A stretch of 64,000 nt of DNA, taken from positions 3,310,001 to 3,374,000 of the forward strand of contig CP026657.1 of the NCBI GenBank assembly GCA_023525915.1. Reading direction: 5' to 3'. Of the stretch, positions 1 to 64,000 are shown piece by piece (the first letter of the stretch is position 1; each line of letters begins with the position of its first letter). The notes below the pieces were generated by a model. It worked only from the letters and a program-made list of their open reading frames with translations. It was not told the DNA's origin and did not search any database. A program made the translations under genes and the position numbers. The DNA comes from Acetispira formosa (nom. nud.) (lineage in GTDB: Bacteria > Desulfobacterota > Desulfarculia > Adiutricales > Adiutricaceae).

Positions 1-617
1 GCGGTTTCAATAAAACTTATCGACGGAGTCTGCGACTGGTCGCCATCGTCAGCCCCTTCCGGCTTGTCCGCCACCACAAACCACAAAACAACCATCAACC
101 CCAAAGTCAGCACGCCCACCCAGAAATAGGGAAAACGCCAGCCAAAAGCACCCGTCACCTGCGCCAGCGGACGGCCCACCAGGAAATTACCCAGGGCCGA
201 CGCGGAGAAGATGAAGGATATGGCCACATTGAATCGCTCCGGCGGCAGCCAGTTCATACATAACCGCAGGCCCGGCAAAAGGGCCAAGCCTGAAGCCGTG
301 CCCATGATGGTGCGGGAAAGGCAGGCGGTCAGAAAAGATTCCGAATAGGAAAAACAGATCGAACCCAGCCCCATAACCAGAGCGGAAAATAAAAGACAGC
401 GCCGCGGACCAAAACGATCCACACAGTATCCGGCCACCGGCTGGGCCAAACCATAACCAAAGAAGGTGAGGGCGAAAATGAGGCTCATCTGATCCGGCTC
501 AAGCCCCAGTTCTGTCAAAACATCCAGGGCCACCACCGGCGGGGAAATTCTCTGCCAGATGCAGATTATATAAGTGAGCGCCGCCAGACCGACCATTATT
601 ACCGGAGATTTCTTCAT
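1..617 (-). CDS. MFS transporter, N-terminal part (cut by window edge)
   Basis: I translated this by hand on the minus strand. It starts at an ATG at 615-617 and stays open to the window edge, giving about 205 residues. It has strongly hydrophobic segments and the MFS signature between helices 2 and 3 (GYCVDRFGPRR, about residues 65-75). The start MKKSPVIMVGLAAL is followed by a first helix and the phrase WQRISPPVVALD, as in nitrate/oxalate/formate-type and other proteobacterial MFS carriers. It should act in the inner membrane as a secondary transporter; the substrate cannot be told. The C-terminal half lies outside the window. No strong ribosome binding site is visible before the ATG, so the start is provisional. 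Confidence 0.8.
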   Translation of the reverse strand, partial: MKKSPVIMVGLAALTYIICIWQRISPPVVALDVLTELGLEPDQMSLIFALTFFGYGLAQPVAGYCVDRFGPRRCLLFSALVMGLGSICFSYSESFLTACLSRTIMGTASGLALLPGLRLCMNWLPPERFNVAISFIFSASALGNFLVGRPLAQVTGAFGWRFPYFWVGVLTLGLMVVLWFVVADKPEGADDGDQSQTPSISFIET

Positions 618-935
618 AACGCGCCTGGTCCGCACTGGACCAGAGCCAGGCGGCAGTTTACAGTAACAGGTATTCGGACAGCAGCCCTCATAATAATAGT
701 AGCAGTGCCCATCGGGCTATGGCCTGTGTCTGAGCCGGAGCCAGCGGCGTGCCCGCGGAAATTTCCCGGCCGCAACTCTGGTCTGGGCAAAGCCGCCCTG
801 GCGACATTGGGTCCAGAGCAGTGCCAGGTGGGTTCAGCGCACTTCCATGGTTTTGAAGATAAAAGGGCACTCACCTGGAAAAGTATAATTTTCCCCGGCT
901 TCGTGCCCTCAGTTTAAGGTAAAACTCCAGAAGAA
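618..935. other. Intergenic region without a gene
   Basis: These 318 bases lie between the MFS start and the HU stop. Open frames here are short and show no recognisable protein. A small GC-rich hairpin (tggtccagtgcggacca, 627-643) sits just upstream of the MFS start. The only other clear object is the HU terminator at 861-908. Confidence 0.5.
861..908 (-). terminator. Terminator of the HU gene
   Basis: Read on the minus strand, gggcac (903-908) pairs with gtgccc (865-870), with an inner ggaaaa/ttttcc pairing. The stem is followed by TTTT (861-864). It begins 28 bases after the HU stop codon. Confidence 0.6.
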
Positions 936-1208
936 TCAGTTGACAAAGTCCTTCAGGGACTTGGCCGCCTTGAACTTTACCGCCTTGTGGGCTTTCACGG
1001 TGATGGGCTCATTGGTCTGGGGGTTGCGGGCAATTCTCTTCTTGCGCTTCACCACTTCAAAGGTGCCCAGCCCAGACAGGACGAAACGCCCATCTTTCTT
1101 CAGGGTCTTGGTCACTTTGGACAGGATCGTTTCCAGAGCCTGTTTGGCGGCCGCCTTGGTCATTCCGGTTTCTTCCGCTACCTGGGTGATGAGTTCAGAC
1201 TTTTTCAT
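936..1208 (-). CDS. HU family DNA-binding protein
   Basis: This 90-residue protein is a nucleoid-associated histone-like protein that bends and compacts DNA as a dimer. The full HU/IHF fold is visible: two N-terminal helices (KKSELITQVAEETGMTKAAA), the GLGTFEV strand, and the DNA-clasping arm RKKRIARNPQTNEPI with the intercalating Arg-Asn-Pro. It ends with the usual C-terminal helix KAAKSLKDFVN. The length is normal. It is a single-gene unit with its own terminator. It looks more like HU than IHF, because the general NPQT arm is retained and there is no extended C-terminus. Confidence 0.95.
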   Translation of the reverse strand: MKKSELITQVAEETGMTKAAAKQALETILSKVTKTLKKDGRFVLSGLGTFEVVKRKKRIARNPQTNEPITVKAHKAVKFKAAKSLKDFVN

Positions 1209-1404
1209 CTGTTAACCTTTCCTTGGGTCATTAAGATCGAAAGCGATAACACTATGGCTCCGCCTTCCAGGTGTTTATGTAATTTATATAATGATATCTT
1301 TTTCTTTTCATAATGCAAGCAAAAAAATCGTCCTTGCGGCCTGTTTTTTCGCAACGTTTTGCCATGCTGATAGATCACCTCACGATAAGATATTTAAATT
1401 GGGC

Positions 1405-1486
1405 TAGATGACTATATGAAAAAAAGCTTGCATTGAGTAATGGGCTGTGCTATAAAATAATCATAGTCCGATAGATGACTATATGA
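1405..1486. promoter_or_regulatory. Direct repeats flanking the GTPase promoter
   Basis: The 15-mer tagatgactatatga occurs exactly twice, at 1405-1419 and 1472-1486. The copies flank the sigma-70-like promoter at 1428-1456. The second copy also lies in an inverted repeat, ATAGTC-N8-GACTAT (1463-1482). Two identical sites on either side of a promoter are a typical operator layout. The binding protein is unknown. Confidence 0.45.
1428..1456 (+). promoter_or_regulatory. Sigma-70-type promoter for the GTPase gene
   Basis: A -35 box TTGCAT (1428-1433) and a -10 box TATAAA (1451-1456) are separated by exactly 17 bases. They lie about 115 bases upstream of the GTPase start codon. The rest of the intergenic region 1209-1571 is AT-rich and contains the divergent HU promoter region but no gene. 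Confidence 0.6.
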
Positions 1487-1571
1487 TATTTGCACATCCA
1501 AACAACACATAACCGAAATATTAATTCTGATAAACAGGCCTCTTTCCTTTTTCAATAATGGAGCTTGCGCT

Positions 1572-2195
1572 ATGAAGATCTTTATTTTCACAGGCTTTCT
1601 CGGCTCTGGAAAAACTACCGCCCTCCTGGATATGGCCAAGTGGCTCAGCCGTGAGGCCGACCCCTCCTCCATTGTGGTTATTGAAAATGAAATCGGCGAG
1701 GCCAATGTCGACGGCAAGCTCATGGCTGAAAGCGGTTATGCGGTTCGTGACCTGACCAGCGGCTGCATCTGCTGCACGCTGTCAGGCCAATTGGTGGCCG
1801 CTTTGGAGGAAATCCGGGCGGAATTGAAACCCCGGTGGCTCCTGATAGAAGCCACCGGCATTGCCCACCAGACCATCGCTGATGTAATCAGGCAGTCCAT
1901 TGTGGGTTTATCGCCCTTCAGCCTGGTGCTGGCCGACGCGGGCCGCTGGGATGAATTGATGGAAAATCTGCCCATGCTGATATCAACACAGATTGAAAAC
2001 GCAGACTTTGTTTTTATTAACAAGGCCGATCTTTTAACAGAAGATGAGTTGAACCGCATTGAGCTGGAAATAGGGGAGATTAATGAAAATGCTCCCTGCC
2101 TGAGAATATCGGCCGCGCGCGGCGGTTCCGACGAAATGTGGAGAAAGGTGGTGGATTATGCGCACACTGGGACAAATGCTCCATTCAGCGGCTGA
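1572..2195 (+). CDS. G3E (CobW/HypB/UreG) family GTPase, short form
   Basis: This 207-residue protein opens with a P-loop (GFLGSGKTT, residues 8-16). It carries the family CxCC metal-binding motif GCICC (residues 64-68), a switch-like EATG (Walker B region) and the guanine-specificity motif NKAD near residue 149. Members deliver metal ions, or load corrinoid or metal cofactors, in a GTP-dependent way. The usual CobW C-terminal domain is absent, so it is about two-thirds of normal length. The next gene overlaps its 3' end by 38 bases and may supply a partner. The downstream mtaB encodes a zinc enzyme, which fits a metallochaperone role, but that is an inference. Confidence 0.85.
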   Translation: MKIFIFTGFLGSGKTTALLDMAKWLSREADPSSIVVIENEIGEANVDGKLMAESGYAVRDLTSGCICCTLSGQLVAALEEIRAELKPRWLLIEATGIAHQTIADVIRQSIVGLSPFSLVLADAGRWDELMENLPMLISTQIENADFVFINKADLLTEDELNRIELEIGEINENAPCLRISAARGGSDEMWRKVVDYAHTGTNAPFSG

Positions 2196-2658
2196 GAAAC
2201 AGACTATGCCCGAACCGGCAGTGGTCTCTTTTTCCAGGGCGGTCAACCTGGCCCCCGGCCAGGAAATGACCGCCGGAGAAGCGGCCGACCGGGTGGAAGT
2301 GGTGCTTCACAGCCTGGCCGGCTTGGTGCGCCAGGGCGGAGGCTTTATCGGCCATATAAAAACTTTCATCTCTTTTGACCATGACGGCGGCCTGGGTATG
2401 AGCGTGGTGCGCGACCAGGTCGAACGCCAGTCCCATTATTTTAAGCCGGCTGAGAAAACTGAATCTTTTAACATTGCCGTAACCGCCATAGTCTATGGTT
2501 ACAAAAAAGATGAACTGGCCCGGCTGGTCAGTTTCGGCCTTGATATCGGCCTGCCCCGGAACATCTGCCGCCCGGAGGCGGTTTCGGACAAATTTAAACC
2601 CATAGCTCCGTTCACTGTGACCAAAACCCGGCCCGTCAGCGGCCACGTCGAAAGCTGA
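2158..2658 (+). CDS. Uncharacterised partner of the G3E GTPase
   Basis: This 166-residue soluble protein belongs to no family I can name. It starts inside the end of the GTPase gene, behind a plausible ribosome binding site (aaggtggtgg just before the ATG), so the two are probably translationally coupled. A second possible start is the ATG at 2179. The visible segments are GGFIGHIKTFISFDHDG and a basic/aromatic stretch around RDQVERQSHYF. In size and position it could replace the missing C-terminal half of a CobW protein, but I see no CobW_C signature. It probably works with the GTPase and MtaB. Confidence 0.7.
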   Translation: MRTLGQMLHSAAEKQTMPEPAVVSFSRAVNLAPGQEMTAGEAADRVEVVLHSLAGLVRQGGGFIGHIKTFISFDHDGGLGMSVVRDQVERQSHYFKPAEKTESFNIAVTAIVYGYKKDELARLVSFGLDIGLPRNICRPEAVSDKFKPIAPFTVTKTRPVSGHVES

Positions 2659-2761
2659 GCAAGCAGCCGCGATAAGTCCAGGCGCAAAAAAATCCGGTAA
2701 GATCTGTTTCTGCGCTAATATTTAAATCGCGGCTTGAGGCTCACCTTCAGGAGGTAGAATT

Positions 2762-4141
2762 ATGAAATACAGCAGCCTGGCTATCAGCAATCCCAACGAT
2801 CTCATTTACGGCAAGGCCCTAAGCCCCGTAACCACCCGCAATTACGGCCTGGAAATAGGCGGCGGCCTGATTTATCCCGAGCTCAATTTCACCCTGCCGC
2901 CGATGAAGCTGGAGGAGGCCAACTTGAAGGAAATGTATGGCCACTATCAGCAGATTGTCACCCAGTCGCTCAAGCGGGCGGCCGAGCTGGGCGCGCCCGG
3001 GGTGGTGCTGGAATGCGAAACCCTCCCTCCGCAAACTGAATTCCCGCAGTGGTCGGAAAATATCTGCAAAATCCTTCTGGACGGCATGGCCGACGCCAAT
3101 GCCAAATACGGCCTGAAAAGCGCCCTGCGTTTCACCCCCAATGACAACCGCGATATGATGCGCCCTCCGCAGATGCGCAGCGGCCGTTATTGGGAGGCCA
3201 TGCTTGATACATTTGAGCGCGTCACCAAACTGGGCGCGGACATGATCAGCATTGAATCCATAGGCGGCAAGGAAACCCACGATGAAGCTCTGATAAAATG
3301 CGACATTGAGCAGGTTATTTTCTCCCTGGCCGTGCTGGCCACGCGTGACATGAAATTCCTGTGGGAAAACATAGTGTCCATATGCGACAAAAACAACAGC
3401 ATTCCGGCGGGCGATTCTTCCTGCGGCTTTGGCAACACGGCTATGGTCCTGGCGGAGCAGCGGCTGATTCCCAACGCGTTCTCCACCGTGGTACGCGTTC
3501 TGACCGCTGTGCGGGCTCTGGTGGCTCTGGAATGCGGAGCGCGCGGCCCCAGCAAGGATTGCGCTTATGAAAACCCATTTCTCAAAGCCATCACCGGCAC
3601 CAGCATTTCCTGCGAAGGCAAGACCTCGGCCTGTGCGCACCTCAGCCCGGTAGGCAACATCGCGGCCGCCTATGCTGACCTCTGGAGTAATGAATCGGTG
3701 CAGAACGTCATGCTTCTGGGCTCCACCGCGCCGGTGGCCTACATGGAGCAGTTGACTTATGACTGCCGCCTTTTCAACACCGCCGCCGCCCAGGGCGGAG
3801 CCCTGACCATGCGCAACTGGCTGGTGGACAGCGATGCGGGCCTGGACAACCGCGCCTACATTTTCCGCCCGGAAAACGTCATCAGCCTGTCCCAGGCCAT
3901 TGTTTCCGGCGACGATTATTATGACGCGGCCCGCAAGGCGGCCCTGGCCACGGCCCGTATGCTCATCGAGGGCGGCAAAAAGGGCGAAACCACTATTACC
4001 AAAATGGAATACAAGTATCTGGAAAACATCATCAAGACAGTTGAAGCCATGCCGACGACCGAAGGCGACTTCATAACCAAGATGATGGGCAAAGTCGACC
4101 TGAACAAGTTTGATCCGAAAGGATATGATCTGGCCGCCTAG
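2762..4141 (+). CDS. mtaB: Methanol:corrinoid methyltransferase MtaB
   Basis: This 459-residue protein matches MtaB, the zinc enzyme that moves the methyl group of methanol onto the cobalt of a corrinoid protein (MtaC). The length is that of the family (about 460). Residues Glu165, Cys221 (in GDSSCGFG) and Cys267 (in SKDCAYENPF) fall where the zinc ligands Glu164, Cys220 and Cys269 sit in the Methanosarcina enzyme. A strong ribosome binding site (aggaggt) precedes the ATG. It lies 103 bases after the GTPase partner gene and is followed by a strong terminator. A corrinoid protein gene is at 6208-6873 on the other strand; no MtaA-like methyltransferase is in the window. The substrate could be another small methoxy or alcohol compound. 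Confidence 0.93.
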   Translation: MKYSSLAISNPNDLIYGKALSPVTTRNYGLEIGGGLIYPELNFTLPPMKLEEANLKEMYGHYQQIVTQSLKRAAELGAPGVVLECETLPPQTEFPQWSENICKILLDGMADANAKYGLKSALRFTPNDNRDMMRPPQMRSGRYWEAMLDTFERVTKLGADMISIESIGGKETHDEALIKCDIEQVIFSLAVLATRDMKFLWENIVSICDKNNSIPAGDSSCGFGNTAMVLAEQRLIPNAFSTVVRVLTAVRALVALECGARGPSKDCAYENPFLKAITGTSISCEGKTSACAHLSPVGNIAAAYADLWSNESVQNVMLLGSTAPVAYMEQLTYDCRLFNTAAAQGGALTMRNWLVDSDAGLDNRAYIFRPENVISLSQAIVSGDDYYDAARKAALATARMLIEGGKKGETTITKMEYKYLENIIKTVEAMPTTEGDFITKMMGKVDLNKFDPKGYDLAA

Positions 4142-4172
4142 AACCACCGACCAGCAAACCATCCGCAGTGAG

Positions 4173-4210
4173 CCGCCGGTTTTCCATGGAAAACCGGCGG
4201 TTTGTTTTTA
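4173..4210 (+). terminator. Rho-independent terminator of mtaB
   Basis: A perfect 13-bp stem (4174-4186 with 4188-4200, palindromic around ccatgg) is followed by tttgttttt. It starts about 30 bases after the mtaB stop codon. Confidence 0.9.
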
Positions 4211-4304
4211 CATAATTGTAAGAGCTGTTTGGGATATTATTCCAAAAATGTAATAAACAAAAAGATATAATTGTTAATATCTTGAAAATATTAATATAAT
4301 TTAA

Positions 4305-4320
4305 TGGCAAATATCTTGCT
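4305..4320 (+). promoter_or_regulatory. Sigma-54 (-24/-12) promoter of the ammonium transporter operon
   Basis: The sequence tggcaaatatcttgct matches TGGCAC-N5-TTGCW with the invariant GG and GC ten bases apart. Transcription would start near 4331, about 70 bases before the amt start codon. Nitrogen genes of this kind are classically driven by sigma-54 and NtrC. Confidence 0.75.
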
Positions 4321-4399
4321 CATTGGTAATCCTGATTACTGAAAAAGAAACCGGCGGTGTTTTAAGCCCAAGGTTTCCAAAAATTTAAGGAGGACTCTA

Positions 4400-5773
4400 A
4401 TGAGCATCAGGAGAGTAATCAGCATTTCGAGGCTGCCGGGAACAGCCCTGGTTCTGGCGGCGGTGTTTCCGGCCGAAGCTTTGGCGGCCGAGACCGCCCT
4501 GGATTTCGTGTCGCAAGGTTCGGGCAACACCATGTGGACTATGATCGGGGCCATGCTGGTCATGTTCATGCAGCCGGGTTTCACTTTGGTTGAGTGCGGA
4601 CTCAGCCGGGCCAAAAACGCCGTCAACATTCTTATGAAGAATTTTGTGGATTTTGTGGCCGGTTCGCTTTTATTTCTGGCGGTGGGATTCGGACTGATGT
4701 TCGGAGCCAGCGCCGGAGGTTTTTTTGGAACTTCCGGTTTCGGCCTCAGCGGCGCGGACCCCACGACCGAGGCCGGGCTCTGGACCCTGACGTTCTGGAT
4801 TTTCCAGTGCGTCTTCTGCGGCACCGCCGCGACCATCGTCTCCGGCGCTGTGGCCGGTCGAACCCGTTTTTCAGCCTATATTCTCTCCAGCATCCTGGTG
4901 ACGGCTTTCATTTACCCGGTCAGTGGGCACTGGTGCTGGAACAGCCTCAACGGACTGGGTGAGGGCTGGATAGAAAAGATGGGCTTCATTGATTTTGCCG
5001 GCTCAACCGTGGTTCATTCCGTCGGCGGATGGATAGCCCTGGCCGGGGCCATTGTGGTCGGACCCCGGCTGGGCAAGTATGGGATTGACGGACAGGCGAG
5101 AGCCATTCCCGGCCACAATCTGCCGCTTACGGCCCTGGGCGTTTTTATCCTGTGGTTCGCCTGGTTCGGTTTCAACTGCGGCTCGACCACCACAGCCGAC
5201 ATGACTCTGGGCCTTATTGCCGTCACCACCAATCTAGCCGCCTGCGCGGGTTTCGCCGGGGCGCTGGCTGCTGTCTGGCTCAAAACCGGCCGGCCCGATC
5301 CCTCCATGAGTTTCAACGGCGTTCTGGCCGGTCTGGTGGGCATAACGGCCGGATGCTTTGAAGTCAGCCCGGCCGGAGCGGTAATCATAGGTTTCCTTTC
5401 CGGCATACTGGTTGTCTTCTCGGTGCTGTTCATTGATCAGGTTTTGAAAATCGATGATCCGGTGGGCGCGGTCTCTGTGCATGGCGTTTGCGGATTTTTT
5501 GGCACTATCGCCGTGGGGCTTTTCGCCGCGCCCGGCTATGGCAGTGATACGGCCGGCCTTTTTTATGGCGGCGGCCTGACCCAGCTCGGTGTTCAGGCGG
5601 TTGGAGCGCTGGCGGTGGGAGCCTGGGCTTTCATTGGCGGCCTGGCGGTCTTCAAGATAGTCAAGGCCACAGCCGGCTTGCGAGTCGCGCCCGAAGAGGA
5701 GATGAAGGGGCTGGATATCAGCGAGCATGGCGCGGAAGCCTACAGCGGGTTCCAGTTTTTCACGGTCAACTGA
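4400..5773 (+). CDS. amt: Ammonium transporter (Amt family)
   Basis: This 457-residue inner-membrane protein conducts ammonium through a trimeric channel. It begins with a cleavable-looking signal (residues 1-30, ending EALAAE) and then shows eleven hydrophobic segments. Family hallmarks include FMQPGFTLVECGLSRAKN in the first part, the pore histidine in GSTVVHSVGGW, the FGFNCGST stretch and the second pore histidine in VSVHGVCGFFGT. The C-terminal tail is the usual cytoplasmic region contacted by PII. A PII gene follows after 10 bases, giving the standard amt-glnK pair, driven by the sigma-54 promoter at 4305. Confidence 0.96.
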   Translation: MSIRRVISISRLPGTALVLAAVFPAEALAAETALDFVSQGSGNTMWTMIGAMLVMFMQPGFTLVECGLSRAKNAVNILMKNFVDFVAGSLLFLAVGFGLMFGASAGGFFGTSGFGLSGADPTTEAGLWTLTFWIFQCVFCGTAATIVSGAVAGRTRFSAYILSSILVTAFIYPVSGHWCWNSLNGLGEGWIEKMGFIDFAGSTVVHSVGGWIALAGAIVVGPRLGKYGIDGQARAIPGHNLPLTALGVFILWFAWFGFNCGSTTTADMTLGLIAVTTNLAACAGFAGALAAVWLKTGRPDPSMSFNGVLAGLVGITAGCFEVSPAGAVIIGFLSGILVVFSVLFIDQVLKIDDPVGAVSVHGVCGFFGTIAVGLFAAPGYGSDTAGLFYGGGLTQLGVQAVGALAVGAWAFIGGLAVFKIVKATAGLRVAPEEEMKGLDISEHGAEAYSGFQFFTVN

Positions 5774-5783
5774 AGGGGAGGGC

Positions 5784-6116
5784 ATGAAAATGAAATTGAT
5801 AGTAGCCTATATCAGGCCGGAAGTTTTGCGGAATGTAAAGTGCGCCCTCTATGCCAGAGGCATTTACTCCATGAGCGTGACCAATGTTCTGGGCGCCGGC
5901 AGGCAGAAGGGTTACACCGAAGTCTATCGCGGCATTCAGACGGAGGTGAATTTATTGAAAAAGCTGCGTCTGGAGATAGGCATATCGGATGAACTGTCGG
6001 CTGAGGCCGTCCAGGCTATTGAAGACAGCGCCAGAACCGGGCATGAAGGCGACGGGGTGATTTTTGTGCTGGACATAGCCGACTGCCGCCGCATTCGGAC
6101 CGGGGAATGTTTGTGA
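5784..6116 (+). CDS. PII nitrogen regulatory protein without the uridylylation tyrosine
   Basis: This 110-residue signal protein senses ATP/ADP and 2-oxoglutarate and gates the ammonium channel encoded just upstream. The start at 5784 follows a good gggagg site. Core PII features are present: GRQKGYTEVYRG leading into the T-loop, GDGVIF in the B-loop region and RRIRTGE at the end. In enteric GlnB/GlnK the T-loop reads RGAEY, with Tyr51 uridylylated. Here the stretch is RGIQT, so threonine replaces that tyrosine. It is therefore probably not controlled by GlnD-type uridylylation and works by ligand binding alone. Confidence 0.92.
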   Translation: MKMKLIVAYIRPEVLRNVKCALYARGIYSMSVTNVLGAGRQKGYTEVYRGIQTEVNLLKKLRLEIGISDELSAEAVQAIEDSARTGHEGDGVIFVLDIADCRRIRTGECL

Positions 6117-6150
6117 GCGGCAATTCTGGTATTACTTGAACCATGAGGCA

Positions 6151-6190
6151 TAAAAAAAGCGCCGCAATTCCTTCCCGGGAATTGCGGTGC
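6151..6190 (-). terminator. Terminator of the corrinoid protein gene
   Basis: Read on the minus strand, ccgcaattcc/ggaattgcgg (6162-6171 with 6178-6187) forms a 10-bp stem. It is extended by gc pairs and followed by a run of seven T residues. It lies about 20 bases past the gene's stop. It may also stop convergent transcription of the PII gene. Confidence 0.85.
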
Positions 6191-6207
6191 GGTCTTCAGG
6201 ACAGCCT

Positions 6208-6873
6208 TTACAGACCTTTGCGGACGATTGATTCGCAGAGGCGAACGGTGTCGAAAGCGGTTACGGCGTGGAAATCGGCCTTGTATAGCTCCTGGTGGTG
6301 CCCGGTTATCTGCGCGCCGCTGATAAAGATGGGCGGGTTGGGGCTGTCGCCGCGCGCCTGGCGGAGAGCTTCGATGGTCTCGCCCAGGCTGGGGTAGCAG
6401 GAGGTCAGAAGAACCGAGAGGCCGATGATGTCCGGCTGGAAGGACTGGAGGTTGGCTATGAACTCCCGGACCGGCACATCCACGCCCAGATCCTTGACCT
6501 CAAAGCCATAGGCGGAGAGAAGCGCCCCGGCGATGTTTTTGCCCAGGCCGTGAATATCACCCTTCACCGTGCCGATCAAGACCCGGCCGCGCAGCATGTT
6601 GACCACATTTTCGGCCATGCGGGGAGCCACCAGGGTAATGACCCGGTTCATAATCTCACCGGCCATTATCAAGCCGGAGATGAAATATTCGCCGGTTTCG
6701 TAGCGCTCGCCGATGTCGGTCAGGGCCTTTTCGCAGGCCGTCATGATGTCGACGGGCTCGAAGCCTTTCTCGTTGAGCTCTTCGGTTATTTTTACCGTTT
6801 CCAGCACCTGAAGCTCCACCAGAGATCTGGTGAGGTCTTCCAGTCCCACTTCCGTTTTCTTAGTCTTCGTCAT
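6208..6873 (-). CDS. Methyl-accepting corrinoid protein (MtaC/MtbC/MttC family)
   Basis: This 221-residue protein carries a cobalamin that shuttles methyl groups between a substrate-specific methyltransferase and a C1 acceptor system. Residues 1-90 form the helical cap domain (EKALTDIGERYETGEYFISGLIMAGEIM). Residues about 96-221 are the B12-binding Rossmann domain, with the DxHxxG cobalt-ligand motif in GTVKGDIHGLGKN, followed by SVLLTS and GAQIT where many relatives have GG. Its ATG overlaps the end of the upstream GntR gene by 14 bases. It could serve MtaB at 2762 or the MttB-type enzyme at 24584; the sequence does not decide which. Confidence 0.93.
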   Translation of the reverse strand: MTKTKKTEVGLEDLTRSLVELQVLETVKITEELNEKGFEPVDIMTACEKALTDIGERYETGEYFISGLIMAGEIMNRVITLVAPRMAENVVNMLRGRVLIGTVKGDIHGLGKNIAGALLSAYGFEVKDLGVDVPVREFIANLQSFQPDIIGLSVLLTSCYPSLGETIEALRQARGDSPNPPIFISGAQITGHHQELYKADFHAVTAFDTVRLCESIVRKGL

Positions 6874-7624
6874 CCCATACCCCGATCTTGGTTGAAAATG
6901 ACATGTAATTCATGGGCGTCATGAACCAGCCTGAACCCACCGGCAAATCGTTATAGCCATAAAATGTATAGCGGATTTTGAAAGCCGGGTCGGTCTCGCT
7001 GGTTTTGAGGTATTCAGCTTCAGCCGGGCTGAGGATGCAGGGCTCCAGCTTTAAAAGGGCCTTTTTGATAAAACTGTTGCCTTCGCCGGAAAAAAGGCCG
7101 GAAAGCGATGAAGCCTCCAGCTCTGATTCCACTATGGGCGATTTGGGATCGAAGATCAGATAAGCCTTGTTCAGGAGAAAGGGGGTCTCCTGGTGAGAAA
7201 CCAGGCGCACCAGGGTGATGATCATTTCACCTTCGGCCAGGCCCAGCGCGGCGGCGGCCTTGGGCCGGGCTTCGACTATGCCCGCGTCGAGAATGCGGAT
7301 GTCCAGGCTTTCGCGATCGTTTAAGAGGTCGAGAAGGCCTTCCATATTAAAGCTGGCCCGCGTCCAGTCCGGGCCGCAGACATAGGTGCCGCTGCCGTGG
7401 ATACGACGCAGTATACCCTGTTCAGAGAGCAGGCGTATAGCCTGGCGCACCGTCATTATGGCTACGCCGTAGGTGCGGCTGATGACCGATTCTGATGGAA
7501 TCCGGCTGCCGGGAGGATATTCGCCGCTGGATATTTTCTGCTTTATCAGGCTGGCCAGCTGGGCGTAGGCCGGGCCTTTCAGGGAGCTTTTTATTCCATT
7601 GGCCAGGGTATTCTTTTCAAGCAT
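6860..7624 (-). CDS. GntR family regulator with UTRA effector domain (HutC type)
   Basis: This 254-residue transcription factor has a winged-helix DNA-binding domain at about residues 17-85 (PPGSRIPSESVISRTYGVAIMTVRQAIRLL, then GILRRIHGSGTYV). A UTRA ligand domain follows at about 105-245. HutC-type repressors release DNA on binding a small molecule linked to the pathway they control. It lies upstream of, and overlaps, the corrinoid gene in the same direction, so the two are co-expressed. It is a good candidate regulator of the methyltransferase genes nearby, possibly of itself. The ATG at 7622-7624 follows an AT-rich stretch containing TATAAT on the minus strand. Confidence 0.9.
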   Translation of the reverse strand: MLEKNTLANGIKSSLKGPAYAQLASLIKQKISSGEYPPGSRIPSESVISRTYGVAIMTVRQAIRLLSEQGILRRIHGSGTYVCGPDWTRASFNMEGLLDLLNDRESLDIRILDAGIVEARPKAAAALGLAEGEMIITLVRLVSHQETPFLLNKAYLIFDPKSPIVESELEASSLSGLFSGEGNSFIKKALLKLEPCILSPAEAEYLKTSETDPAFKIRYTFYGYNDLPVGSGWFMTPMNYMSFSTKIGVWDDED

Positions 7625-7971
7625 TATTGGCTCATTGATTCATTATAAAAAATAGTGCGGACCCCGCGGGGCTTGCATCAGCCGCTGACCGGCATTATTT
7701 TAAAATCGGGGATGAAGCGGGAAACGCTGGAGTTGATTTCATAAATAATCCCGGCTGATTTTCCGATAGGCGGCGCACCAGATTATAGCAAAAGCCCGGT
7801 TTTGAAGCAAACCCGCTATCGTGGTTCAGAGTAATCTTCCGGCCGTGTCTTTTTTTGATTTAAAGAATGTGAAGAAGGTAGGCAAAGAGGGAATCCGTTT
7901 TCATATGTCAGCCGCTTTAGCTCAGGCCGGGCAGAGCGCCGGGCGATGACCGCCCGGCGCGGGGAAACAGG
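7625..7971. other. Intergenic region between GntR gene and lipoprotein gene
   Basis: These 347 bases carry no credible gene. The GntR promoter probably lies at about 7635-7680, where TATAAT is visible on the minus strand. A strong GC hairpin (gcgccgggcg/cgcccggcgc, 7936-7960) lies 12 bases after the lipoprotein stop. It lacks a T-run, so it is at best an unusual terminator. Confidence 0.4.
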
Positions 7972-8982
7972 TCAATTAATGTATGAATTATAGCGGCTGA
8001 TCAGAAGATCGAAGGATTTGGAATACTTTTCCGGTGTGCCGCTGCCCCAGGTTGAGTGGGGATTCTTTTTTTCCAGGACATTTTCGATCATGGCCGCCGC
8101 CTGTGTTCTGGTTTCTTTGGCCACACTAATATAATCCTTCAGGCTGCCCATATGAAGGCTTTCCGCTTCGGCCTGTTCATCGGTGGCGACCTCTTCCAGT
8201 TTTTTTATAGCTTCACCCATGGCGCTGTACAGGGGACGGAACTCGTCGATATTCAGCGAATGGAAGTTTTCGGCGTTGAGGCCCTTTTCATCAAGGTACA
8301 CGAGGATTTTTTCCCCGGCCATCAGCACAGACAGCATTTCCGGGCGGATTTTCTGGCCCTGTTCACGCATTTCTTTCATGCTCTTTTCACGCATCACCGG
8401 TTCCATGGCGTCGATTTGATCCGTAAAAGGCGGCAGGGCCGCTTCGAACCCGGCGGAATTTGTCATGAATGTTTTATGAAGCTCAGCCGCCTTGGCGTAG
8501 TTATCGTCAATATATTCTTTATTCTGCAGGTATTCCCGCATTGTGAGCATGGCCTCCAGCATAGGGCTGAGACTGGCTTCCAGGGCGGTCGCGGCCTTAT
8601 CCAGATCGTTTTGGGGTTCGGCGGTAGAAACCCTGGCCACTTCCTCAAGAGGTTTTTTCATGTTGCTGACATGGCTGGCGACTCTGCGGAACTCGCCGGC
8701 CAGCTTTTGGCCCTTCTCATCGTCCGGTATTCGGAAGGTCTCATCGCTGCCGAACGCTTCCAAATAAGCGTTGTAAGCTTCCAGGAAATCTTTATGAAGC
8801 TCGTTGCTTAAACTGACATAGGCGTTCCACTTATCGGTTTCATCAATGGCCGGGGCATTTTTGTCGGCCGCGCCGCCGCCGGAGGCGGCTTCATTGCCTT
8901 TGTCATCGCCTGAACAGCCGCCGAGAAACAGCGCCAATGTGGCCGCGCACACCAAAAGCGGGCCGATAAAATTTCTTTTCAT
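7972..8982 (-). CDS. DUF3829 lipoprotein
   Basis: This 336-residue protein has a lipoprotein signal with lipobox LGGC (Cys23), then a low-complexity Gly/Ala/Ser linker, so it should be anchored to a membrane by lipid. The rest is helical and rich in Asp, Glu, Lys and Met. It resembles the DUF3829 (YiiG-like) family, for example in DKWNAYVSLSNELHKDF and the closing SFDLLISRYNSYIN. The function of the family is unknown. It stands alone, with the ahcY promoter region on its 5' side in divergent orientation. Confidence 0.8.
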   Translation of the reverse strand: MKRNFIGPLLVCAATLALFLGGCSGDDKGNEAASGGGAADKNAPAIDETDKWNAYVSLSNELHKDFLEAYNAYLEAFGSDETFRIPDDEKGQKLAGEFRRVASHVSNMKKPLEEVARVSTAEPQNDLDKAATALEASLSPMLEAMLTMREYLQNKEYIDDNYAKAAELHKTFMTNSAGFEAALPPFTDQIDAMEPVMREKSMKEMREQGQKIRPEMLSVLMAGEKILVYLDEKGLNAENFHSLNIDEFRPLYSAMGEAIKKLEEVATDEQAEAESLHMGSLKDYISVAKETRTQAAAMIENVLEKKNPHSTWGSGTPEKYSKSFDLLISRYNSYIN

Positions 8983-9150
8983 CGTCTCCTCCAGAAAAAC
9001 TGTTGTTGATGCGGATCAATTACAATCCATGTCGCATAGCGATATATATGGCTAGGGTAGGGGGAAAAAGTCAGGATGTCAACATGAAATAACTTCACGG
9101 GCATGCCCCCGGCTATATTGGTGAGGCAAATATACTCTCATAGCGGCCGC

Positions 9151-9180
9151 TTGAAATAGGCCTGTCCGTCATGGTATAAT
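9151..9180 (+). promoter_or_regulatory. Sigma-70-type promoter of ahcY
   Basis: TTGAAA (9151-9156) and a perfect TATAAT (9175-9180) are separated by 18 bases. Transcription would start at about 9187, just before the riboswitch at 9195. Confidence 0.8.
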
Positions 9181-9194
9181 ACCAAAATTAAATT

Positions 9195-9247
9195 GCGAGG
9201 AGTGCTGCAAGGGTTACCCTCAGGCTCGCTTTAACAACGGCACTCGC
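9195..9247 (+). promoter_or_regulatory. SAH (S-adenosylhomocysteine) riboswitch
   Basis: The segment matches the SAH riboswitch in order and pairing. P1 is gagtgc (9200-9205) with gcactc (9240-9245). The conserved ctgcaa follows P1. P2 is ggg (9211-9213) with ccc (9217-9219). The conserved caggctcg is at 9221-9228. The pseudoknot helix P4 is gcgag (9195-9199) with ctcgc (9225-9229). The aptamer lies between the promoter and the ahcY ribosome binding site (ggagg at about 9268). The class switches on SAH-clearing genes when SAH builds up, which fits the gene below. Confidence 0.92.
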
Positions 9248-9278
9248 TATTTTTTCCACTTTTATTGGAGGTAACCCA

Positions 9279-10670
9279 ATGGATTACAAAGTAGCAGACC
9301 TGTCTCTGGCTGAATGGGGCCGCAAGGAAATCAACATCGCTGAAACGGAAATGCCGGGCCTGATGGCCCTTCGCGCCAAGTACGGCGAGACCAAGCCGCT
9401 CAAGGGCGCCCGCATCGCCGGCTCCCTTCACATGACCATCCAGACCGCCGTTCTGATGGAAACACTGGTTGCCCTGGGCGCGGAACTGCGCTGGGCTTCC
9501 TGCAACATCTTCTCCACCCAGGATCACGCCGCCGCGGCCATGGTCCGCGCCGGCATCCCCACCTTCGCCTACAAGGGGGAGACGCTGGAGGAATACTGGG
9601 AATACTGCCACCGCATTTTGGATTGGCCAGCCGGTCAGGAAGCCAACATGATCCTGGACGACGGCGGCGACGCCACGCTGCTGTTGATCAAAGGCGCGGC
9701 GGCCGAGAAGGACATTCACGTTCTGGACAACCCTGACAGCGAAGAGGCCACGGTCCTGTTCGCCTCCATCAAGGGTTATCTGGCCAAAGACCCCACCTGG
9801 TATTCCAAGCGTCTCCAGCACATCAAGGGCGTGACCGAGGAAACCACCACTGGCGTTCATCGCCTCTATCACATGGCTGAATCCGGCATGCTGCCGTTCC
9901 CGGCCATCAACGTCAATGATTCAGTGACCAAATCCAAGTTCGACAACCTCTATGGCTGCCGCGAAAGTCTGGTGGACGGCATCAAGCGGGCCACTGATGT
10001 GATGGTGGCCGGTAAAGTGGCGGTCATCCTTGGCTATGGCGACGTCGGGAAGGGCTGTGCCCAGAGCCTGCGCGGCTTGGGGGCCACGGTCTGGATCACC
10101 GAGATCGATCCCATTTGCGCCCTTCAGGCCTCCATGGAAGGCTATCGGGTAGTGCGCATGGATGAGGTGGCCTCTCAGGCCGACATCTTCGTCACCACCA
10201 CCGGCAACGTCAAGGTCATCACCCATGAGCACATGAAAGCCATGCGTGATCAGGCCATTGTCTGCAACATCGGCCATTTCGACAGCGAAATTGATGTGGC
10301 TTCCCTGAAGCAGTATCAGTGGGAAAATATTAAGCCCCAGGTTGATCACATCATCTTCCCGGATGGCAAGCGCATCATCCTTCTGGCCGAAGGCCGCCTG
10401 GTCAACCTTGGCTGCGCCACCGGTCACCCCAGCTTCGTGATGAGCAACAGCTTCACCAACCAGGTGCTGGCCCAGATGGAGCTTTTCAATGACAATGGGA
10501 AGAAATACGAGAAAAAAGTGTATGTTCTGCCCAAGCATCTGGATGAGATGGTGGCCCGTCTCCACCTTGACCGCATCGGGGCCAAGTTGACCACCCTGCG
10601 TCAGGAGCAGGCCGATTACATCGGTGTGCCGGTCGAAGGGCCATACAAGGCTGATCACTATCGCTATTAA
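9279..10670 (+). CDS. ahcY: Adenosylhomocysteinase (SAH hydrolase)
   Basis: This 463-residue NAD-dependent cytosolic enzyme splits S-adenosylhomocysteine into adenosine and homocysteine, relieving product inhibition of methyltransferases. The N-terminal catalytic part shows [15 protein letters not shown] and [15 protein letters not shown]. The NAD-binding Rossmann segment is [15 protein letters not shown]. The ending KADHYRY is typical and supplies the C-terminal Lys/Tyr that reach into the neighbouring subunit. The length agrees with bacterial forms carrying the insert near residue 150. It is a single-gene unit controlled by the SAH riboswitch and ended by two hairpins. Confidence 0.98.
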
Positions 10671-10677
10671 TTCTTCC

Positions 10678-10760
10678 GGGCCAGTCTGACGCTGACTGGC
10701 CCTCTAACCAGCGCCCGCCTCCTGTTTATGCAATGACATCAATGGGAGGCGGGCTTTTTT
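10678..10760 (+). terminator. Tandem hairpins and terminator after ahcY
   Basis: The first stem is gggccagt/actggccc (10678-10702). The second is gcccgcctcc (10713-10722) with ggaggcgggc (10744-10753), followed by seven T residues. The second is a strong Rho-independent terminator. It ends only about 20 bases before the next start codon. Confidence 0.85.
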
Positions 10761-10780
10761 ATCAGGCAGGAGGTTGTCGC

Positions 10781-11602
10781 ATGCCTTTGTTCACAGTTGA
10801 TGAACGGTGTATCCAGTGCGGGCTTTGTTCTGAACTCTGCGTGGCCCGCATCATAAAAATGAACGATGGTGAAGGACCGGAGGTTTTGCCGGAGGATGAG
10901 GAGAAGTGCATCACCTGTGGCCAGTGTGTTTCTTTTTGCCCCACCAGTGCCTGTTTCCTGGATATTCAGCCGCTGGAGGACCGCATTGAGGTGTTGCCCG
11001 AGCTTATGCCTTCGGCTGAAATAGCCGAGACTTTTTTACGTTCCCGCCGGAGTGTCCGACGCTATAAGAGTGAATCGGTGGATGAGAGCCTGGTGCATAG
11101 GATAATTGAGACCTGCCGTTATGCGCCCACCGCCTCCAACAGTCAGTTGGTGCGCTGGGTGGTGACGTCTGACCGTGAGCAAACCAAAAAGTTGGGCGGC
11201 ATGGTCGTTGATACTTTTCGGGGAATGTTGTCAATTGATATTGAGGAGAAAGTGGCGCATATGCTGGGGGCGGTGGTTCGGGCCTGGGATGCCGGCCATG
11301 ACGTTATTTTTCGAACCGCCCCGCATTTGGCCGTAGCTGTATTTGACCGGAAGCACACTTTTCAGGAAGACGCGGCCATAGCTCTGACCTATTTTGAACT
11401 AGCCGCCCACGCCAATGAAATCGGCTGTTGCTGGGCCGGTTTTTTTACCACTGCCGCCCGCCAGAGTTCCGAGATTCAAAAATTTTTGGGGGTGGGGGAA
11501 AATGAGATGATCGTAGGCGGGCAGATGTTCGGCTATCCATCCGGCTTGGGTTTGAGTCATATTTTGCCGCCGCGTAAAAAAGCCAGCCTGACCTGGATTT
11601 AA
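10781..11602 (+). CDS. Ferredoxin-nitroreductase fusion protein
   Basis: This 273-residue protein has two ferredoxin-type 4Fe-4S motifs near the N-terminus (CIQCGLCSELC and CITCGQCVSFCP). The nitroreductase domain that follows has the usual FMN-binding start (RRSVRRYKSE) and the APTASNSQ motif. It should pass electrons from a reductant through the clusters to FMN to reduce an unknown small molecule; it is cytosolic. The start at 10781 is chosen because aggagg lies 8 bases upstream. The longer frame from 10733 would translate the terminator loop. The family is frequent in strict anaerobes. It is a single gene whose 3' end leads straight into repeat R1. Confidence 0.92.
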   Translation: MPLFTVDERCIQCGLCSELCVARIIKMNDGEGPEVLPEDEEKCITCGQCVSFCPTSACFLDIQPLEDRIEVLPELMPSAEIAETFLRSRRSVRRYKSESVDESLVHRIIETCRYAPTASNSQLVRWVVTSDREQTKKLGGMVVDTFRGMLSIDIEEKVAHMLGAVVRAWDAGHDVIFRTAPHLAVAVFDRKHTFQEDAAIALTYFELAAHANEIGCCWAGFFTTAARQSSEIQKFLGVGENEMIVGGQMFGYPSGLGLSHILPPRKKASLTWI

Positions 11603-11605
11603 AGG

Positions 11606-11990
11606 ATGCGGCCCGAAGGGCCGCGCGATAAAGGACTTGGCCTAATAGGCCAACCAAAGGGTTCCACCCTCTGGACTCCGGCTGGGGGAGGGCCCACGCG
11701 GGCCCTGCCCCAGACCCCACCCGCGCCAGGGGGGCGGAGCCCCCTGGACCCCCAAGAGGTCAGGGTCAGATTCAACTTTCCTCTTCCCGCATCGCCGCAA
11801 CTCGCTTCGAGTACGAAGCTCAGACAAGCGGCGACGCTTCTTACTGCTTCGGCTTCTGGTGCTATAGGTCGTTTTACGTTGCGTCGTTACATTTTGCTAT
11901 AGGCCGCTTCATCGGCTGAGTGGTAGTTCACGTATGTTCGGCTTAAATCAGCTTCCCCTTAAAGGCCCTTTCCAGTGCTGGTTGTGCGTC
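11606..11990 (+). repeat. R1 structured repeat, copy 1
   Basis: This element is about 385 bp and starts 3-5 bases after the nitroreductase stop codon. It is a chain of hairpins. The first is gcggcccgaagggccgc (11608-11624), and ttggcctaataggccaa follows. Next come a ggagggccc/gggccctgccc stem and a ccagggggg/ccccctgg stem near 11725-11745. A conserved core stem lies near 11790-11835 (cgccgc paired with gcggcg around gcttcgagtacgaagc). A variable spacer follows, then the conserved block around ttacattttgctatagg and cgtatgttcggctt. There is no coding potential. It is alignable over its whole length with copies at 12050-12440 and 22530-22921. Confidence 0.85.
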
Positions 11991-12003
11991 TCTCTGCCGC
12001 CTA

Positions 12004-12040
12004 TCGTTTTTCAATGAGTTGCTCATTAGAAAAAAGACGA
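12004..12040. other. Central AT/hairpin junction between R1 copies 1 and 2
   Basis: The palindrome gtttttc-aatgag-ttg-ctcatt-agaaaaaagac joins the 3' ends of two R1 copies that point at each other. The whole interval 11606-12440 is therefore one very large inverted repeat between two convergent genes. The T and A tracts pair within the stem, so I do not call it a standard terminator. Confidence 0.5.
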
Positions 12041-12049
12041 CAAAGTCTC

Positions 12050-12440
12050 ACCGTTACAGCGCTGGAAAAACTATTGGAGGGGAAAAAGTATTCAGCCGAA
12101 CATACGTGAAGCCACATACATCCAATGAAGCTGCCTATAGCAAAATGTAACAGCCCAACGTGAAGAAGCCGACAGCGTTTAAAGCGGAGAGTGTATGAAG
12201 CGTCGCCGCTTGTCTGAGCTTCGTACTCGAAGCGAGTTGCGGCGATGCGGGAAAAAGAAAGTTGAAGCCGACCCAGACCTCTTGGGGGTCCAGGGGGCTC
12301 CGCCCCCCTGGCGCGGGTGGGGTCTGGGGTAGGGCCCGCGTGGGCCCTCCCCCAGCCGGAGTCCAGAGGGCGGAGCCCTTTGGTTGGCCTTTCAGGCCAA
12401 GTCTTTAATCACGCGGCCCTTCGGGCCGCATTCCTTTTGT
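12050..12440 (-). repeat. R1 structured repeat, copy 2
   Basis: This is an inverted copy of R1, beginning at gcggcccgaagggccgc (12413-12429 on the minus strand) about 12 bases after the stop codon of the ABC ATPase gene. It has the same hairpin chain, the same core stem with gcttcgagtacgaagc, and the same conserved 3' block ending ttttccagcgctgtaacggtg on the minus strand. Near 12180 the spacer differs from copy 1. Confidence 0.85.
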
Positions 12441-13424
12441 CTAATTATAAAGGAAACAAGCCACACAGTGGCCGCCGCCTTGATCGGTCAGTTTGGGTTC
12501 CTCAACCTTGCAGCGTTCCATCACCTTGGGGCAGCGGGTGGAAAAAATGCAGCCTGTCGGCGGATTGATGGGGGAAGGCACGTCACCCTCCAAAATGATG
12601 CGGTTTTTGGCCGCCTCCGGGTCCGGCACGGGTATGGCTGAGATCAAAGCCTCGGCGTAAGGATGAAGAGGGCTTTCAAAAAAAAGCTCCTTGGGCGCAA
12701 CCTCCACCATCTTGCCCAGATACAAAACCGCCACCCGGTCGGAAATGTGCCGCACCACCGACAAATCATGCGAGATGAACAGGTAGGTCAGCTTGAATTC
12801 ATCACGCAGGTCGGCCAACAGGTTCAGCACCTGGCTCTGGATGGAAACGTCCAGCGCACTGACCGGCTCATCGCACACCACGAATTCCGGCTTCATGGCC
12901 AGAACGCGGGCAATGCCCACCCTTTGCCGCTGGCCGCCGGAAAACTCATGCGGGTACTTGGCCCGCGCTTCCGGCCGCAAACCCACTTTTCGCATGATGT
13001 CGTCAATATAATCAAAGTATTCGCTTTTTTTGATCAGCCCGTGAAAGAGCGGGGCTTCACCGATTATATCGGCCACGTTCATACGCGGGTTCAGGCTGCC
13101 GTAAGGGTCTTGAAAGATGATCTGCATGTGGCGGCGCAGCCAGGCGTTGTCCGCTTTCTGCTGCTGGCCCACGTCACGCCCTTCAAAATTAACTTCACCG
13201 GCCGTGGGCTTTATCAGATGGAGAATGGTGCGGCCAATGGTGGTCTTGCCGCAGCCGGACTCGCCTACCAATCCCAGTGTCTCGCCCTTTCTGATGTTGA
13301 AGGAAACATCGTTGACCGCTTTCACATGCCCCACCACCCGTTTCAACACGCCGCGCCGGATGGGGTAATACTGTTTGAGGTTTTTCACCTCAACAAATTT
13401 TTCCCGATCGTAATTGTCAGTCAT
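12441..13424 (-). CDS. Oligopeptide/dipeptide ABC transporter ATP-binding protein (OppF/DppF type)
   Basis: This 327-residue ATPase powers peptide import from the cytosolic face of the inner membrane. It has Walker A GESGCGKTT, the signature [16 protein letters not shown], Walker B FVVCDEPVSALD and the H-loop ISHD. The C-terminal oligo_HPY domain has the Cys-rich GCIFSTRCPKVMERC, which in relatives binds an iron-sulfur cluster. I start it at MTDNYD (13424) rather than further upstream, since this ATG overlaps the stop of the previous gene by 8 bases, as expected for coupling. It is the last gene of a five-gene operon and runs into repeat R1. Confidence 0.94.
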   Translation of the reverse strand: MTDNYDREKFVEVKNLKQYYPIRRGVLKRVVGHVKAVNDVSFNIRKGETLGLVGESGCGKTTIGRTILHLIKPTAGEVNFEGRDVGQQQKADNAWLRRHMQIIFQDPYGSLNPRMNVADIIGEAPLFHGLIKKSEYFDYIDDIMRKVGLRPEARAKYPHEFSGGQRQRVGIARVLAMKPEFVVCDEPVSALDVSIQSQVLNLLADLRDEFKLTYLFISHDLSVVRHISDRVAVLYLGKMVEVAPKELFFESPLHPYAEALISAIPVPDPEAAKNRIILEGDVPSPINPPTGCIFSTRCPKVMERCKVEEPKLTDQGGGHCVACFLYN

Positions 13425-14403
13425 TCTCCGCCTTCCCCTTTCCTTCATAGAGCCAGCAACGCACCTTGTGCGTCTCCTCCACCCTGAACAGCGGCGGGGC
13501 TTCCTGGACACATTTGTCAAAACATTCCGGGCAGCGATTGTGGAATCGGCAGCCTTGGGGGAAATTCAGCGGGCTGGGCACAATGCCCGGTATGACCGGC
13601 AGACGCTCCACCGTCTCATCCATTTTGGGAATGGAGGTCAACAAGCCTATGGTGTAGGGATGGAGAGGATTTTTGAAAATGGGCGTCACCGGCGCTTCCT
13701 CAACCACCTTGGCCGCGTACATCACCGCCACCCGCTGGGCCGTCTCGGCCACTACGCCCAGCGAATGGGTGATTAGCATGACCGAGGAACCGAATTCCTG
13801 TTTCAGCCCGTTCATCAGATCCAGTATCTGGGCCTGAACTGTCACATCCAGGGCGGTGGTCGGTTCGTCGGCGATCAATAGCGACGGGTTGCAGGCCAAG
13901 GCCATGGCGATCATAATGCGCTGCCGCTGGCCGCCGGAGAACTGGTGCGGATATTCATCAATGCGCGAAACCGCGTTGGGTATGCCCACAATGCTCAGCA
14001 TTTCCACGGCCCTGGCGCGGGCGGCCTTTTTATCCATGTTTTGATGCAGCTTCAGCGGTTCGGAAATCTGGTCGCAGATAGTATAGACCGGATTGAGGCT
14101 GGTCATGGGTTCCTGAAAAATCATGGAAATGCGATTGCCGCGAATGTCGCGCATCTGGGCTTCGGTAAATTTAGTCAGGTCCTGCCCTTCCCACAGGATT
14201 TCGCCGGAGGCGATGCGGCCGGTGGGTTTCTGCAAAAGCCTCAGAACCGACAGGGCCGTGACGCTTTTGCCGCAGCCGGATTCGCCCACCACGCCCAGAG
14301 TCTCACCAGGTTCGATCGACAGGCTCACGCCGTCCACGGCCCGCACTTTACCCCTATCGGTGTCAAACACGGTATGAAGATTTTTTATTTCCAGAAGTGC
14401 CAC
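13417..14403 (-). CDS. Oligopeptide/dipeptide ABC transporter ATP-binding protein (OppD/DppD type)
   Basis: This 328-residue partner ATPase of OppF has Walker A GESGCGKS, the signature [16 protein letters not shown], Walker [13 protein letters not shown] and an oligo_HPY C-terminus with [15 protein letters not shown]. The start is GTG at 14403, seven bases after the stop of the permease gene. The two ATPases form the heterodimeric motor of the importer. Confidence 0.94.
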
Positions 14404-14410
14404 GCGTCAC

Positions 14411-15325
14411 CTACCGTTTCTGCCGTACGTCGAGCGCGTCACGCAGACCGTCGCCGAGGAAGCTGAAGGCCAGCACCGTATACATAATGGCCAGGCCCGG
14501 AAAGACCGACCACCACCACTGTCCCTGAGCCATGAATTTCTGGCCTTCGGAGATCATCAGACCCCAGGAGGGCGTCGGAGGCTGGGCCCCGAAACCGAGA
14601 TAAGCCAGACCGGCCTCTATAGTGATAATCGCACCCATGCCCATAGTGGCCTGAACAATGATCGGAGCAATGGCGTTGGGAAGGATATGCCGGAAAATAA
14701 TCCTGTAGGAGGGCAGCCCCAGCGCGTGGGCCGCTTCCACGAATTCGCGGTTACGCAGAGAGATAAACTGACTGCGCGTCACCCGGCAGATACTGACCCA
14801 GTTGACCAGGCCAATGGCCACAAAGACGATGTAAAGGCTGGGATCGCGGAAAACAGAAACCACGGCCAGGACGAACAGGATAAAGGGAAAGGCGAAAACA
14901 ACGTTCACCAGCCAGGATATCAGGTCGTCATAAAGGCCGCCCTTGTAACCGGCAATGGCCCCCAGAGGAACGCCGATCAACAGAGTCACCAAAGTGGCGA
15001 AAATGCCGATCTGAAGCGATATACGCGCCCCGAATAAAACGCGGCTGAGGATGTCGCGGCCATAGAGGTCGGTGCCCATAAGGTGCTCAGCCGAGGGTGA
15101 GGCCAGCTTGGCCTTGACTCCCTCTGTCCAGATGAGCTGCTTGACCGGGTCATAGGGGGCCAGGGCTCCGGCGAAAATGGCGGCCAGGATGATGGTGATG
15201 GTCATCACCAGCCCCAGCATGGCCAGCTTGTTGCGCTTGAAGCGGAGCCAGGCTTCCTTGACCGGGCTTTCGCCCGCTTCAACTTTCAGGGCGGCGTGAT
15301 GGAGCGTCGATGTGTTTTCAGTCAT
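14411..15325 (-). CDS. Oligopeptide/dipeptide ABC transporter permease (OppC/DppC type)
   Basis: This 304-residue inner-membrane permease has the OppC N-terminal segment (WLRFKRNKLAMLGLVMTI), about six helices and the EAA loop (EAAHALGLPSYRIIFRHILPN). I prefer the ATG at 15325 (MTENTS), which has gaggag before it. A GTG at 15337 overlapping the upstream stop would add four residues. With the next permease it forms the channel. Confidence 0.93.
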   Translation of the reverse strand: MTENTSTLHHAALKVEAGESPVKEAWLRFKRNKLAMLGLVMTITIILAAIFAGALAPYDPVKQLIWTEGVKAKLASPSAEHLMGTDLYGRDILSRVLFGARISLQIGIFATLVTLLIGVPLGAIAGYKGGLYDDLISWLVNVVFAFPFILFVLAVVSVFRDPSLYIVFVAIGLVNWVSICRVTRSQFISLRNREFVEAAHALGLPSYRIIFRHILPNAIAPIIVQATMGMGAIITIEAGLAYLGFGAQPPTPSWGLMISEGQKFMAQGQWWWSVFPGLAIMYTVLAFSFLGDGLRDALDVRQKR

Positions 15326-15333
15326 GGCACTCC

Positions 15334-16266
15334 TCACTTGTCTTCATATTTCACGCGCGGATCAAAAAATCCGTACGAGATGTCCACCAACAAGTTGGCC
15401 AAGAGAAAGGTCATGGCCATGACGATAACCGTGCCCCTGATCATGGGGAAATCGCGGTTAATCAGGGCTTCCACGGCTAATCGGCCCACGCCCGGCCAGG
15501 CAAAGATGGTTTCTGTCAGAACCGCGCCGCTCAAAAGCTCCGAGACCTGGGTGCCGATAATGGTCACCACCGGGATCATGGCGTTTTTCAAAGCGTGTTT
15601 GAGGATGACCAGGGTTTCCTTGACGCCCTTGGCTCTGGCGGTGCGGATGTAATCCTGGCTCAGAACTTCCAGCATGCAGGAGCGGGTGAGGCGGGCGATG
15701 AGCGCGGCCGGCCGCACGCCCAAGGCCACGGCCGGGAGGAGCAGATAGCGCCAGCTGCCGTCGCCAAAGCCGATGCCCGGCACCCAGCCGAGATTGTAGG
15801 CGAACAAAAGCAGCAATAGCAAACCCACCCAGAAGACCGGCGCGCTCACCCCCAGCACAGCCAGGAACATGGCTGAATAATCGAAGATGGAGTTCGGCTT
15901 GGCCGCCGAGAGTATCCCGGCCGTGATGCCTATGGCCACAGCCAGGCACATAGCCCAGATGGTCAGGCGCATGGTGGCGGCGAAGCGGGTGGCAATGGCG
16001 CTGGCCACCTTTTCATTATTGCGGTAAGACATGCCCAGGTCGCCGCGCATAAGCTCGCCGATGAATTTGGTGTATTGCTGGGTCATGGGAAGATCAAGGC
16101 CGAGATCGTGACGAATGCGTTCAATGGTGGCCGGGTCGCCCCGCTGGCCCATCATCAGGCGGGCCGGGTCGCCCGGCACCACGGCCATTAGAATGAAGAT
16201 GACCGTCACCACCCCCCACACCACCGGAATGGTGTAAAGAAGTCTGCGAATTATGTGTGCGAACAT
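15334..16266 (-). CDS. Oligopeptide/dipeptide ABC transporter permease (OppB/DppB type)
   Basis: This 310-residue permease is of OppB type. It starts MFAHIIRRLLYTIPVVWGVV, has the PGDPARLMMGQRGDPATIERIRHDLGLD region (about 31-58), and an EAA loop YIRTARAKGVKETLVILKHALKNA. It ends FFDPRVKYEDK like other DppB proteins. About 490 bases, filled by repeat R2, separate it from the binding-protein gene. That spacing could lower permease expression relative to the binding protein. Confidence 0.94.
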   Translation of the reverse strand: MFAHIIRRLLYTIPVVWGVVTVIFILMAVVPGDPARLMMGQRGDPATIERIRHDLGLDLPMTQQYTKFIGELMRGDLGMSYRNNEKVASAIATRFAATMRLTIWAMCLAVAIGITAGILSAAKPNSIFDYSAMFLAVLGVSAPVFWVGLLLLLLFAYNLGWVPGIGFGDGSWRYLLLPAVALGVRPAALIARLTRSCMLEVLSQDYIRTARAKGVKETLVILKHALKNAMIPVVTIIGTQVSELLSGAVLTETIFAWPGVGRLAVEALINRDFPMIRGTVIVMAMTFLLANLLVDISYGFFDPRVKYEDK

Positions 16267-16296
16267 GTGGCTATCCCTTTTAGAACGGCCAGGGGC

Positions 16297-16728
16297 AAGC
16301 TTTTCAGGCCTGCCCCCGGTATAGCAGTAATTTTAAATTATGGCCCACGCCGCTCCCCATAGCGGAGGTCGAGTCCGCGAGACGGAGCGAAAGCGACTGG
16401 TTAATATGGTAAACAGGCCACCCGCCGAGCAAAAATCACACTTTTTGCTCGGCTACGTGGAACAAGTTTAGGGGAAAATGCCATAATTATTATAGCCAGC
16501 AAGCTTTTTTAGGCCTGCCCCCGGTATAGCAGTAATTCTAAATTATGGCCCACGCCGCTCCCCATAGCGGAGGTCGAGTCCGCGAGACGGAGCGAAAGCG
16601 ACTGGTTAATATGGTAAACAGGCCACCCGCCGAGCAAAAATCACACTTTTTGCTCGGCTACGTGGAACAAGTTTAGGGGAAAATGCCATAATTATTATAG
16701 CCAGCAAGCTTTTCAGGCCTGCCCCCGG
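16297..16728. repeat. R2 repeat, two tandem copies between binding protein and permease genes
   Basis: A 204-205 bp unit is present twice (16297-16500 and 16501-16705), nearly identical, followed by a third partial copy of its first 23 bases (16706-16728). Each unit holds a MITE-like core bounded by imperfect inverted ends (aattttaaattatggc and gccataattattatagcc). Inside are a conserved block gcgagacggagcgaaagcgac and a hairpin agcaaaaa-tcacac-tttttgct. The same core, diverged, is at 38657-38828. It lies within the oligopeptide operon, so it is transcribed. Confidence 0.85.
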
Positions 16729-16756
16729 CTGTGTTCGAAATGTTATTCTCTAGAGC

Positions 16757-18388
16757 TTACTTCTTGTCCATCCAGACGGTTTCCATCCGGGAGGTGTAGT
16801 TGCCGAAAGCCGGCAGGGTGGCTCCATGGGTCCACTTCTGGGTCGCCAGGTTGTTGTAGTAATAGAAGAGGAAGAGCCAGGGCGCTTCATCGACGATGAT
16901 GGCTTCGGCCTTCTGATAGAGCTCCATGCGCTTGGCCGGATCGGATTCCACGCGGGCGTCGGCCAGCATTTTATCCACTTCGGGATTCTGGTAGCGGGCA
17001 TAGTTGCCCTGCTCGCCGATGTTGCTGGAGTGGAGGTTCACATAGAGGAAGTTATCGGGATCGAGATAGTCGACCACCCAGCCCATGCGGTACATTTCAT
17101 ATTCACCGCGGGCCAGATTGTCCAGATGCACGCCCCAGTCGACAATGCGGATATTCATCTTGATGCCCAGCTCGGCCACCTGGGCCTGAATGGCCTCGGC
17201 CACGGCCGCGTGGAGGACGTTCTGATTGACCTGAAGGGTGGTTTCAAAGCCGTTTTCATAACCGGCTTCCTTCATCAGTTGTTTGGCTTTTTCCGGGTTG
17301 AACTCATAGCCTTTCAGGTCGGGGTTGTAGCCGGGCATGGAGGGCGGCAGAACGCCCTTGGCCGGATAATACAGCCCTTCCATCACCAGTTCGCTGATCA
17401 TCTCGCGGTTGACCGCATAGTTGATGGCCTGGCGCAGTTTCTGATTGTCCTTGAAGGGGGCGGCGTCGTTGTTGAAGCCATAATAATAGGTGCCGGGCTG
17501 GGGGCCTTCGAGTAAGCTCGCGCCCAGAATTTCACGGCCTTCAGGCACCAGACGCTCAGGGATATCGCGGAACATATCGATGTTGCCGGCCTTGAATTCT
17601 TCCCAGGCCACGGTGCCGTCGGGGATGACCACCAGTTCCCAGCCGTCCAGATAGGGCAGCTGACGGCCCTGTTCATCCTTGCGCCAGTAATTGGGATTGC
17701 GTTTGGTGACAACGCGCTGATCCTGTTTCCACTCTTCGAAAACAAAGGGGCCGGTGCCCACGGGGTGGAAGTTGAATTCCTTGCCCCATTTTTCCACATC
17801 CTCTTTGGGCACAACCACAAAGGAATTGTAAGCCAGGACGGACAGGAAGGGAGCGAAGGGCTCTTTCAGGGTGATTTCCAGGGTATATTTATCCAAAACC
17901 TTGATGCCGGACCATTCCGTGGCTTTTTTGTCGGCCAGTTCCTGATAGCCCTCTATACAATCGATGAAATAGGCTCTGGGGGAGTTGTCGCGCACCATGC
18001 GTTCGAAGGACCACTTCCAGTCGTCGGCCGTCACTTCGCGGCCGCCGTTGGCCGTTTTCTGGCCGCCCTCGGTTTCAGCGTGGAAATAAACGCCCGGACG
18101 CAGCTTGAAGGTCCAGACTTTTCTGTCGTCAGAAACGGTCCAGCTTTCAGCCAGCCAGGGTTCGACGGTCTGGCCGTCGAGGCTGTTCATAACCAGGTTG
18201 TCGAAGAGGACATATGAAACGCGGGAGGAAGTGGTATCGGTGGGCATGTGGGGATCGAGTTTGGGCGGGTTGGAAACTTCATGCCATTTTAAGACGCCGC
18301 CGTAAACAGGTTCCTGGGCCAGGGCCGGGGCGCAGAAAAGCGCTCCGAGAGCCGCCATGATGATCAGTAACAACAAGGTTTTTTTCAT
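16757..18388 (-). CDS. Oligopeptide-type ABC transporter substrate-binding protein
   Basis: This 543-residue periplasmic protein starts at MKKTLLLLII (18388, with aaggag upstream). A signal peptide ends at about residue 24 (PALAQEP). The SBP_bac_5 family body includes VWTFKLRPGVYFH, TLKEPFAPFL, FHPVGTGPFVFEEWKQD and NYAVNREMI. It captures peptides or similar solutes for the permeases below. It is the first gene of the operon. The exact ligand is not visible; related proteins bind di- and oligopeptides. Confidence 0.94.
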   Translation of the reverse strand: MKKTLLLLIIMAALGALFCAPALAQEPVYGGVLKWHEVSNPPKLDPHMPTDTTSSRVSYVLFDNLVMNSLDGQTVEPWLAESWTVSDDRKVWTFKLRPGVYFHAETEGGQKTANGGREVTADDWKWSFERMVRDNSPRAYFIDCIEGYQELADKKATEWSGIKVLDKYTLEITLKEPFAPFLSVLAYNSFVVVPKEDVEKWGKEFNFHPVGTGPFVFEEWKQDQRVVTKRNPNYWRKDEQGRQLPYLDGWELVVIPDGTVAWEEFKAGNIDMFRDIPERLVPEGREILGASLLEGPQPGTYYYGFNNDAAPFKDNQKLRQAINYAVNREMISELVMEGLYYPAKGVLPPSMPGYNPDLKGYEFNPEKAKQLMKEAGYENGFETTLQVNQNVLHAAVAEAIQAQVAELGIKMNIRIVDWGVHLDNLARGEYEMYRMGWVVDYLDPDNFLYVNLHSSNIGEQGNYARYQNPEVDKMLADARVESDPAKRMELYQKAEAIIVDEAPWLFLFYYYNNLATQKWTHGATLPAFGNYTSRMETVWMDKK

Positions 18389-18536
18389 AAATTCTCCTTC
18401 AGCTTTTTCGAAATACGCCTGACGCGCGATAGGCCGGAGGGCATGCGTATCCAGGCTAAAGTTAGGCAATAAGACAGACAAGCCAGAGAGGGCAGACCTC
18501 AATGCAAAATCATGAGAAGCTTTTTAGTCTTGTCGT

Positions 18537-18565
18537 AGTGTATAACATTTCCGGCAAATTCTCAA
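18537..18565 (-). promoter_or_regulatory. Possible promoter of the oligopeptide transporter operon
   Basis: On the minus strand TTGAGA (18560-18565) and TACACT (18537-18542) are separated by 17 bases, about 150 bases before the binding-protein start. The match is moderate. Confidence 0.4.
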
Positions 18566-18683
18566 TGTCTAACTGATTTCTTAGCAATGGCGACTAGTTG
18601 GATGAACAAGAACGTTACCTGAATGGATATGCCCCATTTTTATCAAACACTGATGCTTTTGCCTCGGTCATCGCGGAGCAGGG

Positions 18684-19104
18684 CAATGGCTTGAAACGAC
18701 AAAGGTAAAACGCGGAGGACGGTGCGGTGAGATATCTCCATAGTGGCCCCCGATTTTTCTCTGATCCCGGCCGGGTGGCCTCATAAGAGGTTTGATAGTC
18801 CGTGCCCGTCCGGGGAGCAAAAATCGTGGTCCCCTCTGGAGAAATCTCACCGCCCCGCCCTCCTGGTCTTGGTCGGCTCATGTAAGAAAACCGCAACCGT
18901 CATCCTTACCAAACGCCGACACTGGCTAGGCCGGGCGGGCGAAAAATTTTCTGTAAGTCGCTCGAAATTTTGCTCCCCGGACGGGCACTGACAGACAGAA
19001 TGCCATTAAAGCCACTCGGCCGGGAATACGAGAAAATTACGAGCGACGTCAGAAATTTTTTCGCCCGCCCGGCCGGGTTTTACCTTTGCCGTTTCAAGCC
19101 ATTG
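18684..19104. repeat. R3 long-palindrome element, double-hairpin copy
   Basis: This 421-bp element is bounded by 28-bp inverted ends (18684-18711 and 19077-19104, one mismatch, beginning caatggcttgaaacg). Inside are two long imperfect hairpins. The first has arms about 18712-18760 and 18814-18863; the second has arms about 18927-18970 and 19028-19076. Their loops are the same sequence in opposite orientation (cccggccg near one arm, gtgcccgtccgggga near the other). The arms differ in sequence yet pair. A 70-bp segment between them recurs in the copy at 39800-40068. Short frames here are by-products of the palindromes. Confidence 0.8.
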
Positions 19105-19238
19105 TTCTTGAGCGCGGCTCATTTGTTGTTGACAAATGGAACGCCCGCATTGTTTCCTGACCGAAATAGCTAAGAAGGCCGTTTTTTTTACAGCGCTGAA
19201 CATAGAGACTTTCAAGAATATACCAAGTGGTCATGAAG

Positions 19239-19271
19239 ACCGCATTCCCATGGGGAATGGTGGTTTTTTTT
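19239..19271 (+). terminator. Terminator-like hairpin, plus strand
   Basis: The stem accgcattccc/gggaatggtggt has one bulge and is followed by seven or eight T residues. No clear gene lies just upstream on this strand, so it may end a transcript coming out of element R3 or belong to a decayed gene. Confidence 0.55.
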
Positions 19272-19300
19272 ATGCATTCATTGTGAAAAGGACGGTTTTA

Positions 19301-19441
19301 TGAAACAATTTCTTATGGCGCTCCTTTTAGCCGCGCTGAAGACTATGGTGAAAATAGCCGCACCGATCAAGGCCCTGCCTAAACGCTTCAGAACTCGCTT
19401 CAACATGAAAAATCTCCCAAATATTCACTGCTTCAATTGAA
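19301..19441 (+). CDS. Possible 46-residue basic membrane peptide
   Basis: A short frame encodes a hydrophobic start (MKQFLMALLLAALKTMV) followed by a basic tail (KRFRTRFNMKN). A weak site (aaggac) lies nine bases upstream. It sits between a terminator-like hairpin and the 3' end of the eptA remnant, which runs the other way. I do not recognise it. The amphipathic basic make-up resembles small membrane-active peptides, but chance is a real alternative. Confidence 0.25.
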
Positions 19442-19443
19442 AA

Positions 19444-20535
19444 CTATTCAGCGTTTGAATGCCTGGCTTCCATAACCATCGGCGGCAGCGGAGCAAGGCG
19501 GCACGGGCTGAACAGATCCAGTTCCGGCTGATAAGCCCTGGTCTCAATTTTTAGAAGGCCGGCCAGGGAATGGAACAGGTTGTCATGAGATTGCGGTCGA
19601 TCGCCCGCTTGTTTAAGGCAGTTATAATCAACCCGGCTGTTCCGCTTCATCACTTCCGACATCCACAACACCATCGGCACCTGTTTTTGATCCGGCGGGG
19701 CAATGCTGTATGGCAGGCCATGCCAATAGATGTTATTTTCACCCAAAGACTCGCCATGATCAGAAACATACATAAGGCCGGTTTCAAAGCGCGGGTATTT
19801 CTTCAAGGCCGCAAGGGCCCGGCCCAGAACATGGTCGGTATACAAAATGGTATTGTCATAGGTGTTGACACTAGCCTCCGGCGATCAGTTTTGCACTTCG
19901 CTGGTGTCGCAGGTAGGATGGAATACCTTGAACTCCTCAGGGTGCCTTTTGTAATACGAAGGACCGTGGCTGCCGATAGTGTGAAGAACGATCACAGTGT
20001 CCCGCTCGAGCTTGTTCAGAATGTCTTCCAGCGGATCGATCAGAGCTTCATCATGGCAGTACCCGTCCTCACGGTATCTGGGATCCTTCATTGCCGCCAC
20101 GTCTATGGTCGTTACCCGCGAGCAGACTTTTTTGCAGCCGTCGTCATTTTCCAGCCAGATCACATCGTAACCCGCGCTGGACAGAAGATCGCGAATGTTC
20201 TCGCTATAAATTGCGTCATTGAGATTAAACTTTTTTCGCGGCATTACGGAAAACATGGCGGGCAAGAAAATAGCGGTGGCCGTGCCGCTGGCCGCCACAT
20301 CAGAGAAGTTGACCACATCCTCCCCGCCCAGCCGGGGATTGGTTTCGCGGCCATAGCCATTGAGGGAAAAGTTCATGGCCCTGGCTGTTTCACCCACCAC
20401 CAGAACGAATACGATAATGCCCTGGTCATGGCCCGGCTGGCGGCGGACGTTTTCATCCAGGCGCACAAATTTTCGATTGGCCAGGGCCTGGCTGCTCAGG
20501 CTGACTTTAGTCAATCGCTGATATATCGCTTTCAC
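19444..20535 (-). pseudogene. eptA: Phosphoethanolamine transferase EptA, truncated and with an in-frame TGA
   Basis: Only the periplasmic catalytic domain of an EptA/PmrC-type lipid A phosphoethanolamine transferase remains. VVGETARAMNFSLNGYGRETNP, the nucleophile region SGTATAIFLPAMFS, HTIGSHGPSYYKRHPEEF and SDHGESLGENNIYWHGLP are all recognisable. The N-terminal five-helix membrane domain (about 200 residues) is missing, because the frame is closed by a stop just before the GTG at 20535. A single in-frame TGA (about 19887) separates CDTSEVQN from SPEASVNTYDN. Relatives have a conserved cysteine there, so TGC to TGA is the simplest explanation. It lies divergently beside a two-component system of the kind that often controls this gene. 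Confidence 0.85.
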
Positions 20536-20664
20536 ATCGCACCGCCCTCAGGTAAATAACCGGGCTTTTCATCTGAATGAAAGGCCGGCAAGAAACAGTT
20601 TAGGCTTTGGTAGGTAACGCGGTTTCTATGAAAAGTAAAGAATTGTAACCGCCTCCGAAACAGC

Positions 20665-20693
20665 TTGTATCAGGCCGTGCCTTTGGGCATAAT
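20665..20693 (+). promoter_or_regulatory. Promoter of the two-component system
   Basis: TTGTAT (20665-20670) and CATAAT (20688-20693) are separated by 17 bases, 27 bases before the response regulator ATG. Confidence 0.5.
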
Positions 20694-20719
20694 TTAGGTG
20701 TCTGTTCCTGGAGTGGCCT

Positions 20720-21436
20720 ATGAAAAGAATTTTAATAATTGATGACGATCAGGAATTGTGCGGCCTTGTCTCTGACTATCTGGAAGCCGAGGGCTTTCAG
20801 TGCGCCTCTGTTCATGACGGCGGCGCGGGGTTGCAAAAAGCGCTGGATGACGCCGCCGGCATTGACCTGATCCTTCTGGATATAATGTTGCCTGTAAAAG
20901 ACGGCTTTGAAGTTTTGGGCGAAATGAGAAAAAGTCCGGCCGCGCCGCCGGTGATAATGCTGACCGCCAAAGGTGATTCAGTGGACAAAATCGTGGGCCT
21001 GGAAATGGGGGCGGATGATTATATGAGCAAACCCTTCAACCCCAGGGAGCTTCTGGCCCGGATACGGGCGGTGCTGAGGCGGTTTCAGGATACGCGGGTT
21101 TCCGGCGGAAAAGGGACTATATCGGAAACAGGTGGCAGCGATTTTAAACTGGATGAACAGGTCTTTGAGGCCAGCTATCAGGGCCGCCCCCTGAACCTGA
21201 CGCCGGTGGAGTTCAAACTGCTTCAGATTTTTGTGGCCAATACCGGCCTGATAATAACCCGCGACAAGTTGTTCAAAGAGGCCCTGGGCCGCCGGGAGCA
21301 CGCCTTTGACCGGAGTCTGGATATGCATGTCAGTCGTCTGCGAAAAAAGATATGGCCGGATTCCGGCGGCACTGAACGGCTGAAAAGCATTCGAGGGGAA
21401 GGGTATCTTCTGGTGCCGGAGCGGGGTTCGGAATGA
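20720..21436 (+). CDS. OmpR/PhoB-type response regulator (CpxR-like)
   Basis: This 238-residue protein has a receiver domain with acidic residues Asp8-Asp10, phospho-acceptor Asp54 (LILLDIMLP), the switch threonine in MLTAKG and the lysine in SKPF. A winged-helix DNA-binding domain at about residues 140-235 includes NLTPVEFKLLQIF and VSRLRKKI. It should bind promoter DNA after phosphorylation by the kinase encoded just downstream (4-base overlap). The divergent eptA remnant suggests envelope-stress or antimicrobial-peptide signalling. Confidence 0.93.
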   Translation: MKRILIIDDDQELCGLVSDYLEAEGFQCASVHDGGAGLQKALDDAAGIDLILLDIMLPVKDGFEVLGEMRKSPAAPPVIMLTAKGDSVDKIVGLEMGADDYMSKPFNPRELLARIRAVLRRFQDTRVSGGKGTISETGGSDFKLDEQVFEASYQGRPLNLTPVEFKLLQIFVANTGLIITRDKLFKEALGRREHAFDRSLDMHVSRLRKKIWPDSGGTERLKSIRGEGYLLVPERGSE

Positions 21437-22521
21437 AAGCTGCAGCTGCAAAATTTTGGAACAACCTTTCCATCTTCTGGAAGAGCTATGTTCTTTCAGT
21501 CCTTTTGTCCATAACGGTCATAACCATTGGCGAAGGGTGTGAGGATCTGATGGAAGATTTTTACAAGTTCCTCCGCCTGTCCGGCAAATCCGACAAAGCT
21601 GAAGCCCTGGCCTGGCTTTTGGCCATAGTCTCAAGCAGTCTGGCCGGAGGTTTTATTTTCAGCCGGATAATCACCCGTGCGCTGACTTGTCTTCATACCA
21701 TGGCCCTGAAACTGGCTGAGGGCGACCTGACTTCACGCATGAGCGCACCGGAGATCACCCGGGGCGATGAAATCGGCTATCTTTCGCGCATGTTCAATCA
21801 GATGGCTGATGGGGTGGTTAGGCTTCTGGATAACGAGCGTCGGCTGATAAGAGATCTTTCCCATGAGTTGCGGTCACCGCTCAGCCGTATGAAAATGGCC
21901 CTGGCCATGCTGGAGAAAAAAGTTGAAATGGCGCCGCCTGAGGCGGCTGCCCAATATATTGGCCAACTTGAGAAAGATGTGGAGCGCATGGAATACATGA
22001 TCAGTCAGATGCTGGAGCAGGCCAGGCTGGAGACGATGGTGGAAGTGGGGGTTGAGAAAGGGCTGATTGACTTGGCCGCCATAGTGCGCGAAAGTGTGGA
22101 TGAACTGGAATTCCAGGCCCGGGAGGATGGGCTGGAAATAGTGGTGGAGGCGTCTGATGCACTTCCATTGCGGGGCAACGCCACAATCATCAAAAGGGCT
22201 ACCGACAACATGATCAAAAACGCTTTACAATATACCGGCCGGAACGGCAGGGTATCTGTGCGCGTTTGGCCTGAGGGCGGTGATGTTGTTCTGGAAGTTT
22301 CAGATGAGGGGTCGGGTGTCCCGGAGGAGATGCTGTCTGATATTTTCAAACCTTTTTTCAGAGTTGATCCGGCCCGCGACCGAGCCAGCGGCGGCTTCGG
22401 GCTGGGGTTGTCCATTGTTGATCAGGCCGCCCAGACTCACCAAGGTAGTGTTAGGGCCTCCAACATCATCAAAGACAGCCGCCGCACCGGATTACGGATT
22501 ACTTTGCGTTTGCCGCGTTAG
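21433..22521 (+). CDS. Sensor histidine kinase (CpxA-like)
   Basis: This 362-residue inner-membrane kinase has a first membrane segment at about residues 14-30, a short periplasmic part and a second segment at about 55-75. A HAMP domain follows (ALKLAEGDLTSRM). The dimerisation domain carries His144 in DLSHELRSPLSRMK, and the ATPase domain has NMIKNALQYT, DEGSGVP and GGFGLGLSIVDQ. The periplasmic loop is only about 25 residues, so the stimulus may be sensed within the membrane. It is translationally coupled to the regulator and its stop codon is followed closely by repeat R1. Confidence 0.93.
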   Translation: MKAAAAKFWNNLSIFWKSYVLSVLLSITVITIGEGCEDLMEDFYKFLRLSGKSDKAEALAWLLAIVSSSLAGGFIFSRIITRALTCLHTMALKLAEGDLTSRMSAPEITRGDEIGYLSRMFNQMADGVVRLLDNERRLIRDLSHELRSPLSRMKMALAMLEKKVEMAPPEAAAQYIGQLEKDVERMEYMISQMLEQARLETMVEVGVEKGLIDLAAIVRESVDELEFQAREDGLEIVVEASDALPLRGNATIIKRATDNMIKNALQYTGRNGRVSVRVWPEGGDVVLEVSDEGSGVPEEMLSDIFKPFFRVDPARDRASGGFGLGLSIVDQAAQTHQGSVRASNIIKDSRRTGLRITLRLPR

Positions 22522-22529
22522 TTGGTGAT

Positions 22530-22921
22530 GTGGCGGCCCGGAGGGCCGCACGATAAAGGTCTTGGCCTTTCGGCCAACCAAAGGGTTCCACCCTCTGGAC
22601 TCCGGCTGGGGGAGGGCCCACGCGGGCCCTGCCCCAGACCCCACCCGCGCAAGGGGGCGGGGCCCCCTTGACCCCCAAGAGGTCAGGGTCGGATTCAACT
22701 TTCTTTTTCCCGCATCGCCGCAACTCGCTTCGGGTACGAAGCTCAGACAAGCGGCGACGCTTCCTTCCTGGTCAGCTTTAAGCGCGGTCGGCAGCTTCAC
22801 TTTGGTTTGTTGCATTTTGCTGTAGCAGCCTCATCAACATTTTGTTGCTTCACATATGTTCGGCTTATGACTTTTTCCCCTCAAAGAGATTTTCCAGCGC
22901 TGTAACCGTGAAACTTTGCCA
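22530..22921 (+). repeat. R1 structured repeat, copy 3
   Basis: The copy begins about 10 bases after the kinase stop codon with gcggcccggagggccgc (22533-22549). It follows copies 1 and 2 block by block. In the third stem, caagggggc/gcccccttg replaces ccagggggg/ccccctgg, a paired change that keeps the stem. The core stem with gcttcgggtacgaagc and the 3' blocks ttgcattttgctgtag, cacatatgttcggctt and tttccagcgctgtaac are all present. Confidence 0.85.
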
Positions 22922-22936
22922 TTTTTTGTTCTTTAG

Positions 22937-22964
22937 GAAAAATATGAAAATTTTTCTTTTTTTT
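22937..22964 (+). terminator. Terminator-like hairpin after R1 copy 3
   Basis: gaaaaat (22937-22943) pairs with atttttc (22950-22956) and is followed by eight T residues. It would end a transcript containing the kinase mRNA and the R1 element. Confidence 0.5.
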
Positions 22965-23046
22965 CTTTTTGCGACAAAAATGAAGAAATAAGCTCACAAA
23001 GTCAAACTAGTTCGCTTTTTCCCCCGATTCTGCTCCGATTCTTGTC

Positions 23047-23062
23047 TGGCATGTTAGTTGCT
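23047..23062 (+). promoter_or_regulatory. Sigma-54 (-24/-12) promoter of the MFS-methyltransferase operon
   Basis: tggcatgttagttgct has the TGGCA and TTGCT blocks at the canonical GG-N10-GC spacing. Transcription would start near 23073, leaving a leader of about 200 bases before the start at 23276. A sigma-54 activator gene lies just beyond the operon at 26215. Confidence 0.75.
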
Positions 23063-23275
23063 CATCTACATTATCGACGACGTGACTGAAATCGAAAAAT
23101 GTTTATTTCAATCAGCCCAGGCTGAATGGACAACTGCGCTCTGATTATGGTTAGTGGCCGCCGTAAACAACAGTTTTCTAAACTGTTGCCGGTGGCTGGG
23201 ATCATGAACGGCGATGCTATGTCTTCAGCCGCCTGTTCAGGGGAAACAGTTCACATTAAAAGAGGGACGAATGAG

Positions 23276-24568
23276 ATGAAGAAAAACAACCTGATGCGTT
23301 TATTGGCCTTGATTTCACTGGGGTTTGCCTATGGTTCCATATATCTTCTGCCATATATGAAATCAGTTTTCTACAAACCCATGATCGCCGCCACCGGCTT
23401 TAACAACGCTCAGTTGGGCATGATGGTGACCATGTATACCATCGGCACAACCCTGACCTATCTCCCCGGCGGCTGGCTGGCCGACAAGGTCAAGCCCCGC
23501 TACATCATTCCCGTTTGCCTGGTCTGTAACGGCCTTTTGTGCTTCGCTTTCAAATTCGTTTGCACCAATTTTCATCTGAGCATGCTCATCTGGCTTCTCA
23601 GCGCCCTCTGCGGCGGCTTCGCTTTCTGGCCCGCCCTTTTGAAAAGCATTCGTCTTCTGGGCAGCCGTGAGGAACAGGGCCGCATCTATGGTCTGTTTGA
23701 AGGCGTCAACGGTTTGGCCTCGCTTCTGGGCAGCGCGCTGATGGTCTATGTCTCCACCTGGTTTGCCAATGAAGTGGCCGGTTTTCAGGGCGCGGTGGTG
23801 GCCATGGGCATTCTCTGCATTCTGGCCGCGGTCTTTTTCTGGTTCACCTTCAACGATCAAATGACCTATAACGAAGACGCGGCCGAAGAAGAAGGGCAGA
23901 TCCAGTTGCGCGATTTCGTGCGCGTCCTGACCATGCCCACCGTCTGGGTTCCAGCCCTTTTGCTGTTCGGCGGCGTTACCATGTTCGGGACCATGGGTTA
24001 TATGAACCCCTTCCTGATCGACAAAATGGGCGTGGCGGCCGTCTCGGTGGCCTTCATGAGCTCCATCCGCGATTACGGCTGCCGCGTCGGCGGCTTCGGC
24101 GGCGGCTGGCTGGCCGACAAGGTTTTCAAATCCTCCGCCAAATGGCAGGTCGTGGCCCACCTTCTGAACGCCGGGCTCATACTGGCCTTTATCTTCATCC
24201 CGGCCGGGAACCAGGTGCTGTCAATCTCGCTGATGTTCCTGTTCGCCCTGGTCACCTATGCCAACCGCGTCACCACTTACTCCATGCTGTCGGAACTGCG
24301 TGTGCCGGCCAAAGTCGCGGCCACAGCCCTGGCCCTGGTCACCCTCATCGGCTATTCACCGGATTTCTTTATCCACATCATGTATGGCAACTGGATCGAT
24401 CAATACGGTGTGGCCGGTTTCGATAAAATCTTCCTTTACGCGGCGGCCGTCGGCGTCGCTTGCGTGCCCATAGCCCTGATCGGCGTAATGATGAGCAAAA
24501 AAATCAATAAACAGGCGGTTCCCGGAACACCGGCCGCCACCGATGAGACCCAGGCGGATCTGGCCTGA
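23276..24568 (+). CDS. MFS transporter of the methyltransferase operon
   Basis: This 430-residue inner-membrane carrier has twelve hydrophobic segments. The MFS motif GGWLADKVKPRYIIP lies between helices 2 and 3, and a second GGGWLADKVF lies between helices 8 and 9. I start at MKKNNLMRL (23276), behind agaggga; the frame is open 150 bases further upstream but looks non-coding there. It is followed after 15 bases by an MttB-family methyltransferase and shares the sigma-54 promoter. It probably brings in the methylated substrate, though product export is also possible. Confidence 0.9.
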   Translation: MKKNNLMRLLALISLGFAYGSIYLLPYMKSVFYKPMIAATGFNNAQLGMMVTMYTIGTTLTYLPGGWLADKVKPRYIIPVCLVCNGLLCFAFKFVCTNFHLSMLIWLLSALCGGFAFWPALLKSIRLLGSREEQGRIYGLFEGVNGLASLLGSALMVYVSTWFANEVAGFQGAVVAMGILCILAAVFFWFTFNDQMTYNEDAAEEEGQIQLRDFVRVLTMPTVWVPALLLFGGVTMFGTMGYMNPFLIDKMGVAAVSVAFMSSIRDYGCRVGGFGGGWLADKVFKSSAKWQVVAHLLNAGLILAFIFIPAGNQVLSISLMFLFALVTYANRVTTYSMLSELRVPAKVAATALALVTLIGYSPDFFIHIMYGNWIDQYGVAGFDKIFLYAAAVGVACVPIALIGVMMSKKINKQAVPGTPAATDETQADLA

Positions 24569-24583
24569 AAAAGGAGAGAAAAC

Positions 24584-26014
24584 ATGTTTCCATTTTATGA
24601 CGTACTCAACCAACAGGAAATTGAAGCCATTCACGAAGCGTCCCTGAAAGTGCTGGAAGAGACCGGAGTGTATCTGTCCCACCCCAAAGCCCAGGAAGTT
24701 CTAAGCGCTATGGGGGCCACGGTATCTGATGACCGCGCCAGGGTCTTTATACCCCGCGCCCTGGTGGACAAGATGCTGGCCACTGTTCCCGCGAGTTTCA
24801 TCTGCGGCGGGCGTGAGCCGGAGTTTGATCTGGAAATGAAGCAGGGCAACACCTACATGCGTCAGGTCGGCGGCCCCATTTCCCTATTTGACATGCGCAC
24901 CAGCAAGACAAAAAATCTGACCCTGGAGGACAATATCAATTCCGCCCTCTTGATCGACGGCCTCCCGAACATTAATGTGGCCAGCTGCATGACCCCGCAG
25001 GACATCGAGCCCAAAACATACGATATTGCCGTAGTCAAGGCTCTCCTGGAGAACAGCCGCAAACATTTCTGGGCCCTGACCACCCATTCCTCTCATCTGA
25101 AATACGAATTGGAAATGGCCGAAGTTGTGGCCGGCGGCGCGGACAATCTGAAAAAACGCCCCCCGTTCAGCGGCATTTTCTGCGTCATCGATCCTCTGCG
25201 TTACCCCGATGACGAAGTTGAGCGCCTCATGCTCTATGGCAAATACAACATACCCGTGCGCGTACCCATAACATCGCTTATCGGGGCCAATTCGCCCTAC
25301 ACCCTGGCTGGCTCCCTCACCCAGATTAACGCCGAGTTCCTCTCTTCAGTGGTCATCACCCAGGCCATGTGCCCCGGCATCGGCCTGTGGTATTACACCC
25401 TTCTGCAAATCCTGGATATGCGCAGCGGCCGCAGTGTGGCCAACGGCCCGGAGCTGATGATCGCCTACGCCGGAGCGGCCCGGATGGCCCGCCATTACAA
25501 CGTGCCTTCCACCTTCAGCACCGGCACCCTCACCGATACCCAGAGCCACCAGGCCCTTTATCACTATGGCAGCCTCCACACCCTGGCCGCCATGCTGGGC
25601 ATTACTGAGCAGGGCGGCGCGGGCAGCATTCAGGCCGCCACCTTCTACAGCCACCAGGCGCTGGTTCTGATTAACGAAAGCCTGGCCTACACCAGAAAAC
25701 TAATGGCCGGTTTTGAAATGACCCCGGAAACCCTGGCCACCGAAGACATCAAGGCCATGTCCGCTTCCGGCGAATACATTTCCAGCAAACTGACTATGAA
25801 GTATCTCCGCAAGGAAAAACGCTTCACCCCCGAGATCATGGACTGGCGGCAACTGGCCATGTGGGAGCAGGACCCCAGCACCATCATAGACCGGGCCGCC
25901 GCCAGGGCCGACCAACTCATCGCCAAGGCCAAGGCTGAAAATCCGCCTCTCCCGGCAGAGGTGACCAAAGAACTCAACCGCCTGATGTCCGCGGCTGAAA
26001 AAGAATTTGTTTAA
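24584..26014 (+). CDS. MttB-family (trimethylamine/quaternary amine) corrinoid methyltransferase
   Basis: This 476-residue cytosolic protein belongs to the MttB superfamily. Its members transfer a methyl group from a trimethylated or quaternary amine (for example glycine betaine, proline betaine, carnitine or butyrobetaine) to a corrinoid protein. Family-like stretches include IHEASLKVLEETGV, GGREPEFDL and EQGGAGSIQAATFY. The frame contains no in-frame amber codon, so it belongs to the non-pyrrolysine branch, not the trimethylamine enzymes. Its neighbours are an MFS carrier, a BCCT betaine-type carrier and a sigma-54 activator, which supports a quaternary amine substrate. No corrinoid protein gene is adjacent; the one at 6208 is a candidate. 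Confidence 0.9.
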   Translation: MFPFYDVLNQQEIEAIHEASLKVLEETGVYLSHPKAQEVLSAMGATVSDDRARVFIPRALVDKMLATVPASFICGGREPEFDLEMKQGNTYMRQVGGPISLFDMRTSKTKNLTLEDNINSALLIDGLPNINVASCMTPQDIEPKTYDIAVVKALLENSRKHFWALTTHSSHLKYELEMAEVVAGGADNLKKRPPFSGIFCVIDPLRYPDDEVERLMLYGKYNIPVRVPITSLIGANSPYTLAGSLTQINAEFLSSVVITQAMCPGIGLWYYTLLQILDMRSGRSVANGPELMIAYAGAARMARHYNVPSTFSTGTLTDTQSHQALYHYGSLHTLAAMLGITEQGGAGSIQAATFYSHQALVLINESLAYTRKLMAGFEMTPETLATEDIKAMSASGEYISSKLTMKYLRKEKRFTPEIMDWRQLAMWEQDPSTIIDRAAARADQLIAKAKAENPPLPAEVTKELNRLMSAAEKEFV

Positions 26015-26063
26015 GCTCTTCGCTTCATCTCTATATTCTTTTGTCCACACAGCCAAAACTGTA

Positions 26064-26190
26064 GGAGGCGGGGCTGAAAAAATTCTGTAGAGAGCCATTA
26101 ATTTTGCGCCACTTGTTTGAGCTGAGTCTTCGAAGCGAGTTGTGGCGCTAAATTAATGGTGAACGAAAGAACTTTTTCAGCCCCGCCTCC
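26064..26190. terminator. 127-bp palindrome between convergent genes, carrying the R1 core hairpin
   Basis: The outer arms (26064-26086 with 26168-26190) are perfectly complementary except for about two bases. The middle arms (26095-26112 with 26142-26159) also pair. The tip carries gcgccacttgtttgagctg and tcgaagcgagttgtggcgc. That tip is nearly the same as the core stem of the R1 repeats (gccgcttgtctgagcttcg and cgaagcgagttgcggcg). It lies between the methyltransferase stop and the regulator stop and may end both transcripts. Confidence 0.7.
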
Positions 26191-26214
26191 GGCCCACCGA
26201 CGGACTCTCCAAAA

Positions 26215-27786
26215 CTAATCCCGCTTCCGCCCCACACGCGGCATATAATCATAGCGGCTCAAACTGTATTTCTTCATCTTGTAGTGCATCAACTGACGCG
26301 ATATACCCAGCATCTCCGCCGCCATTCCCACTTTGCCGCCGGTCTTTATCAGGCACTCCTCAAGATTGGCGCGTTCTTCACGCTCAAAAGCCTCGGCCGC
26401 TCCATCCGGCTTTCTCCGTTTGCGCCCGCCCATGGAAGGGGGCGGCCCGGACATGGCGCCGGGATTGGCGAACACCGCTTGGCTGAAATCGCCAATGCCG
26501 CTGAAAAACATGGTTTCCCCGCTCTCCTGCCGTTCGATCTGATAAAGGTAGTGATCCGGCAGGTGGGCGCGGGTCAGTACGTTTTCCTTGTCTGTGAGAT
26601 TGATTGAACCGGCCACCAGATTTTCCAGTTCCCGCACATTGCCCGGCCAGGGATAACGCCGCAGCCATTTCTTGGATTCCGCGTCAAAGTGGAGAACTTT
26701 TTTGCGTAGAAGCTTGTTGTACTTGGCGATGAAATAATTGACAAGTTCATCAAGGTCGTCCAGCCTCTCCCTTAAAGGCGGAATGTTGATGACAATCACC
26801 GCCAGACGATAAAAAAGGTCCGGCCGCATCTTCTCCTTCACCAGCACCTCATGAATGGGCGTGCCGATGGAGCTGATTACCTTCACATCCAGTTTGATGT
26901 CCCTGGCCGAACCCAGACGATTAATCCGCATTTCCTGCAAAACCCGCAACAGTTTCGGCTGAAGCTCCATCGGCATGGAGTCTATCTCGTCCAGATAGAT
27001 GGTGCCGCCGTTGGCTTCCTCAAAGAGCCCCGGCCGATCCACCGCACCGGTGAAACTGCCTTTGGCCGTCCCGAAAAGAATGCCCTCCAAAAGCTGGGCC
27101 GGTATGGCCGCGCAGTTGACCGGCAGAAAAGGCTTTTTGGCCCTGGCCGAGGATTCGTGAATCAGCTTGGCGAAAAGCTCCTTGCCGGTGCCCGTCTCGC
27201 CGGAGATCAAGACGGCCGAGGGGCTGTTGGCCTTGCCTTTAGCCACATTTATGGCTTTCAACAGCTGCTCGTTCTCCCCCACGATTTTTTTCGGAGCCTT
27301 GGAGGCGGGCATAAGGTCCGGCCACATCAGGTGCCTGGCCGGGGCGGGATTGTGCTCATCTGCAATGGGTATGGTGAAACAGATTGAGCCGATTATTTTC
27401 TTTTCACTGTTGGTCAAAGGAAATACCCAATAGGTGCCGTGGATGACGCGCTCCTGTTCCTTATGGGTGTTATAGGGGCCGGTAAAGCCCAGAATCGGCC
27501 GACCCATTTTCTGGCAACTCCGCATAATGCCGGAATTGAAATCCAGATAGCGATAGACCGACGCTTCCGGCCGCCCCAGCACCTCCTGTGGCTGGAGGTT
27601 GTCGATCTTGGCGTGAGCACGGTTATAATAGATGATGACGCCCTCAGTGTTCATAGCCATGACACCAATGGGCAGAAGGTCGAAGATTCTTCGCAGTTGT
27701 TCCAGATCCTGAGCCAGAGTCTGGAAAAAAGTATAGATCGGAAAGTAGACGTCAGGATAAGAACCATAGACCATTGGCGTCACCAT
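26215..27786 (-). CDS. Sigma-54-dependent activator with PAS sensor
   Basis: This protein of about 523 residues activates sigma-54 promoters. A PAS domain (FDLLPIGVMAMNTEGVIIYY) is followed by an AAA+ domain with Walker A GETGTGKE, the sigma-54 contact loop GSFTGA (usually GAFTGA), Walker B GGTIYLDEID and arginine-finger region RPDLFYRL. A Fis-type HTH closes it (KVGMAAEMLGISRQLMHYKMKKY). Two sigma-54 promoters flank it, upstream of the MFS and BCCT genes, making it their likely activator. The start is uncertain: the ATG at 27786 sits seven bases after a terminator stem and lacks a ribosome binding site; 27774 is an alternative. Confidence 0.92.
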   Translation of the reverse strand: MVTPMVYGSYPDVYFPIYTFFQTLAQDLEQLRRIFDLLPIGVMAMNTEGVIIYYNRAHAKIDNLQPQEVLGRPEASVYRYLDFNSGIMRSCQKMGRPILGFTGPYNTHKEQERVIHGTYWVFPLTNSEKKIIGSICFTIPIADEHNPAPARHLMWPDLMPASKAPKKIVGENEQLLKAINVAKGKANSPSAVLISGETGTGKELFAKLIHESSARAKKPFLPVNCAAIPAQLLEGILFGTAKGSFTGAVDRPGLFEEANGGTIYLDEIDSMPMELQPKLLRVLQEMRINRLGSARDIKLDVKVISSIGTPIHEVLVKEKMRPDLFYRLAVIVINIPPLRERLDDLDELVNYFIAKYNKLLRKKVLHFDAESKKWLRRYPWPGNVRELENLVAGSINLTDKENVLTRAHLPDHYLYQIERQESGETMFFSGIGDFSQAVFANPGAMSGPPPSMGGRKRRKPDGAAEAFEREERANLEECLIKTGGKVGMAAEMLGISRQLMHYKMKKYSLSRYDYMPRVGRKRD

Positions 27787-27818
27787 GATAAAACAGGCGG
27801 CCGGTTTCCGGCCGCCTG
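27787..27818 (-). terminator. Terminator of the BCCT gene, next to the activator start
   Basis: On the minus strand caggcggccgg pairs perfectly with ccggccgcctg around AAA and is followed by TTTTATC. It ends about 50 bases after the BCCT stop and touches the first ATG of the activator gene. Confidence 0.8.
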
Positions 27819-27865
27819 GCAATGTTAGGAAACTACTTTTTTTATCGCATGTATAACCCCTTCTG

Positions 27866-29509
27866 TCAATCCCGCATTTCAGTTTCCAAGATAATCGGGG
27901 CGGATTCTTCGGCCGCTTTGCTCATCAGCTTGTCGCTGATTATGCTGCGCGGCGAGAGCGCGGCCCCAAAATCCTCCCTCAGTGATTTGAAGAGACCGGC
28001 CGCTAGGGTTACGATAATGGGCAGGAGAATCACCCCGCCCACAATGGTGGAAGTCTGAACTGTTTTTAGCGCTTTCTCCCCGCCCGTCACCAGTATGCCC
28101 ATGCCGAACAGGGCCAGAAGAGAAGCCCAGACCATTCTGTTCCAGCGGTGCGAAGGCAGGTCGCTGTAGCCTTTCTTACAGCAGATGTTGGCCAGCGCCT
28201 GAGCGGAGGCGTCCAGGGTGGTGGCCAGAAAGATAAAGCACAGAGCCGTGTAGGCTGGTATTATCACCCATTTCAGCGGCAGTGAGGCCATGACCGCCAG
28301 ACAGACCGCCGGATCGCCCCTGGCCGCCTGAATGCCCACCACGTCCACCAGTCCGGTTTTCTGGGCGTAGAGGCTGTAGGCCCCGAAAATAGCCAGAAAG
28401 GCCCAGCAGCCCAGGGTGCCCCAGACGCACTCGGCCACCACCAGTTGACGGATGGTGCGGCCTTTGGAAATGCGGGCCACAAACAGGGCGATAACCGGGG
28501 CGTAGGCTACCCACCAGGCCCAGTAAAACACGGTCCACCACTGGGGCCAGGCGTCTTTGGCCCCGCCTTCGGCCACCAGCCGCAGCGGTTCAGTCTGAAA
28601 AATCAGGCTGGGAAAATTGTTCAACAGAAGCCCCAGGCTGTTGGTCCAGAGATCAAAGATAAAGCCGGTCGGGCCGAGCAGCAGCACCAGGGCCAGAATC
28701 AGAAAACCGAGCCACACATTTATTCTGGTCAGGTTCTGCATGCCTTTCTCCAGCCCCATAAAAACGCTGAAGCCAAAGATTCCAAAGAGGACAAACGTGA
28801 CCAAACCCTTGAACATCATGGTGTCCTCAAAGCCGGTGAGGCCTGAGAGAAGCTGTGAGATCAGAGGAATGGCCAGCCCCAGCGAGGTCCCCACCGCCCC
28901 GACCGTGCCCAGGAGCACGAAAATTTCGATCAGCCCGCCCCAGAAGCCGTTTGACTTCGCGCCCAGAACCGGGCGGCACGAATCACTTATGCGAAAGATT
29001 TTTTCCCGGCGCACATAAACGCTGTAGGCAATGGGAATGGTGGGCAGGCAGTAAATGGCCCAGGCCGAGAAGCCCCAGTGGAACATGGGCAGCATATGAG
29101 CCCAGACCAAAGCCTGGTCGCTCAACGGCTCTATGCCCATGGGCGGGCCGGTCAGATAATGGATGGGCTCGACTATGGACCAGATCATCAGGCCTATGCC
29201 CACCCCGGAGCAGAAGAGCATACTGACCCAGGAAAAGGTGCTGAATTCGGGCAGGTCCTCCGGTCCGCCCAGCCGGACGTGGCCGTAACGGCCGAAGCCG
29301 AGCCATAAGACGGCCAGAAAGGCGGCCACGCCAAAGACCATAAACAAAGAACTGAGGTTCTTCATGACAAACGAATAGGACGAGTTGACCCAGACGCCGG
29401 CCACATCCGGGAAAAAAGCCATGGCCAGGCCAAAGGCGGCCACGATAGTCAGGGAAGGCCAAAAAACCAGCGGTTCTATTGGCGCGTTTTTATTTTTCGA
29501 TATTGCCAT
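27866..29509 (-). CDS. BCCT family (betaine/carnitine/choline) transporter
   Basis: This 547-residue inner-membrane carrier has about twelve helices. It shows the glycine-rich FCSGVGIGLMIWSIVEP stretch and the conserved tryptophan box WTVFYWAWWVAYAPVIALFVARISKGRTIRQ, which forms the cage for quaternary ammonium groups. It should import glycine betaine, carnitine or a similar compound using an ion gradient or exchange. The neighbouring MttB-family enzyme would then demethylate it. It is preceded by a sigma-54 promoter at 29672-29687 and ended by the hairpin at 27787. Confidence 0.95.
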   Translation of the reverse strand: MAISKNKNAPIEPLVFWPSLTIVAAFGLAMAFFPDVAGVWVNSSYSFVMKNLSSLFMVFGVAAFLAVLWLGFGRYGHVRLGGPEDLPEFSTFSWVSMLFCSGVGIGLMIWSIVEPIHYLTGPPMGIEPLSDQALVWAHMLPMFHWGFSAWAIYCLPTIPIAYSVYVRREKIFRISDSCRPVLGAKSNGFWGGLIEIFVLLGTVGAVGTSLGLAIPLISQLLSGLTGFEDTMMFKGLVTFVLFGIFGFSVFMGLEKGMQNLTRINVWLGFLILALVLLLGPTGFIFDLWTNSLGLLLNNFPSLIFQTEPLRLVAEGGAKDAWPQWWTVFYWAWWVAYAPVIALFVARISKGRTIRQLVVAECVWGTLGCWAFLAIFGAYSLYAQKTGLVDVVGIQAARGDPAVCLAVMASLPLKWVIIPAYTALCFIFLATTLDASAQALANICCKKGYSDLPSHRWNRMVWASLLALFGMGILVTGGEKALKTVQTSTIVGGVILLPIIVTLAAGLFKSLREDFGAALSPRSIISDKLMSKAAEESAPIILETEMRD

Positions 29510-29671
29510 AAAAGCTCCGTTTCGCCCATTATGGATCGGAGGCCCGGCCGTGAGGGTTGAGGCGCGCCGATTGATAACAGTGTTTTAATTAACACGCGGC
29601 CGACAGCGGCAGACGGTCTGATGTTTATGACAAGTGACGTGCGAAAAATATTTTTTTCACTAATTGTTAGT

Positions 29672-29687
29672 AGCAAAATGCGCGCCA
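29672..29687 (-). promoter_or_regulatory. Sigma-54 (-24/-12) promoter of the BCCT gene
   Basis: On the minus strand the sequence is tggcgcgcattttgct, matching TGGCACG-N4-TTGCW with one change and exact GG-N10-GC spacing. Transcription would start near 29661, giving a leader of about 150 bases. Confidence 0.75.
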
Positions 29688-29719
29688 TTACTTCAGGCAA
29701 ACGTTTTGTGATCAATGTA

Positions 29720-29745
29720 AACAGGCTCCGCGCGGGAGCCTGTTG
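29720..29745 (-). terminator. Hairpin after the UPF0340 gene
   Basis: A near-perfect stem acaggctcc/ggagcctgt around gcgcg lies about 37 bases after the stop of the minus-strand gene. The T-run is poor on this strand (gtttacatt), so efficiency is uncertain. Confidence 0.45.
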
Positions 29746-29781
29746 TTTTATCTTATGTGCCTGGAAAATCAAGCCCTCAGG

Positions 29782-30369
29782 TCAGCCCCAGTCCTGATCA
29801 CTGTCCGTTGACAGGCTGGGAGCTTCATATTGGGCCCTGGAACCGCCAATGAATTTGGGGCGGCGTTTCAGACAGGTCAGGGCGGCCTGCCCCACTTTTT
29901 TTATGGAGAGCCGCACCGGCACCTGAACCGGAATCACATGCATGCCGATTTCCGTATCACCAATATCCAGCCCGCCGTGGGCCGCTACTTTTTCCACCAC
30001 CACCGGACGGCAGAAAGCCCGGTAAGCGGCCGTGGCGGCGGCCCCGCCCGCATTGATCACCGGAATGACCGTGACTTCCTCAAAATTGTATTTCTCGGCC
30101 GCTTCCTCTTCAATGACCAGAGCCCGGTTGAGGTGCTCGCAGCACTGCACAGCCAGATATATGCCCCGTTCTTTGAGCACCGGCAGAATTGAGGCGATTA
30201 TGGCTTCGCCATAAGCCTGGTTGGAGCACTGCCCTATCTGACGTCCGCCCACCTCACTGGTGCTGCAGCCCAGAACCACAATCTGCCCGGCCCGGATTTT
30301 CGATTCCTGGAGAAATTCATTGATGGCTGTGTGAAGGCCGGATTTTATGGCCGCAATGTCTGAATTCAT
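29782..30369 (-). CDS. UPF0340 (YwlG-like) family protein
   Basis: This 195-residue cytosolic protein is of the UPF0340/TIGR01440 family. Recognisable stretches are LGCSTSEVGGRQIGQCSN, GIYLAVQCCEHLNRALVIEEE and DIGDTEIGMHVIPVQVPVR. The length is as usual. The biochemical function is not established; in Firmicutes the gene often lies near thymidine kinase or glycine hydroxymethyltransferase genes. Here it is on its own. The ATG at 30369 follows aggtga. Confidence 0.85.
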   Translation of the reverse strand: MNSDIAAIKSGLHTAINEFLQESKIRAGQIVVLGCSTSEVGGRQIGQCSNQAYGEAIIASILPVLKERGIYLAVQCCEHLNRALVIEEEAAEKYNFEEVTVIPVINAGGAAATAAYRAFCRPVVVEKVAAHGGLDIGDTEIGMHVIPVQVPVRLSIKKVGQAALTCLKRRPKFIGGSRAQYEAPSLSTDSDQDWG

Positions 30370-30527
30370 ATTTCACCTTCCAGAATGTATTTCAACCGTT
30401 TTGATTATAGAACAACACGTGTCATCAGTGTTGCATAATAACCAAGGTTATGATAATTTCAAAGCATCGTCAATAATGAACAGGCATTAACATTTCCCCA
30501 ACAGCACTATAACCTCATGGAGAGCTT

Positions 30528-31277
30528 ATGGAAACTCCAGCGCCCGCCCCCGGCGTAAAAGCCAGGCTTGATATTTCATCTATCCTTAGCAGAAGTTTCG
30601 CTATCATGCTTGAACGCCCAGGCATTTTTCTTGTGCTGGCCCTTATCTCCTGGCTGCCCAGCCTGGCGGTGGATTTATTCATTCCTGATACCGCGGCTGG
30701 AAAAGTCGGCTTGGCCGTTCTTGTCGATTTCCTGCTCGGCATGGTGATCGAAGGGGCCATTGCCTATGCCACCTTTTATGCTCTGAAAGGGCTGCCTTTC
30801 ACTATGGGTGATTCTCTGAGCGTGGGCCTGGCCAAAGTTGGCTCAATAGTCCTGGCCGCCATACTGGTGGGCATTGGTGTGCTCCTGGGCACCATTCTGC
30901 TTATAATTCCCGGCATTATTATATACTGCATGCTGGCCGTTACTATTCAAGCCTGTGTGGTGGAAGACCTTGGCGCGATTGACAGCCTCAAGCGCAGCGC
31001 GGATCTAACCCGCGGCTATCGCTGGCCCATTTTCGGCCTGGTGCTCTTGGTCAGTATTGGCGGCGGGCTGGTGGTGGGTTTTATCAGCGGCTTTGGCGTC
31101 GGCTTCAGCGCCTCTTCCGGCACGCAGACCCCGATTATTATTACCACAGTTATGGCCAATGCGGTTGGAGTGGTGATTACGGCTTTCGCCTCCATTATGT
31201 ATTCCATAATTTATTTCGATTTGCGTTGTCTCAAAGAGGGGCTCTCTCTCGATTCACTCACCGCCGTCTTTGATTGA
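30528..31277 (+). CDS. Integral membrane protein, YciC-like
   Basis: This 249-residue protein has a short hydrophilic N-terminus, then about six hydrophobic segments rich in Gly and Ala (for example VGSIVLAAILVGIGVLLGTI and PIFGLVLLVSIGGGLVVGF). A cytosolic motif, CVVEDLGAIDSLKRSADLTRGYRW, is seen in YciC/UPF0259-like and glycerophosphodiesterase-associated membrane proteins. The function is unknown. It is a single gene with a strong terminator at 31292. A perfect palindrome ataaccaaggttat (30438-30451) lies upstream and could be an operator. Confidence 0.75.
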   Translation: METPAPAPGVKARLDISSILSRSFAIMLERPGIFLVLALISWLPSLAVDLFIPDTAAGKVGLAVLVDFLLGMVIEGAIAYATFYALKGLPFTMGDSLSVGLAKVGSIVLAAILVGIGVLLGTILLIIPGIIIYCMLAVTIQACVVEDLGAIDSLKRSADLTRGYRWPIFGLVLLVSIGGGLVVGFISGFGVGFSASSGTQTPIIITTVMANAVGVVITAFASIMYSIIYFDLRCLKEGLSLDSLTAVFD

Positions 31278-31291
31278 CAGGTCATAATCAG

Positions 31292-31326
31292 CAAAGCCGG
31301 TCCCTCGTGGACCGGCTTTGTTTTTT
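31292..31326 (+). terminator. Rho-independent terminator of the YciC-like gene
   Basis: The stem caaagccggtcc/ggaccggctttg is followed by TTTTTT. It starts about 15 bases after the stop codon. Confidence 0.9.
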
Positions 31327-31355
31327 GAAATCACTTCATAAACCTTCAGAAATCT

Positions 31356-31447
31356 TAACCCGCCGGAAGCCGGAAGTTTTGGTCCGGCTCCGTTCCGGGG
31401 TCTTTAGTCACGGAGCCGGACCAAAACTTCCGGCTTCCGACGGGTTA
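31356..31447. repeat. Long inverted repeat between convergent genes
   Basis: Two 37-bp arms (31356-31392 and 31411-31447) are complementary except for one base, around an 18-base loop. It lies 30 bases beyond a complete terminator, so it is not needed to end the first gene. It may end the HTH gene that converges on it or be a palindromic insertion. Confidence 0.8.
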
Positions 31448-31471
31448 ACTGGTAGGAAGCTGACCCAGCGA

Positions 31472-31690
31472 TTACTTCTCTTTTCTTTTGACCAATCCTA
31501 AAATGTAATCTGTGCTGACCTTATAATACTTTGCCAAGATGAACAAATGACGGATAGGTATTTCTCTTTCACCAGATTCATATCGGGCATAAGTTTGCTG
31601 GAGTATTCCCAAAACTGCTGCGATTTCTTTCTGCATTTTATCACGGTCCTCTCGCAATTCACGCATCCTGTTACAGTATACCTTTTTCAT
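31472..31690 (-). CDS. XRE-family HTH regulator
   Basis: This 72-residue protein is essentially one Cro/C1-type helix-turn-helix domain (RMRELREDRDKMQKEIAAVLGILQQTYARYESGEREIPI). It ends with the usual STDYILGLV found in Firmicute-style XRE regulators. I start it at MKKVYCN (31690); the frame upstream has no ribosome site. The region is much poorer in GC than its surroundings, which suggests transfer. It diverges from the HTH gene at 31977, with about 290 bases of AT-rich control DNA between them. Confidence 0.85.
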   Translation of the reverse strand: MKKVYCNRMRELREDRDKMQKEIAAVLGILQQTYARYESGEREIPIRHLFILAKYYKVSTDYILGLVKRKEK

Positions 31691-31770
31691 ACACCAGATC
31701 TCCCTTATAGGAAAAAGATAGAACACACTGGCTGTGGCCGTATTATTCCCAAATTACCGTTTATTTTCCT

Positions 31771-31819
31771 ACATTATTACACGCTGTAGACGATAGGTCT
31801 ACAGTGTATAAGTGTAATG
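31771..31819. promoter_or_regulatory. Inverted repeat between two HTH genes (possible operator)
   Basis: ctgtagac (31784-31791) and gtctacag (31797-31804) pair around a 5-base spacer. The similarity extends outward, with acatta at 31771 and taatgt at 31814-31819. The position between divergent XRE genes makes it a likely repressor site. Confidence 0.45.
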
Positions 31820-31869
31820 TATATATCAATTTATATAAGTAAAATAATTGTATAAATTATAATACTATT

Positions 31870-31880
31870 GACTTATAGTC
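31870..31880. promoter_or_regulatory. C-box-like site GACTTATAGTC
   Basis: The perfect palindrome GACT-TAT-AGTC is the form of site bound by controller (C) proteins of restriction-modification systems such as AhdI and Esp1396I. It lies 97 bases before the plus-strand XRE gene, whose product looks like a C protein. Only one good box is visible, where such operators usually have two or more. Confidence 0.45.
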
Positions 31881-31976
31881 TTCAATAATAATAAATTTTG
31901 ATATATCTGTTTCAATGTCTATCTATAGATGCAAAAGGAAAGACATGATAATGAATAGGCAAGACGAAAAAAGAAA

Positions 31977-32204
31977 ATGACCGCCCGCTTAGTTTTGGCA
32001 AAGAATATACGATTGATCCGCGATCATCGTGGATTTTCCCAAGAACGTTTGGGTGAGATGAGCTATCTTCATCGAACCTACATATCATCAGTTGAATGCG
32101 GGAATCGTAATATTTCTGTGGATGCAATAGAGCGTATTGCCATAGCTCTTGGAGTTAATATTCAAATCCTTTTTGATGAAGATTTATCATTGGATGGATT
32201 ATAG
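31977..32204 (+). CDS. XRE-family HTH regulator, controller-protein-like
   Basis: This 75-residue single-domain Cro/C1-type DNA-binding protein has the recognition part LHRTYISSVECGNRNISVDAIERIAIALGV, close in pattern to restriction-modification controller proteins. Those proteins normally sit directly before a restriction endonuclease gene, but no endonuclease or methylase gene is nearby, so it appears to be an orphan. The surrounding DNA is AT-rich and contains a C-box-like palindrome. It could regulate itself and the divergent XRE gene. Confidence 0.85.
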   Translation: MTARLVLAKNIRLIRDHRGFSQERLGEMSYLHRTYISSVECGNRNISVDAIERIAIALGVNIQILFDEDLSLDGL

Positions 32205-32296
32205 TAAACTATACCGTGTATCGTTTAAAGTTTCGCTATAGCGGCTGACCGCCGACGGGAGAAATATTTTTCCGTAATTATAACGTTGACTGTGTA

Positions 32297-33226
32297 CTAA
32301 CCGCGCTTGGCCTTTGGCGACGGGGTGTCGGTTTTGTCGGCCTTGTAGCTGCCGAACAGCTGGCCGCGTTCCAGGTCGGCCCTTTCGGAGGTGTAAAAGT
32401 CAGTCAGAAAACGGCGGATTTCTGTGACCGGCACTTCCGAATCCCAGCCGATCTTGCGGCATATCTTTTGGCAGACATCAATCAGAAGACGCGATGTTTC
32501 ATGTGACTTCGGCCGCCGGAGGAATTCTTCCAGCACCTGAAGCTCAAAGGCTCCATAAACGGCCAGTTGTTCATGGGTGAAGACGTAGGTCCGGGCCGGC
32601 CCTTCTTTCGGCGGCTCCAGGCTCAGGTCTTCCAGGAGCGCCCGCTTGGGCATGGAGATAACCAGCGTGCCGCCGATCAGGTCTCCGGCCCGCAGACGCT
32701 CACGGTTCCACATCGGCAGCGATACCAAAACCAGCACCCAGCCCAGAAGGGTCAGTTCTTGCCAGAATCCGGCCCCCCCGGCGGCCGGGAGGCTCAGGGC
32801 CAGCGACAGCGGCAGGAAAAATTCCACTTCCCTGGTCAGGTTGCGGGCGATGACGGCGGTCGGGGTCAGTTCCCCGCCATCGCGGCTGATAACCCGGAGG
32901 CCGCAGGTTTTTTTGCCCGGAGTGCGCCCCTGCCAGGCCAGTTCAAAGTGGAGAAAATAGAGGTTGCGCACAATAAAGGCGATGAACAGAATAAGAGTCA
33001 GGCCCACCGAGGCGTTGGTGCGGGAAAAAATCAAGAGGATTCCCAAAATATAAATGAAGATCACCGCCGCGAACATCAGCACCAGATCGATCAGGAAAGC
33101 GGCCAGCCTTTCGCCCCGGCCGCTGATTTGAACATCCAGCGGCACACCTTCGGGGCTGACAATTATTTTGCGGCGGCGGGTTATGCCTTCCAGGAGGGCG
33201 CCGACGCGGTCATCTCTCAGAGCCAT
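32297..33226 (-). CDS. RDD family membrane protein
   Basis: This 309-residue protein opens with a short soluble part. An RDD domain follows (PLDVQISGRGERLAAFLIDLVLM, then ELAWQGRTPGKKTCGLRVI and GELTPTAVIARNL) with about four helices, and a soluble, charged C-terminal third of about 120 residues. RDD proteins are poorly understood; some act in ion transport or envelope processes. It is the last gene of a six-gene operon and overlaps the SpoIIM-like gene by 17 bases. Confidence 0.9.
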   Translation of the reverse strand: MALRDDRVGALLEGITRRRKIIVSPEGVPLDVQISGRGERLAAFLIDLVLMFAAVIFIYILGILLIFSRTNASVGLTLILFIAFIVRNLYFLHFELAWQGRTPGKKTCGLRVISRDGGELTPTAVIARNLTREVEFFLPLSLALSLPAAGGAGFWQELTLLGWVLVLVSLPMWNRERLRAGDLIGGTLVISMPKRALLEDLSLEPPKEGPARTYVFTHEQLAVYGAFELQVLEEFLRRPKSHETSRLLIDVCQKICRKIGWDSEVPVTEIRRFLTDFYTSERADLERGQLFGSYKADKTDTPSPKAKRG

Positions 33227-34355
33227 TTTCCCCGGCCTTTCCGACTTTGGTGAAATAGAGGAACCAGACCAGCCCGGTCAGTGCGGCCATAAGATAGCGG
33301 CCCGGAGTATTGTTGATCAACTGGCGGCAGCCGCCCTCCAGAAACCCGGCGATGAAAAACAGGATCACTGAACCGGCCACCACCGAAGCGGCCCGGCGGC
33401 CGTGGAGAGCCAGCGCGTCCAGGCGGGACATTTCACCGGGAAAGATGATTTTTTCAGCCACCACCAGACCGGCCGCGCCGCAGAGGATAATGGCCAGAAA
33501 CTCAGTCACCCCGTGGATGGAGAGCCAGCCGATGAAATCCAAAGTCAGGCCCTTGTCCGCGTGGAGGGCGATGAATGCTCCGAGAGTCAGGCCGTTGTAG
33601 GCCATAAGAAACACTGTGGGAAGTCCGAAAGCGAAGCCCAGGCCGAAAGCCATCAGGCCCACGATGGTGTTGTGGCGGAAAAGTGAATTGGCGAAGACTA
33701 TAAAGGTGTCCACAAAGCCGGGCCAGGGGGCGAAAAGTTCGGTGCGCATCAGGTCTTCGGCCGTGCTGTCCGGCCCGCGCCCGCCCGCCAGCCACTCCGG
33801 CACCAGGAGGTTGAAATAGTTCATATCGCTTTTCACCAGAAGATAGCCCACCAGACCGCCGACCATCAATAGGGCGAAGATAATGGCCATATGCCAGCGC
33901 ATGGCCCGCACGTTTTCCGGGAAATCCCGGCGGATAAAAGAGCCCAGATTTTTCAGAATGCCGGTGCGCGGGCCATAGACGGCCAGATAGGCCCTGAGGG
34001 AGAGATTTTCCAGATACAGAAGCAGGTTGCGATCCAGGACGATATTCCTGGCCACCGACAGTGACGACATGACCGACCGATACAAAAGAGGCAGCTCTTC
34101 CACTTCCTGGGCCGACAGGGTGGAAAGCCCCTTCTTTTCCAGGCGGTCGACCATATCATCGAGCTTCCGCCAGCCGGCTTCACGCCCTTTGCGGAACTCC
34201 GCGCTTCTGAGAACCAGGGCGGACCGGGCCAGGTTTTCCGATTCAGGGCCGAGGCGGCGCGGGCCGGAAATGGGCTGATCGTTGGCTGCACCCGTTTGCG
34301 CGCTGTCTGCCGCCGGTTGACGGAACGTTGGCCGCGCGCCGGTGGAAACGGTCAT
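33210..34355 (-). CDS. Stage II sporulation protein M (SpoIIM)-family membrane protein
   Basis: This 381-residue protein has a soluble N-terminal half of about 150 residues (REAGWRKLDDMVDRLEKKG) and then about six membrane segments of the SpoIIM family (VFANSLFRHNTIVGLMAFGLGF, then LALHGRRAASVVAGSVILFF). There is no sign of sporulation genes here. In non-sporulating bacteria this family is regularly encoded with MoxR, DUF58 and RDD genes, as in this operon, and its role is unknown. It has a 4-base overlap with the DUF58 gene. Confidence 0.9.
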   Translation of the reverse strand: MTVSTGARPTFRQPAADSAQTGAANDQPISGPRRLGPESENLARSALVLRSAEFRKGREAGWRKLDDMVDRLEKKGLSTLSAQEVEELPLLYRSVMSSLSVARNIVLDRNLLLYLENLSLRAYLAVYGPRTGILKNLGSFIRRDFPENVRAMRWHMAIIFALLMVGGLVGYLLVKSDMNYFNLLVPEWLAGGRGPDSTAEDLMRTELFAPWPGFVDTFIVFANSLFRHNTIVGLMAFGLGFAFGLPTVFLMAYNGLTLGAFIALHADKGLTLDFIGWLSIHGVTEFLAIILCGAAGLVVAEKIIFPGEMSRLDALALHGRRAASVVAGSVILFFIAGFLEGGCRQLINNTPGRYLMAALTGLVWFLYFTKVGKAGENGSER

Positions 34356-35662
34356 AAAAGCCCCCTTTGTTTGATCATCAGGTAACGGTTTAACAGGGAG
34401 GCCGACATCTCGCGGGCCGGGACATCAAGGCAGTGGATACCCAGTCTGGCCGCCCGCTCCAGCACTATGGCCCGGTCGCGCAGAAACGTATCGGCGATGA
34501 CGGCTTCGGCCACGGCCGTAAAATCTTCCGGCGGGGCGTTTCTGGTGCGGGTGAGGAATGGATCGGAGAGGGTCACGAATATGACCAGGTGCCGCCGGGC
34601 CATAAGCTGAAGGCTTTCCAGCAGGAGTTCAGCCGAAATGGTATCGATAAACTCAGTAAACAGCACCACCAGGGCCCTCCGCTTGAGGCGGGAATTCAGC
34701 TCGGCCAAACCAAGGGTGAAATTGGTTTCTTCGGTCTGATAATCCAGGCCGGAGGTGAAGCGCTGAAACTGGGTGAACCAGGGCATGCCTCGGCCCGGCT
34801 TGAGGTAGCTTCTGAAACCGGCGTCAAAGCCCGCGCCGCCCACCAGGTCGCCGTTATGGAGCGATATCCACGACAAAATCAGCCCGGCGCGAATAGCGTG
34901 ATCCAGGCGGGGCATGCCGTCAATGGGCTCCAGCATCAGGTGTCCGGTATCAAAGCCCAGCACCACCTGATGATTGCGTTCCTGACGGAATTCCTTGGCC
35001 AGGAGCTTACGGTGACGGGCCGAGCGCTTCCAGTCAATCAGCCGGTTATCCATGCCTGGGGCGTAATCGGTAATATTGTCGAATTCCGTGCCTTCCCCTT
35101 TGAGGCGCTGGGTCTTTATGCCGAAAGCCGCGTCGCGGGCGAAAAATTGCAAAGCCGCTTCATGAATGCCTTTAAGGTCGGGCACGACTTCAATGGTCTT
35201 GTCCAGCGGCCGCCTCTGGCGATATTCAACCAGCCCCAGCGGCCCGCGCCAGCGCAGCCACAGGGCCAGGACCGTCAGCCGGCCGCGCCGCAGCGGCGCC
35301 AGCGGGAGGCCCATTTCCAGCGGCCCTTCCGATATATAACCGAATGAAGGGCGCGGCTCCTCCGCATCGCCCTTCAGCTCCAGAAGGGTCTCCACCGGCA
35401 GCGGCCGGTCATAGGCTTCGGCGGTCAAGGTCAATCTGACTTCATCTTTAAGGCCGACATAAAGGCGCGGCGGCACGGCGGCTTCCGACAAAAGCCTTCT
35501 GCCTGATAGCGCCATGACGAAATCGGCCCCGATAAAGGCCAGGACAAAAGCCGGATAATAGAGCGCGCCATACCAGCCCCCCGGCCTTACTGTAACAATC
35601 AAAAGAGCCAGGGGAACGGAGAGCGCGAATAAACAGGCGGCTTTGCGGGTGGGCCGCGTCAT
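34352..35662 (-). CDS. DUF58 domain protein
   Basis: This 436-residue protein starts with two hydrophobic segments (about 10-50), followed by a beta-rich part. The DUF58 signature is in the [35 protein letters not shown] stretch (about residues 205-240). A von Willebrand A-like fold follows ([11 protein letters not shown], with DxGxx in place of DxSxS). DUF58 proteins pair with MoxR ATPases, which are thought to act on them as chaperones. It is an operon member with 4-base overlaps on both sides. Confidence 0.92.
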
Positions 35663-36615
35663 CTGGGGGCCGCCGTCTGGTCAATGATGGAGGACAGGGC
35701 CTGGTCGCTGGTGACGCCCTCAATGTCTGAGGCCGGGGTCATGACGATGCGGTGGCGCAGAAGGGGCAGTGTTATCCTCTTGATATCGTCGGGAATGACG
35801 AAATCGCGGCCGGAGACGGCGGCGAAAGCCCTGGAGGCCGAGGCCATCATATTGGCCGCGCGGGTGGAGGCCCCGGTTTCAATGGCCGGGTGGGAGCGGG
35901 TGGCCCGGATGATGTCCACGATGTAATCCACCAGTTGGTCGGTCAGACGAATGGCGGCTGTGACGGCCCTGGCTTCGGCCAGTTGTTCCTTGCTCACCAC
36001 CGGCCGCATGGCGAAATCGGATATTTTGGGCATGGCCGAATAATGGCCGTGACGGCGCACAATGTCGCGCTCTTCATCGCGGGAGGGGTAGTCGATCACC
36101 ACCTTGAACAGGAAGCGGTCCAACTGGGCCTCCGGCAGGGGATATGTGCCCTGCTGCTCAATGGGGTTCTGGGTGGCCACCACCATGAATTCCTGGCCAA
36201 GGTCATAGGTCTGCTTGTCAATGGTGACGGTGCGTTCATTCATGGCCTGGAGCAAGGCCGCCTGGGTTTTGGGCGGGGTCCGGTTGATTTCGTCGGCCAG
36301 GAGGATGTGGGTGAAAATAGGCCCGGCCGTCAGAACGAACGAATTGGTCTGAAAGTTGAAAAGATTGGTGCCCAGAACGTCGCCGGGCATCATGTCGGGG
36401 GTGAACTGGATGCGGCCGAAGTGGAGGTTCAGGCACACGGCGAAGGATTGAACCAGAAAGGTTTTGCCTGTGCCGGGCACACCCTCCAGAAGCACATGAC
36501 CGCCGCTCAAGAGGCTGGTCAGCAATAGTTCCACCGCCTCTTCCTGCCCGACGATGACCTTGCCGATTTCGGCCCTGATGCTATTTACGATTGACCCGAC
36601 TTGTCCCAGATCCAT
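35659..36615 (-). CDS. MoxR-family AAA+ ATPase
   Basis: This 318-residue cytosolic ATPase has Walker A GVPGTGKT, Walker [10 protein letters not shown], sensor region [24 protein letters not shown] and the lid [13 protein letters not shown]. MoxR proteins form hexamers that help assemble or insert cofactors into partner proteins with VWA domains. The partner here would be the DUF58 protein encoded next. The start at 36615 overlaps the end of the DUF4350 gene by 35 bases; ggag lies upstream. Confidence 0.95.
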
Positions 36616-37849
36616 TCAGAATGTCTCCCTTCCAGCGATAAATCTTCCTGGCGTTTTTATAAAGCCGGTCCAGGCCTCCGGCGTTTTTGCCATGCTTGTC
36701 AAACGCATCCCGCATAATGTCCGAGCAGGATGTTTTTAAGCCTCTGGAGCGGCCGACGCGGTCCAGCCACTCTATCAGGTTTTTACCAGCCAGGCCGCCG
36801 GGCGCGTGGAGGGCGGCGGCGGCCGAGCGCACCGTCAGGCGGATGAAGCCGCGCAGAATCACCTCATGGTGCCCGGCGTAATCCAACAGGCGGGCCCCAT
36901 TGGCGATAAGCCCGGCCTTACCAAAATCAAGCGCCCGTTTTGAGCGTCTGGCCACCCCGAAGCGGCCGGTCCCGGCCAGCACCATCATCAGCGCGGCGGC
37001 GCAGACCAGAGCGGTCACCACCGCGAAGGGGAAGCGGAACAGAAGTTTCATCGGCGACCATTGAGCCGCCTGAAAGCCGTGCACTGTCTCATCAAAAACA
37101 ATGGGAGCCTCGGCTCCGCCCCCGCCGTCCGTGGCGGCCAGGGCATCGAGCAGGGTGACCATAAAAGCGGCGTTCCGCCCACGGCCCAAGCCGTGATTGG
37201 ACATGACGTCGGGATCGGAAAGCACCCAAATCCGATTGCGGCCCTCCCGCATTTCGCCAACCAGCATGGCCTCTTCCGTGCCCACCACCGGCCGCAGCTC
37301 TTTGGAACGGATCAGTTGGACCAGTCCGCCGGAGCCGGAGGGTTTGAAGGGCAGCTCGTTTCCTTCCCACTCCTTGGGCCATTCTTTGCGGATGACCCAG
37401 CTTTGACCGGCCACCAGAGCCAGGGTTTGCTGGGGGTTGAGATTGGCGACGGGCATGACTTCGCCTATCCAGGCCGGGCGGTCTTCATCCTGGAAGCCGC
37501 GCCATTTTGGCAGCACCAAAAGCAGCCGGGGAGCGGAGAGGAGCCGGAGGCCGTCTTCGCTTTTGATCAGCCGCAAATCCGGCTCGGCCACAATTAATGT
37601 GCCCCTTGAGCCGACCGTGGCCAGGGTATTGCTGACGGCCCGCCGCACGGGCCGGCCCAGCCGCCGCATCACGTCATAGATTCCGGCGTGGCCAATGGCG
37701 GAGGTGGAAAAACTGCCGGGGCTGGAGCGGCTGCCCCTGGAAACGGGGGCGTCGTCAAAGGCCGGAAGCAGAACCGACAAGGCCAGGAGAGTGAGCGCGC
37801 AGGCCAGCAAGAGGGCCAGGGTGGAAGGGGTAAAAACCGTGTTCTTCAT
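36581..37849 (-). CDS. DUF4350-type membrane protein
   Basis: This 422-residue protein has an N-terminal membrane anchor (about 10-30), a soluble domain ([32 protein letters not shown], then [24 protein letters not shown]) and a second membrane helix near residue 290. A cytosolic helical tail follows. The pattern fits DUF4350, a class-I glutamine-amidotransferase-like fold often encoded with MoxR and DUF58. The enzymatic activity is unknown. It overlaps the DUF4129 gene by 4 bases. Confidence 0.8.
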
Positions 37850-38556
37850 ACCCGCCCTCCGCTCTGAAGGCTCTGGGTCAGGATTTCAAAACTTTGGCGG
37901 CAGGCCAGATATTCCGCTTCACCCGGTTCGTAGTCGCCAAAATAAGATATTTCCACCCGGCCGATGATATCGGCAAAGGCTGCCCCGGCCTTGGGCCCCA
38001 GGCCGATGCGGGCCAGGATTTCGCGGCTGGTCAGGGAGGCGGCTATCGAAACATCCAGCTTCAGACGCAGTTCACTGACGCTCCGCAGCAGAAGCACATG
38101 CATGGCCCTGGCAAAATTGCCGCGCCTGGCCAGTTCCTCCGCCTCCAGTTGCGCCATATCCATGCGGGCTGTAACTGCATGAGGCGCGTCGTCCGCCGCC
38201 GCTTCTTCTTCCGCCTTGAGCTTGCGGGCGCGGCTGTTGCTCCAAAGGTTGTCACGCAGTTTCAACAGAAGCACGGCCACCACCACTGCAATGGCTCCCC
38301 ATAGTAAAAATTTGGCGGTTTTCTCTGACAGGGAAAAGAATGAGGGCAGTTTGATGGGTTCAAGGTCGGGGGGCACCGGGTACCCCTCAGGCATTTGGGT
38401 CTGAAGGTTGAGGTGGCGGATGGATTGTTTAAGGGCGGAAGCGGCGGCTTCTTCTGAAACCGCCGCCGGGCCGGACGAATCAGCATAAACTAACGGTCCG
38501 GCCCAAAGGGCAATGGCGACGCACAATATGGCCGCTATTTTTCCAAACAGTCGCAT
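37846..38556 (-). CDS. DUF4129-type protein, first gene of the MoxR operon
   Basis: This 236-residue protein has a signal peptide (about 1-26, ending LVYADS) and a short extracytoplasmic part. One membrane helix lies at about residues 84-102 (FLLWGAIAVVVAVLLLKL), and the cytosolic C-terminal region is of DUF4129 type (ARAMHVLLLRSVSELR, then LTSREILARI). It begins the operon DUF4129, DUF4350, MoxR, DUF58, SpoIIM-like, RDD. The joint role is probably envelope-related. Confidence 0.8.
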   Translation of the reverse strand: MRLFGKIAAILCVAIALWAGPLVYADSSGPAAVSEEAAASALKQSIRHLNLQTQMPEGYPVPPDLEPIKLPSFFSLSEKTAKFLLWGAIAVVVAVLLLKLRDNLWSNSRARKLKAEEEAAADDAPHAVTARMDMAQLEAEELARRGNFARAMHVLLLRSVSELRLKLDVSIAASLTSREILARIGLGPKAGAAFADIIGRVEISYFGDYEPGEAEYLACRQSFEILTQSLQSGGRV

Positions 38557-38646
38557 CGGGGAAATCTTTCAACGGAATATCAGCTTTTAATAACCTCACG
38601 GCTCAGACCATCATACAGTAAAACACTGTTGAGGGGAAGACGCGAA

Positions 38647-38839
38647 AGGTTTAAGCAGCAATTCTAATTATGTCCGACACCGCCGCATAAAGCCGGGGTC
38701 GAGCGCAGCGAGACGGAGCGCCAGCGACTGATTTTGACGAAAAAATAGTTGCTCGCGAAACAAAAACCACGCTTTTTGTGTAGCTACGAGTCGTAAGTTC
38801 AAGGGAAAAACCCATAATTAGAATCGCTGAGGTTTAAGC
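38647..38839. mobile_element. R2 MITE-like element, single copy with flanking direct repeats
   Basis: The 172-bp core (38657-38828) has 16-bp terminal inverted repeats differing by one base (agcaattctaattatg and, on the other strand, agcgattctaattatg). It is flanked by the 10-base direct repeat aggtttaagc (38647-38656 and 38830-38839; one extra base on the right). The right repeat overlaps the stop codon of the aldo-keto reductase gene. It shares the internal block gcgagacggagcg and the hairpin caaaaaccacgctttttg with the tandem copies at 16297. It has no transposase and would need one in trans. Confidence 0.75.
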
Positions 38840-39676
38840 TATGACGTAGCCGTCTTCATCAAAATTGTAAGCCGCGCTGATAATGCTTTTGTCCTCATTT
38901 AAGGCGGCAATGGCGTTCAGCTCCTGTTCGTTTAGGGAAAAGCCGTCTATATCCGCGTTTTCCCGAATGCGGACCGGATGGGCTGATTTGGGTATGGCCA
39001 CCAATCCGTTCTGAACTTCCCACCTAAGGACAATCTGGGCTGGAGTGCGGTTGTATCTGGCGGCCAGCTTTTTGATGACTGGAGCCTCAAACACTTTGCC
39101 GCGCGCCAGTGGAGCGAAAGCCTCCACCTGTATATCTTCCTTGATGCACCACTGGCGCAGCTCTTCACTGGTTTTCAACGGATGAATTTCGACCTGATTG
39201 ACCGCCGGGCGAATGGAGGCCTTGCTCAATAGCTTCTCCAGCTTGGGCACATCAAAATTGCAGACGCCGAGGGACCGGACCAGCCCGTCCGCCCTCAGTT
39301 TCTCCAGGGCCCGCCAGGTGTCTTCCGTGCGCCCGGCCACCGGCCAGTGGAGCAGGTATAAATCAAGATACTCCAGCTTCAGAAGTCCCAGGCTCCGGCG
39401 GCAGGCCGCCAGCGTGGATTCATAGCCCTGCTCGTCATTCCAGACTTTCGTGGTGATGTAAAGCTCTTCGCGGGGAAAGCCGCTTTGGCTAAGCACCTGC
39501 CCCAGTTCAGCCTCGTTTTGGTAATATGAGGCTGTATCGAAAAGTCTATAGCCGGCCTCCAGGGCCGCAGTCAGGGCGGCCGGGGTCTCTTCCGGGCTCA
39601 TGCGCCAGAAACCCAAACCCAGGCGCGGTATTTTACTTCCGTCCGACAGTTGAAAACCGTTCTTGATATTGAACAT
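38834..39676 (-). CDS. Aldo-keto reductase
   Basis: This 280-residue cytosolic NADPH-dependent oxidoreductase has a TIM-barrel fold. The catalytic tetrad is Asp47, Tyr52, Lys77 and His110 (in FDTASYYQNE, TTKVWN and YLLHWP). The coenzyme-binding end is IPKSAHPVRIRENADI. The length and pattern match the 2,5-diketo-gluconate reductase-like branch. The substrate is unknown. The stop codon lies inside the direct repeat that flanks the R2 element, so the element sits immediately behind the coding region. Confidence 0.95.
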   Translation of the reverse strand: MFNIKNGFQLSDGSKIPRLGLGFWRMSPEETPAALTAALEAGYRLFDTASYYQNEAELGQVLSQSGFPREELYITTKVWNDEQGYESTLAACRRSLGLLKLEYLDLYLLHWPVAGRTEDTWRALEKLRADGLVRSLGVCNFDVPKLEKLLSKASIRPAVNQVEIHPLKTSEELRQWCIKEDIQVEAFAPLARGKVFEAPVIKKLAARYNRTPAQIVLRWEVQNGLVAIPKSAHPVRIRENADIDGFSLNEQELNAIAALNEDKSIISAAYNFDEDGYVIA

Positions 39677-39799
39677 GGCGGCCTCACCTTCATGTTGTCC
39701 CGAACGAACAATTATCAGTGCGTGTCAGGGCACCGCAAATCAAAGATATATCTTACCATGCTTCAAAGCAATTTGTAATACATACGAATAATGGGGCCA

Positions 39800-40068
39800 G
39801 GGCAGCCGCTTGGAAACGGCAAAGATAAAACCAGGCCGTGCGGGCGGAAACTTTTATGAAAGGCACTGACGTCGCTCGTAATTTTCTCTGATTCCCGGCC
39901 GGGTGGCTACATCGGCGGTTGGTGAGTGCGTGCCCGTCCGGGGAGTAAAATTACGAGCGACTTACAGAAAATTTTCCGCCCGCACGGCCTGGTCAGTGTC
40001 GGCGTTTGGGTGGGGTGACGGTTGCGGTCTTCTTTTTGTGAGCCGACCACGTCCTTCTGGTTTTACCG
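39800..40068. repeat. R3 long-palindrome element, single-hairpin copy
   Basis: The copy starts with a diverged form of the R3 end (cttggaaacggcaaagataa) and holds one long hairpin with arms at about 39833-39889 and 39942-39990. Its loop is the R3 loop (attcccggccgggtggc ... gtgcccgtccggggag). A tail follows at 39991-40068 that is the reverse complement of the segment between the two hairpins of the copy at 18684. The arms pair well but differ from those of the first hairpin there. Confidence 0.75.
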
Positions 40069-40409
40069 GGAGCTCTTTTTTCAGCAATTGTCCGGCGATT
40101 TTTTTGGTTGGTTGTGTTATAATAATTACTAAGTCGGTCGATATAGATACCTTGCTGTTTTGTTAAATTTGGGTCAACTGGAACTTTATATGTTTTACCT
40201 GCTTCAACCAGTGATTTTTCAACTTCCGCCTATTTTAATCATATCGAATATCGAGATCAAACCATAGACATGACTAGAATCATACACTTGCCAAAAATGG
40301 ATTATGGCCTTACCATTATCCAGTGATATATTGTCTGAATTACCACAATATGTGGCCCGAAATATGCTACAATTTGACCGATGGCGTATTTTTTGACAGG
40401 AGAGTAAAG
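40069..40409. other. Leader region of the FIST gene
   Basis: This AT-rich stretch follows the R3 element. Nothing coding is visible. Weak promoter-like sequence (tacaat near 40367) lies about 40 bases before the start, without a convincing -35 box. Confidence 0.35.
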
Positions 40410-41618
40410 ATGCATGCAGGAGTTGGCTTCAGTGAAAATCCAGATACCGTCATGGGCGGGATGCAGGCCGCAAGCGAAGCTTTGAAAGAAGCCGGGCGCT
40501 CCGGGCCGTGCGATCTGGTGCTCCTGTTCGCCACGGCCAGGCATGACGCCCCCACTCTGCGTGAGGCGGTGGCCTCAGTGGTCGGGCGCGATGTCCCCAT
40601 AATCGGCGGCGCCTCCACCGGGGCCATTTCCAACACCGCTTTCGGCTATGCTGGCGATCAGATTATCCTGGCCGCTTTCTGGCTGGACGGCTCCGGCTAT
40701 AACCTTGAAATCCAGGCGGAACTGACCCCCGGCGAAGAGGAAGAGGCCGGCCTTGAGCTGGGCCGCAAGCTGGCCGGGCGGGGCGTGCGGCCCGATTCCA
40801 ACGTGCTCCTTTTTTATGACGCCATTAACCGCATCGATGACCAGGTGAAGATGATCATGGCCACCCCCCTTCTGCGCGGCCTTGAAAAGAGCCTGGGGTT
40901 CCTCCCTGACCTCATCGGGGCCGGTCTTCAGGGCGACTACTCCGCCTCGCCCACCATGCAGTGGACCGGCCAGGGCACCGTGGATCATCATGCCCTGGCC
41001 CTGACCTTTTCCGATGATGTGCGCATAGACAGCGTCATCATGCACGGCTGCCGTCCGGCTACCGGCTATTACACCGTCACCAAAGCCGATATGCAGACCA
41101 TCCTGGAAATAAACGGCCGTCCGGCCCTGAGCTTCATGCATGAACTCCTCGGCCCGGCCATACCGGTGGAAGATTATGCCTTTTTCCTGATTTTTGGCAT
41201 AAACCGGGGCGACAAGTGGGGCGAATTCGATGAAAAGAGCTATGCCAGCCGCCTGTGCCTGGCCATAGACAAAGAGCGCGAAGGCATCGTTATGTTCGAA
41301 CCGGACATGGTGGAGGGTACCCAGTTCCAGGTAATGTTCCGCAGTCTCGACCTGGACTATATGCCGCCGAGAATAGAGCGGCTTTTTTCCGGGCTGGACG
41401 GCCGCAAGCCGGTCTTCGCCCTGTATATTGACTGCGCCGGGCGGGCCGCCGCCTATTCCGGGGCCGACCTGGAAGACGCTGTGGCCGTGCAGAAGACCGT
41501 CGCCGGACGGGTGCCTTTAGTGGGCCTTTATACCGGCGTGGAAATTGCTTCTGTGGAAGGTGTGCCGCGCGGGCTGGACTGGACCGGCGTTTTCAGCCTG
41601 TTCAGTGTGCCTAAATAA
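40410..41618 (+). CDS. FIST domain sensor protein
   Basis: This 402-residue soluble protein has an N-terminal FIST domain (about 30-220: VLLFATARHDAPTLREAVAS, then VPIIGGASTGAISNTAFGYAG) and a C-terminal FIST_C domain (ALYIDCAGRAAAYSG, then VPLVGLYTGVEIA). FIST domains are proposed to sense small ligands such as amino acids and to feed signalling proteins. The start at 40410 follows acaggagag; the longer frame to 40323 lacks a site. It is followed after nine bases by a hybrid kinase, so the pair forms a sensor-kinase unit. Confidence 0.93.
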   Translation: MHAGVGFSENPDTVMGGMQAASEALKEAGRSGPCDLVLLFATARHDAPTLREAVASVVGRDVPIIGGASTGAISNTAFGYAGDQIILAAFWLDGSGYNLEIQAELTPGEEEEAGLELGRKLAGRGVRPDSNVLLFYDAINRIDDQVKMIMATPLLRGLEKSLGFLPDLIGAGLQGDYSASPTMQWTGQGTVDHHALALTFSDDVRIDSVIMHGCRPATGYYTVTKADMQTILEINGRPALSFMHELLGPAIPVEDYAFFLIFGINRGDKWGEFDEKSYASRLCLAIDKEREGIVMFEPDMVEGTQFQVMFRSLDLDYMPPRIERLFSGLDGRKPVFALYIDCAGRAAAYSGADLEDAVAVQKTVAGRVPLVGLYTGVEIASVEGVPRGLDWTGVFSLFSVPK

Positions 41619-41627
41619 TGAACTCTG

Positions 41628-43877
41628 ATGGAAATGTCAGTAAGTGAACCTATGAGTAAACATATATCTGAAGTGGAAGAATTGCGCCGGGAGGTGCTGT
41701 ATCTGCGCCAATTGGCTGAACGGTCGGTGGCCCGGATGCTTCTGGTCGATACCCAGGCCATTGCCATTCGCCATGAGCTGGAACAGAAGCGGCGCGGCTT
41801 CAGCCTGATGGCTGATCTGGCCGTCAACCTCAAGCCCGGCACGGATTACGATGGGGTTTTCACCTCCGTGGCCCGCCGCATCAACGCCGCCCTGAACATG
41901 CAGCGCACGGCCGTCCTGGTGCCGGATGAGGAAGGGCTGTTCCGGCCGTCCATTCTCCAGGGCTATTCCACGGAAGAGCGGGAAACCATTTCCGCCCTCC
42001 GTCTTAAGCTTGACGATGAACTTCTGGAGCCGCGAGAGGCCGTGCTCATCACCGGGGCCGACCCGCCGGAGCGTTTGGCTGAATTTCGCCGCGCCCTTTC
42101 TCTGGCTTTCCTGATTGCCGCCCCGGTGCATTTAAATGGACGGGTGGTGGCGGTGCTGGTGACGGGCCGTCAGGCCGAGCAGCCGCCCTTCCTGCCCCGG
42201 CTGGGCCAGAGCGATGTGGAAACCGTCCAGACTCTCAGCGCCTATCTGGCGGCCATGCTGACCGGGCACCGCCTGGAAGAGGAAGAGGCGGAAAAGCACG
42301 ATCTGGAAGAAATAATGCGCACGGTTTTCACTGCCTCAATGGATGGCTATATTGTCTGGAACAGCGGCCACATAGAAAAGGTCAGCAGCGGTGCGCTGAA
42401 GCTTCTGGGGATGCACTGCGACCTGAATTTCAGTTCAGACCATGACGCCTTTGGACTGACTGACAACCATTTGAATGCGGTTTTCAAAAAAGTTATTACT
42501 AAGGGGCAGGTGCGTGAAGAGCTTTTGCTGAAAGCTTGTGATGGAGAGCTGATTCCCTGCGAAGTGACCCACTTGCCGCTAAGGCTGCATAACGCCACCT
42601 GCCTGTTGAGCTATGTCCGTGATTTGCGCGAACAGAAAATTCACGAGAACGCCCTTCTGGCGGCCAAGGAGCAGGCCGAGGCGGCGGCGGTGGCCAAAAG
42701 CGAATTTCTGGCCAACATGAGCCACGAAATCAGAACGCCCATGAACGCCATTTTGGGCCTCACCCATATTCTCAAAGACGGCGGTGGCCTGGACAGTCAG
42801 CAGGCCGGCTACGTTTCCGGCATCGAGGAATCATCCACCGGTCTTCTGCGCATCATCAATGATGTCTTGGATTTTTCCAAAATTGACGCCGGCAAAATGG
42901 TAATGGAGCGCACTCCTTTCAATCTGGAAGAGGTGCTGGAATCCGTGATCGGCTGCAACCGGCCGCTGGCCGACAGCCGGGGCCTGGCTCTGACGCTGGA
43001 AAACCGTCTGAAGGACGGGCGGGCCCCGGTGGCGGGCGACCCTGTCCGGCTGAAACAGATTTTGAACAACCTCATCGGCAATGCTTTGAAATTCACTGAA
43101 CGCGGAGCGGTGATGGTGTCGGTTGAGCCTTTGGAAGCCGCTTCTGGAAAGGGCCGCCCCGGTTTCAGATTCGCGGTCCGGGATACGGGCATAGGCATCA
43201 CCCCGGAGCAAAAGGACCGGCTCTTCGTGGCTTTTTCCCAGGCGGACACTTCCACCACCAGAAAATATGGCGGCACCGGGCTGGGGCTGGCTATTTCAAA
43301 ACAACTGGTGGAAATGTTCGGCGGAAAAATATGGTGCGAAAGCACTCCCCAGATGGGGTCCACTTTCTTTTTCACGGCCAGATTTGATCAGCCCGCGAAA
43401 GAGGATGAAAAACCGGCCGGAGAGAAAACCGCGGCATCGTCAACTCCGGCCGATATAGTCTCGGAAATAAAGGGGGCCAAAATACTTCTGGCTGAAGACA
43501 ATGCCGTCAACCAGTTGGTGGCCACCAAGATCATGGAAAAAGCCGGGCTGGTGGTCAAGGTGGCTGACAATGGGCAGATTGCCCTGGATATGATTGAAGC
43601 CGAGCCATTTGATCTGGTTTTGATGGATATTCAGATGCCGGAAATGGATGGCTTGGAAGCGACGCGTCACATCCGGGCCAACCATAAATTTGACAAACTC
43701 CCAGTAGTGGCCATGACGGCCCACGCCATGAGCGGCGACAAGGAACTGAGCCTGAATGCCGGGATGAACGGCCACATCACCAAGCCCATTAACCTCAAAG
43801 AATTATTCAGTGTGCTGGCCCAGTGGATTCCTGTGAAGACGGAGCATAAGGAAGGCGGCCTCAAGGCCGCACGGTGA
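41628..43877 (+). CDS. Hybrid sensor histidine kinase (GAF-PAS-HisKA-HATPase-REC)
   Basis: This 749-residue cytosolic protein has no membrane segments. Residues 8-50 are probably a coiled coil and about 57-205 a GAF domain. About 225-345 is PAS-like, ending with the linker [21 protein letters not shown]. His366 lies in [17 protein letters not shown]. The ATPase boxes are [19 protein letters not shown] and [13 protein letters not shown]. The receiver domain (about 617-735) has phospho-acceptor Asp667 in [13 protein letters not shown]. It is co-transcribed with the FIST protein, which probably provides its signal. No output regulator with DNA-binding domain is next to it. Confidence 0.95.
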
Positions 43878-43966
43878 AAGGCGGAGCCTTTCCAGGACTC
43901 TAAATCATGCGACCGACCTCTGTGGGCCGTGTTCGTAGCATGTTTAGCTGAATCGGCCGGCGGGTT

Positions 43967-44167
43967 TTAGTGCCGTCTCTTCTTATTATCTTTGTCGTCC
44001 TTGAAAATAGCCGAGGCCAGCTCGAAAAACATCCAGGCAAAAAGCCCGGCGGCATAAGACCATTTATCTCCGACAATTGGCTCCAATAGCCAAATGCCGA
44101 GCAAAACAGCGGCAATAATGAGTACGTGCACCAAGGCTTTGTGCTCTGAATATTTCATGGCATTCAT
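43967..44167 (-). CDS. Small membrane protein, third gene of a tiny operon
   Basis: This 66-residue protein has two hydrophobic stretches (VHVLIIAAVLLGIWLLEPIV and YAAGLFAWMFFELASAIF) and a highly charged tail (KDDKDNKKRRH). Its ATG overlaps the stop of the 38-codon frame before it by 4 bases (ATGA), a strong sign that both are translated. I do not recognise the family. Confidence 0.6.
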   Translation of the reverse strand: MNAMKYSEHKALVHVLIIAAVLLGIWLLEPIVGDKWSYAAGLFAWMFFELASAIFKDDKDNKKRRH

Positions 44168-44280
44168 AGTTCATAGATCTGAGCTTTTGTATAACAGCAT
44201 GGCTCAAAGACACAGCCAAATGGGAGGCCGGCAACCTGACCCTCAATGGCCGTCTCGCTTAAAACTATCTTCTTCGTCAT
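44164..44280 (-). CDS. Very small protein (38 residues), middle gene of a tiny operon
   Basis: This 38-residue frame starts at the ATG at 44278-44280. A perfect aaggagg ribosome site lies seven bases upstream, inside the end of the previous gene. The sequence begins MTKKIVLSETAIEGQV and has two adjacent cysteines near the end (EPCCYTK). Its stop overlaps the next start (ATGA). No family is recognised. The strong ribosome site and overlaps argue that it is real. Confidence 0.6.
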   Translation of the reverse strand: MTKKIVLSETAIEGQVAGLPFGCVFEPCCYTKAQIYEL

Positions 44281-44497
44281 CGGTCGCCTCCTTGTCGTAA
44301 ACCGCATAACCATGTGCAACAAGAAATTCAAAAAAGCGATGAAGCCCAATACTGACAACGACAAAGGACGCCAGAAAAACAGCTGCCCTTATCAGCTTGT
44401 TATCCGGGACAATAAGGCAGACAATGATCGTGCTGATAATAAAGCTGAAGCACTTTTCAGCCATACCCATTCCCGCCCTATCGATGATCATCTTCAT
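44243..44497 (-). CDS. Small membrane protein, first gene of a tiny operon
   Basis: This 84-residue protein has two hydrophobic segments (CFSFIISTIIVCLIV and AAVFLASFVVVSIGLHRFFEF) and an acidic tail (YDKEATDDEEDSFK). A TATAAT-like -10 box (44529-44534, minus strand) lies about 30 bases upstream. Its 3' end contains the ribosome site and start of the next gene. The family is unknown. Confidence 0.6.
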   Translation of the reverse strand: MKMIIDRAGMGMAEKCFSFIISTIIVCLIVPDNKLIRAAVFLASFVVVSIGLHRFFEFLVAHGYAVYDKEATDDEEDSFKRDGH

Positions 44498-44900
44498 GGT
44501 GAGTGCCTTTAAGTTGAATTGTGTGATCTATTATAGCTGATTTTCCCGGCGGATGCCATATGCGAAGCTGATTGAGACGAGGAATGCCGGCCAGGTTTCC
44601 GGGTTCCAAAAGGGGAGGCGTTGATCATTTATAAAGCGGGAGAAGGATTAAAAAAATGCAATAACATAAGTAAAGGCAATTGGAGCGTTTTTGCAATATA
44701 TCTGGTCATTAATTTCATTTATCAATGCTTTATTGGAAGTGCCCAGGTAATAGATCGGCATTTAAGAACAAATGACCCCTAAACAACCTTTAAAATCAAT
44801 TTTCTGCCGATGGTTTTTTGAATAATCTTTAGTTTGCCCGGCATTTATGGCAAAATGAATTATCGGATTGTTTTAATACTCTTGATTTTAAGGAGTACGC
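44498..44900. other. Divergent intergenic region
   Basis: These 403 bases separate the tiny-gene operon from the anSME gene. A -10-like TATAAT for the minus-strand operon is at 44529-44534. The anSME start has a good aaggag site at 44890. I see no gene and no clear -35/-10 pair for anSME. Confidence 0.4.
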
Positions 44901-46142
44901 ATGTCGCCGGCTGTAGATTTTCGTGCTTTCCACGCCATGGCCAAGCCAAGCGGGCCTGATTGCAACCTTGATTGCGCCTACTGCTTTTACCGGGAGAAGG
45001 AAACTTTCTATGGTCAAGCCCAGCGTCACCGTATGAGTGACGCAATGCTGGAAAACTATGTGCGTCAATATATTGAGTCGTCTTCAGAGGGCGAATTGGT
45101 GCCTTTCACCTGGCAGGGCGGTGAGCCGACCTTAAACGGTCTGGATTTTTACCGGCGGGCGGTCGCCCTCCAGACCCGCTATGCCCAGGGGCGGCCGATC
45201 AGCAACAGCTTTCAGACCAACGGGGTGCTGATTGACGAGGCTTGGGCGGCTTTTTTCAAGGAACATAACTTTCTGATAGGCCTGTCTCTGGACGGGCCGG
45301 CCGATATTCATGACGCCTGCCGTCCTACGGTCTCCGGCCGGTCCAGTCACGCGGCCGTTGAGCGCGCCTTGAAACTTCTTCAGCGGCATGGGGTAGATTA
45401 CAATGCTCTGGCCTGCGTGGGCCGGCTCAGTTCCCGGGACCCTTTGCGGGTCTATGAATACCTGCGGGAGGCTGGGGTGGAGTTCATCCAATTCATCCCC
45501 ATTGTCGAACGCCGGCCGGAACTTGACGAAGCCGCCCAGGGACTGAAGCTGCATGGTCCCGGCGGCCGGGCCTCCGGGGAGGAAGTGACGGACTGGTCGG
45601 TGCGGCCTCAGGATTACGGGCTTTTTCTGAACTGTATTTTCGATTATTGGGTCAAGAATGACGTCGGCCGGACCTTCGTCATGAATTTTGAGTGGGCTCT
45701 GGCCAATTTTATGGGGCGGCCGGGCACAGTCTGCCACCATCAGCCCACCTGCGGCCGCTCGGTGGTGGTGGAACACAATGGCGATGTCTACGCCTGTGAC
45801 CATTATGTCTATCCTGAATACCGCCTGGGCAACCTTGCCGGGCAGAGTTTCACGGCCATGCTGGATGCTCCGGCCCAGGAGGAGTTCGGGCGTAACAAAT
45901 ACTCAACCCTGTCAGACCAATGCCGAAAATGCAAAGTGTTGAAAGGCTGCTGGGGCGGCTGCCCCAAACACCGCTTCACGACGAATGCCCAGGGAGAGGC
46001 GGTCAATTATCTCTGCCCCGGGCTGTTCGACTTTTTCGGCCACCTGTCCCCCTATCTGCGGGCCTTGGCCGATCTTATCAACAGCGGCCGTCCGGCCAGC
46101 GATATTATGGAGGCCAAGCTGATGTTCGTGAGCTGGAAATAA
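44901..46142 (+). CDS. Anaerobic sulfatase-maturating enzyme (radical SAM)
   Basis: This 413-residue cytosolic enzyme oxidises a serine or cysteine in sulfatases to the catalytic formylglycine. The radical SAM cluster motif is CNLDCAYC (Cys21, Cys25, Cys28). The SPASM part carries many cysteines, including VCHHQPTCGRS, VYACDHYVYPEYRLGN, CRKCKVLKGCWGGCPKHR and YLCPG, for two extra 4Fe-4S clusters. TWQGGEPTLNG is typical of the group. The convergent neighbour is a sulfatase with a serine at the modification site, its probable substrate. Confidence 0.95.
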   Translation: MSPAVDFRAFHAMAKPSGPDCNLDCAYCFYREKETFYGQAQRHRMSDAMLENYVRQYIESSSEGELVPFTWQGGEPTLNGLDFYRRAVALQTRYAQGRPISNSFQTNGVLIDEAWAAFFKEHNFLIGLSLDGPADIHDACRPTVSGRSSHAAVERALKLLQRHGVDYNALACVGRLSSRDPLRVYEYLREAGVEFIQFIPIVERRPELDEAAQGLKLHGPGGRASGEEVTDWSVRPQDYGLFLNCIFDYWVKNDVGRTFVMNFEWALANFMGRPGTVCHHQPTCGRSVVVEHNGDVYACDHYVYPEYRLGNLAGQSFTAMLDAPAQEEFGRNKYSTLSDQCRKCKVLKGCWGGCPKHRFTTNAQGEAVNYLCPGLFDFFGHLSPYLRALADLINSGRPASDIMEAKLMFVSWK

Positions 46143-46168
46143 GCCCCTCCGCCGCGGCGGAGGGGCTT
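46141..46168. terminator. Hairpin between convergent anSME and sulfatase genes
   Basis: aagcccctccgcc pairs with ggcggaggggctt around gc. It begins inside the anSME stop codon and ends 22 bases before the sulfatase stop. There is no T-run on either side. Confidence 0.6.
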
Positions 46169-46189
46169 GGCGAGCGTGAGTCTGGTCCG

Positions 46190-47854
46190 TTAAAAACCTA
46201 TCTGAACCTTGCCCGGGTATTTTTTCAGTATGGCCTGATAAGCGGCTATTTCCGCGTTCAACGGCACTCCCAGCGGGATATGACGAATGCCGACGGCATC
46301 GTCTTCCTGGGGATTGGTATAAAGGTTGAACATCATGGAGCCGGCCGATTCCAGAATAACCCCGGTGAAGCCTCCATGACTGCCGTTGGGAGTCAGCAGA
46401 TAAGGATCCTGAAGCAGGGTGTGAATTTTGAACTCATCCACCCGCACAGCGGCCAGCTTGTCGTTCCAGAAATAGTGGATGGTTTTACGATTGGATTGCC
46501 CATCTCTAGCCAGAAGAAAAGATGATTGGTCTATGCCGTCGATAAAAGTGTCTTTGGAGGCCAGGGACGAAAGCTCAGCCCCGGGTTTGCCGGCCAAAGA
46601 CAGGCTGGTGTTGAAAAGGTCCGATAGGTCGAACAGGCCCTCGGACTTGCGGGGTTCGATCATGCCCTTCCAGTAGGCGAAGGTCGGCACCCGCACTCCG
46701 CCTTCCCAAGTGGAGCCTTTGCCGCCTCGGAAGGCCGTGCGGCCGTGGGGCGGCACTTCCGCTTCCGGGCCGTTGTCGGAGGTGAAGATTATCAGTGTGT
46801 TTTCCAGCTGGCCCGTGTCCTCCAACGTCTTATAAAGCGTGGCGAAGATGTCGTTCATTTCCACCATGCAATCGCTGTAGCTGGTGCGGGCCAGGGAACG
46901 GCCGGCATATTTCTCATTGGGGTAATTGTCAAAATGGCAGCCACGGGTCCCATAGTATAGAAAGAAAGGCTTGTCGCTGTCAGCCATTTTGTTGAGAAAC
47001 TCCACTCCGTACTCCATCCAGCGCTGATCGAGATTCTTCATGTATTCCGGGGTGATGTCGGCAATGGGTTCCAGCTTGCCGCCGCGCACGGCGTGGACGT
47101 CATCCTTGCTGAAGGGCAGATTTTTGATGTATTCATAGCGATCCGGGCTCAGGGCCACTTCCGGGTTGAAGTTGGGGTCACGCCATTCGGTGTACATGTC
47201 CGAGACCGAGCAGAAGCCGCGAAAATCGTCAAAACCCACGTTCTGGGGCAGCGAGCCCTCGTTTTCGCCCATGTGCCACTTGCCAATGGCCTGGGTGACA
47301 TAGCCTTGGTCGTGCAGCAGTTCGGCCACGGTGGTGGCCCCGTCCAGGCCGCCGGGTTCTCCGTACATGGGCGGCCGCAGAATGCCGTGATGAACCGGAT
47401 ACTGCCCGGTCATGATGGTGGCCCGGGTGGGGGAACTGCTCGGCTGGGAATAGGCGGAGGTCAGTATCAGTCCCTCGGCGGCGACGGCGTCAATATCCGG
47501 GGTGGGGTTACCGACGGCTATGCCGCCGCCGTTGAAGCCCAAGTCCATCCAGCCCACGTCGTCCAAGAGGAATATGACGATATTGGGTTTTTTGCCGGTT
47601 CTCTTTTCCAGGTCGGCCAGTTTCTGCCGGGCTTCCTTCTCTTGATCGGGGTGGCTGATCACCGGCATCAGGTTGTCGGCCAGACTGGTGGTCGGCCGGG
47701 CCAGGTAGTGGTTGGGATGGTCATAACCGGCAAAGCCGTCGCGTTTGGTCGCGACAGAGGGCGTATCTTCGGCCAGGCAAACGGCGGCTCCCGGCAGAAC
47801 CGCCGCCGCCGCCACGGTTGAAAGCAGTGCTTTGGAAAACGGGACATTTTTCAT
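46190..47854 (-). CDS. Periplasmic sulfatase, serine type
   Basis: This 554-residue alkaline-phosphatase-fold enzyme has a signal peptide (about 1-28, ending CLAED). Metal-binding Asp98 and Asp99 lie in IFLLDDVGW, and the sulfatase signature is Ser140-Ser-Pro-Thr-Arg followed by [10 protein letters not shown] serine, not cysteine, stands at the formylglycine site, so it needs an anSME/AtsB-type activator, which is encoded next door. The start MKNVPF (47854) follows aaaggaggt. It is the last gene of an operon with an alkylsulfatase and an outer-membrane protein. The substrate is probably a sulfate ester of an organic compound. Confidence 0.93.
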
Positions 47855-47880
47855 CAGCAAACCTCCTTTGGCATCGGTCA

Positions 47881-49851
47881 TCAATTGGGGGTAACTATGT
47901 TGAACCAGAAATCGGGGATAGTGGTGGCATTCATGATTTCCGCCAGCTTGCCCGCGTCTCCGTCAACCTTGGCCTGACCTTTTTCGACCAGTTCATCCAA
48001 TTTAGCCTGGCCTGTCAACACCGTGCGGAGGTCGTCACGGCTGATGGTGATGGCAGCATCGGCCTTGTCCGGCAGGGTTTTACGGTAATTAAGGACGCTG
48101 TTTTTGAGGGTCAGGGCCAGTTCATCCCCGCTGTCGGAGAATTTGAAGTTGATGCCGATGTCTTTGCCGCCGGCTTTGGCGTTGTCCAGAAGAACGCTGA
48201 GATAATCGAGCAGCATTTCTAAAGGCATGGCGGCGATGGTGTCAGGCGAGGAAGGGTTGGACACCGTGGGTTTGACAATTCCATTTCGAAGCTCCTGAGC
48301 CCCGGCCAGATAGAAGCCGCGCCAGGTGGCTGATTCCGCTTGATAACCCAGCTGTTCAAAGGCGTCGGCCTGGAGATCCCGGGCCTGCTGGTTTTGGGGG
48401 TCGGCGAAGACCACCTGCTTCAGCACTTCCGCCGCCCACCGGTAATCGCCTTCCTTAATGGCCGCCTGGGCGACCTGGATCATTTTGTCCGCGCCGAAGG
48501 CTTTCACGTAACGATCGGCCATGTCGGCCGGAGAGTAGGGGTTGAGATTGGCCGGGTTGCCGTCAAAATAGCCGAGGTAAAAATTATAGACAGCCCGGGC
48601 GTTGTGGCTGACGGAGCCGTAATAGCCCCGGCTGGACCAGTTTTTGGCCAGAGCCGCGGGCAATTCGATCATGTTGCCGATATTGTTCATGGTATAGCCC
48701 TGATTGGCCAAATGCAGAGTTTGATCGTGAATGAACTTGAATGTATCTCGATACTTTTCAATGTGCTCATTGATTCTCTGGTTGCCGAACACCGGCCAGG
48801 TGTGAGGCATATAGAGAATTTCAGCTTCGCTTCCCCATTGGTCCAGAGTTTCGTTAAGGTAGCCGACCCACTTGGCCACATCACGGGTTTTGGCCCCGCG
48901 CAGGGTGTAGAAGTTGTGCTGGGTGTGGCAGGCGTTTTCAGCCGTGGTAAGCGCCTTTAAGGCCGGAATGTAAAAGTGCATCTCCGCCGGGGCTTCACTG
49001 CCCGGAGCCATGAGGAACTCAAACTCCAGCCCGTCGATGGTCATCTTCTGGCCGGTCCTGGTGATGGTATCAGTTGGGACGATCAAGGTCACGGACCCGG
49101 ACGTTCCACCGACTCCCAATCCCCCGCCGATACTCCCTTGCGCGTTCCGCGGCAGAATAAGACCGTAGGAATAAGTGGACCGGCGCATCATGGCATTGCC
49201 AGCCAGCACGTTCTCACTGATGGCCTCTTCCAGAAAACCGGCCGGGGCGATGATCTTCGTCCGGCCGGAGTCCACATCCTCCTGGCTGACTATGCCTTTG
49301 ACTCCGCCGTAGTGATCGACGTGGCTGTGGGTGTAGATGACGGCCACAATGGGCTTTTTAGGGCGGTGTTCGAAATAAGTGCTCAAGGCGTTTTGGGCCG
49401 CTTCCTCAGTAACCAGAGGGTCTATGGCGATGACCCCGCTGTCGCCCTCAATAAAAGTAATGTTGGAAATATCCTGGCCCCGGACCTGATAGATGCGGTC
49501 GGCTACCTTGAACAATCCGGAAATGCCGTTAACCTGCGACTGTCGCCATAAGCTGGGATTGACCGTGGGCGGGGCCGGGGCCTCCAAAGGAAATTTATAG
49601 TCGCCCGCGTTGTAGATAATCCGCCCCTTGTCGTCTTTGAGTATTCCGTCGTTTTTAAGCGGGGCTATGAAGCCGCGCTGGGCGTCTTCAAAATCCTGCT
49701 TGTCATCAAAGGGAAGTTGGCTCAAAAGGGCCTCATTGGCCTTGAGGGTGAAGGCGCTGGCTTCTTTGGCCTCCTGCGCGGCCAGGGCGGCCGTGGATGA
49801 AAAAACGAACATGAGGCCAATGGTCATGATACTCAGTTTTTTGTGGTACAT
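47881..49851 (-). CDS. SdsA1-type alkyl/aryl sulfatase (metallo-beta-lactamase fold)
   Basis: This 656-residue exported enzyme has a signal peptide (about 1-25). The zinc-binding motif [10 protein letters not shown] lies in a metallo-beta-lactamase domain, preceded by [18 protein letters not shown] helical dimerisation domain follows ([19 protein letters not shown], then [20 protein letters not shown]), and an SCP2-like C-terminal domain closes it (about 535-656). The layout is that of SdsA1, which hydrolyses dodecyl sulfate and other primary alkyl sulfates. It lies 26 bases before the serine-type sulfatase, so two unrelated sulfatase classes are co-expressed. Confidence 0.93.
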
Positions 49852-49980
49852 GCATTACTCCTTCATATTTGGGTGTATACTGGGGATTCCTTATGATTTC
49901 AAACCTGGCGCGGTAATTTGGCGCGCACCTGTCACAGGAATCGAAGAGGGATTTTATTGATCTGTCCGGGTTCTGTAATT

Positions 49981-50931
49981 TTAGAATCGACCTGAAATAT
50001 TCAGGTAAAAAGCGTCGCCCTTGAGCCGGTTTTTGACGCTGAATTCTGGAGCCCAGTTGAGATTGGCGGTTACCCCGTGTTCGCCGGCCCCGCTGTACTT
50101 CAGCATCGGACCGACGGCAAAGGAGCGCCCTCGAAAGCCGTTCAGCCGGTCGGCCAACTGGCCTTTGTCATCGGCTATCTGATAAAGCATTGAGCCGAAT
50201 ATGCCGGCCCCCAGGCCATTGTCGAAGGTGCCCAGCAGGGCAGCGTCAACGTGGGCCATGGCCCCGCTGCGATAGTCGGTATCCTTGTTGCGGGTGTTGA
50301 GATCCACGCCGCCGGCGATGGAAAAGTCAACATGGGCTTCCGGGTTGACGTAGGTATAGGCCAGGCTGGGGGTGAAGGTCCAGTAATTCAGACCGATATT
50401 GGCCAGGTCCCCGGCCCGGTAGCGGCCGGTGGGCATGTAGATGCTGACATTGGCGGCCATCATATGGCGGCCCCAGTGCCAGCCGACGGCCGGGGTGACG
50501 GCGATATCGCCCAGACCTTCGCTGTGGTCGGTGGAGGAGAAACGGTTGACGTCGGCTTTGACCCGCAGGCTCTGAAGCGGGATGGTGACGCCGATGGCCA
50601 CATTGACGTTATTGGCCGGATTCCAGTCGGGCACCCAAATGCCGCTCAAGGCGAAGTTGAAAAAATTGATTTTCAGATCGCTTTTCAAAATGCCCCCAAA
50701 GGGAACCTGCAAACTTTTGCCGGCCGAAGCCTGATAGTAAAACGTTGAATTCTGCCAGTAAACACCGGGAGCGGGAGGCACAATCTCACTGGCCGGCCCG
50801 GCGAAGACTCCGGGAATATAACGGCCAAAAGCTGATTCAGTAGCCAGGGCCGGCGCATTGTGACCGGCGCAGTATATAGTCAAAAGACAGAACGATAAAA
50901 CAAAGAAAAACATTTTATTGTGTTTCATCAT
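49981..50931 (-). CDS. Outer-membrane SphA / phenol_MetA_deg-type protein
   Basis: This 316-residue protein has a signal peptide (about 1-30, ending PALATES). A beta-rich body of alternating aromatic and polar residues (FFNFALSGIWVPDW, NIGLNYWTFTPSLAYTY) ends in phenylalanine (NISGRF), as outer-membrane barrels do. It resembles the phenol_MetA_deg family, found with genes for breaking down aromatic or hydrophobic compounds and thought to help them cross the outer membrane. Being first in the sulfatase operon, it probably admits the sulfate ester. Confidence 0.85.
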   Translation of the reverse strand: MMKHNKMFFFVLSFCLLTIYCAGHNAPALATESAFGRYIPGVFAGPASEIVPPAPGVYWQNSTFYYQASAGKSLQVPFGGILKSDLKINFFNFALSGIWVPDWNPANNVNVAIGVTIPLQSLRVKADVNRFSSTDHSEGLGDIAVTPAVGWHWGRHMMAANVSIYMPTGRYRAGDLANIGLNYWTFTPSLAYTYVNPEAHVDFSIAGGVDLNTRNKDTDYRSGAMAHVDAALLGTFDNGLGAGIFGSMLYQIADDKGQLADRLNGFRGRSFAVGPMLKYSGAGEHGVTANLNWAPEFSVKNRLKGDAFYLNISGRF

Positions 50932-50982
50932 AATAATTTACGCCTTCCACTAATAACTTGATGTTGGCATGGCAATCTAGTC

Positions 50983-51012
50983 ATAGTAGCTAAATGCAGT
51001 TTGAACTGTCAA
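50983..51012 (-). promoter_or_regulatory. Promoter of the sulfatase operon
   Basis: On the minus strand a perfect TTGACA (51007-51012) and TACTAT (50983-50988) are separated by 18 bases, about 50 bases before the first gene. The remaining intergenic DNA to 51292 is AT-rich and holds no gene. Confidence 0.6.
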
Positions 51013-51292
51013 ATGGTACTATAAAGTTTGTATATGGTCAATATTTTTTAAAATATTTGAGGGTATTGACAAGTTTATGCTCAGAAATTAGGCACATATA
51101 TCAAGTTAAGCCCTGAGCCTCAAAGCTATTCACCGCAAAATAAACAGCGCAATTGAGATCTGCTTAGAGCTGGCTGTGCGGTACTGATCCGGCCGCTTGG
51201 CCGGTAAGTTCATAGTTTGCAATCCAATAAAAATGGAACTCCTTCCCGGTTCCCGGAACTGAGAAAGAGTTTTTAAGGATGCTGATAATTGC

Positions 51293-52267
51293 TTACTGGC
51301 CGTTGGCGTCGGCCTGATCAACTCGGATGTCTCTCAACCGGGACCAACTGGAATCGGGGTCAAACGATTCCATTTCGGCCGCTGCTTTGAAGCCTTGTGG
51401 GCCGAGATCCTTCTCATATATTTGGCCTGACTGGTTGATCACAAAACTCATCACCCCGGAAAGGGCATATTCGGCCGGATAAGCCAGAAGACCAAACCCG
51501 CCGTCCATCTGATCTTCTTCGATATAGTCCCAGGCTCCTCCGGGCGCGTTTGGTCCCTGGCGTGTCAATATTTTATAGTAATAGCCGTGATAAGGCTGCC
51601 GTTCTTTCTGAGGGACGGACTCGGGCTGCTCAGCGGCCAGAGCCATCAGTTCACCCAGAGGGCTGACCGGCTCGCCGGACTTTTGAACGTCCCAGTACAG
51701 ACCGTCTTTATGGCCCGGGCGACTGACCAGGAAACGGGCGTAATGACGGCGGGGTGAATCTTCCGGGTTCAATTGATAATAATCCCTCTGGGCGTCGAAG
51801 TAGGCCAGGCATACCTCTATGGCGTTCAGTTCGTTGCGGCCTATGCGGCGCAAAATCAATTCGTCCAGACCGGCTTCAACATCGAAATACCACTGGCCGC
51901 CATCCTGGGCCAGGGGCACGGGCAGAGGCCAACTGTCAAGCCCGATCAACAGGGCTTGATAGTCGCCTATTTTCACCAATTGATGGGCCTCATGGAAGGC
52001 TCTGTCAAAGGCTTCGAATTCTTCATTGCCGGCCTGATCGTCCCCCGGCCCTAACAGCGCCTCGGCCTCTGGTCCGAAAATAGCCGTCAGCCCGGCCCGG
52101 TCTTTCTTGGCCACCGCCTGGGCCAGGGCGGTCACGGCGCTTTCCGCGCTTTGAAAGCGTTGTGGGGCTGGTGATGGAACTGCCTGGGCCAGAACGGCCC
52201 CCGGATGGATGAACGCTGAGACTATCAACAGAGCCAGGACTCTGTGCCATAAGCTGTTTCTAAACAT
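51293..52267 (-). CDS. DUF2950 family exported protein
   Basis: This 324-residue protein has a signal peptide (about 1-27, ending VLAQAV). The family's usual beginning follows (FQSAESAVTALAQAVAKKDRAGLTAIFGPEAEALL), as do PYHGYYYKILTRQGPNAPGGAWDY and PAEYALSGVMSFVINQSGQIYEKDLG. I start at MFRNSLW (52267) because taaggagg lies just upstream. The function is unknown. DUF2950 genes usually follow a DUF3300 gene; here only the 3' stump of that gene is left. Confidence 0.9.
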   Translation of the reverse strand: MFRNSLWHRVLALLIVSAFIHPGAVLAQAVPSPAPQRFQSAESAVTALAQAVAKKDRAGLTAIFGPEAEALLGPGDDQAGNEEFEAFDRAFHEAHQLVKIGDYQALLIGLDSWPLPVPLAQDGGQWYFDVEAGLDELILRRIGRNELNAIEVCLAYFDAQRDYYQLNPEDSPRRHYARFLVSRPGHKDGLYWDVQKSGEPVSPLGELMALAAEQPESVPQKERQPYHGYYYKILTRQGPNAPGGAWDYIEEDQMDGGFGLLAYPAEYALSGVMSFVINQSGQIYEKDLGPQGFKAAAEMESFDPDSSWSRLRDIRVDQADANGQ

Positions 52268-52277
52268 GTGCCCCTCC

Positions 52278-52545
52278 TTAACGACGGCGCAAGCCGCCGC
52301 CTCCGTGGAAACCGCCTCCGCCGTGGAAAGCACTGCCATGGAACCCGGAAATATTTCCGCCGCCAGGACTGACACCGCCTTCATGCACCGGTATATGCTG
52401 AATGCTTTGAAGGCCCCTCGCGCTGTCCCGCCAAGCCTGGCCGCCGCTACCGACTTGAGAGAACAGCCGATCGGCCCGCTCCGGGCCATCGCCGCGGTTG
52501 ATGACTTGGGGGTGGCTTGCTTGACGGTTCCGATAAAAATTTGGA
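52278..52545 (-). pseudogene. DUF3300 gene, 3' stump cut off by the prophage
   Basis: On the minus strand the frame ending at 52278 reads a Gly/His-rich tail (HGSAFHGGGGFHGGGGLRRR), typical of the C-terminus of DUF3300 proteins. It stands ten bases before the DUF2950 start, where that family is normally encoded. Upstream of about 52545 the sequence changes in composition and becomes the prophage tape-measure gene. About 85 codons of several hundred remain. The exact junction (about 52525-52545) is judged from base composition only. Confidence 0.65.
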
Positions 52546-54804
52546 TCTCTGAGCGGCAAGTGCATTGTACAAATCGGAATTCAATTTCATGCGCCGCTTG
52601 ACAAGTTCCGATTCATGAATAAAAACTTCTTCAGGAATAGAAACCCCTGCTTTTTCAGCTTCATCCATCATTTTTCGGATTCGGCGCAGCTCGTTTTCCG
52701 TTGCAGTAACCATTGAGGTTATTACTTCAGTGTATTTTTTCTCAGATGATTCGAGGCTGGATATTGAGTCCGTAACGTCAAAAAATTTCAGGCCCTTAAC
52801 CTGAGCGCCCATTTCTTCAAGTTGGGCGATAAGATGTTCAGAAAGCGTTTTTTGACGGCTGAGTATAGACGACCAGTCGATATCACCAACCTGTAATAAC
52901 GAAGCGTTAAGCGCGTCAGAAGCGGACTTAATGTTGCCCTGCAATTGCTCAATGCCCAAAATTTCGTCTTTTAATTTCTCTATACTCTTCGCAACTACCT
53001 CAGGAATATCTTTCCCAAATCTTTGTGCCACCAGTTGTTCGAACGAGTCTATTTCTGGTGCCAAATCGCGGCGTCCTTCCTTAAAGCCAGCTTCAAGACT
53101 TAAAAAACCTTGTTTTATATCATGCTCGTTAAGCAAGGTTCCGACAAAAGAACTGACACCGCCCCTACTTCCTGCCGTCTTAGTAAATTCTCTTCTCATT
53201 CCAGAAAGGGTAGATGCAAGCTCTTTCTCCAGCTTTTTCAGACTTTGTTCATCTAAATTAATTTGTAAAGATAATTGAGATTTTGAAAAATTTTGAACTC
53301 CTTCGCCAGCTTCGCTGGCGGCGTCCCGAACCCAACCATACTTTTCTCTTAATCTATCAAGCTCTTCCCCATATTTTTGGCTGACCTTTTCCGCTTCAGT
53401 CTGACGAGTGGAAAAGTAATAAATGGCGGACCCTGCCAGTAGGAGCGCTCCCGGTACACCACCTACGGCTCCCCATAACCCCTTCATGGCTGTGCCAAAA
53501 GCAGTGGCCGCTCGAGTGGCTAAATTCAACTCTCCCCTGGCGGCCGCAAGGGTGCGCGTTGAAGCAGTAAGCCGGTTCTGGACAGCCGCGCTTCGAGCCT
53601 GAATCCGCTGCAACTGGGTTTCCAACGTAGCTTGTCTTTTCAGATCGGCTTCAGTTGCGGTGCCAACCGCAAGGCGACGCCTGATGGATTCCAGTTCAGT
53701 CTGCCGTGCGGTCATTGCCGTATTTATGCGGCGTTTAATAGCCTTATCATTGTCCATTTGCGCCTGAACATTATTGGCAAGCTCAGTGCTGCTCCGGCCA
53801 ATAACTTGATTAAGCCCAAGCATCTGAGACCTAATTGCGGCCCAAAGCCCTGCCTGCTTTCTCCAGGCATTAGTTTGGGTCAAAACGGCTTTAGCGTTAT
53901 CCAGAGTGGCCTTTGTGGTTTTACCGGCACTCTTAGCCATACTGCTGTTAGCCGCGCTGATAGCTGAAATAGCTAGAGCAGCCGGCGCTGCAACAGTGGC
54001 AATTCCTGAAAGATTATCCTTCAGCGCATCAACACCCCCGACTACTTTATCCTCAATGCCAAAATCCTTGTTTAGGGTATTGGCAACAGACAGCATTTCG
54101 TTGCGAAGCTTGGTAAAGGCGTCGCTGATGGTGGCGGGCATTTCTTCGGCCTGGGCCCGCCAGGTTTCCATGTTGGCAATAAGACCATTGGCAATCACAT
54201 CCGTGGTGAGCTTGCCTTGGGAGGCGAACTCCCGGAGTTCGTTAACGCTTATGCCTAAATGGTCGGCCAGACCTTCAGCCATGGCCCCGCCGTATTTCAG
54301 GACCATGTTGAGTTCTTCGCCATTCAGCTTGCCTGTGGCCATGGCCCGGCTGACGGCATTCATGACCATCTCGAACTGTGCGCCCTTGGCCCCGGACACC
54401 ACCAGTGCGTTGGTCATAGCGTCGGCCAGGTCAAGTTGCCGGTTCATGCTTAAGCCAAGCGCGTTAAGGGCGGTGGAGTTCGAAAGGAAAGCCTCGGCGG
54501 TGTGCTCCAGGGATGAATAGGCCGTGTCCGCAATACTTTTCAGTCTGCCCATGGTCTCGTTAACATCGGCCAGGCCTTTTCCGGCCAGCTTCACGCGCGA
54601 CTCCAGGTCTGTCCAAGTGGCGGTCATCTGGGCAAATTCGCGCACACCAAGGGCCGCTCCCAACCCGCCTAGCCCGCGCTTGACCATTTGACTTATATTG
54701 CTGGAAAAACGCTCTGTCTCCCGCTCCATGCGCCGCAAGCCGACCAGGAAATCATTAACGTCTATTCCAGTGCCTATAGTTACTGTGCCGTCATATGGTG
54801 GCAT
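52447..54804 (-). CDS. Phage tail tape-measure protein, truncated and fused to host sequence
   Basis: This 785-residue frame has a TP901-type tape-measure N-terminal domain (TAEAFLSNSTALNALGLSMN, then GKLTTDVIANGLIANM). A coiled coil follows (LESIRRRLAVGTATEADLKRQATLETQ), then a membrane-like segment (WGAVGGVPGALLLAGSAIYYF), and a further helical part. The last 30 or so residues (PSSKPPPSHQPRRWPG onward) come from the host DUF3300 gene read in another frame. The natural 3' end, and the minor-tail, fibre and lysis genes expected after it, are missing. The protein would set tail length in an intact phage. Confidence 0.85.
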   Translation of the reverse strand: MPPYDGTVTIGTGIDVNDFLVGLRRMERETERFSSNISQMVKRGLGGLGAALGVREFAQMTATWTDLESRVKLAGKGLADVNETMGRLKSIADTAYSSLEHTAEAFLSNSTALNALGLSMNRQLDLADAMTNALVVSGAKGAQFEMVMNAVSRAMATGKLNGEELNMVLKYGGAMAEGLADHLGISVNELREFASQGKLTTDVIANGLIANMETWRAQAEEMPATISDAFTKLRNEMLSVANTLNKDFGIEDKVVGGVDALKDNLSGIATVAAPAALAISAISAANSSMAKSAGKTTKATLDNAKAVLTQTNAWRKQAGLWAAIRSQMLGLNQVIGRSSTELANNVQAQMDNDKAIKRRINTAMTARQTELESIRRRLAVGTATEADLKRQATLETQLQRIQARSAAVQNRLTASTRTLAAARGELNLATRAATAFGTAMKGLWGAVGGVPGALLLAGSAIYYFSTRQTEAEKVSQKYGEELDRLREKYGWVRDAASEAGEGVQNFSKSQLSLQINLDEQSLKKLEKELASTLSGMRREFTKTAGSRGGVSSFVGTLLNEHDIKQGFLSLEAGFKEGRRDLAPEIDSFEQLVAQRFGKDIPEVVAKSIEKLKDEILGIEQLQGNIKSASDALNASLLQVGDIDWSSILSRQKTLSEHLIAQLEEMGAQVKGLKFFDVTDSISSLESSEKKYTEVITSMVTATENELRRIRKMMDEAEKAGVSIPEEVFIHESELVKRRMKLNSDLYNALAAQRSKFLSEPSSKPPPSHQPRRWPGAGRSAVLSSR

Positions 54805-54825
54805 TGGTCACCCCTTAATTAGTCT

Positions 54826-54854
54826 TTGACAATTACCTGTTTTATGCCTATAAT
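54826..54854 (+). promoter_or_regulatory. Consensus sigma-70 promoter of the toxin-antitoxin pair
   Basis: A perfect TTGACA (54826-54831) and a perfect TATAAT (54849-54854) are spaced by 17 bases. The expected start of transcription coincides with the toxin ATG at 54861, implying a leaderless message. Confidence 0.85.
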
Positions 54855-54860
54855 AAACCT

Positions 54861-55124
54861 ATGAATGCGATTAATTGGACATCACATGCCCGTAGGCAAT
54901 TGAAGAAAGTCTCCGCCGAAATGCGGCAGATTATCAATAATGCCGTTAAAAAGCTGGCGGCCACATGGCCCGATTCTTCCAGCGTCACCAGATTGGTTGA
55001 CCGGGAAGAATATCGTTTGCGCGTCCGGGATTATCGCGTTATTTTTGTGGTGGAGCCGGATGGTCATGTGGTCATCCTTCACATACTGGAGGTAAGAAAA
55101 AGAAATGAGCGCACATACCAATAA
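54861..55124 (+). CDS. RelE/ParE-type toxin
   Basis: This 87-residue RelE-superfamily protein has the family pattern: WTSHARRQLKKVSAEMRQIIN helices, then LVDREEYRLRVRDYRVIFVVEPDGHVVILHILEVRKR. The basic LRVRDYRV strand and the closing strand VRKR are typical of ribosome-dependent mRNA interferases. It comes before its antitoxin, overlapping it by 20 bases (HigBA-like order). It points opposite to all surrounding phage genes, like a moron gene. The consensus promoter gives it expression from the dormant prophage. Confidence 0.9.
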   Translation: MNAINWTSHARRQLKKVSAEMRQIINNAVKKLAATWPDSSSVTRLVDREEYRLRVRDYRVIFVVEPDGHVVILHILEVRKRNERTYQ

Positions 55125-55446
55125 ACATCAAATCGTCACTGATCACGGCGGGGTTCCTGTCGCTGTTGTGTTGCCTTACAGTGATTACCTCAGGCTTTTG
55201 CATCCTGAGCTTAACGATCCCTCTTTTCCCCATGATGTGGTGGAAAAAAATATTATTGAAGGTAAAACGCTTATTCAATCCTGGCGCGAACATCTGGACT
55301 TGACCCAGGAAGAGGCGGCCAAGCGCATGGGCGTGAAGCAATCCAGCTACCAGCAACTTGAAAAGAAAACCGCCCGCCCGCGCAAGACGACTATCGAGAA
55401 GGTCGCGAAAGCTTTCGGTATTGATGTTCGCTTGCTTGAAGAATAA
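55105..55446 (+). CDS. Hybrid Phd-like/XRE antitoxin
   Basis: This 113-residue protein has an N-terminal stretch resembling Phd/YefM antitoxins (HQIVTDHGGVPVAVVLPYSDYLRLL, about residues 8-33). Its C-terminal Cro/C1 HTH domain is at about residues 58-113 (LDLTQEEAAKRMGVKQSSYQQLEKK). The HTH should bind the promoter upstream of the toxin and repress the operon, while the other region or linker neutralises the toxin. An aggaggt-like site precedes the ATG inside the toxin gene. Confidence 0.88.
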   Translation: MSAHTNKHQIVTDHGGVPVAVVLPYSDYLRLLHPELNDPSFPHDVVEKNIIEGKTLIQSWREHLDLTQEEAAKRMGVKQSSYQQLEKKTARPRKTTIEKVAKAFGIDVRLLEE

Positions 55447-55482
55447 GCTGATATTGGCCGACACAGTCCCTGCTTCCTTCTT

Positions 55483-55578
55483 TTAGAAATTGAACAATTT
55501 CGCGGCTTCAATGATCACCCTGGCCATATCACACAGCACACGAATAACTCTTTCGGCCTTATCCCAATTGATCTTCAT
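55483..55578 (-). CDS. Tiny phage protein (31 residues)
   Basis: A 31-codon frame starts with ATG at 55576-55578 behind a good aaaggag site. It reads MKINWDKAERVIRVLCDMAR and then a helical, hydrophobic end (VIIEAAKLFNF). It lies between the Gp15 gene and the toxin-antitoxin pair, in the phage direction. It would form one amphipathic helix. The function is unknown. Confidence 0.45.
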   Translation of the reverse strand: MKINWDKAERVIRVLCDMARVIIEAAKLFNF

Positions 55579-55611
55579 GGGATACTCCTTTCACTTTTTT
55601 GAAAAGAGCCC

Positions 55612-55712
55612 TTGCAAATCAATCGGATTTTGGTTATACTTATCTCGTCTTGATTGAGTTGTAAGGGACTCTTTTTCTTTTGGCCGCCAATGTTACAGCA
55701 TTGGCGGCTTTT
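55612..55712 (+). ncRNA. Possible small RNA with its own promoter and terminator
   Basis: TTGCAA (55612-55617) and TATACT (55635-55640) are separated by exactly 17 bases, and gccgccaatg/cattggcggc (55683-55692 with 55699-55708) is followed by TTTT. The transcript would be about 65 nt, starting near 55647. It points against the phage structural genes and ends 22 bases from the 3' end of the Gp15 gene. No frame of useful length lies in it. Confidence 0.45.
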
Positions 55713-55733
55713 CTTATGTCTGATAACTTTTTC

Positions 55734-56333
55734 TTACTTCATATTGTCCCCCTCTTGCCCCTCTGCCGGCACGGCCGCCAGCATTGAGCTAATCAAAAGC
55801 TGCCTTGACGGTTTATCTTTATCACTCACACTTCGCAATTCAATAAGCCGTGATATCGGTGGTTCGCTATAAAGGATCTCCATCAAGCCGACAAATTTCC
55901 ACCAGTGCAAATTATCTGCATGTAAATCGATTTGGAAGCGGCCCCGGAATGCGGCCCACACCTTCTGGTAATCCCAGAAGTAGCTAAATGTCTTCGGCCG
56001 GTCCCTGCGTCGTTCCGCCTCATCTTCGATATCGTCCCGTAGCCGCTGAGTGATTTTCAGCAACTTTATTCGATCACTTTCACCACACCCGGCGAACCAA
56101 TTAAGTCCTTCGACAATTTTATCGACTCCCATGCCCTTTCGAATGCTTTGGCAGCAGAGCCGCATGGCGTATCTGATCTTTTCCGAATCTTTCAGATCAT
56201 GTCTGGCCATTAGCCAGTCATAACGCAGCCATGCGCGGAAATCTGTTTTAAAGACGCATCCCTTATAGCTGTCAGGGAAGTCATCTTCAAAAAAACGATA
56301 TCCTAAAGGATTCTCAATGGACGGAATCATCAT
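55734..56333 (-). CDS. Gp15-family phage tail assembly protein
   Basis: This 199-residue protein has the start of Gp15 proteins (GYRFFEDDFPDSYKGCVFKTDFRAWLRYDWLM) and later WDYQKVWAAFRGRFQIDLHADNLHWWKFVGLM, as in tail chaperones encoded just before the tape measure in many siphoviruses. It overlaps the previous gene by 20 bases in another frame, but has its own ATG codons (56333 and 56330), so frameshifting is not needed. Confidence 0.85.
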   Translation of the reverse strand: MMIPSIENPLGYRFFEDDFPDSYKGCVFKTDFRAWLRYDWLMARHDLKDSEKIRYAMRLCCQSIRKGMGVDKIVEGLNWFAGCGESDRIKLLKITQRLRDDIEDEAERRRDRPKTFSYFWDYQKVWAAFRGRFQIDLHADNLHWWKFVGLMEILYSEPPISRLIELRSVSDKDKPSRQLLISSMLAAVPAEGQEGDNMK

Positions 56334-56697
56334 CCGGTCCCGGAGATACAGAGCGCCCCAAAATGGCCCGGTCCCGCTCCTCGTTGAAGCGGGTCAACTC
56401 TCCGGTTATGTAACTGACGATGTCCATATGTTCGCGCAAATTGGGGGCTCTGCCCTGAAAAATCTTTTCGTAGGAGCCCGGCCCAAGAATCATATCGATC
56501 TGCTGTCCGATTTCCCGGCAAATGACTCGAAGTCCGGTGGGGTCATCATTTTTGGAAAAATTGCCGTCAACGCTGGCCTTGGCTGCCACTTCCGCTCTTG
56601 CAATGGCTTCAGCGGTTTCGATGTCCCCAATTTTTACCTCGAAGGACCAGCCCTCGATTTCAATGGTTTGATTATTGTTTTGAAACTTAAAAGCCAT
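56314..56697 (-). CDS. Phage tail assembly chaperone (first of pair)
   Basis: This 127-residue protein begins MAFKFQNNNQTIEIEG, as seen in the Gp14-like genes located between the tail tube and Gp15 genes. It is mostly helical afterwards (EAIARAEVAAKASVDGNF). It probably keeps the tape measure soluble before tail assembly. The assignment rests mainly on position. Confidence 0.65.
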   Translation of the reverse strand: MAFKFQNNNQTIEIEGWSFEVKIGDIETAEAIARAEVAAKASVDGNFSKNDDPTGLRVICREIGQQIDMILGPGSYEKIFQGRAPNLREHMDIVSYITGELTRFNEERDRAILGRSVSPGPDDDSVH

Positions 56698-56709
56698 AGC
56701 AGTAACTCC

Positions 56710-57219
56710 TTATTCCGGCTCATCTTCGCTGAAGGTGGCTGTCCAGGGGGTGGTGGTTTTATCGATAGCCACCCACCCATGAACGCGGTCCCCTTTGACG
56801 TTCAGGCTGCCGCTATAGGTAACGGTATCACCGCCCGCGCCGCCGCCGCTGCTCTCAGGCACCCATGTGCATCCCTGCTTAAAGCCCTCATAAACCCCCG
56901 GCACCGTTTCGTGTTCCCGCCACAGGTGGGCTTCCAGCATTGACAAAACAGCATCAGGACCCTTGACCAAATTGACGGCCATGTCGAACAAAAGCATATT
57001 GGCCGGGTCTTCATCATAATAATTGCCAGACACCGGGTAGCTGACCTGGAAGCCGGTCGTAGTTGAGTCGGAAGAATCATCGATATAGGTGACCTCCCGC
57101 GTCTGGGGGTTAAGGTTAGAGGCCATATCGCTGAACCCTTTGGCCATACGGTCATAGTTGACCGCTTCGGACTTGGCAATAAAGTGAGCGAGCTGCCCCC
57201 TATTTTGTGTTCCAGCCAT
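56710..57219 (-). CDS. Phage major tail protein
   Basis: This 169-residue protein is in the slot of the tail tube protein, after the connector genes and before the chaperones. It has a beta-rich pattern (QTREVTYIDDSSDSTTTGFQ, then YSGSLNVKGDRVHGWVAIDK) similar to major tail proteins of temperate siphoviruses. It would form the tail tube around the tape measure. Confidence 0.75.
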   Translation of the reverse strand: MAGTQNRGQLAHFIAKSEAVNYDRMAKGFSDMASNLNPQTREVTYIDDSSDSTTTGFQVSYPVSGNYYDEDPANMLLFDMAVNLVKGPDAVLSMLEAHLWREHETVPGVYEGFKQGCTWVPESSGGGAGGDTVTYSGSLNVKGDRVHGWVAIDKTTTPWTATFSEDEPE

Positions 57220-57242
57220 TTTTGATTTTCCTTTCTATTAGT

Positions 57243-57671
57243 TCAGGTTGTTTCGTAGTCCAAAACATATTGAGCCGCATAAGCGAGTGTGACATTATCC
57301 TGTTCATAGACGCTGGCCGAAGTTACCTGCTCGATTTGAATAGGCCGGAGATCATCTCCGAGATCAAGCGAGCCCTGCCGCTCCATCCACTTGCCTATGG
57401 AGTTTAAAATCCCCATCATGGCTGATTTGTTTTTATTCATATCCGTGGCTGAAGACCCATAATAAAGGGTGAATGGTTGGCGCACAGTACCACTTCCGTC
57501 GATATATTTGGTTATATATTGTCCCGGATTTATTTGCAGGGACATCGACTGTCCTGTACCGCCGAGAACCATATCCAGGGAGAATTGACCCCCCTTGACC
57601 GGAAAGTCAGGGAAGGAAAGGATGTGCAGGCGCAACTTCTCTGCCAGTTCCATGTCTTCAACGATGCTCAT
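57243..57671 (-). CDS. Phage minor capsid / tail-completion type protein
   Basis: This 142-residue protein contains GGQFSLDMVLGGTGQSMSLQINPG and YDRR-free mixed alpha-beta sequence. It fills the position of the minor capsid or tail terminator gene next to the tail tube gene. It overlaps the preceding gene by 4 bases. The name rests on gene order and weak resemblance to minor capsid proteins of Firmicute phages. Confidence 0.6.
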   Translation of the reverse strand: MSIVEDMELAEKLRLHILSFPDFPVKGGQFSLDMVLGGTGQSMSLQINPGQYITKYIDGSGTVRQPFTLYYGSSATDMNKNKSAMMGILNSIGKWMERQGSLDLGDDLRPIQIEQVTSASVYEQDNVTLAYAAQYVLDYETT

Positions 57672-58033
57672 CTTGCCCCACCCCTGCTAAGTATTTTCTT
57701 TACCAGGTTGCGCCATTTGTCTTTCCAAAGGGCCTTGGATTTCTCAAGCCAGCGTGAAGTAGCCTGAGGGTGATGCGCTATGCTGAAATTAAACTTATCG
57801 CCGTAATACATTCTTTTGGCATATGGCGTATCATAGATGATTTCGCCGACCTTTTTCCCGCTTCGGAACGGTGAAGAAGCCAAAAGGCCAGTACGAAATG
57901 GCACATAAGGATTGGTATCCATTATTATCTGAGTGTCCAGCGCCGCATGGGCAGTACGAAGCCGCTTGGCCCGCCCACTGGGACTTAATAGTCCATCGCG
58001 ATTTATGGATAAGATTGCTGACATCCTAATCAA
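57668..58033 (-). CDS. Phage minor capsid / head-tail connector protein
   Basis: This 121-residue basic protein contains MDTNPYVPFRTGLLASS and YDTPYAKRMYYGDKFNFS, the pattern of the minor capsid 2 (HK97 gp10-like) group. In that group the segment TxxYVPxxTGxL is a hallmark. It should join head and tail. It overlaps genes on both sides by 4-8 bases. Confidence 0.75.
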   Translation of the reverse strand: MIRMSAILSINRDGLLSPSGRAKRLRTAHAALDTQIIMDTNPYVPFRTGLLASSPFRSGKKVGEIIYDTPYAKRMYYGDKFNFSIAHHPQATSRWLEKSKALWKDKWRNLVKKILSRGGAR

Positions 58034-58520
58034 GTATCACCTCCCAATGGTGGACCAGCCCGCTTTTATCAATAGACGGGTTAAGGGAAGAAAGGGCCCT
58101 GACTCCGTAAGTATTTTTGAAATCAGCGTCACTTAGGCCGGAGCCGTTTATATCCGGGCACTCGGTAACAATGCCGCCAAGGTTAAATACCAGCCAGTCC
58201 CCATCGTTCAGCGTCCAGAAGGATTTTTTTTCGTTGATATCGGAGTCGCGCCAGGCCTGAAGCTGCTTAAAAGGTTTGTCGAGCCTCTTGCTGGAATCGT
58301 TGTATTCATATCCTCTGGTAGATGCGGGATCGATAAAGGCCATCAGGCTGAAAATTTTCTTCGCTCCCACGGGGGAAGTATCGAGTCGCGTCTTACGGCT
58401 GTCAATTCTTACGCCGTCCAGAAAGGTCCGAAAATAAAGCATTTCCCCGTTATTCGGGTCACGGTAAAGATTAAACAGGGTAACGGTATGGGGTAGCCAT
58501 TTACGGTTGATCGGCTTCAT
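58026..58520 (-). CDS. Phage head-tail connector-region protein
   Basis: This 164-residue protein lies between the minor head gene and the minor capsid gene. It has a beta-rich N-terminal part (LPHTVTLFNLYRDPNNGE), which resembles small head-closure-type proteins with a TITxY-like opening. I cannot give a firm family. Position argues for head closure or stopper. Confidence 0.6.
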   Translation of the reverse strand: MKPINRKWLPHTVTLFNLYRDPNNGEMLYFRTFLDGVRIDSRKTRLDTSPVGAKKIFSLMAFIDPASTRGYEYNDSSKRLDKPFKQLQAWRDSDINEKKSFWTLNDGDWLVFNLGGIVTECPDINGSGLSDADFKNTYGVRALSSLNPSIDKSGLVHHWEVILD

Positions 58521-59678
58521 TTATGCAGCCTCCCTGCTATAATCTCTCCTCAAGGGATTGGCTGGCTCATTCAGAAAATCACGCTGACGTTTCTGCCATC
58601 CCCGAACTTTTGCCCTGGCTTCACGGACTTTCCGTCTGGCCCTACTATCATCAGCCCCTTCAACTTTCAGTTCATCGGCCCGCAATTTCCATTTTCTAAT
58701 CTGCCGCTCGTTGTAACGCTGCTTCTGCGTCAAATCGTACAATTCATCATTTTCGATACCCAACCCATATTTGGCCGGGTCACGCTGCTGTTCGGTATAT
58801 TCGTCATTCAAGCCCTCAAACCATGGCATAGAAAAGTGGCGGCAGTTTATGCCAAACAAACCATCCAGGTCTTCATATGACGTTTCCCCCTTCAGCATGG
58901 GATATTTGGCGTTTTCCGTCGTTCTTTTACCCCCATCCCGAACGAATACCCGCCCCTGATAGGGGAAGCACTTGGGCCGCGCCCCAGCATGGCTTGATAC
59001 GATGATGAGGTCGGAGCCCCATTCTTCTGCCCTAGCGTTGCTCTGTTGCCTGGTAGCGTTCATCACTTCAGTGATCACAATCTGGCGGACATAGGGGGCC
59101 AAACTTACTTCGCGGCCGCTAGGATATCGATATCCCGTCACACCGCCCGCGGCCAACTCGTTTACGGCTTGTCTCAAGGCTGCCTCAATACTTGCTTCAC
59201 CCCTGCCGACGGCGTTGATAGCCATCCGCAGGGCATCTAGGGTAGATGATTTCGCAACTCGGTTAGCCCGATCGAGCCGCCGCTGAAGAGATTTATACCC
59301 GGCGGCCCTGATTCCCTTCAGCCGCCAGCTTTTAATTATTGGCTCCGGCGGGGAACCCTCCAGGTTAGCCTTGAGAAGGCCAGCGTCATAGGCGCGGCGA
59401 TAACGTGATTCATCGCTGGCCAGAGCCTTTTCCGCCGTCTTCTGAAACGCTTTTTTCAGATCCCCTCGCGCGGCCTTATTCCAGTGCCGGGATACAATCT
59501 GGTCAAGCTGTTGGCTTAACAGCATTTCGGCGCGCGGCCCGTCATCAACCCATAGCCTTAGCATTTCAGCGTCTTTCAACATACGGGCACAAGCCATGAT
59601 GATTTCATGCTCAACATCAACATAGCGGTCCCATAAATCGTTGGGGATTGCCTTAGCTATGTAATGTGGGGAAAGCAT
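58521..59678 (-). CDS. Phage minor head protein (min_cap2 type)
   Basis: This 385-residue protein has a helical N-terminal half (RWNKAARG-like WNKAARGDLKKAFQKTAEKAL). The conserved section runs QIVITEVMNATRQQSNARAEEWG, then VSSHAGARPKCFPYQGRVF and GINCRHFSMPWFEG, with the H-x-GARP and NCRH motifs of phage minor capsid protein 2/Mu gpF-like head proteins. Its C-terminus is a basic coiled coil. It should enter the prohead and assist assembly or DNA injection. Confidence 0.85.
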   Translation of the reverse strand: MLSPHYIAKAIPNDLWDRYVDVEHEIIMACARMLKDAEMLRLWVDDGPRAEMLLSQQLDQIVSRHWNKAARGDLKKAFQKTAEKALASDESRYRRAYDAGLLKANLEGSPPEPIIKSWRLKGIRAAGYKSLQRRLDRANRVAKSSTLDALRMAINAVGRGEASIEAALRQAVNELAAGGVTGYRYPSGREVSLAPYVRQIVITEVMNATRQQSNARAEEWGSDLIIVSSHAGARPKCFPYQGRVFVRDGGKRTTENAKYPMLKGETSYEDLDGLFGINCRHFSMPWFEGLNDEYTEQQRDPAKYGLGIENDELYDLTQKQRYNERQIRKWKLRADELKVEGADDSRARRKVREARAKVRGWQKRQRDFLNEPANPLRRDYSREAA

Positions 59679-59700
59679 ACCGTTTTATTCACCCGCAAAC

Positions 59701-60264
59701 TTAAGCCAGAATGGCCCTTTTGATATAAAAGCCTTTTTTACCAGCTCCACTGCCAGTCCCTGCGTATCCGTCAAACTCTGACGCTAGGCCGCGCAGAAGG
59801 TCCGCCAGGGCCGAATAAATATCCCGGCTGGCCGCATCATCAAAAAAACTAGTAGCCAAACTACCGACGGATTCGCTTTGCACCCGCCCTCCGCGCTCCA
59901 TCACGGGTTGAAGGTCAGATCCGCTAAAAACCATTCCAGCCAGGTAACAGCATGCCGACTTAACCGCTTTCGGAACAACATCGGGCGGTACCAAGTAGCC
60001 ATCCGTATCGACGGCCCCAATTCTAGGCCAGGCCAAGACCCTGCCCCCCTTGCTTCGCCTACCATTCCAGCCCAAGCCATTAAGGTAATCGCTGGCAAGA
60101 ATCAAGGCAGCCTCCTTTTTGGCTAATTCCGCATCCTCACCGGGTTCTGGCGACGTAGGCCATACTGTGGAAGCCCGCTCCGTCTGCCATGTGTCGCATT
60201 CAGACACGGAGGCATAGCTATTTGCCCCTTCGGGCATGGTTCCGTCTTCAACAATCAGGCCCAT
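59701..60264 (-). CDS. DnaT-like phage head completion protein
   Basis: This 187-residue protein has the DnaT-like/head-connector start VEDGTMPEGANSYASVSECDTW and then KKEAALILASDYLNGLGWNGRRS with WPRIGAVDTDGYLVPPDVVPKAVK. These are typical of the proteins found after the capsid gene in many phages and annotated as putative DnaT-like domain proteins. It should be a head-tail adaptor. Confidence 0.85.
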   Translation of the reverse strand: MGLIVEDGTMPEGANSYASVSECDTWQTERASTVWPTSPEPGEDAELAKKEAALILASDYLNGLGWNGRRSKGGRVLAWPRIGAVDTDGYLVPPDVVPKAVKSACCYLAGMVFSGSDLQPVMERGGRVQSESVGSLATSFFDDAASRDIYSALADLLRGLASEFDGYAGTGSGAGKKGFYIKRAILA

Positions 60265-60279
60265 GGTTATTTCTCCCGG

Positions 60280-60666
60280 CTAGTTCTTGGCCGCCCATTT
60301 TTTCAGATAGCCGACCATTTCCTTTCTGGTATCGACCGATTTGGGGAAGGTCAACTTATTGTGTTCGGCAAAATGAACCAGTTCATCGGCGCTCATGGCT
60401 TCGAAGTCATAATTGTCAACCTGAGAAAATCCTTTTGTGACAATTTCGTTCGATGCTTCATATTGGGAAGCTTTGCGATAATCGACTTGCGGCTTATCCT
60501 TGTATGGTTCAGGAATAATATCGCCGCAAACATATTCACACTGCTCAATGAAATCGCCAGGCCCCCCGACTTTATCGGGGTCACGAATAACTGCTTGCAT
60601 GGCCCCGGCGGCCCTCTTTTGATCTTCCGTGGGTAAACCACGAATGAAAAAAATAACTTTGATCAC
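60280..60666 (-). CDS. Uncharacterised phage protein after the capsid gene
   Basis: This 128-residue frame starts with GTG at 60666 behind a strong aaggagg site. The C-terminal part (FEAMSADELVHFAEHNKLTFPKSVDTRKEMVGYLKKW) looks like a small HeH/SAP-type helical domain, often found in phage proteins next to capsid genes. The function is unknown. Confidence 0.7.
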   Translation of the reverse strand: MIKVIFFIRGLPTEDQKRAAGAMQAVIRDPDKVGGPGDFIEQCEYVCGDIIPEPYKDKPQVDYRKASQYEASNEIVTKGFSQVDNYDFEAMSADELVHFAEHNKLTFPKSVDTRKEMVGYLKKWAAKN

Positions 60667-60676
60667 CCGGTCCTCC

Positions 60677-61633
60677 TTAGCTGGCGGTGATAAGAACGCC
60701 GGCTGTATCCTTGATGGAAGTGGCCGTTTTGTCCCAACTGGCTGGCGTTGCTATGGCGGCATTGCTTGGAGCTTTGCCGCCGTTGGCAACATTCCAGGAA
60801 TAACCCAATACGCCCAACTGATATGACCATTCAGCCTGATAGGACGTCTGGATATTTTCCGTACCGTTGTCGCGGGTGGTGTTGGCGTCAAAGTCGTTAT
60901 TTTGCTCAACCATGACTGCCCCAGGCACCAAGCCCAGCAACTTATACTTAGGCTGGCCCGCATTATCCACCAAGGAATCCGAGTCGGTCATGATGAAGCG
61001 GCGGCCGAAGGGGTCCTGGATAACGTTTACGGCTTCATAGCTGAAAAGCCTTTCCCCATTGGTTACGGCATTGCCATACAGATCAGTCATGCTCTTGGAA
61101 TGTAGAACCCAGGCGGCCAAGGCTCCCATGCGGTCACCGAATTTTCCTGCCCCTTGAACCAGATCGTTAAACGTGATAGCTGTAGAAGCCATGTGGTTGA
61201 GGTCGGTCACCGCCGAAATGGCAGCCACTGCGCCGGAAATAGCGACGTTGAGCATATCGCCCATCATACCGACAGCCAATTGCTCCCCGATAACGAGCGC
61301 CGCCGATTCGGGATTTTGTTTGACCCAGTTATATTGCGCTGCTTCGTAGATGATTGGCGGAGTTCCTGACGGCACCTTAACGGAATTGTTCTGAAGCTGC
61401 TGCAAGCGTGCTTCTGTCACAGTATTAGAGCCGTTATAAACATCGCGGCGGCGAACCAGGTTGGCAATCTGCTTGAAAGAAGCTCGCATGGCAAAGTCGC
61501 CCACGTTTTCAGAGGTGGGCACCAAAGTGATAGCCCCGGCTGACGCGGCGTTGAATAAATTAACTTGCTGTGCCAAAGTTTCGGTCAGAACCAGGTAGAC
61601 CTGGCGATTAAATACAATCAGATCGAAAGCCAT
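60677..61633 (-). CDS. Phage major capsid protein
   Basis: This 318-residue protein lies after the scaffold gene and before the adaptor genes. It starts MAFDLIVFNRQVYLVLTETL and has the alternating pattern of an HK97-fold capsid protein (FDANTTRDNGTENIQTSYQAEWSYQLGVLGYSW near the end). A similar pattern is common in DUF4055-portal phages. It would form the shell. Confidence 0.8.
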   Translation of the reverse strand: MAFDLIVFNRQVYLVLTETLAQQVNLFNAASAGAITLVPTSENVGDFAMRASFKQIANLVRRRDVYNGSNTVTEARLQQLQNNSVKVPSGTPPIIYEAAQYNWVKQNPESAALVIGEQLAVGMMGDMLNVAISGAVAAISAVTDLNHMASTAITFNDLVQGAGKFGDRMGALAAWVLHSKSMTDLYGNAVTNGERLFSYEAVNVIQDPFGRRFIMTDSDSLVDNAGQPKYKLLGLVPGAVMVEQNNDFDANTTRDNGTENIQTSYQAEWSYQLGVLGYSWNVANGGKAPSNAAIATPASWDKTATSIKDTAGVLITAS

Positions 61634-61645
61634 TTGATAGTCTCC

Positions 61646-62407
61646 TTAGGGGTTGTTCCCCGTTTGATCTTTTAAATACTGAATTTTTTCAGCCTCGGTT
61701 TTACAATCCGAGAGGCTCTTGGGATTGCTTCCACCCGGCTTTCCGCTACTGCCAGGGTTAGCCCCAGATCCACTGGCACTGCTACCCTTGAGGAGATAAT
61801 TTTTTCCCGGATAACCATCCACCAGTTTGGCCAGCGCCTCATCAAAAGCGGCCTCCCCATTCTCTCCGTAAATAATCTGTCCGTCATGACCAGTGGCAAT
61901 CAGGCGGCCATCCTGATTTAGCGAAAAATGTTTTGAAAATAGATCGGCCGCCACAATGGGGTCAACCATCTTGCCGCGAACGAACTCGGAGCGATTGAAA
62001 GCGTTGGAAACCGTTTCACGCTGAAGATGTTCTTCGGCTTCACGTCTCTGCTTTTCCATAGTGGCCACCTGATCTCTCAGGGGTTTGGTGGCCGCATCAA
62101 CCTGAGCCTTGATGCGCTCTTCAATGGCTTTGTCCTTGTCGGGAAGTCCTCTTACGGTCTCTATGGCCTTTAAAGCCTCTTCCCGCCAATTATCAAAGTC
62201 TTCGATATCGGCAAGGGGGGCAAGTTTTGCGTCAAGGGCCTTGATCTTGTCATTGCGCTCGGCAGCCTCCCGATTTGCCCTGCTTAGAGCCGCGCTCATG
62301 GCGGTATAATCAACGACTTTTTCTTCGCCGGTATCGGAAACCCATATAGGGTTACCGTGATCGTTCACCGCAAGACCGCTGTTTTCATTTGTCTTCCAAG
62401 GCATCAC
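61646..62407 (-). CDS. Phage scaffolding-like protein
   Basis: This 253-residue protein between portal and capsid genes has a long charged coiled coil (about 35-130: ALSRANREAAERNDKIKALDAKL onward). A short globular part follows (FVRGKMVDPIVAADLFSKHFSL) and then a Gly/Ser-rich linker and tail. This is the make-up of phage scaffolds. It would guide capsid assembly. The start may be the second ATG (62404). Confidence 0.8.
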   Translation of the reverse strand: MMPWKTNENSGLAVNDHGNPIWVSDTGEEKVVDYTAMSAALSRANREAAERNDKIKALDAKLAPLADIEDFDNWREEALKAIETVRGLPDKDKAIEERIKAQVDAATKPLRDQVATMEKQRREAEEHLQRETVSNAFNRSEFVRGKMVDPIVAADLFSKHFSLNQDGRLIATGHDGQIIYGENGEAAFDEALAKLVDGYPGKNYLLKGSSASGSGANPGSSGKPGGSNPKSLSDCKTEAEKIQYLKDQTGNNP

Positions 62408-62438
62408 ACCCTCCTGGCCTCATCCGAGGCAGATTTAT

Positions 62439-63947
62439 TTAAGCTTCAACCGAAGCATCGTTATACATTTTCATCGTGTTCACATTCATGCCGTAATCCA
62501 TTTCCTGATCGGCCCTTATGCGCTCAATTTCCTCTTTAACATCGATCTCGTCACTTAAAAGCCCCATTCGCTTGGTTTCTTCCAGATACGTTTCACGGCT
62601 TAAATCCTGATCATTGCGCATAGCCTTGAGCGCTGAAGCCTTTGATGCGTCGAAAGTCTGCCGGAAAGAGGTGTTGACAAATACCGCCGGGCCGTCTTCT
62701 CTACCTTCATATTCAGCCACGGTCTTCAGGGCGTTCTCCAACGTATCCTGAAACTCTACGCACCAGCCCTTCAATTGACTGTCAGAGGCGTTGGCAACGG
62801 TGGCTATTTGCGTGGCCGTGGCGTATCCCGCCGGATTCAGGGCTACTTGAAGACCATAGTCCTCCATGTAGTCTTCCATCTTTTTCAGATCATCAAGCGA
62901 ATTAGAGATACTACTTGGCTCAATGCCGACACTTTGCAAGCTGGCGGAATCGACATTCCCCGCGTGAATAAAACGGCTTGGTCCAAACTCAATGTTTTTC
63001 TCGGTATCACCTCCGGCAAGGTTAACGCCAAACCACACCGGACACCTCCCCCATCTGGCCAAAGTTAGGTGGTCACTGTAGGCCTCCCAATGGGCCCTAT
63101 TCATCTCCGCCAGATCGGCCAGTGGCGGTAGTGCAATTGCCTCATCACTTTCACCGCCGGGCATAAATTCAAAAATTGGGATATAGTCCAATGGTGTTTT
63201 GCCTGAAGCCACCAGGGTCGCGGATAGCTCGCCCTCGCGGATTTCATGTAGTTCCCACTTGCCGGGTTCGAAAACCCTGATTCGGGTAACACTGATTCTT
63301 TCCAGTGGGTTTCCATTGACAGCCTCTTCAATGGTTTCGGCATACCGAAAATAGCGTAGGCGGGCCTCCCCGTTATCAACCGTTGTCCAAGCGTCCAGAA
63401 CCTGCCCTACCTGGATCTTCACGAAATAGGGTCTCCAGCCATTTTCCCGGTCCGCGTCTAGGGTTTTGGGAAGCCACTCGCCGTTACTGCTTCTATACAT
63501 CAGAGCGCCATTTTCATCTTCGCGTGTTTCAACTTGGCTATAATCAACCAAAAGGTAAGCAACGCCGTCCAGGACCGCATCTCTGAAAAAATTCATACCA
63601 AAGCTGGAAAGGTTGTTGCCCGCCAGGTCGACGTCTTCTTTGAAAACATCAAAAAATTTCTGGTCATATGTAGCGGTGCCGATCTCGTCCTGTGATATAT
63701 AGTCGAGTGGCTTTTGGAACACCTGTCCGTCCAGATAATCTAAGGTTTTGGCCAGATAATTAATCAGCACAGAACGCGCAAGCCTCTGTAGGTAGTCTTG
63801 AGCAGTCTCGGCGGCTTTTTCGGGTAAATTAGCTTTGCCGACCCTTCTCATGGCCTGTGTGCCGCCCATGATGGTGCGCGGCAGTTTGGTAAGTTCGTGC
63901 TGAGCCTGAAAGCGCGGCGTTGGCTTATCAATGGCGTATTGTGTCAT
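62439..63947 (-). CDS. Phage portal protein (DUF4055 family)
   Basis: This 502-residue protein begins with TPRFQAQHELTKLPRTIMGGTQAMR. It later contains DYLQRLARSVLINYLAKTLDYLDGQVFQKP, FEFMPGGESDEAIALPPLADLAEMNRAHWE and GRCPVWFGVNLAGG, the pattern of DUF4055 portals. It should form the ring through which DNA enters the head. The 53 bases to the window edge carry nothing recognisable. A terminase gene is expected just outside. Confidence 0.88.
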   Translation of the reverse strand: MTQYAIDKPTPRFQAQHELTKLPRTIMGGTQAMRRVGKANLPEKAAETAQDYLQRLARSVLINYLAKTLDYLDGQVFQKPLDYISQDEIGTATYDQKFFDVFKEDVDLAGNNLSSFGMNFFRDAVLDGVAYLLVDYSQVETREDENGALMYRSSNGEWLPKTLDADRENGWRPYFVKIQVGQVLDAWTTVDNGEARLRYFRYAETIEEAVNGNPLERISVTRIRVFEPGKWELHEIREGELSATLVASGKTPLDYIPIFEFMPGGESDEAIALPPLADLAEMNRAHWEAYSDHLTLARWGRCPVWFGVNLAGGDTEKNIEFGPSRFIHAGNVDSASLQSVGIEPSSISNSLDDLKKMEDYMEDYGLQVALNPAGYATATQIATVANASDSQLKGWCVEFQDTLENALKTVAEYEGREDGPAVFVNTSFRQTFDASKASALKAMRNDQDLSRETYLEETKRMGLLSDEIDVKEEIERIRADQEMDYGMNVNTMKMYNDASVEA

Positions 63948-64000
63948 AGTGTGCTCGCAAAAGTGCTGCTGGCTGGACGCACTTGGTTTATTTCTAAATC

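What the first reader, a model, noticed from the sequence alone, without database searches (positions are those of the whole stretch)
18684..19104. R3: paired long palindromes with a conserved loop and different, still pairing arms
Two hairpins in this element and one at 39833-39990 have the same loop ends (cccggccg and gtgcccgtccgggga). The arms of the first hairpin (gtgagat ... cccgattttt) are unlike those of the other two (cgcccgc ... cgctcgtaatttt), yet each set pairs over about 45 bases. Selection for pairing, not for sequence, is the simplest reading. The element has 28-bp terminal inverted repeats and no gene, so it may be a non-autonomous mobile element recognised as a single-stranded hairpin.
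Basis: seen in the sequence. Interest (0 to 1): 0.7.

Follow-up and report, generated by a model that had tools for sequence, protein, structure and literature searches.

The report
Mobile element with two paired hairpins
A 430-base gene-less mobile element, present in at least 92 copies between the genes of one bacterium and not found elsewhere in the collections searched, carries two long DNA hairpins whose halves have changed together so that they still pair; the transposable element is of a familiar kind, but why the hairpins are kept so strictly is not known.

Summary
The element (window 18679-19109) is one of at least 92 copies in this genome. It is a non-autonomous, MITE-like transposon with terminal repeats CAGGGCAATCGCTTGAAAACGGCAAAGGTAAAAC and a 9-11 bp target duplication in the better-preserved copies. 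It is lineage-specific: none in 147 related genomes, plasmids, phages or viral contigs. Hairpins A and B are inverted paralogues with the same outer flank (AAAGGTAAAACC), inner flank (TGGTC) and apex but different arms. Across copies the arms differ by 2-5%, loops by 34-38%, middle by 23% and outer termini by 47-57%. In hairpin B, 12 of 48 pairs changed on both sides (shuffles 2.4, 0/500 reach it), with almost no G-U intermediates. Polymorphic sites elsewhere are in linkage equilibrium; the one strong long-range association joins two paired bases. So pairing is maintained in a family that recombines. A Y1/HUH single-strand mechanism is not supported: a hairpin-free 117-bp relative with the same termini has a perfect 10-bp duplication, and the Y1 genes are not associated. 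The most likely reading is a DDE-mobilised MITE whose hairpins are kept for something other than transposition, or by palindrome-directed recombination. The transposase and the role of the hairpins are unknown.

The parts
18679..18701 (+). outer terminal inverted repeat, A end (CAGGGCAATGGCTTGAAACGACA)
   Evidence: alignment of copies and TIR pattern hit at genome 3328679
18702..18713 (+). conserved inner flank of module A (AAGGTAAAACGC; consensus AAAGGTAAAACC)
   Evidence: about 6% divergence from consensus, against 40% in the outer TIR; shared with module B
18714..18864 (+). hairpin A (arms about 45 nt, conserved apex CCCGGCCGGGTGGC / GTGCCCGTCCGGGGAGC, 22-nt variable loop core 18780-18801)
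   Evidence: fold z -7.4; arm divergence 1.6-4.7% against loop 34%
18865..18928 (.). middle segment between the hairpins (23% pairwise divergence, no covariation); insertion site of an IS110-family element in at least four other copies
18929..19074 (-). hairpin B, inverted relative to A (same apex, different arms; variable loop core 18989-19010)
   Evidence: 12 of 48 stem pairs with changes on both sides across 75 copies
19076..19109 (-). terminal inverted repeat, B end (GGTTTTACCTTTGCCGTTTCAAGCCATTG; outermost 5 bases decayed)
39798..39832 (+). terminal inverted repeat of the second copy in the window
   Evidence: L061
39833..39988 (+). hairpin B of the second copy (variant with a 10-nt insertion in its 5' arm)
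39989..40067 (+). middle segment and remnant of the A end of the second copy (hairpin A deleted), ending in GGTTTTACC

Best explanation
It is one copy of a lineage-restricted, high-copy miniature transposon. Shown: ~34-bp terminal inverted repeats, a 9-11 bp target duplication in the better-preserved copies, no gene, at least 92 dispersed copies, almost all intergenic. Inferred: it was moved in trans by a DDE-type transposase that recognises CAGGGCAATCGCTTGAAA ends, whose gene I could not find in this genome. Its cargo is a pair of inverted paralogous modules, each a long hairpin with a fixed apex, fixed bases and a variable 22-nt loop core. Shown: base pairing of the arms has been maintained through paired changes while copies exchanged segments freely. 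Inferred: the hairpins are kept not because the TIR transposase needs them but because the folded form matters, most likely as a DNA cruciform or hairpin (or as a strictly paired stem in transcripts), with ectopic recombination between copies spreading variants.
For: Copy number and dispersal. Target duplications adjacent to the termini in L016, L021, L030, L042, L076, L079, L091 and a perfect 10-bp one at the hairpin-free relative L105. Region-wise divergence: arms 1.6-4.7%, loops 34-38%, middle 23%, outer TIR 47-57%; the 24-mer of the B arm is exact in 82 copies, has one mismatch in 7 and two or three in none; 45 of 46 hits ascertained by the middle segment alone lie at copies that carry the B arm. 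Covariation in B: 12 pairs changed on both sides, 57 cells, 0/500 shuffles, 0-3 pairs when slid; all 91 copies: 68 cells, 15 types against at most 5 in shuffles. Hairpin A: 9 double-change types against a shuffle maximum of 7. r2 falls to background within ~25 bp, and the only strong long-range association is a base pair of stem B. Young copies L021 and L079 share termini, A half and middle but differ in B. Middle singletons rise with TIR decay (rho 0.39, p 0.009), arms do not. Intergenic placement, both orientations equally.
Against: No transposase with matching ends was found, so the DDE assignment rests on termini and duplication alone. Target duplications are recognisable in only about a tenth of copies. 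Selection for pairing cannot be cleanly separated from arm-to-arm templated correction of palindromes, since changed pairs skip the G-U stage (1 G-U against 68 double cells). Mosaicism means low arm diversity could partly reflect homogenisation. A direct role for the hairpins is not shown by anything here.
Confidence: 0.62

Rival explanations
1. Pairing is kept by a mutational process, not by selection: template switching or hairpin-directed repair copies changes from one arm to the other, and breaks at the palindromes (SbcCD-type) feed ectopic gene conversion between copies, which produces the mosaicism.
For: Paired changes with almost no G-U intermediates, and clusters of adjacent paired changes (L099, L033, L081); mosaic copies and linkage equilibrium; hairpin A has been deleted in many copies at differing junctions.
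Against: Fixed mismatches within a few bases of the changed pairs persist in nearly all copies (AAAAAATTT against AAAAATTTT resolved in only 3 of 91). Correction alone does not slow divergence of the arms relative to loops. Unpaired intermediates persist at one pair (T-C in 11 copies).
Confidence: 0.25
2. The hairpins act in RNA, as mRNA processing or stability elements (RNase III substrates) like Correia or ERIC elements.
For: Very stable RNA fold (z -15); many copies lie within 30 bp of a stop codon (18 of 51 flanking 3' ends against 3 of 82 flanking 5' ends); RNase III processing is reported for Correia elements (PMC10969869, PMC2649163).
Against: G-U intermediates almost absent while A-C singles are present, the opposite of what wobble-tolerant RNA selection predicts; no preference of orientation in tandem gene pairs (14:14); the 3'-end bias is also what avoidance of promoters would give.
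Confidence: 0.2
3. A REPIN-like element: inverted hairpin pair mobilised as single-stranded DNA by a RAYT/Y1 transposase.
For: Inverted pair with conserved stems, variable centre and compensatory changes, as described for REPINs (PMC3116915); two RAYT-like genes in the genome.
Against: The RAYT-like genes are not flanked by the modules; 9-11 bp target duplications and long terminal repeats; a relative without hairpins has moved with the same termini.
Confidence: 0.07
4. The hairpin unit (GGTAAAACC to GGTTTTACC) is the mobile part and inserts into palindromic targets, so that the outer repeat belongs to the target.
For: Sharp inner boundary and very variable outer repeat.
Against: Left and right outer flanks of one copy resemble each other no more than those of different copies (0.346 against 0.335); no unoccupied targets of that sequence apart from the two MITE relatives; duplications lie outside the outer repeat.
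Confidence: 0.05

Closest known systems
Prokaryotic MITEs (Correia/CREE, ERIC, QMITE2 of Coxiella, Chunjie of Geobacter; PMC10969869)
   Same: Under 500 bp, gene-less, terminal inverted repeats, direct repeats fading in older copies, intergenic, stable stem-loop fold; QMITE2 has 7-9 bp direct repeats and, like this element, serves as a target for IS110/IS1111-family insertion.
   Different: Two separate long paralogous hairpins inside the terminal repeats, sharing apex and bases but not arms; arms far more conserved than the termini; base-pair covariation against a background of linkage equilibrium.
REPINs / RAYT (PMC3116915)
   Same: High-copy extragenic inverted pair, conserved stems, variable centre, compensatory changes on both sides of the hairpin.
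   Different: 430 bp rather than about 100 bp, two hairpins instead of one, terminal repeats with 9-11 bp duplications, no RAYT gene at the repeats.
IS200/IS605-type (Y1) elements with subterminal hairpins
   Same: Hairpins just inside both ends.
   Different: Long terminal inverted repeats and target duplication; hairpins dispensable in relatives with the same ends; no Y1 gene with such ends.

Membership tests
MITE (non-autonomous DDE-type transposon) | short, gene-less, terminal inverted repeats, multiple dispersed copies | tested here: met
   only short ORFs across the element
MITE (non-autonomous DDE-type transposon) | target-site duplication of constant length | tested here: met
   9-11 bp next to the termini in seven copies and a perfect 10 bp in the relative L105; not recognisable in most older copies, including the window copy
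MITE (non-autonomous DDE-type transposon) | autonomous parent with the same termini (usual, not required) | tested here: not met
   no terminus pair around any gene; 11 PF01609 loci lack matching ends. The parent may have been lost
REPIN/RAYT | RAYT (Y1) gene flanked by the repeat | tested here: not met
REPIN/RAYT | inverted pair of conserved stems with compensatory changes | tested here: met
Y1/HUH single-strand transposon | no target duplication; hairpin ends required | tested here: not met
CREE/ERIC-like RNA-processing element | transcribed and cleaved by RNase III | not testable with these tools
   no expression data
Known Rfam RNA family | match above gathering score | tested here: not met
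   best 28.5 bits against a threshold of 297

The most novel reading that the evidence does not exclude
The paired hairpins are a structure-selected DNA module in their own right: a freely recombining population of about 160 hairpins in one chromosome in which DNA base pairing, not transposition and not RNA structure, is the trait under selection, recognised by an unidentified host or element factor that reads the fixed apex and bases and ignores the 22-nt loop.
Probability: 0.2. Interest if true: 0.75.

Novelty: new variant of a known kind. Interest (0 to 1): 0.52.

Why it matters
A family of 92 copies in one genome gives a natural experiment on palindromes: nearly every site is in linkage equilibrium while paired bases stay associated across a recombining loop. 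That makes it possible to test whether chromosomal palindromes are kept by selection for the folded form or by templated repair, and in DNA or in RNA.

Tried and rejected
(1) Y1/HUH or RAYT partner: nine Y1 genes found, none with these ends. (2) Autonomous DDE partner by terminus pattern and by PF01609: none. (3) Hairpin unit inserting into palindromic targets: flank test negative. (4) Relatives elsewhere: none in 147 relatives, plasmids, phages or viral contigs; in the genome collection one 19-mer chance hit (Hymenobacter). (5) Rfam: none. (6) Structured middle segment: no covariation. (7) Empty-site comparison with same-genus genomes: best matches to the flanking gene are only 32-35% identical, so not possible. 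(8) L112 as an example of an unpaired arm decaying: it is a variant arm, not a decayed one.

Full report
OBSERVATION. The element, its two hairpins and the third hairpin at 39.8 kb are in the sequence as described. The termini reach further out than reported: CAGGG at 18679 on the left and about 19109 on the right. The whole strand folds into a terminal stem with three branches: hairpin A, a small middle stem and hairpin B (z -15). The apical motif occurs 143 times in the 4.68-Mb genome, against 1 for the reversed control.

COPIES. Collecting copies by the apex, by the A arm, by the B arm and by the middle segment gave 92 elements with hairpin B. Of these, 43 are like the window copy; 19 have a different, longer A loop of about 170 nt, which is itself well conserved; 19 lack hairpin A, including one that is a half element next to an IS110 copy; 4 are split in the middle by an IS110-family element; the rest are partial. 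Only two A hairpins without B were seen (L101, L102). Apart from the inserted transposases, only weak gene calls overlap two copies. Copies lie closer to stop codons (18 of 51 within 30 bp) than to start codons (3 of 82), with no orientation preference. No relative was found in 147 related genomes, plasmids, phages or viral contigs, and in the genome collection only one chance 19-mer hit.

MOBILITY. The better-preserved copies end in CAGGGCAATCGCTTGAAAACGGCAAAGGTAAAAC and are flanked by direct repeats of 9-11 bp, for example CCTAACCCT (L016), CCCGGACCG (L021) and GATGTGCCC (L079). A 117-bp relative (L105, genome 684861-684977) has the same 17-bp ends, an AT-rich centre, no hairpins and a perfect 10-bp repeat GGTAGCGGTA. 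A copy without hairpin A (L091) also shows a duplication. So the terminal repeat is what a transposase uses, and neither hairpin is required for movement by it. That pattern fits a DDE transposase acting on double-stranded ends. No gene with such ends was found, and the Y1/RAYT genes of the genome are not associated.

TWO PARALOGOUS MODULES. Aligned in the same orientation, A and B share AAAGGTAAAACC at the outer base, TGGTC at the inner base, the upper arm and the apex, and differ in the middle of both arms while each still pairs.

CONSTRAINT. Among the 43 complete copies, mean pairwise difference is 1.6-4.7% in arms, 3-6% in apices, 34-38% in loop cores, 23% in the middle and 47-57% in the outer termini. 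The 24-mer AAATTACGAGCGACTTACAGAAAA has 82 exact copies, 7 with one mismatch and none with two or three. This is not an effect of how copies were found: of 46 hits picked by the middle segment alone, 45 lie at copies that carry it. Decay of the two termini of a copy is correlated (r 0.43), so it probably tracks age; unique changes in the middle rise with it (rho 0.39, p 0.009), while those in the arms do not.

PAIRING. In hairpin B, 12 of 48 pairs show changes on both sides across 75 aligned copies, 57 cells in all, against 2.4 pairs and 15 cells in shuffles (0/500); sliding the partner by 1-3 bases leaves 0-3 such pairs. In all 91 intact copies there are 68 double-change cells of 15 types. 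Hairpin A gives 9 double-change types against a shuffle maximum of 7. The middle shows none in excess. G-U intermediates are nearly absent (1 cell, against 23 A-C), which argues against selection acting on wobble-tolerant RNA pairing. Pairing alone is not the whole constraint: the inner arms hardly vary, and fixed mismatches beside the changed pairs persist in nearly all copies.

RECOMBINATION. Polymorphic sites more than about 25 bp apart are in linkage equilibrium (r2 0.023, equal to permuted data; about 95% fail the four-gamete test); the one strong long-range association, r2 0.63, joins two paired bases of stem B. The youngest copies L021 and L079 have identical A ends and perfect duplications and share the A half and middle, but differ in hairpin B. 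Copies are therefore mosaics, and pairing is preserved across a recombining loop.

MECHANISM. Shown: mobile unit with terminal repeats and duplications, dispersal, maintained pairing, mosaicism. Inferred: mobilisation in trans by a DDE transposase, now missing; maintenance of the folded form at the DNA level by selection (preferred) or by template-directed palindrome repair (about one in four); exchange between copies by ectopic recombination, which palindrome breakage could stimulate. An RNA role is possible but less favoured. A REPIN-like single-strand mechanism is unlikely.

COMPARISON. It is a MITE by structure (PMC10969869) and resembles REPINs in having an inverted pair with compensatory changes (PMC3116915), but it fails the RAYT association and has duplications. 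Insertion of an IS110-family element at one site in several copies parallels IS1111 in QMITE2 (PMC10969869) and IS targeting of REP sequences (PMC1525189).

LIMITS. Double changes count sequences, not independent events.

Noticed in passing
L031, L032, L094, L103 (genome 2020 kb, 2314 kb, 2084 kb, 2234 kb); half at L096: An IS110-family element (DEDD transposase, PF01548/PF02371) is inserted in the same place in the middle segment of at least four copies: a repeat used as its target, probably guided by its bridge/seek RNA.
   Followed up: partly
L105:462-578: 117-bp AT-rich MITE with the same termini and a perfect 10-bp duplication; L106 holds a one-ended relative.
   Followed up: yes
L098 / L119, genome 3086105: An IS200-like Y1 element lies within hairpin B of one copy.
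   Followed up: no
L120, L121 (genome 3755 kb, 1606 kb): Two RAYT-like 221-222 aa Y1 genes in the genome, not flanked by this element; their own REP-like repeats were not looked for.
   Followed up: partly
altloop copies, e.g. L035:729-905: About 20 copies carry a different, well conserved loop of roughly 170 nt in hairpin A, itself partly palindromic (CGCAAAAAGCGTGGTTTTTGCTTCGCG).
   Followed up: partly
L023, L031, L061, L075, L076, L078, L079 against L034, L040, L059: A 10-nt insertion (GCCTTTCGTA / TACGAAAGGC) is found in the 5' arm of hairpin B in some copies and in the 3' arm in others, never in both.
   Followed up: no
noA copies: Hairpin A has been lost in nearly 20 copies at differing junctions, while loss of B is rare among A-bearing copies.
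   Followed up: partly
window 19444-20535 (-): Two neighbouring reading frames (19444-19845, 19885-20535) look like pieces of one sulfatase/phosphoethanolamine-transferase-like gene, possibly a broken gene.
   Followed up: no
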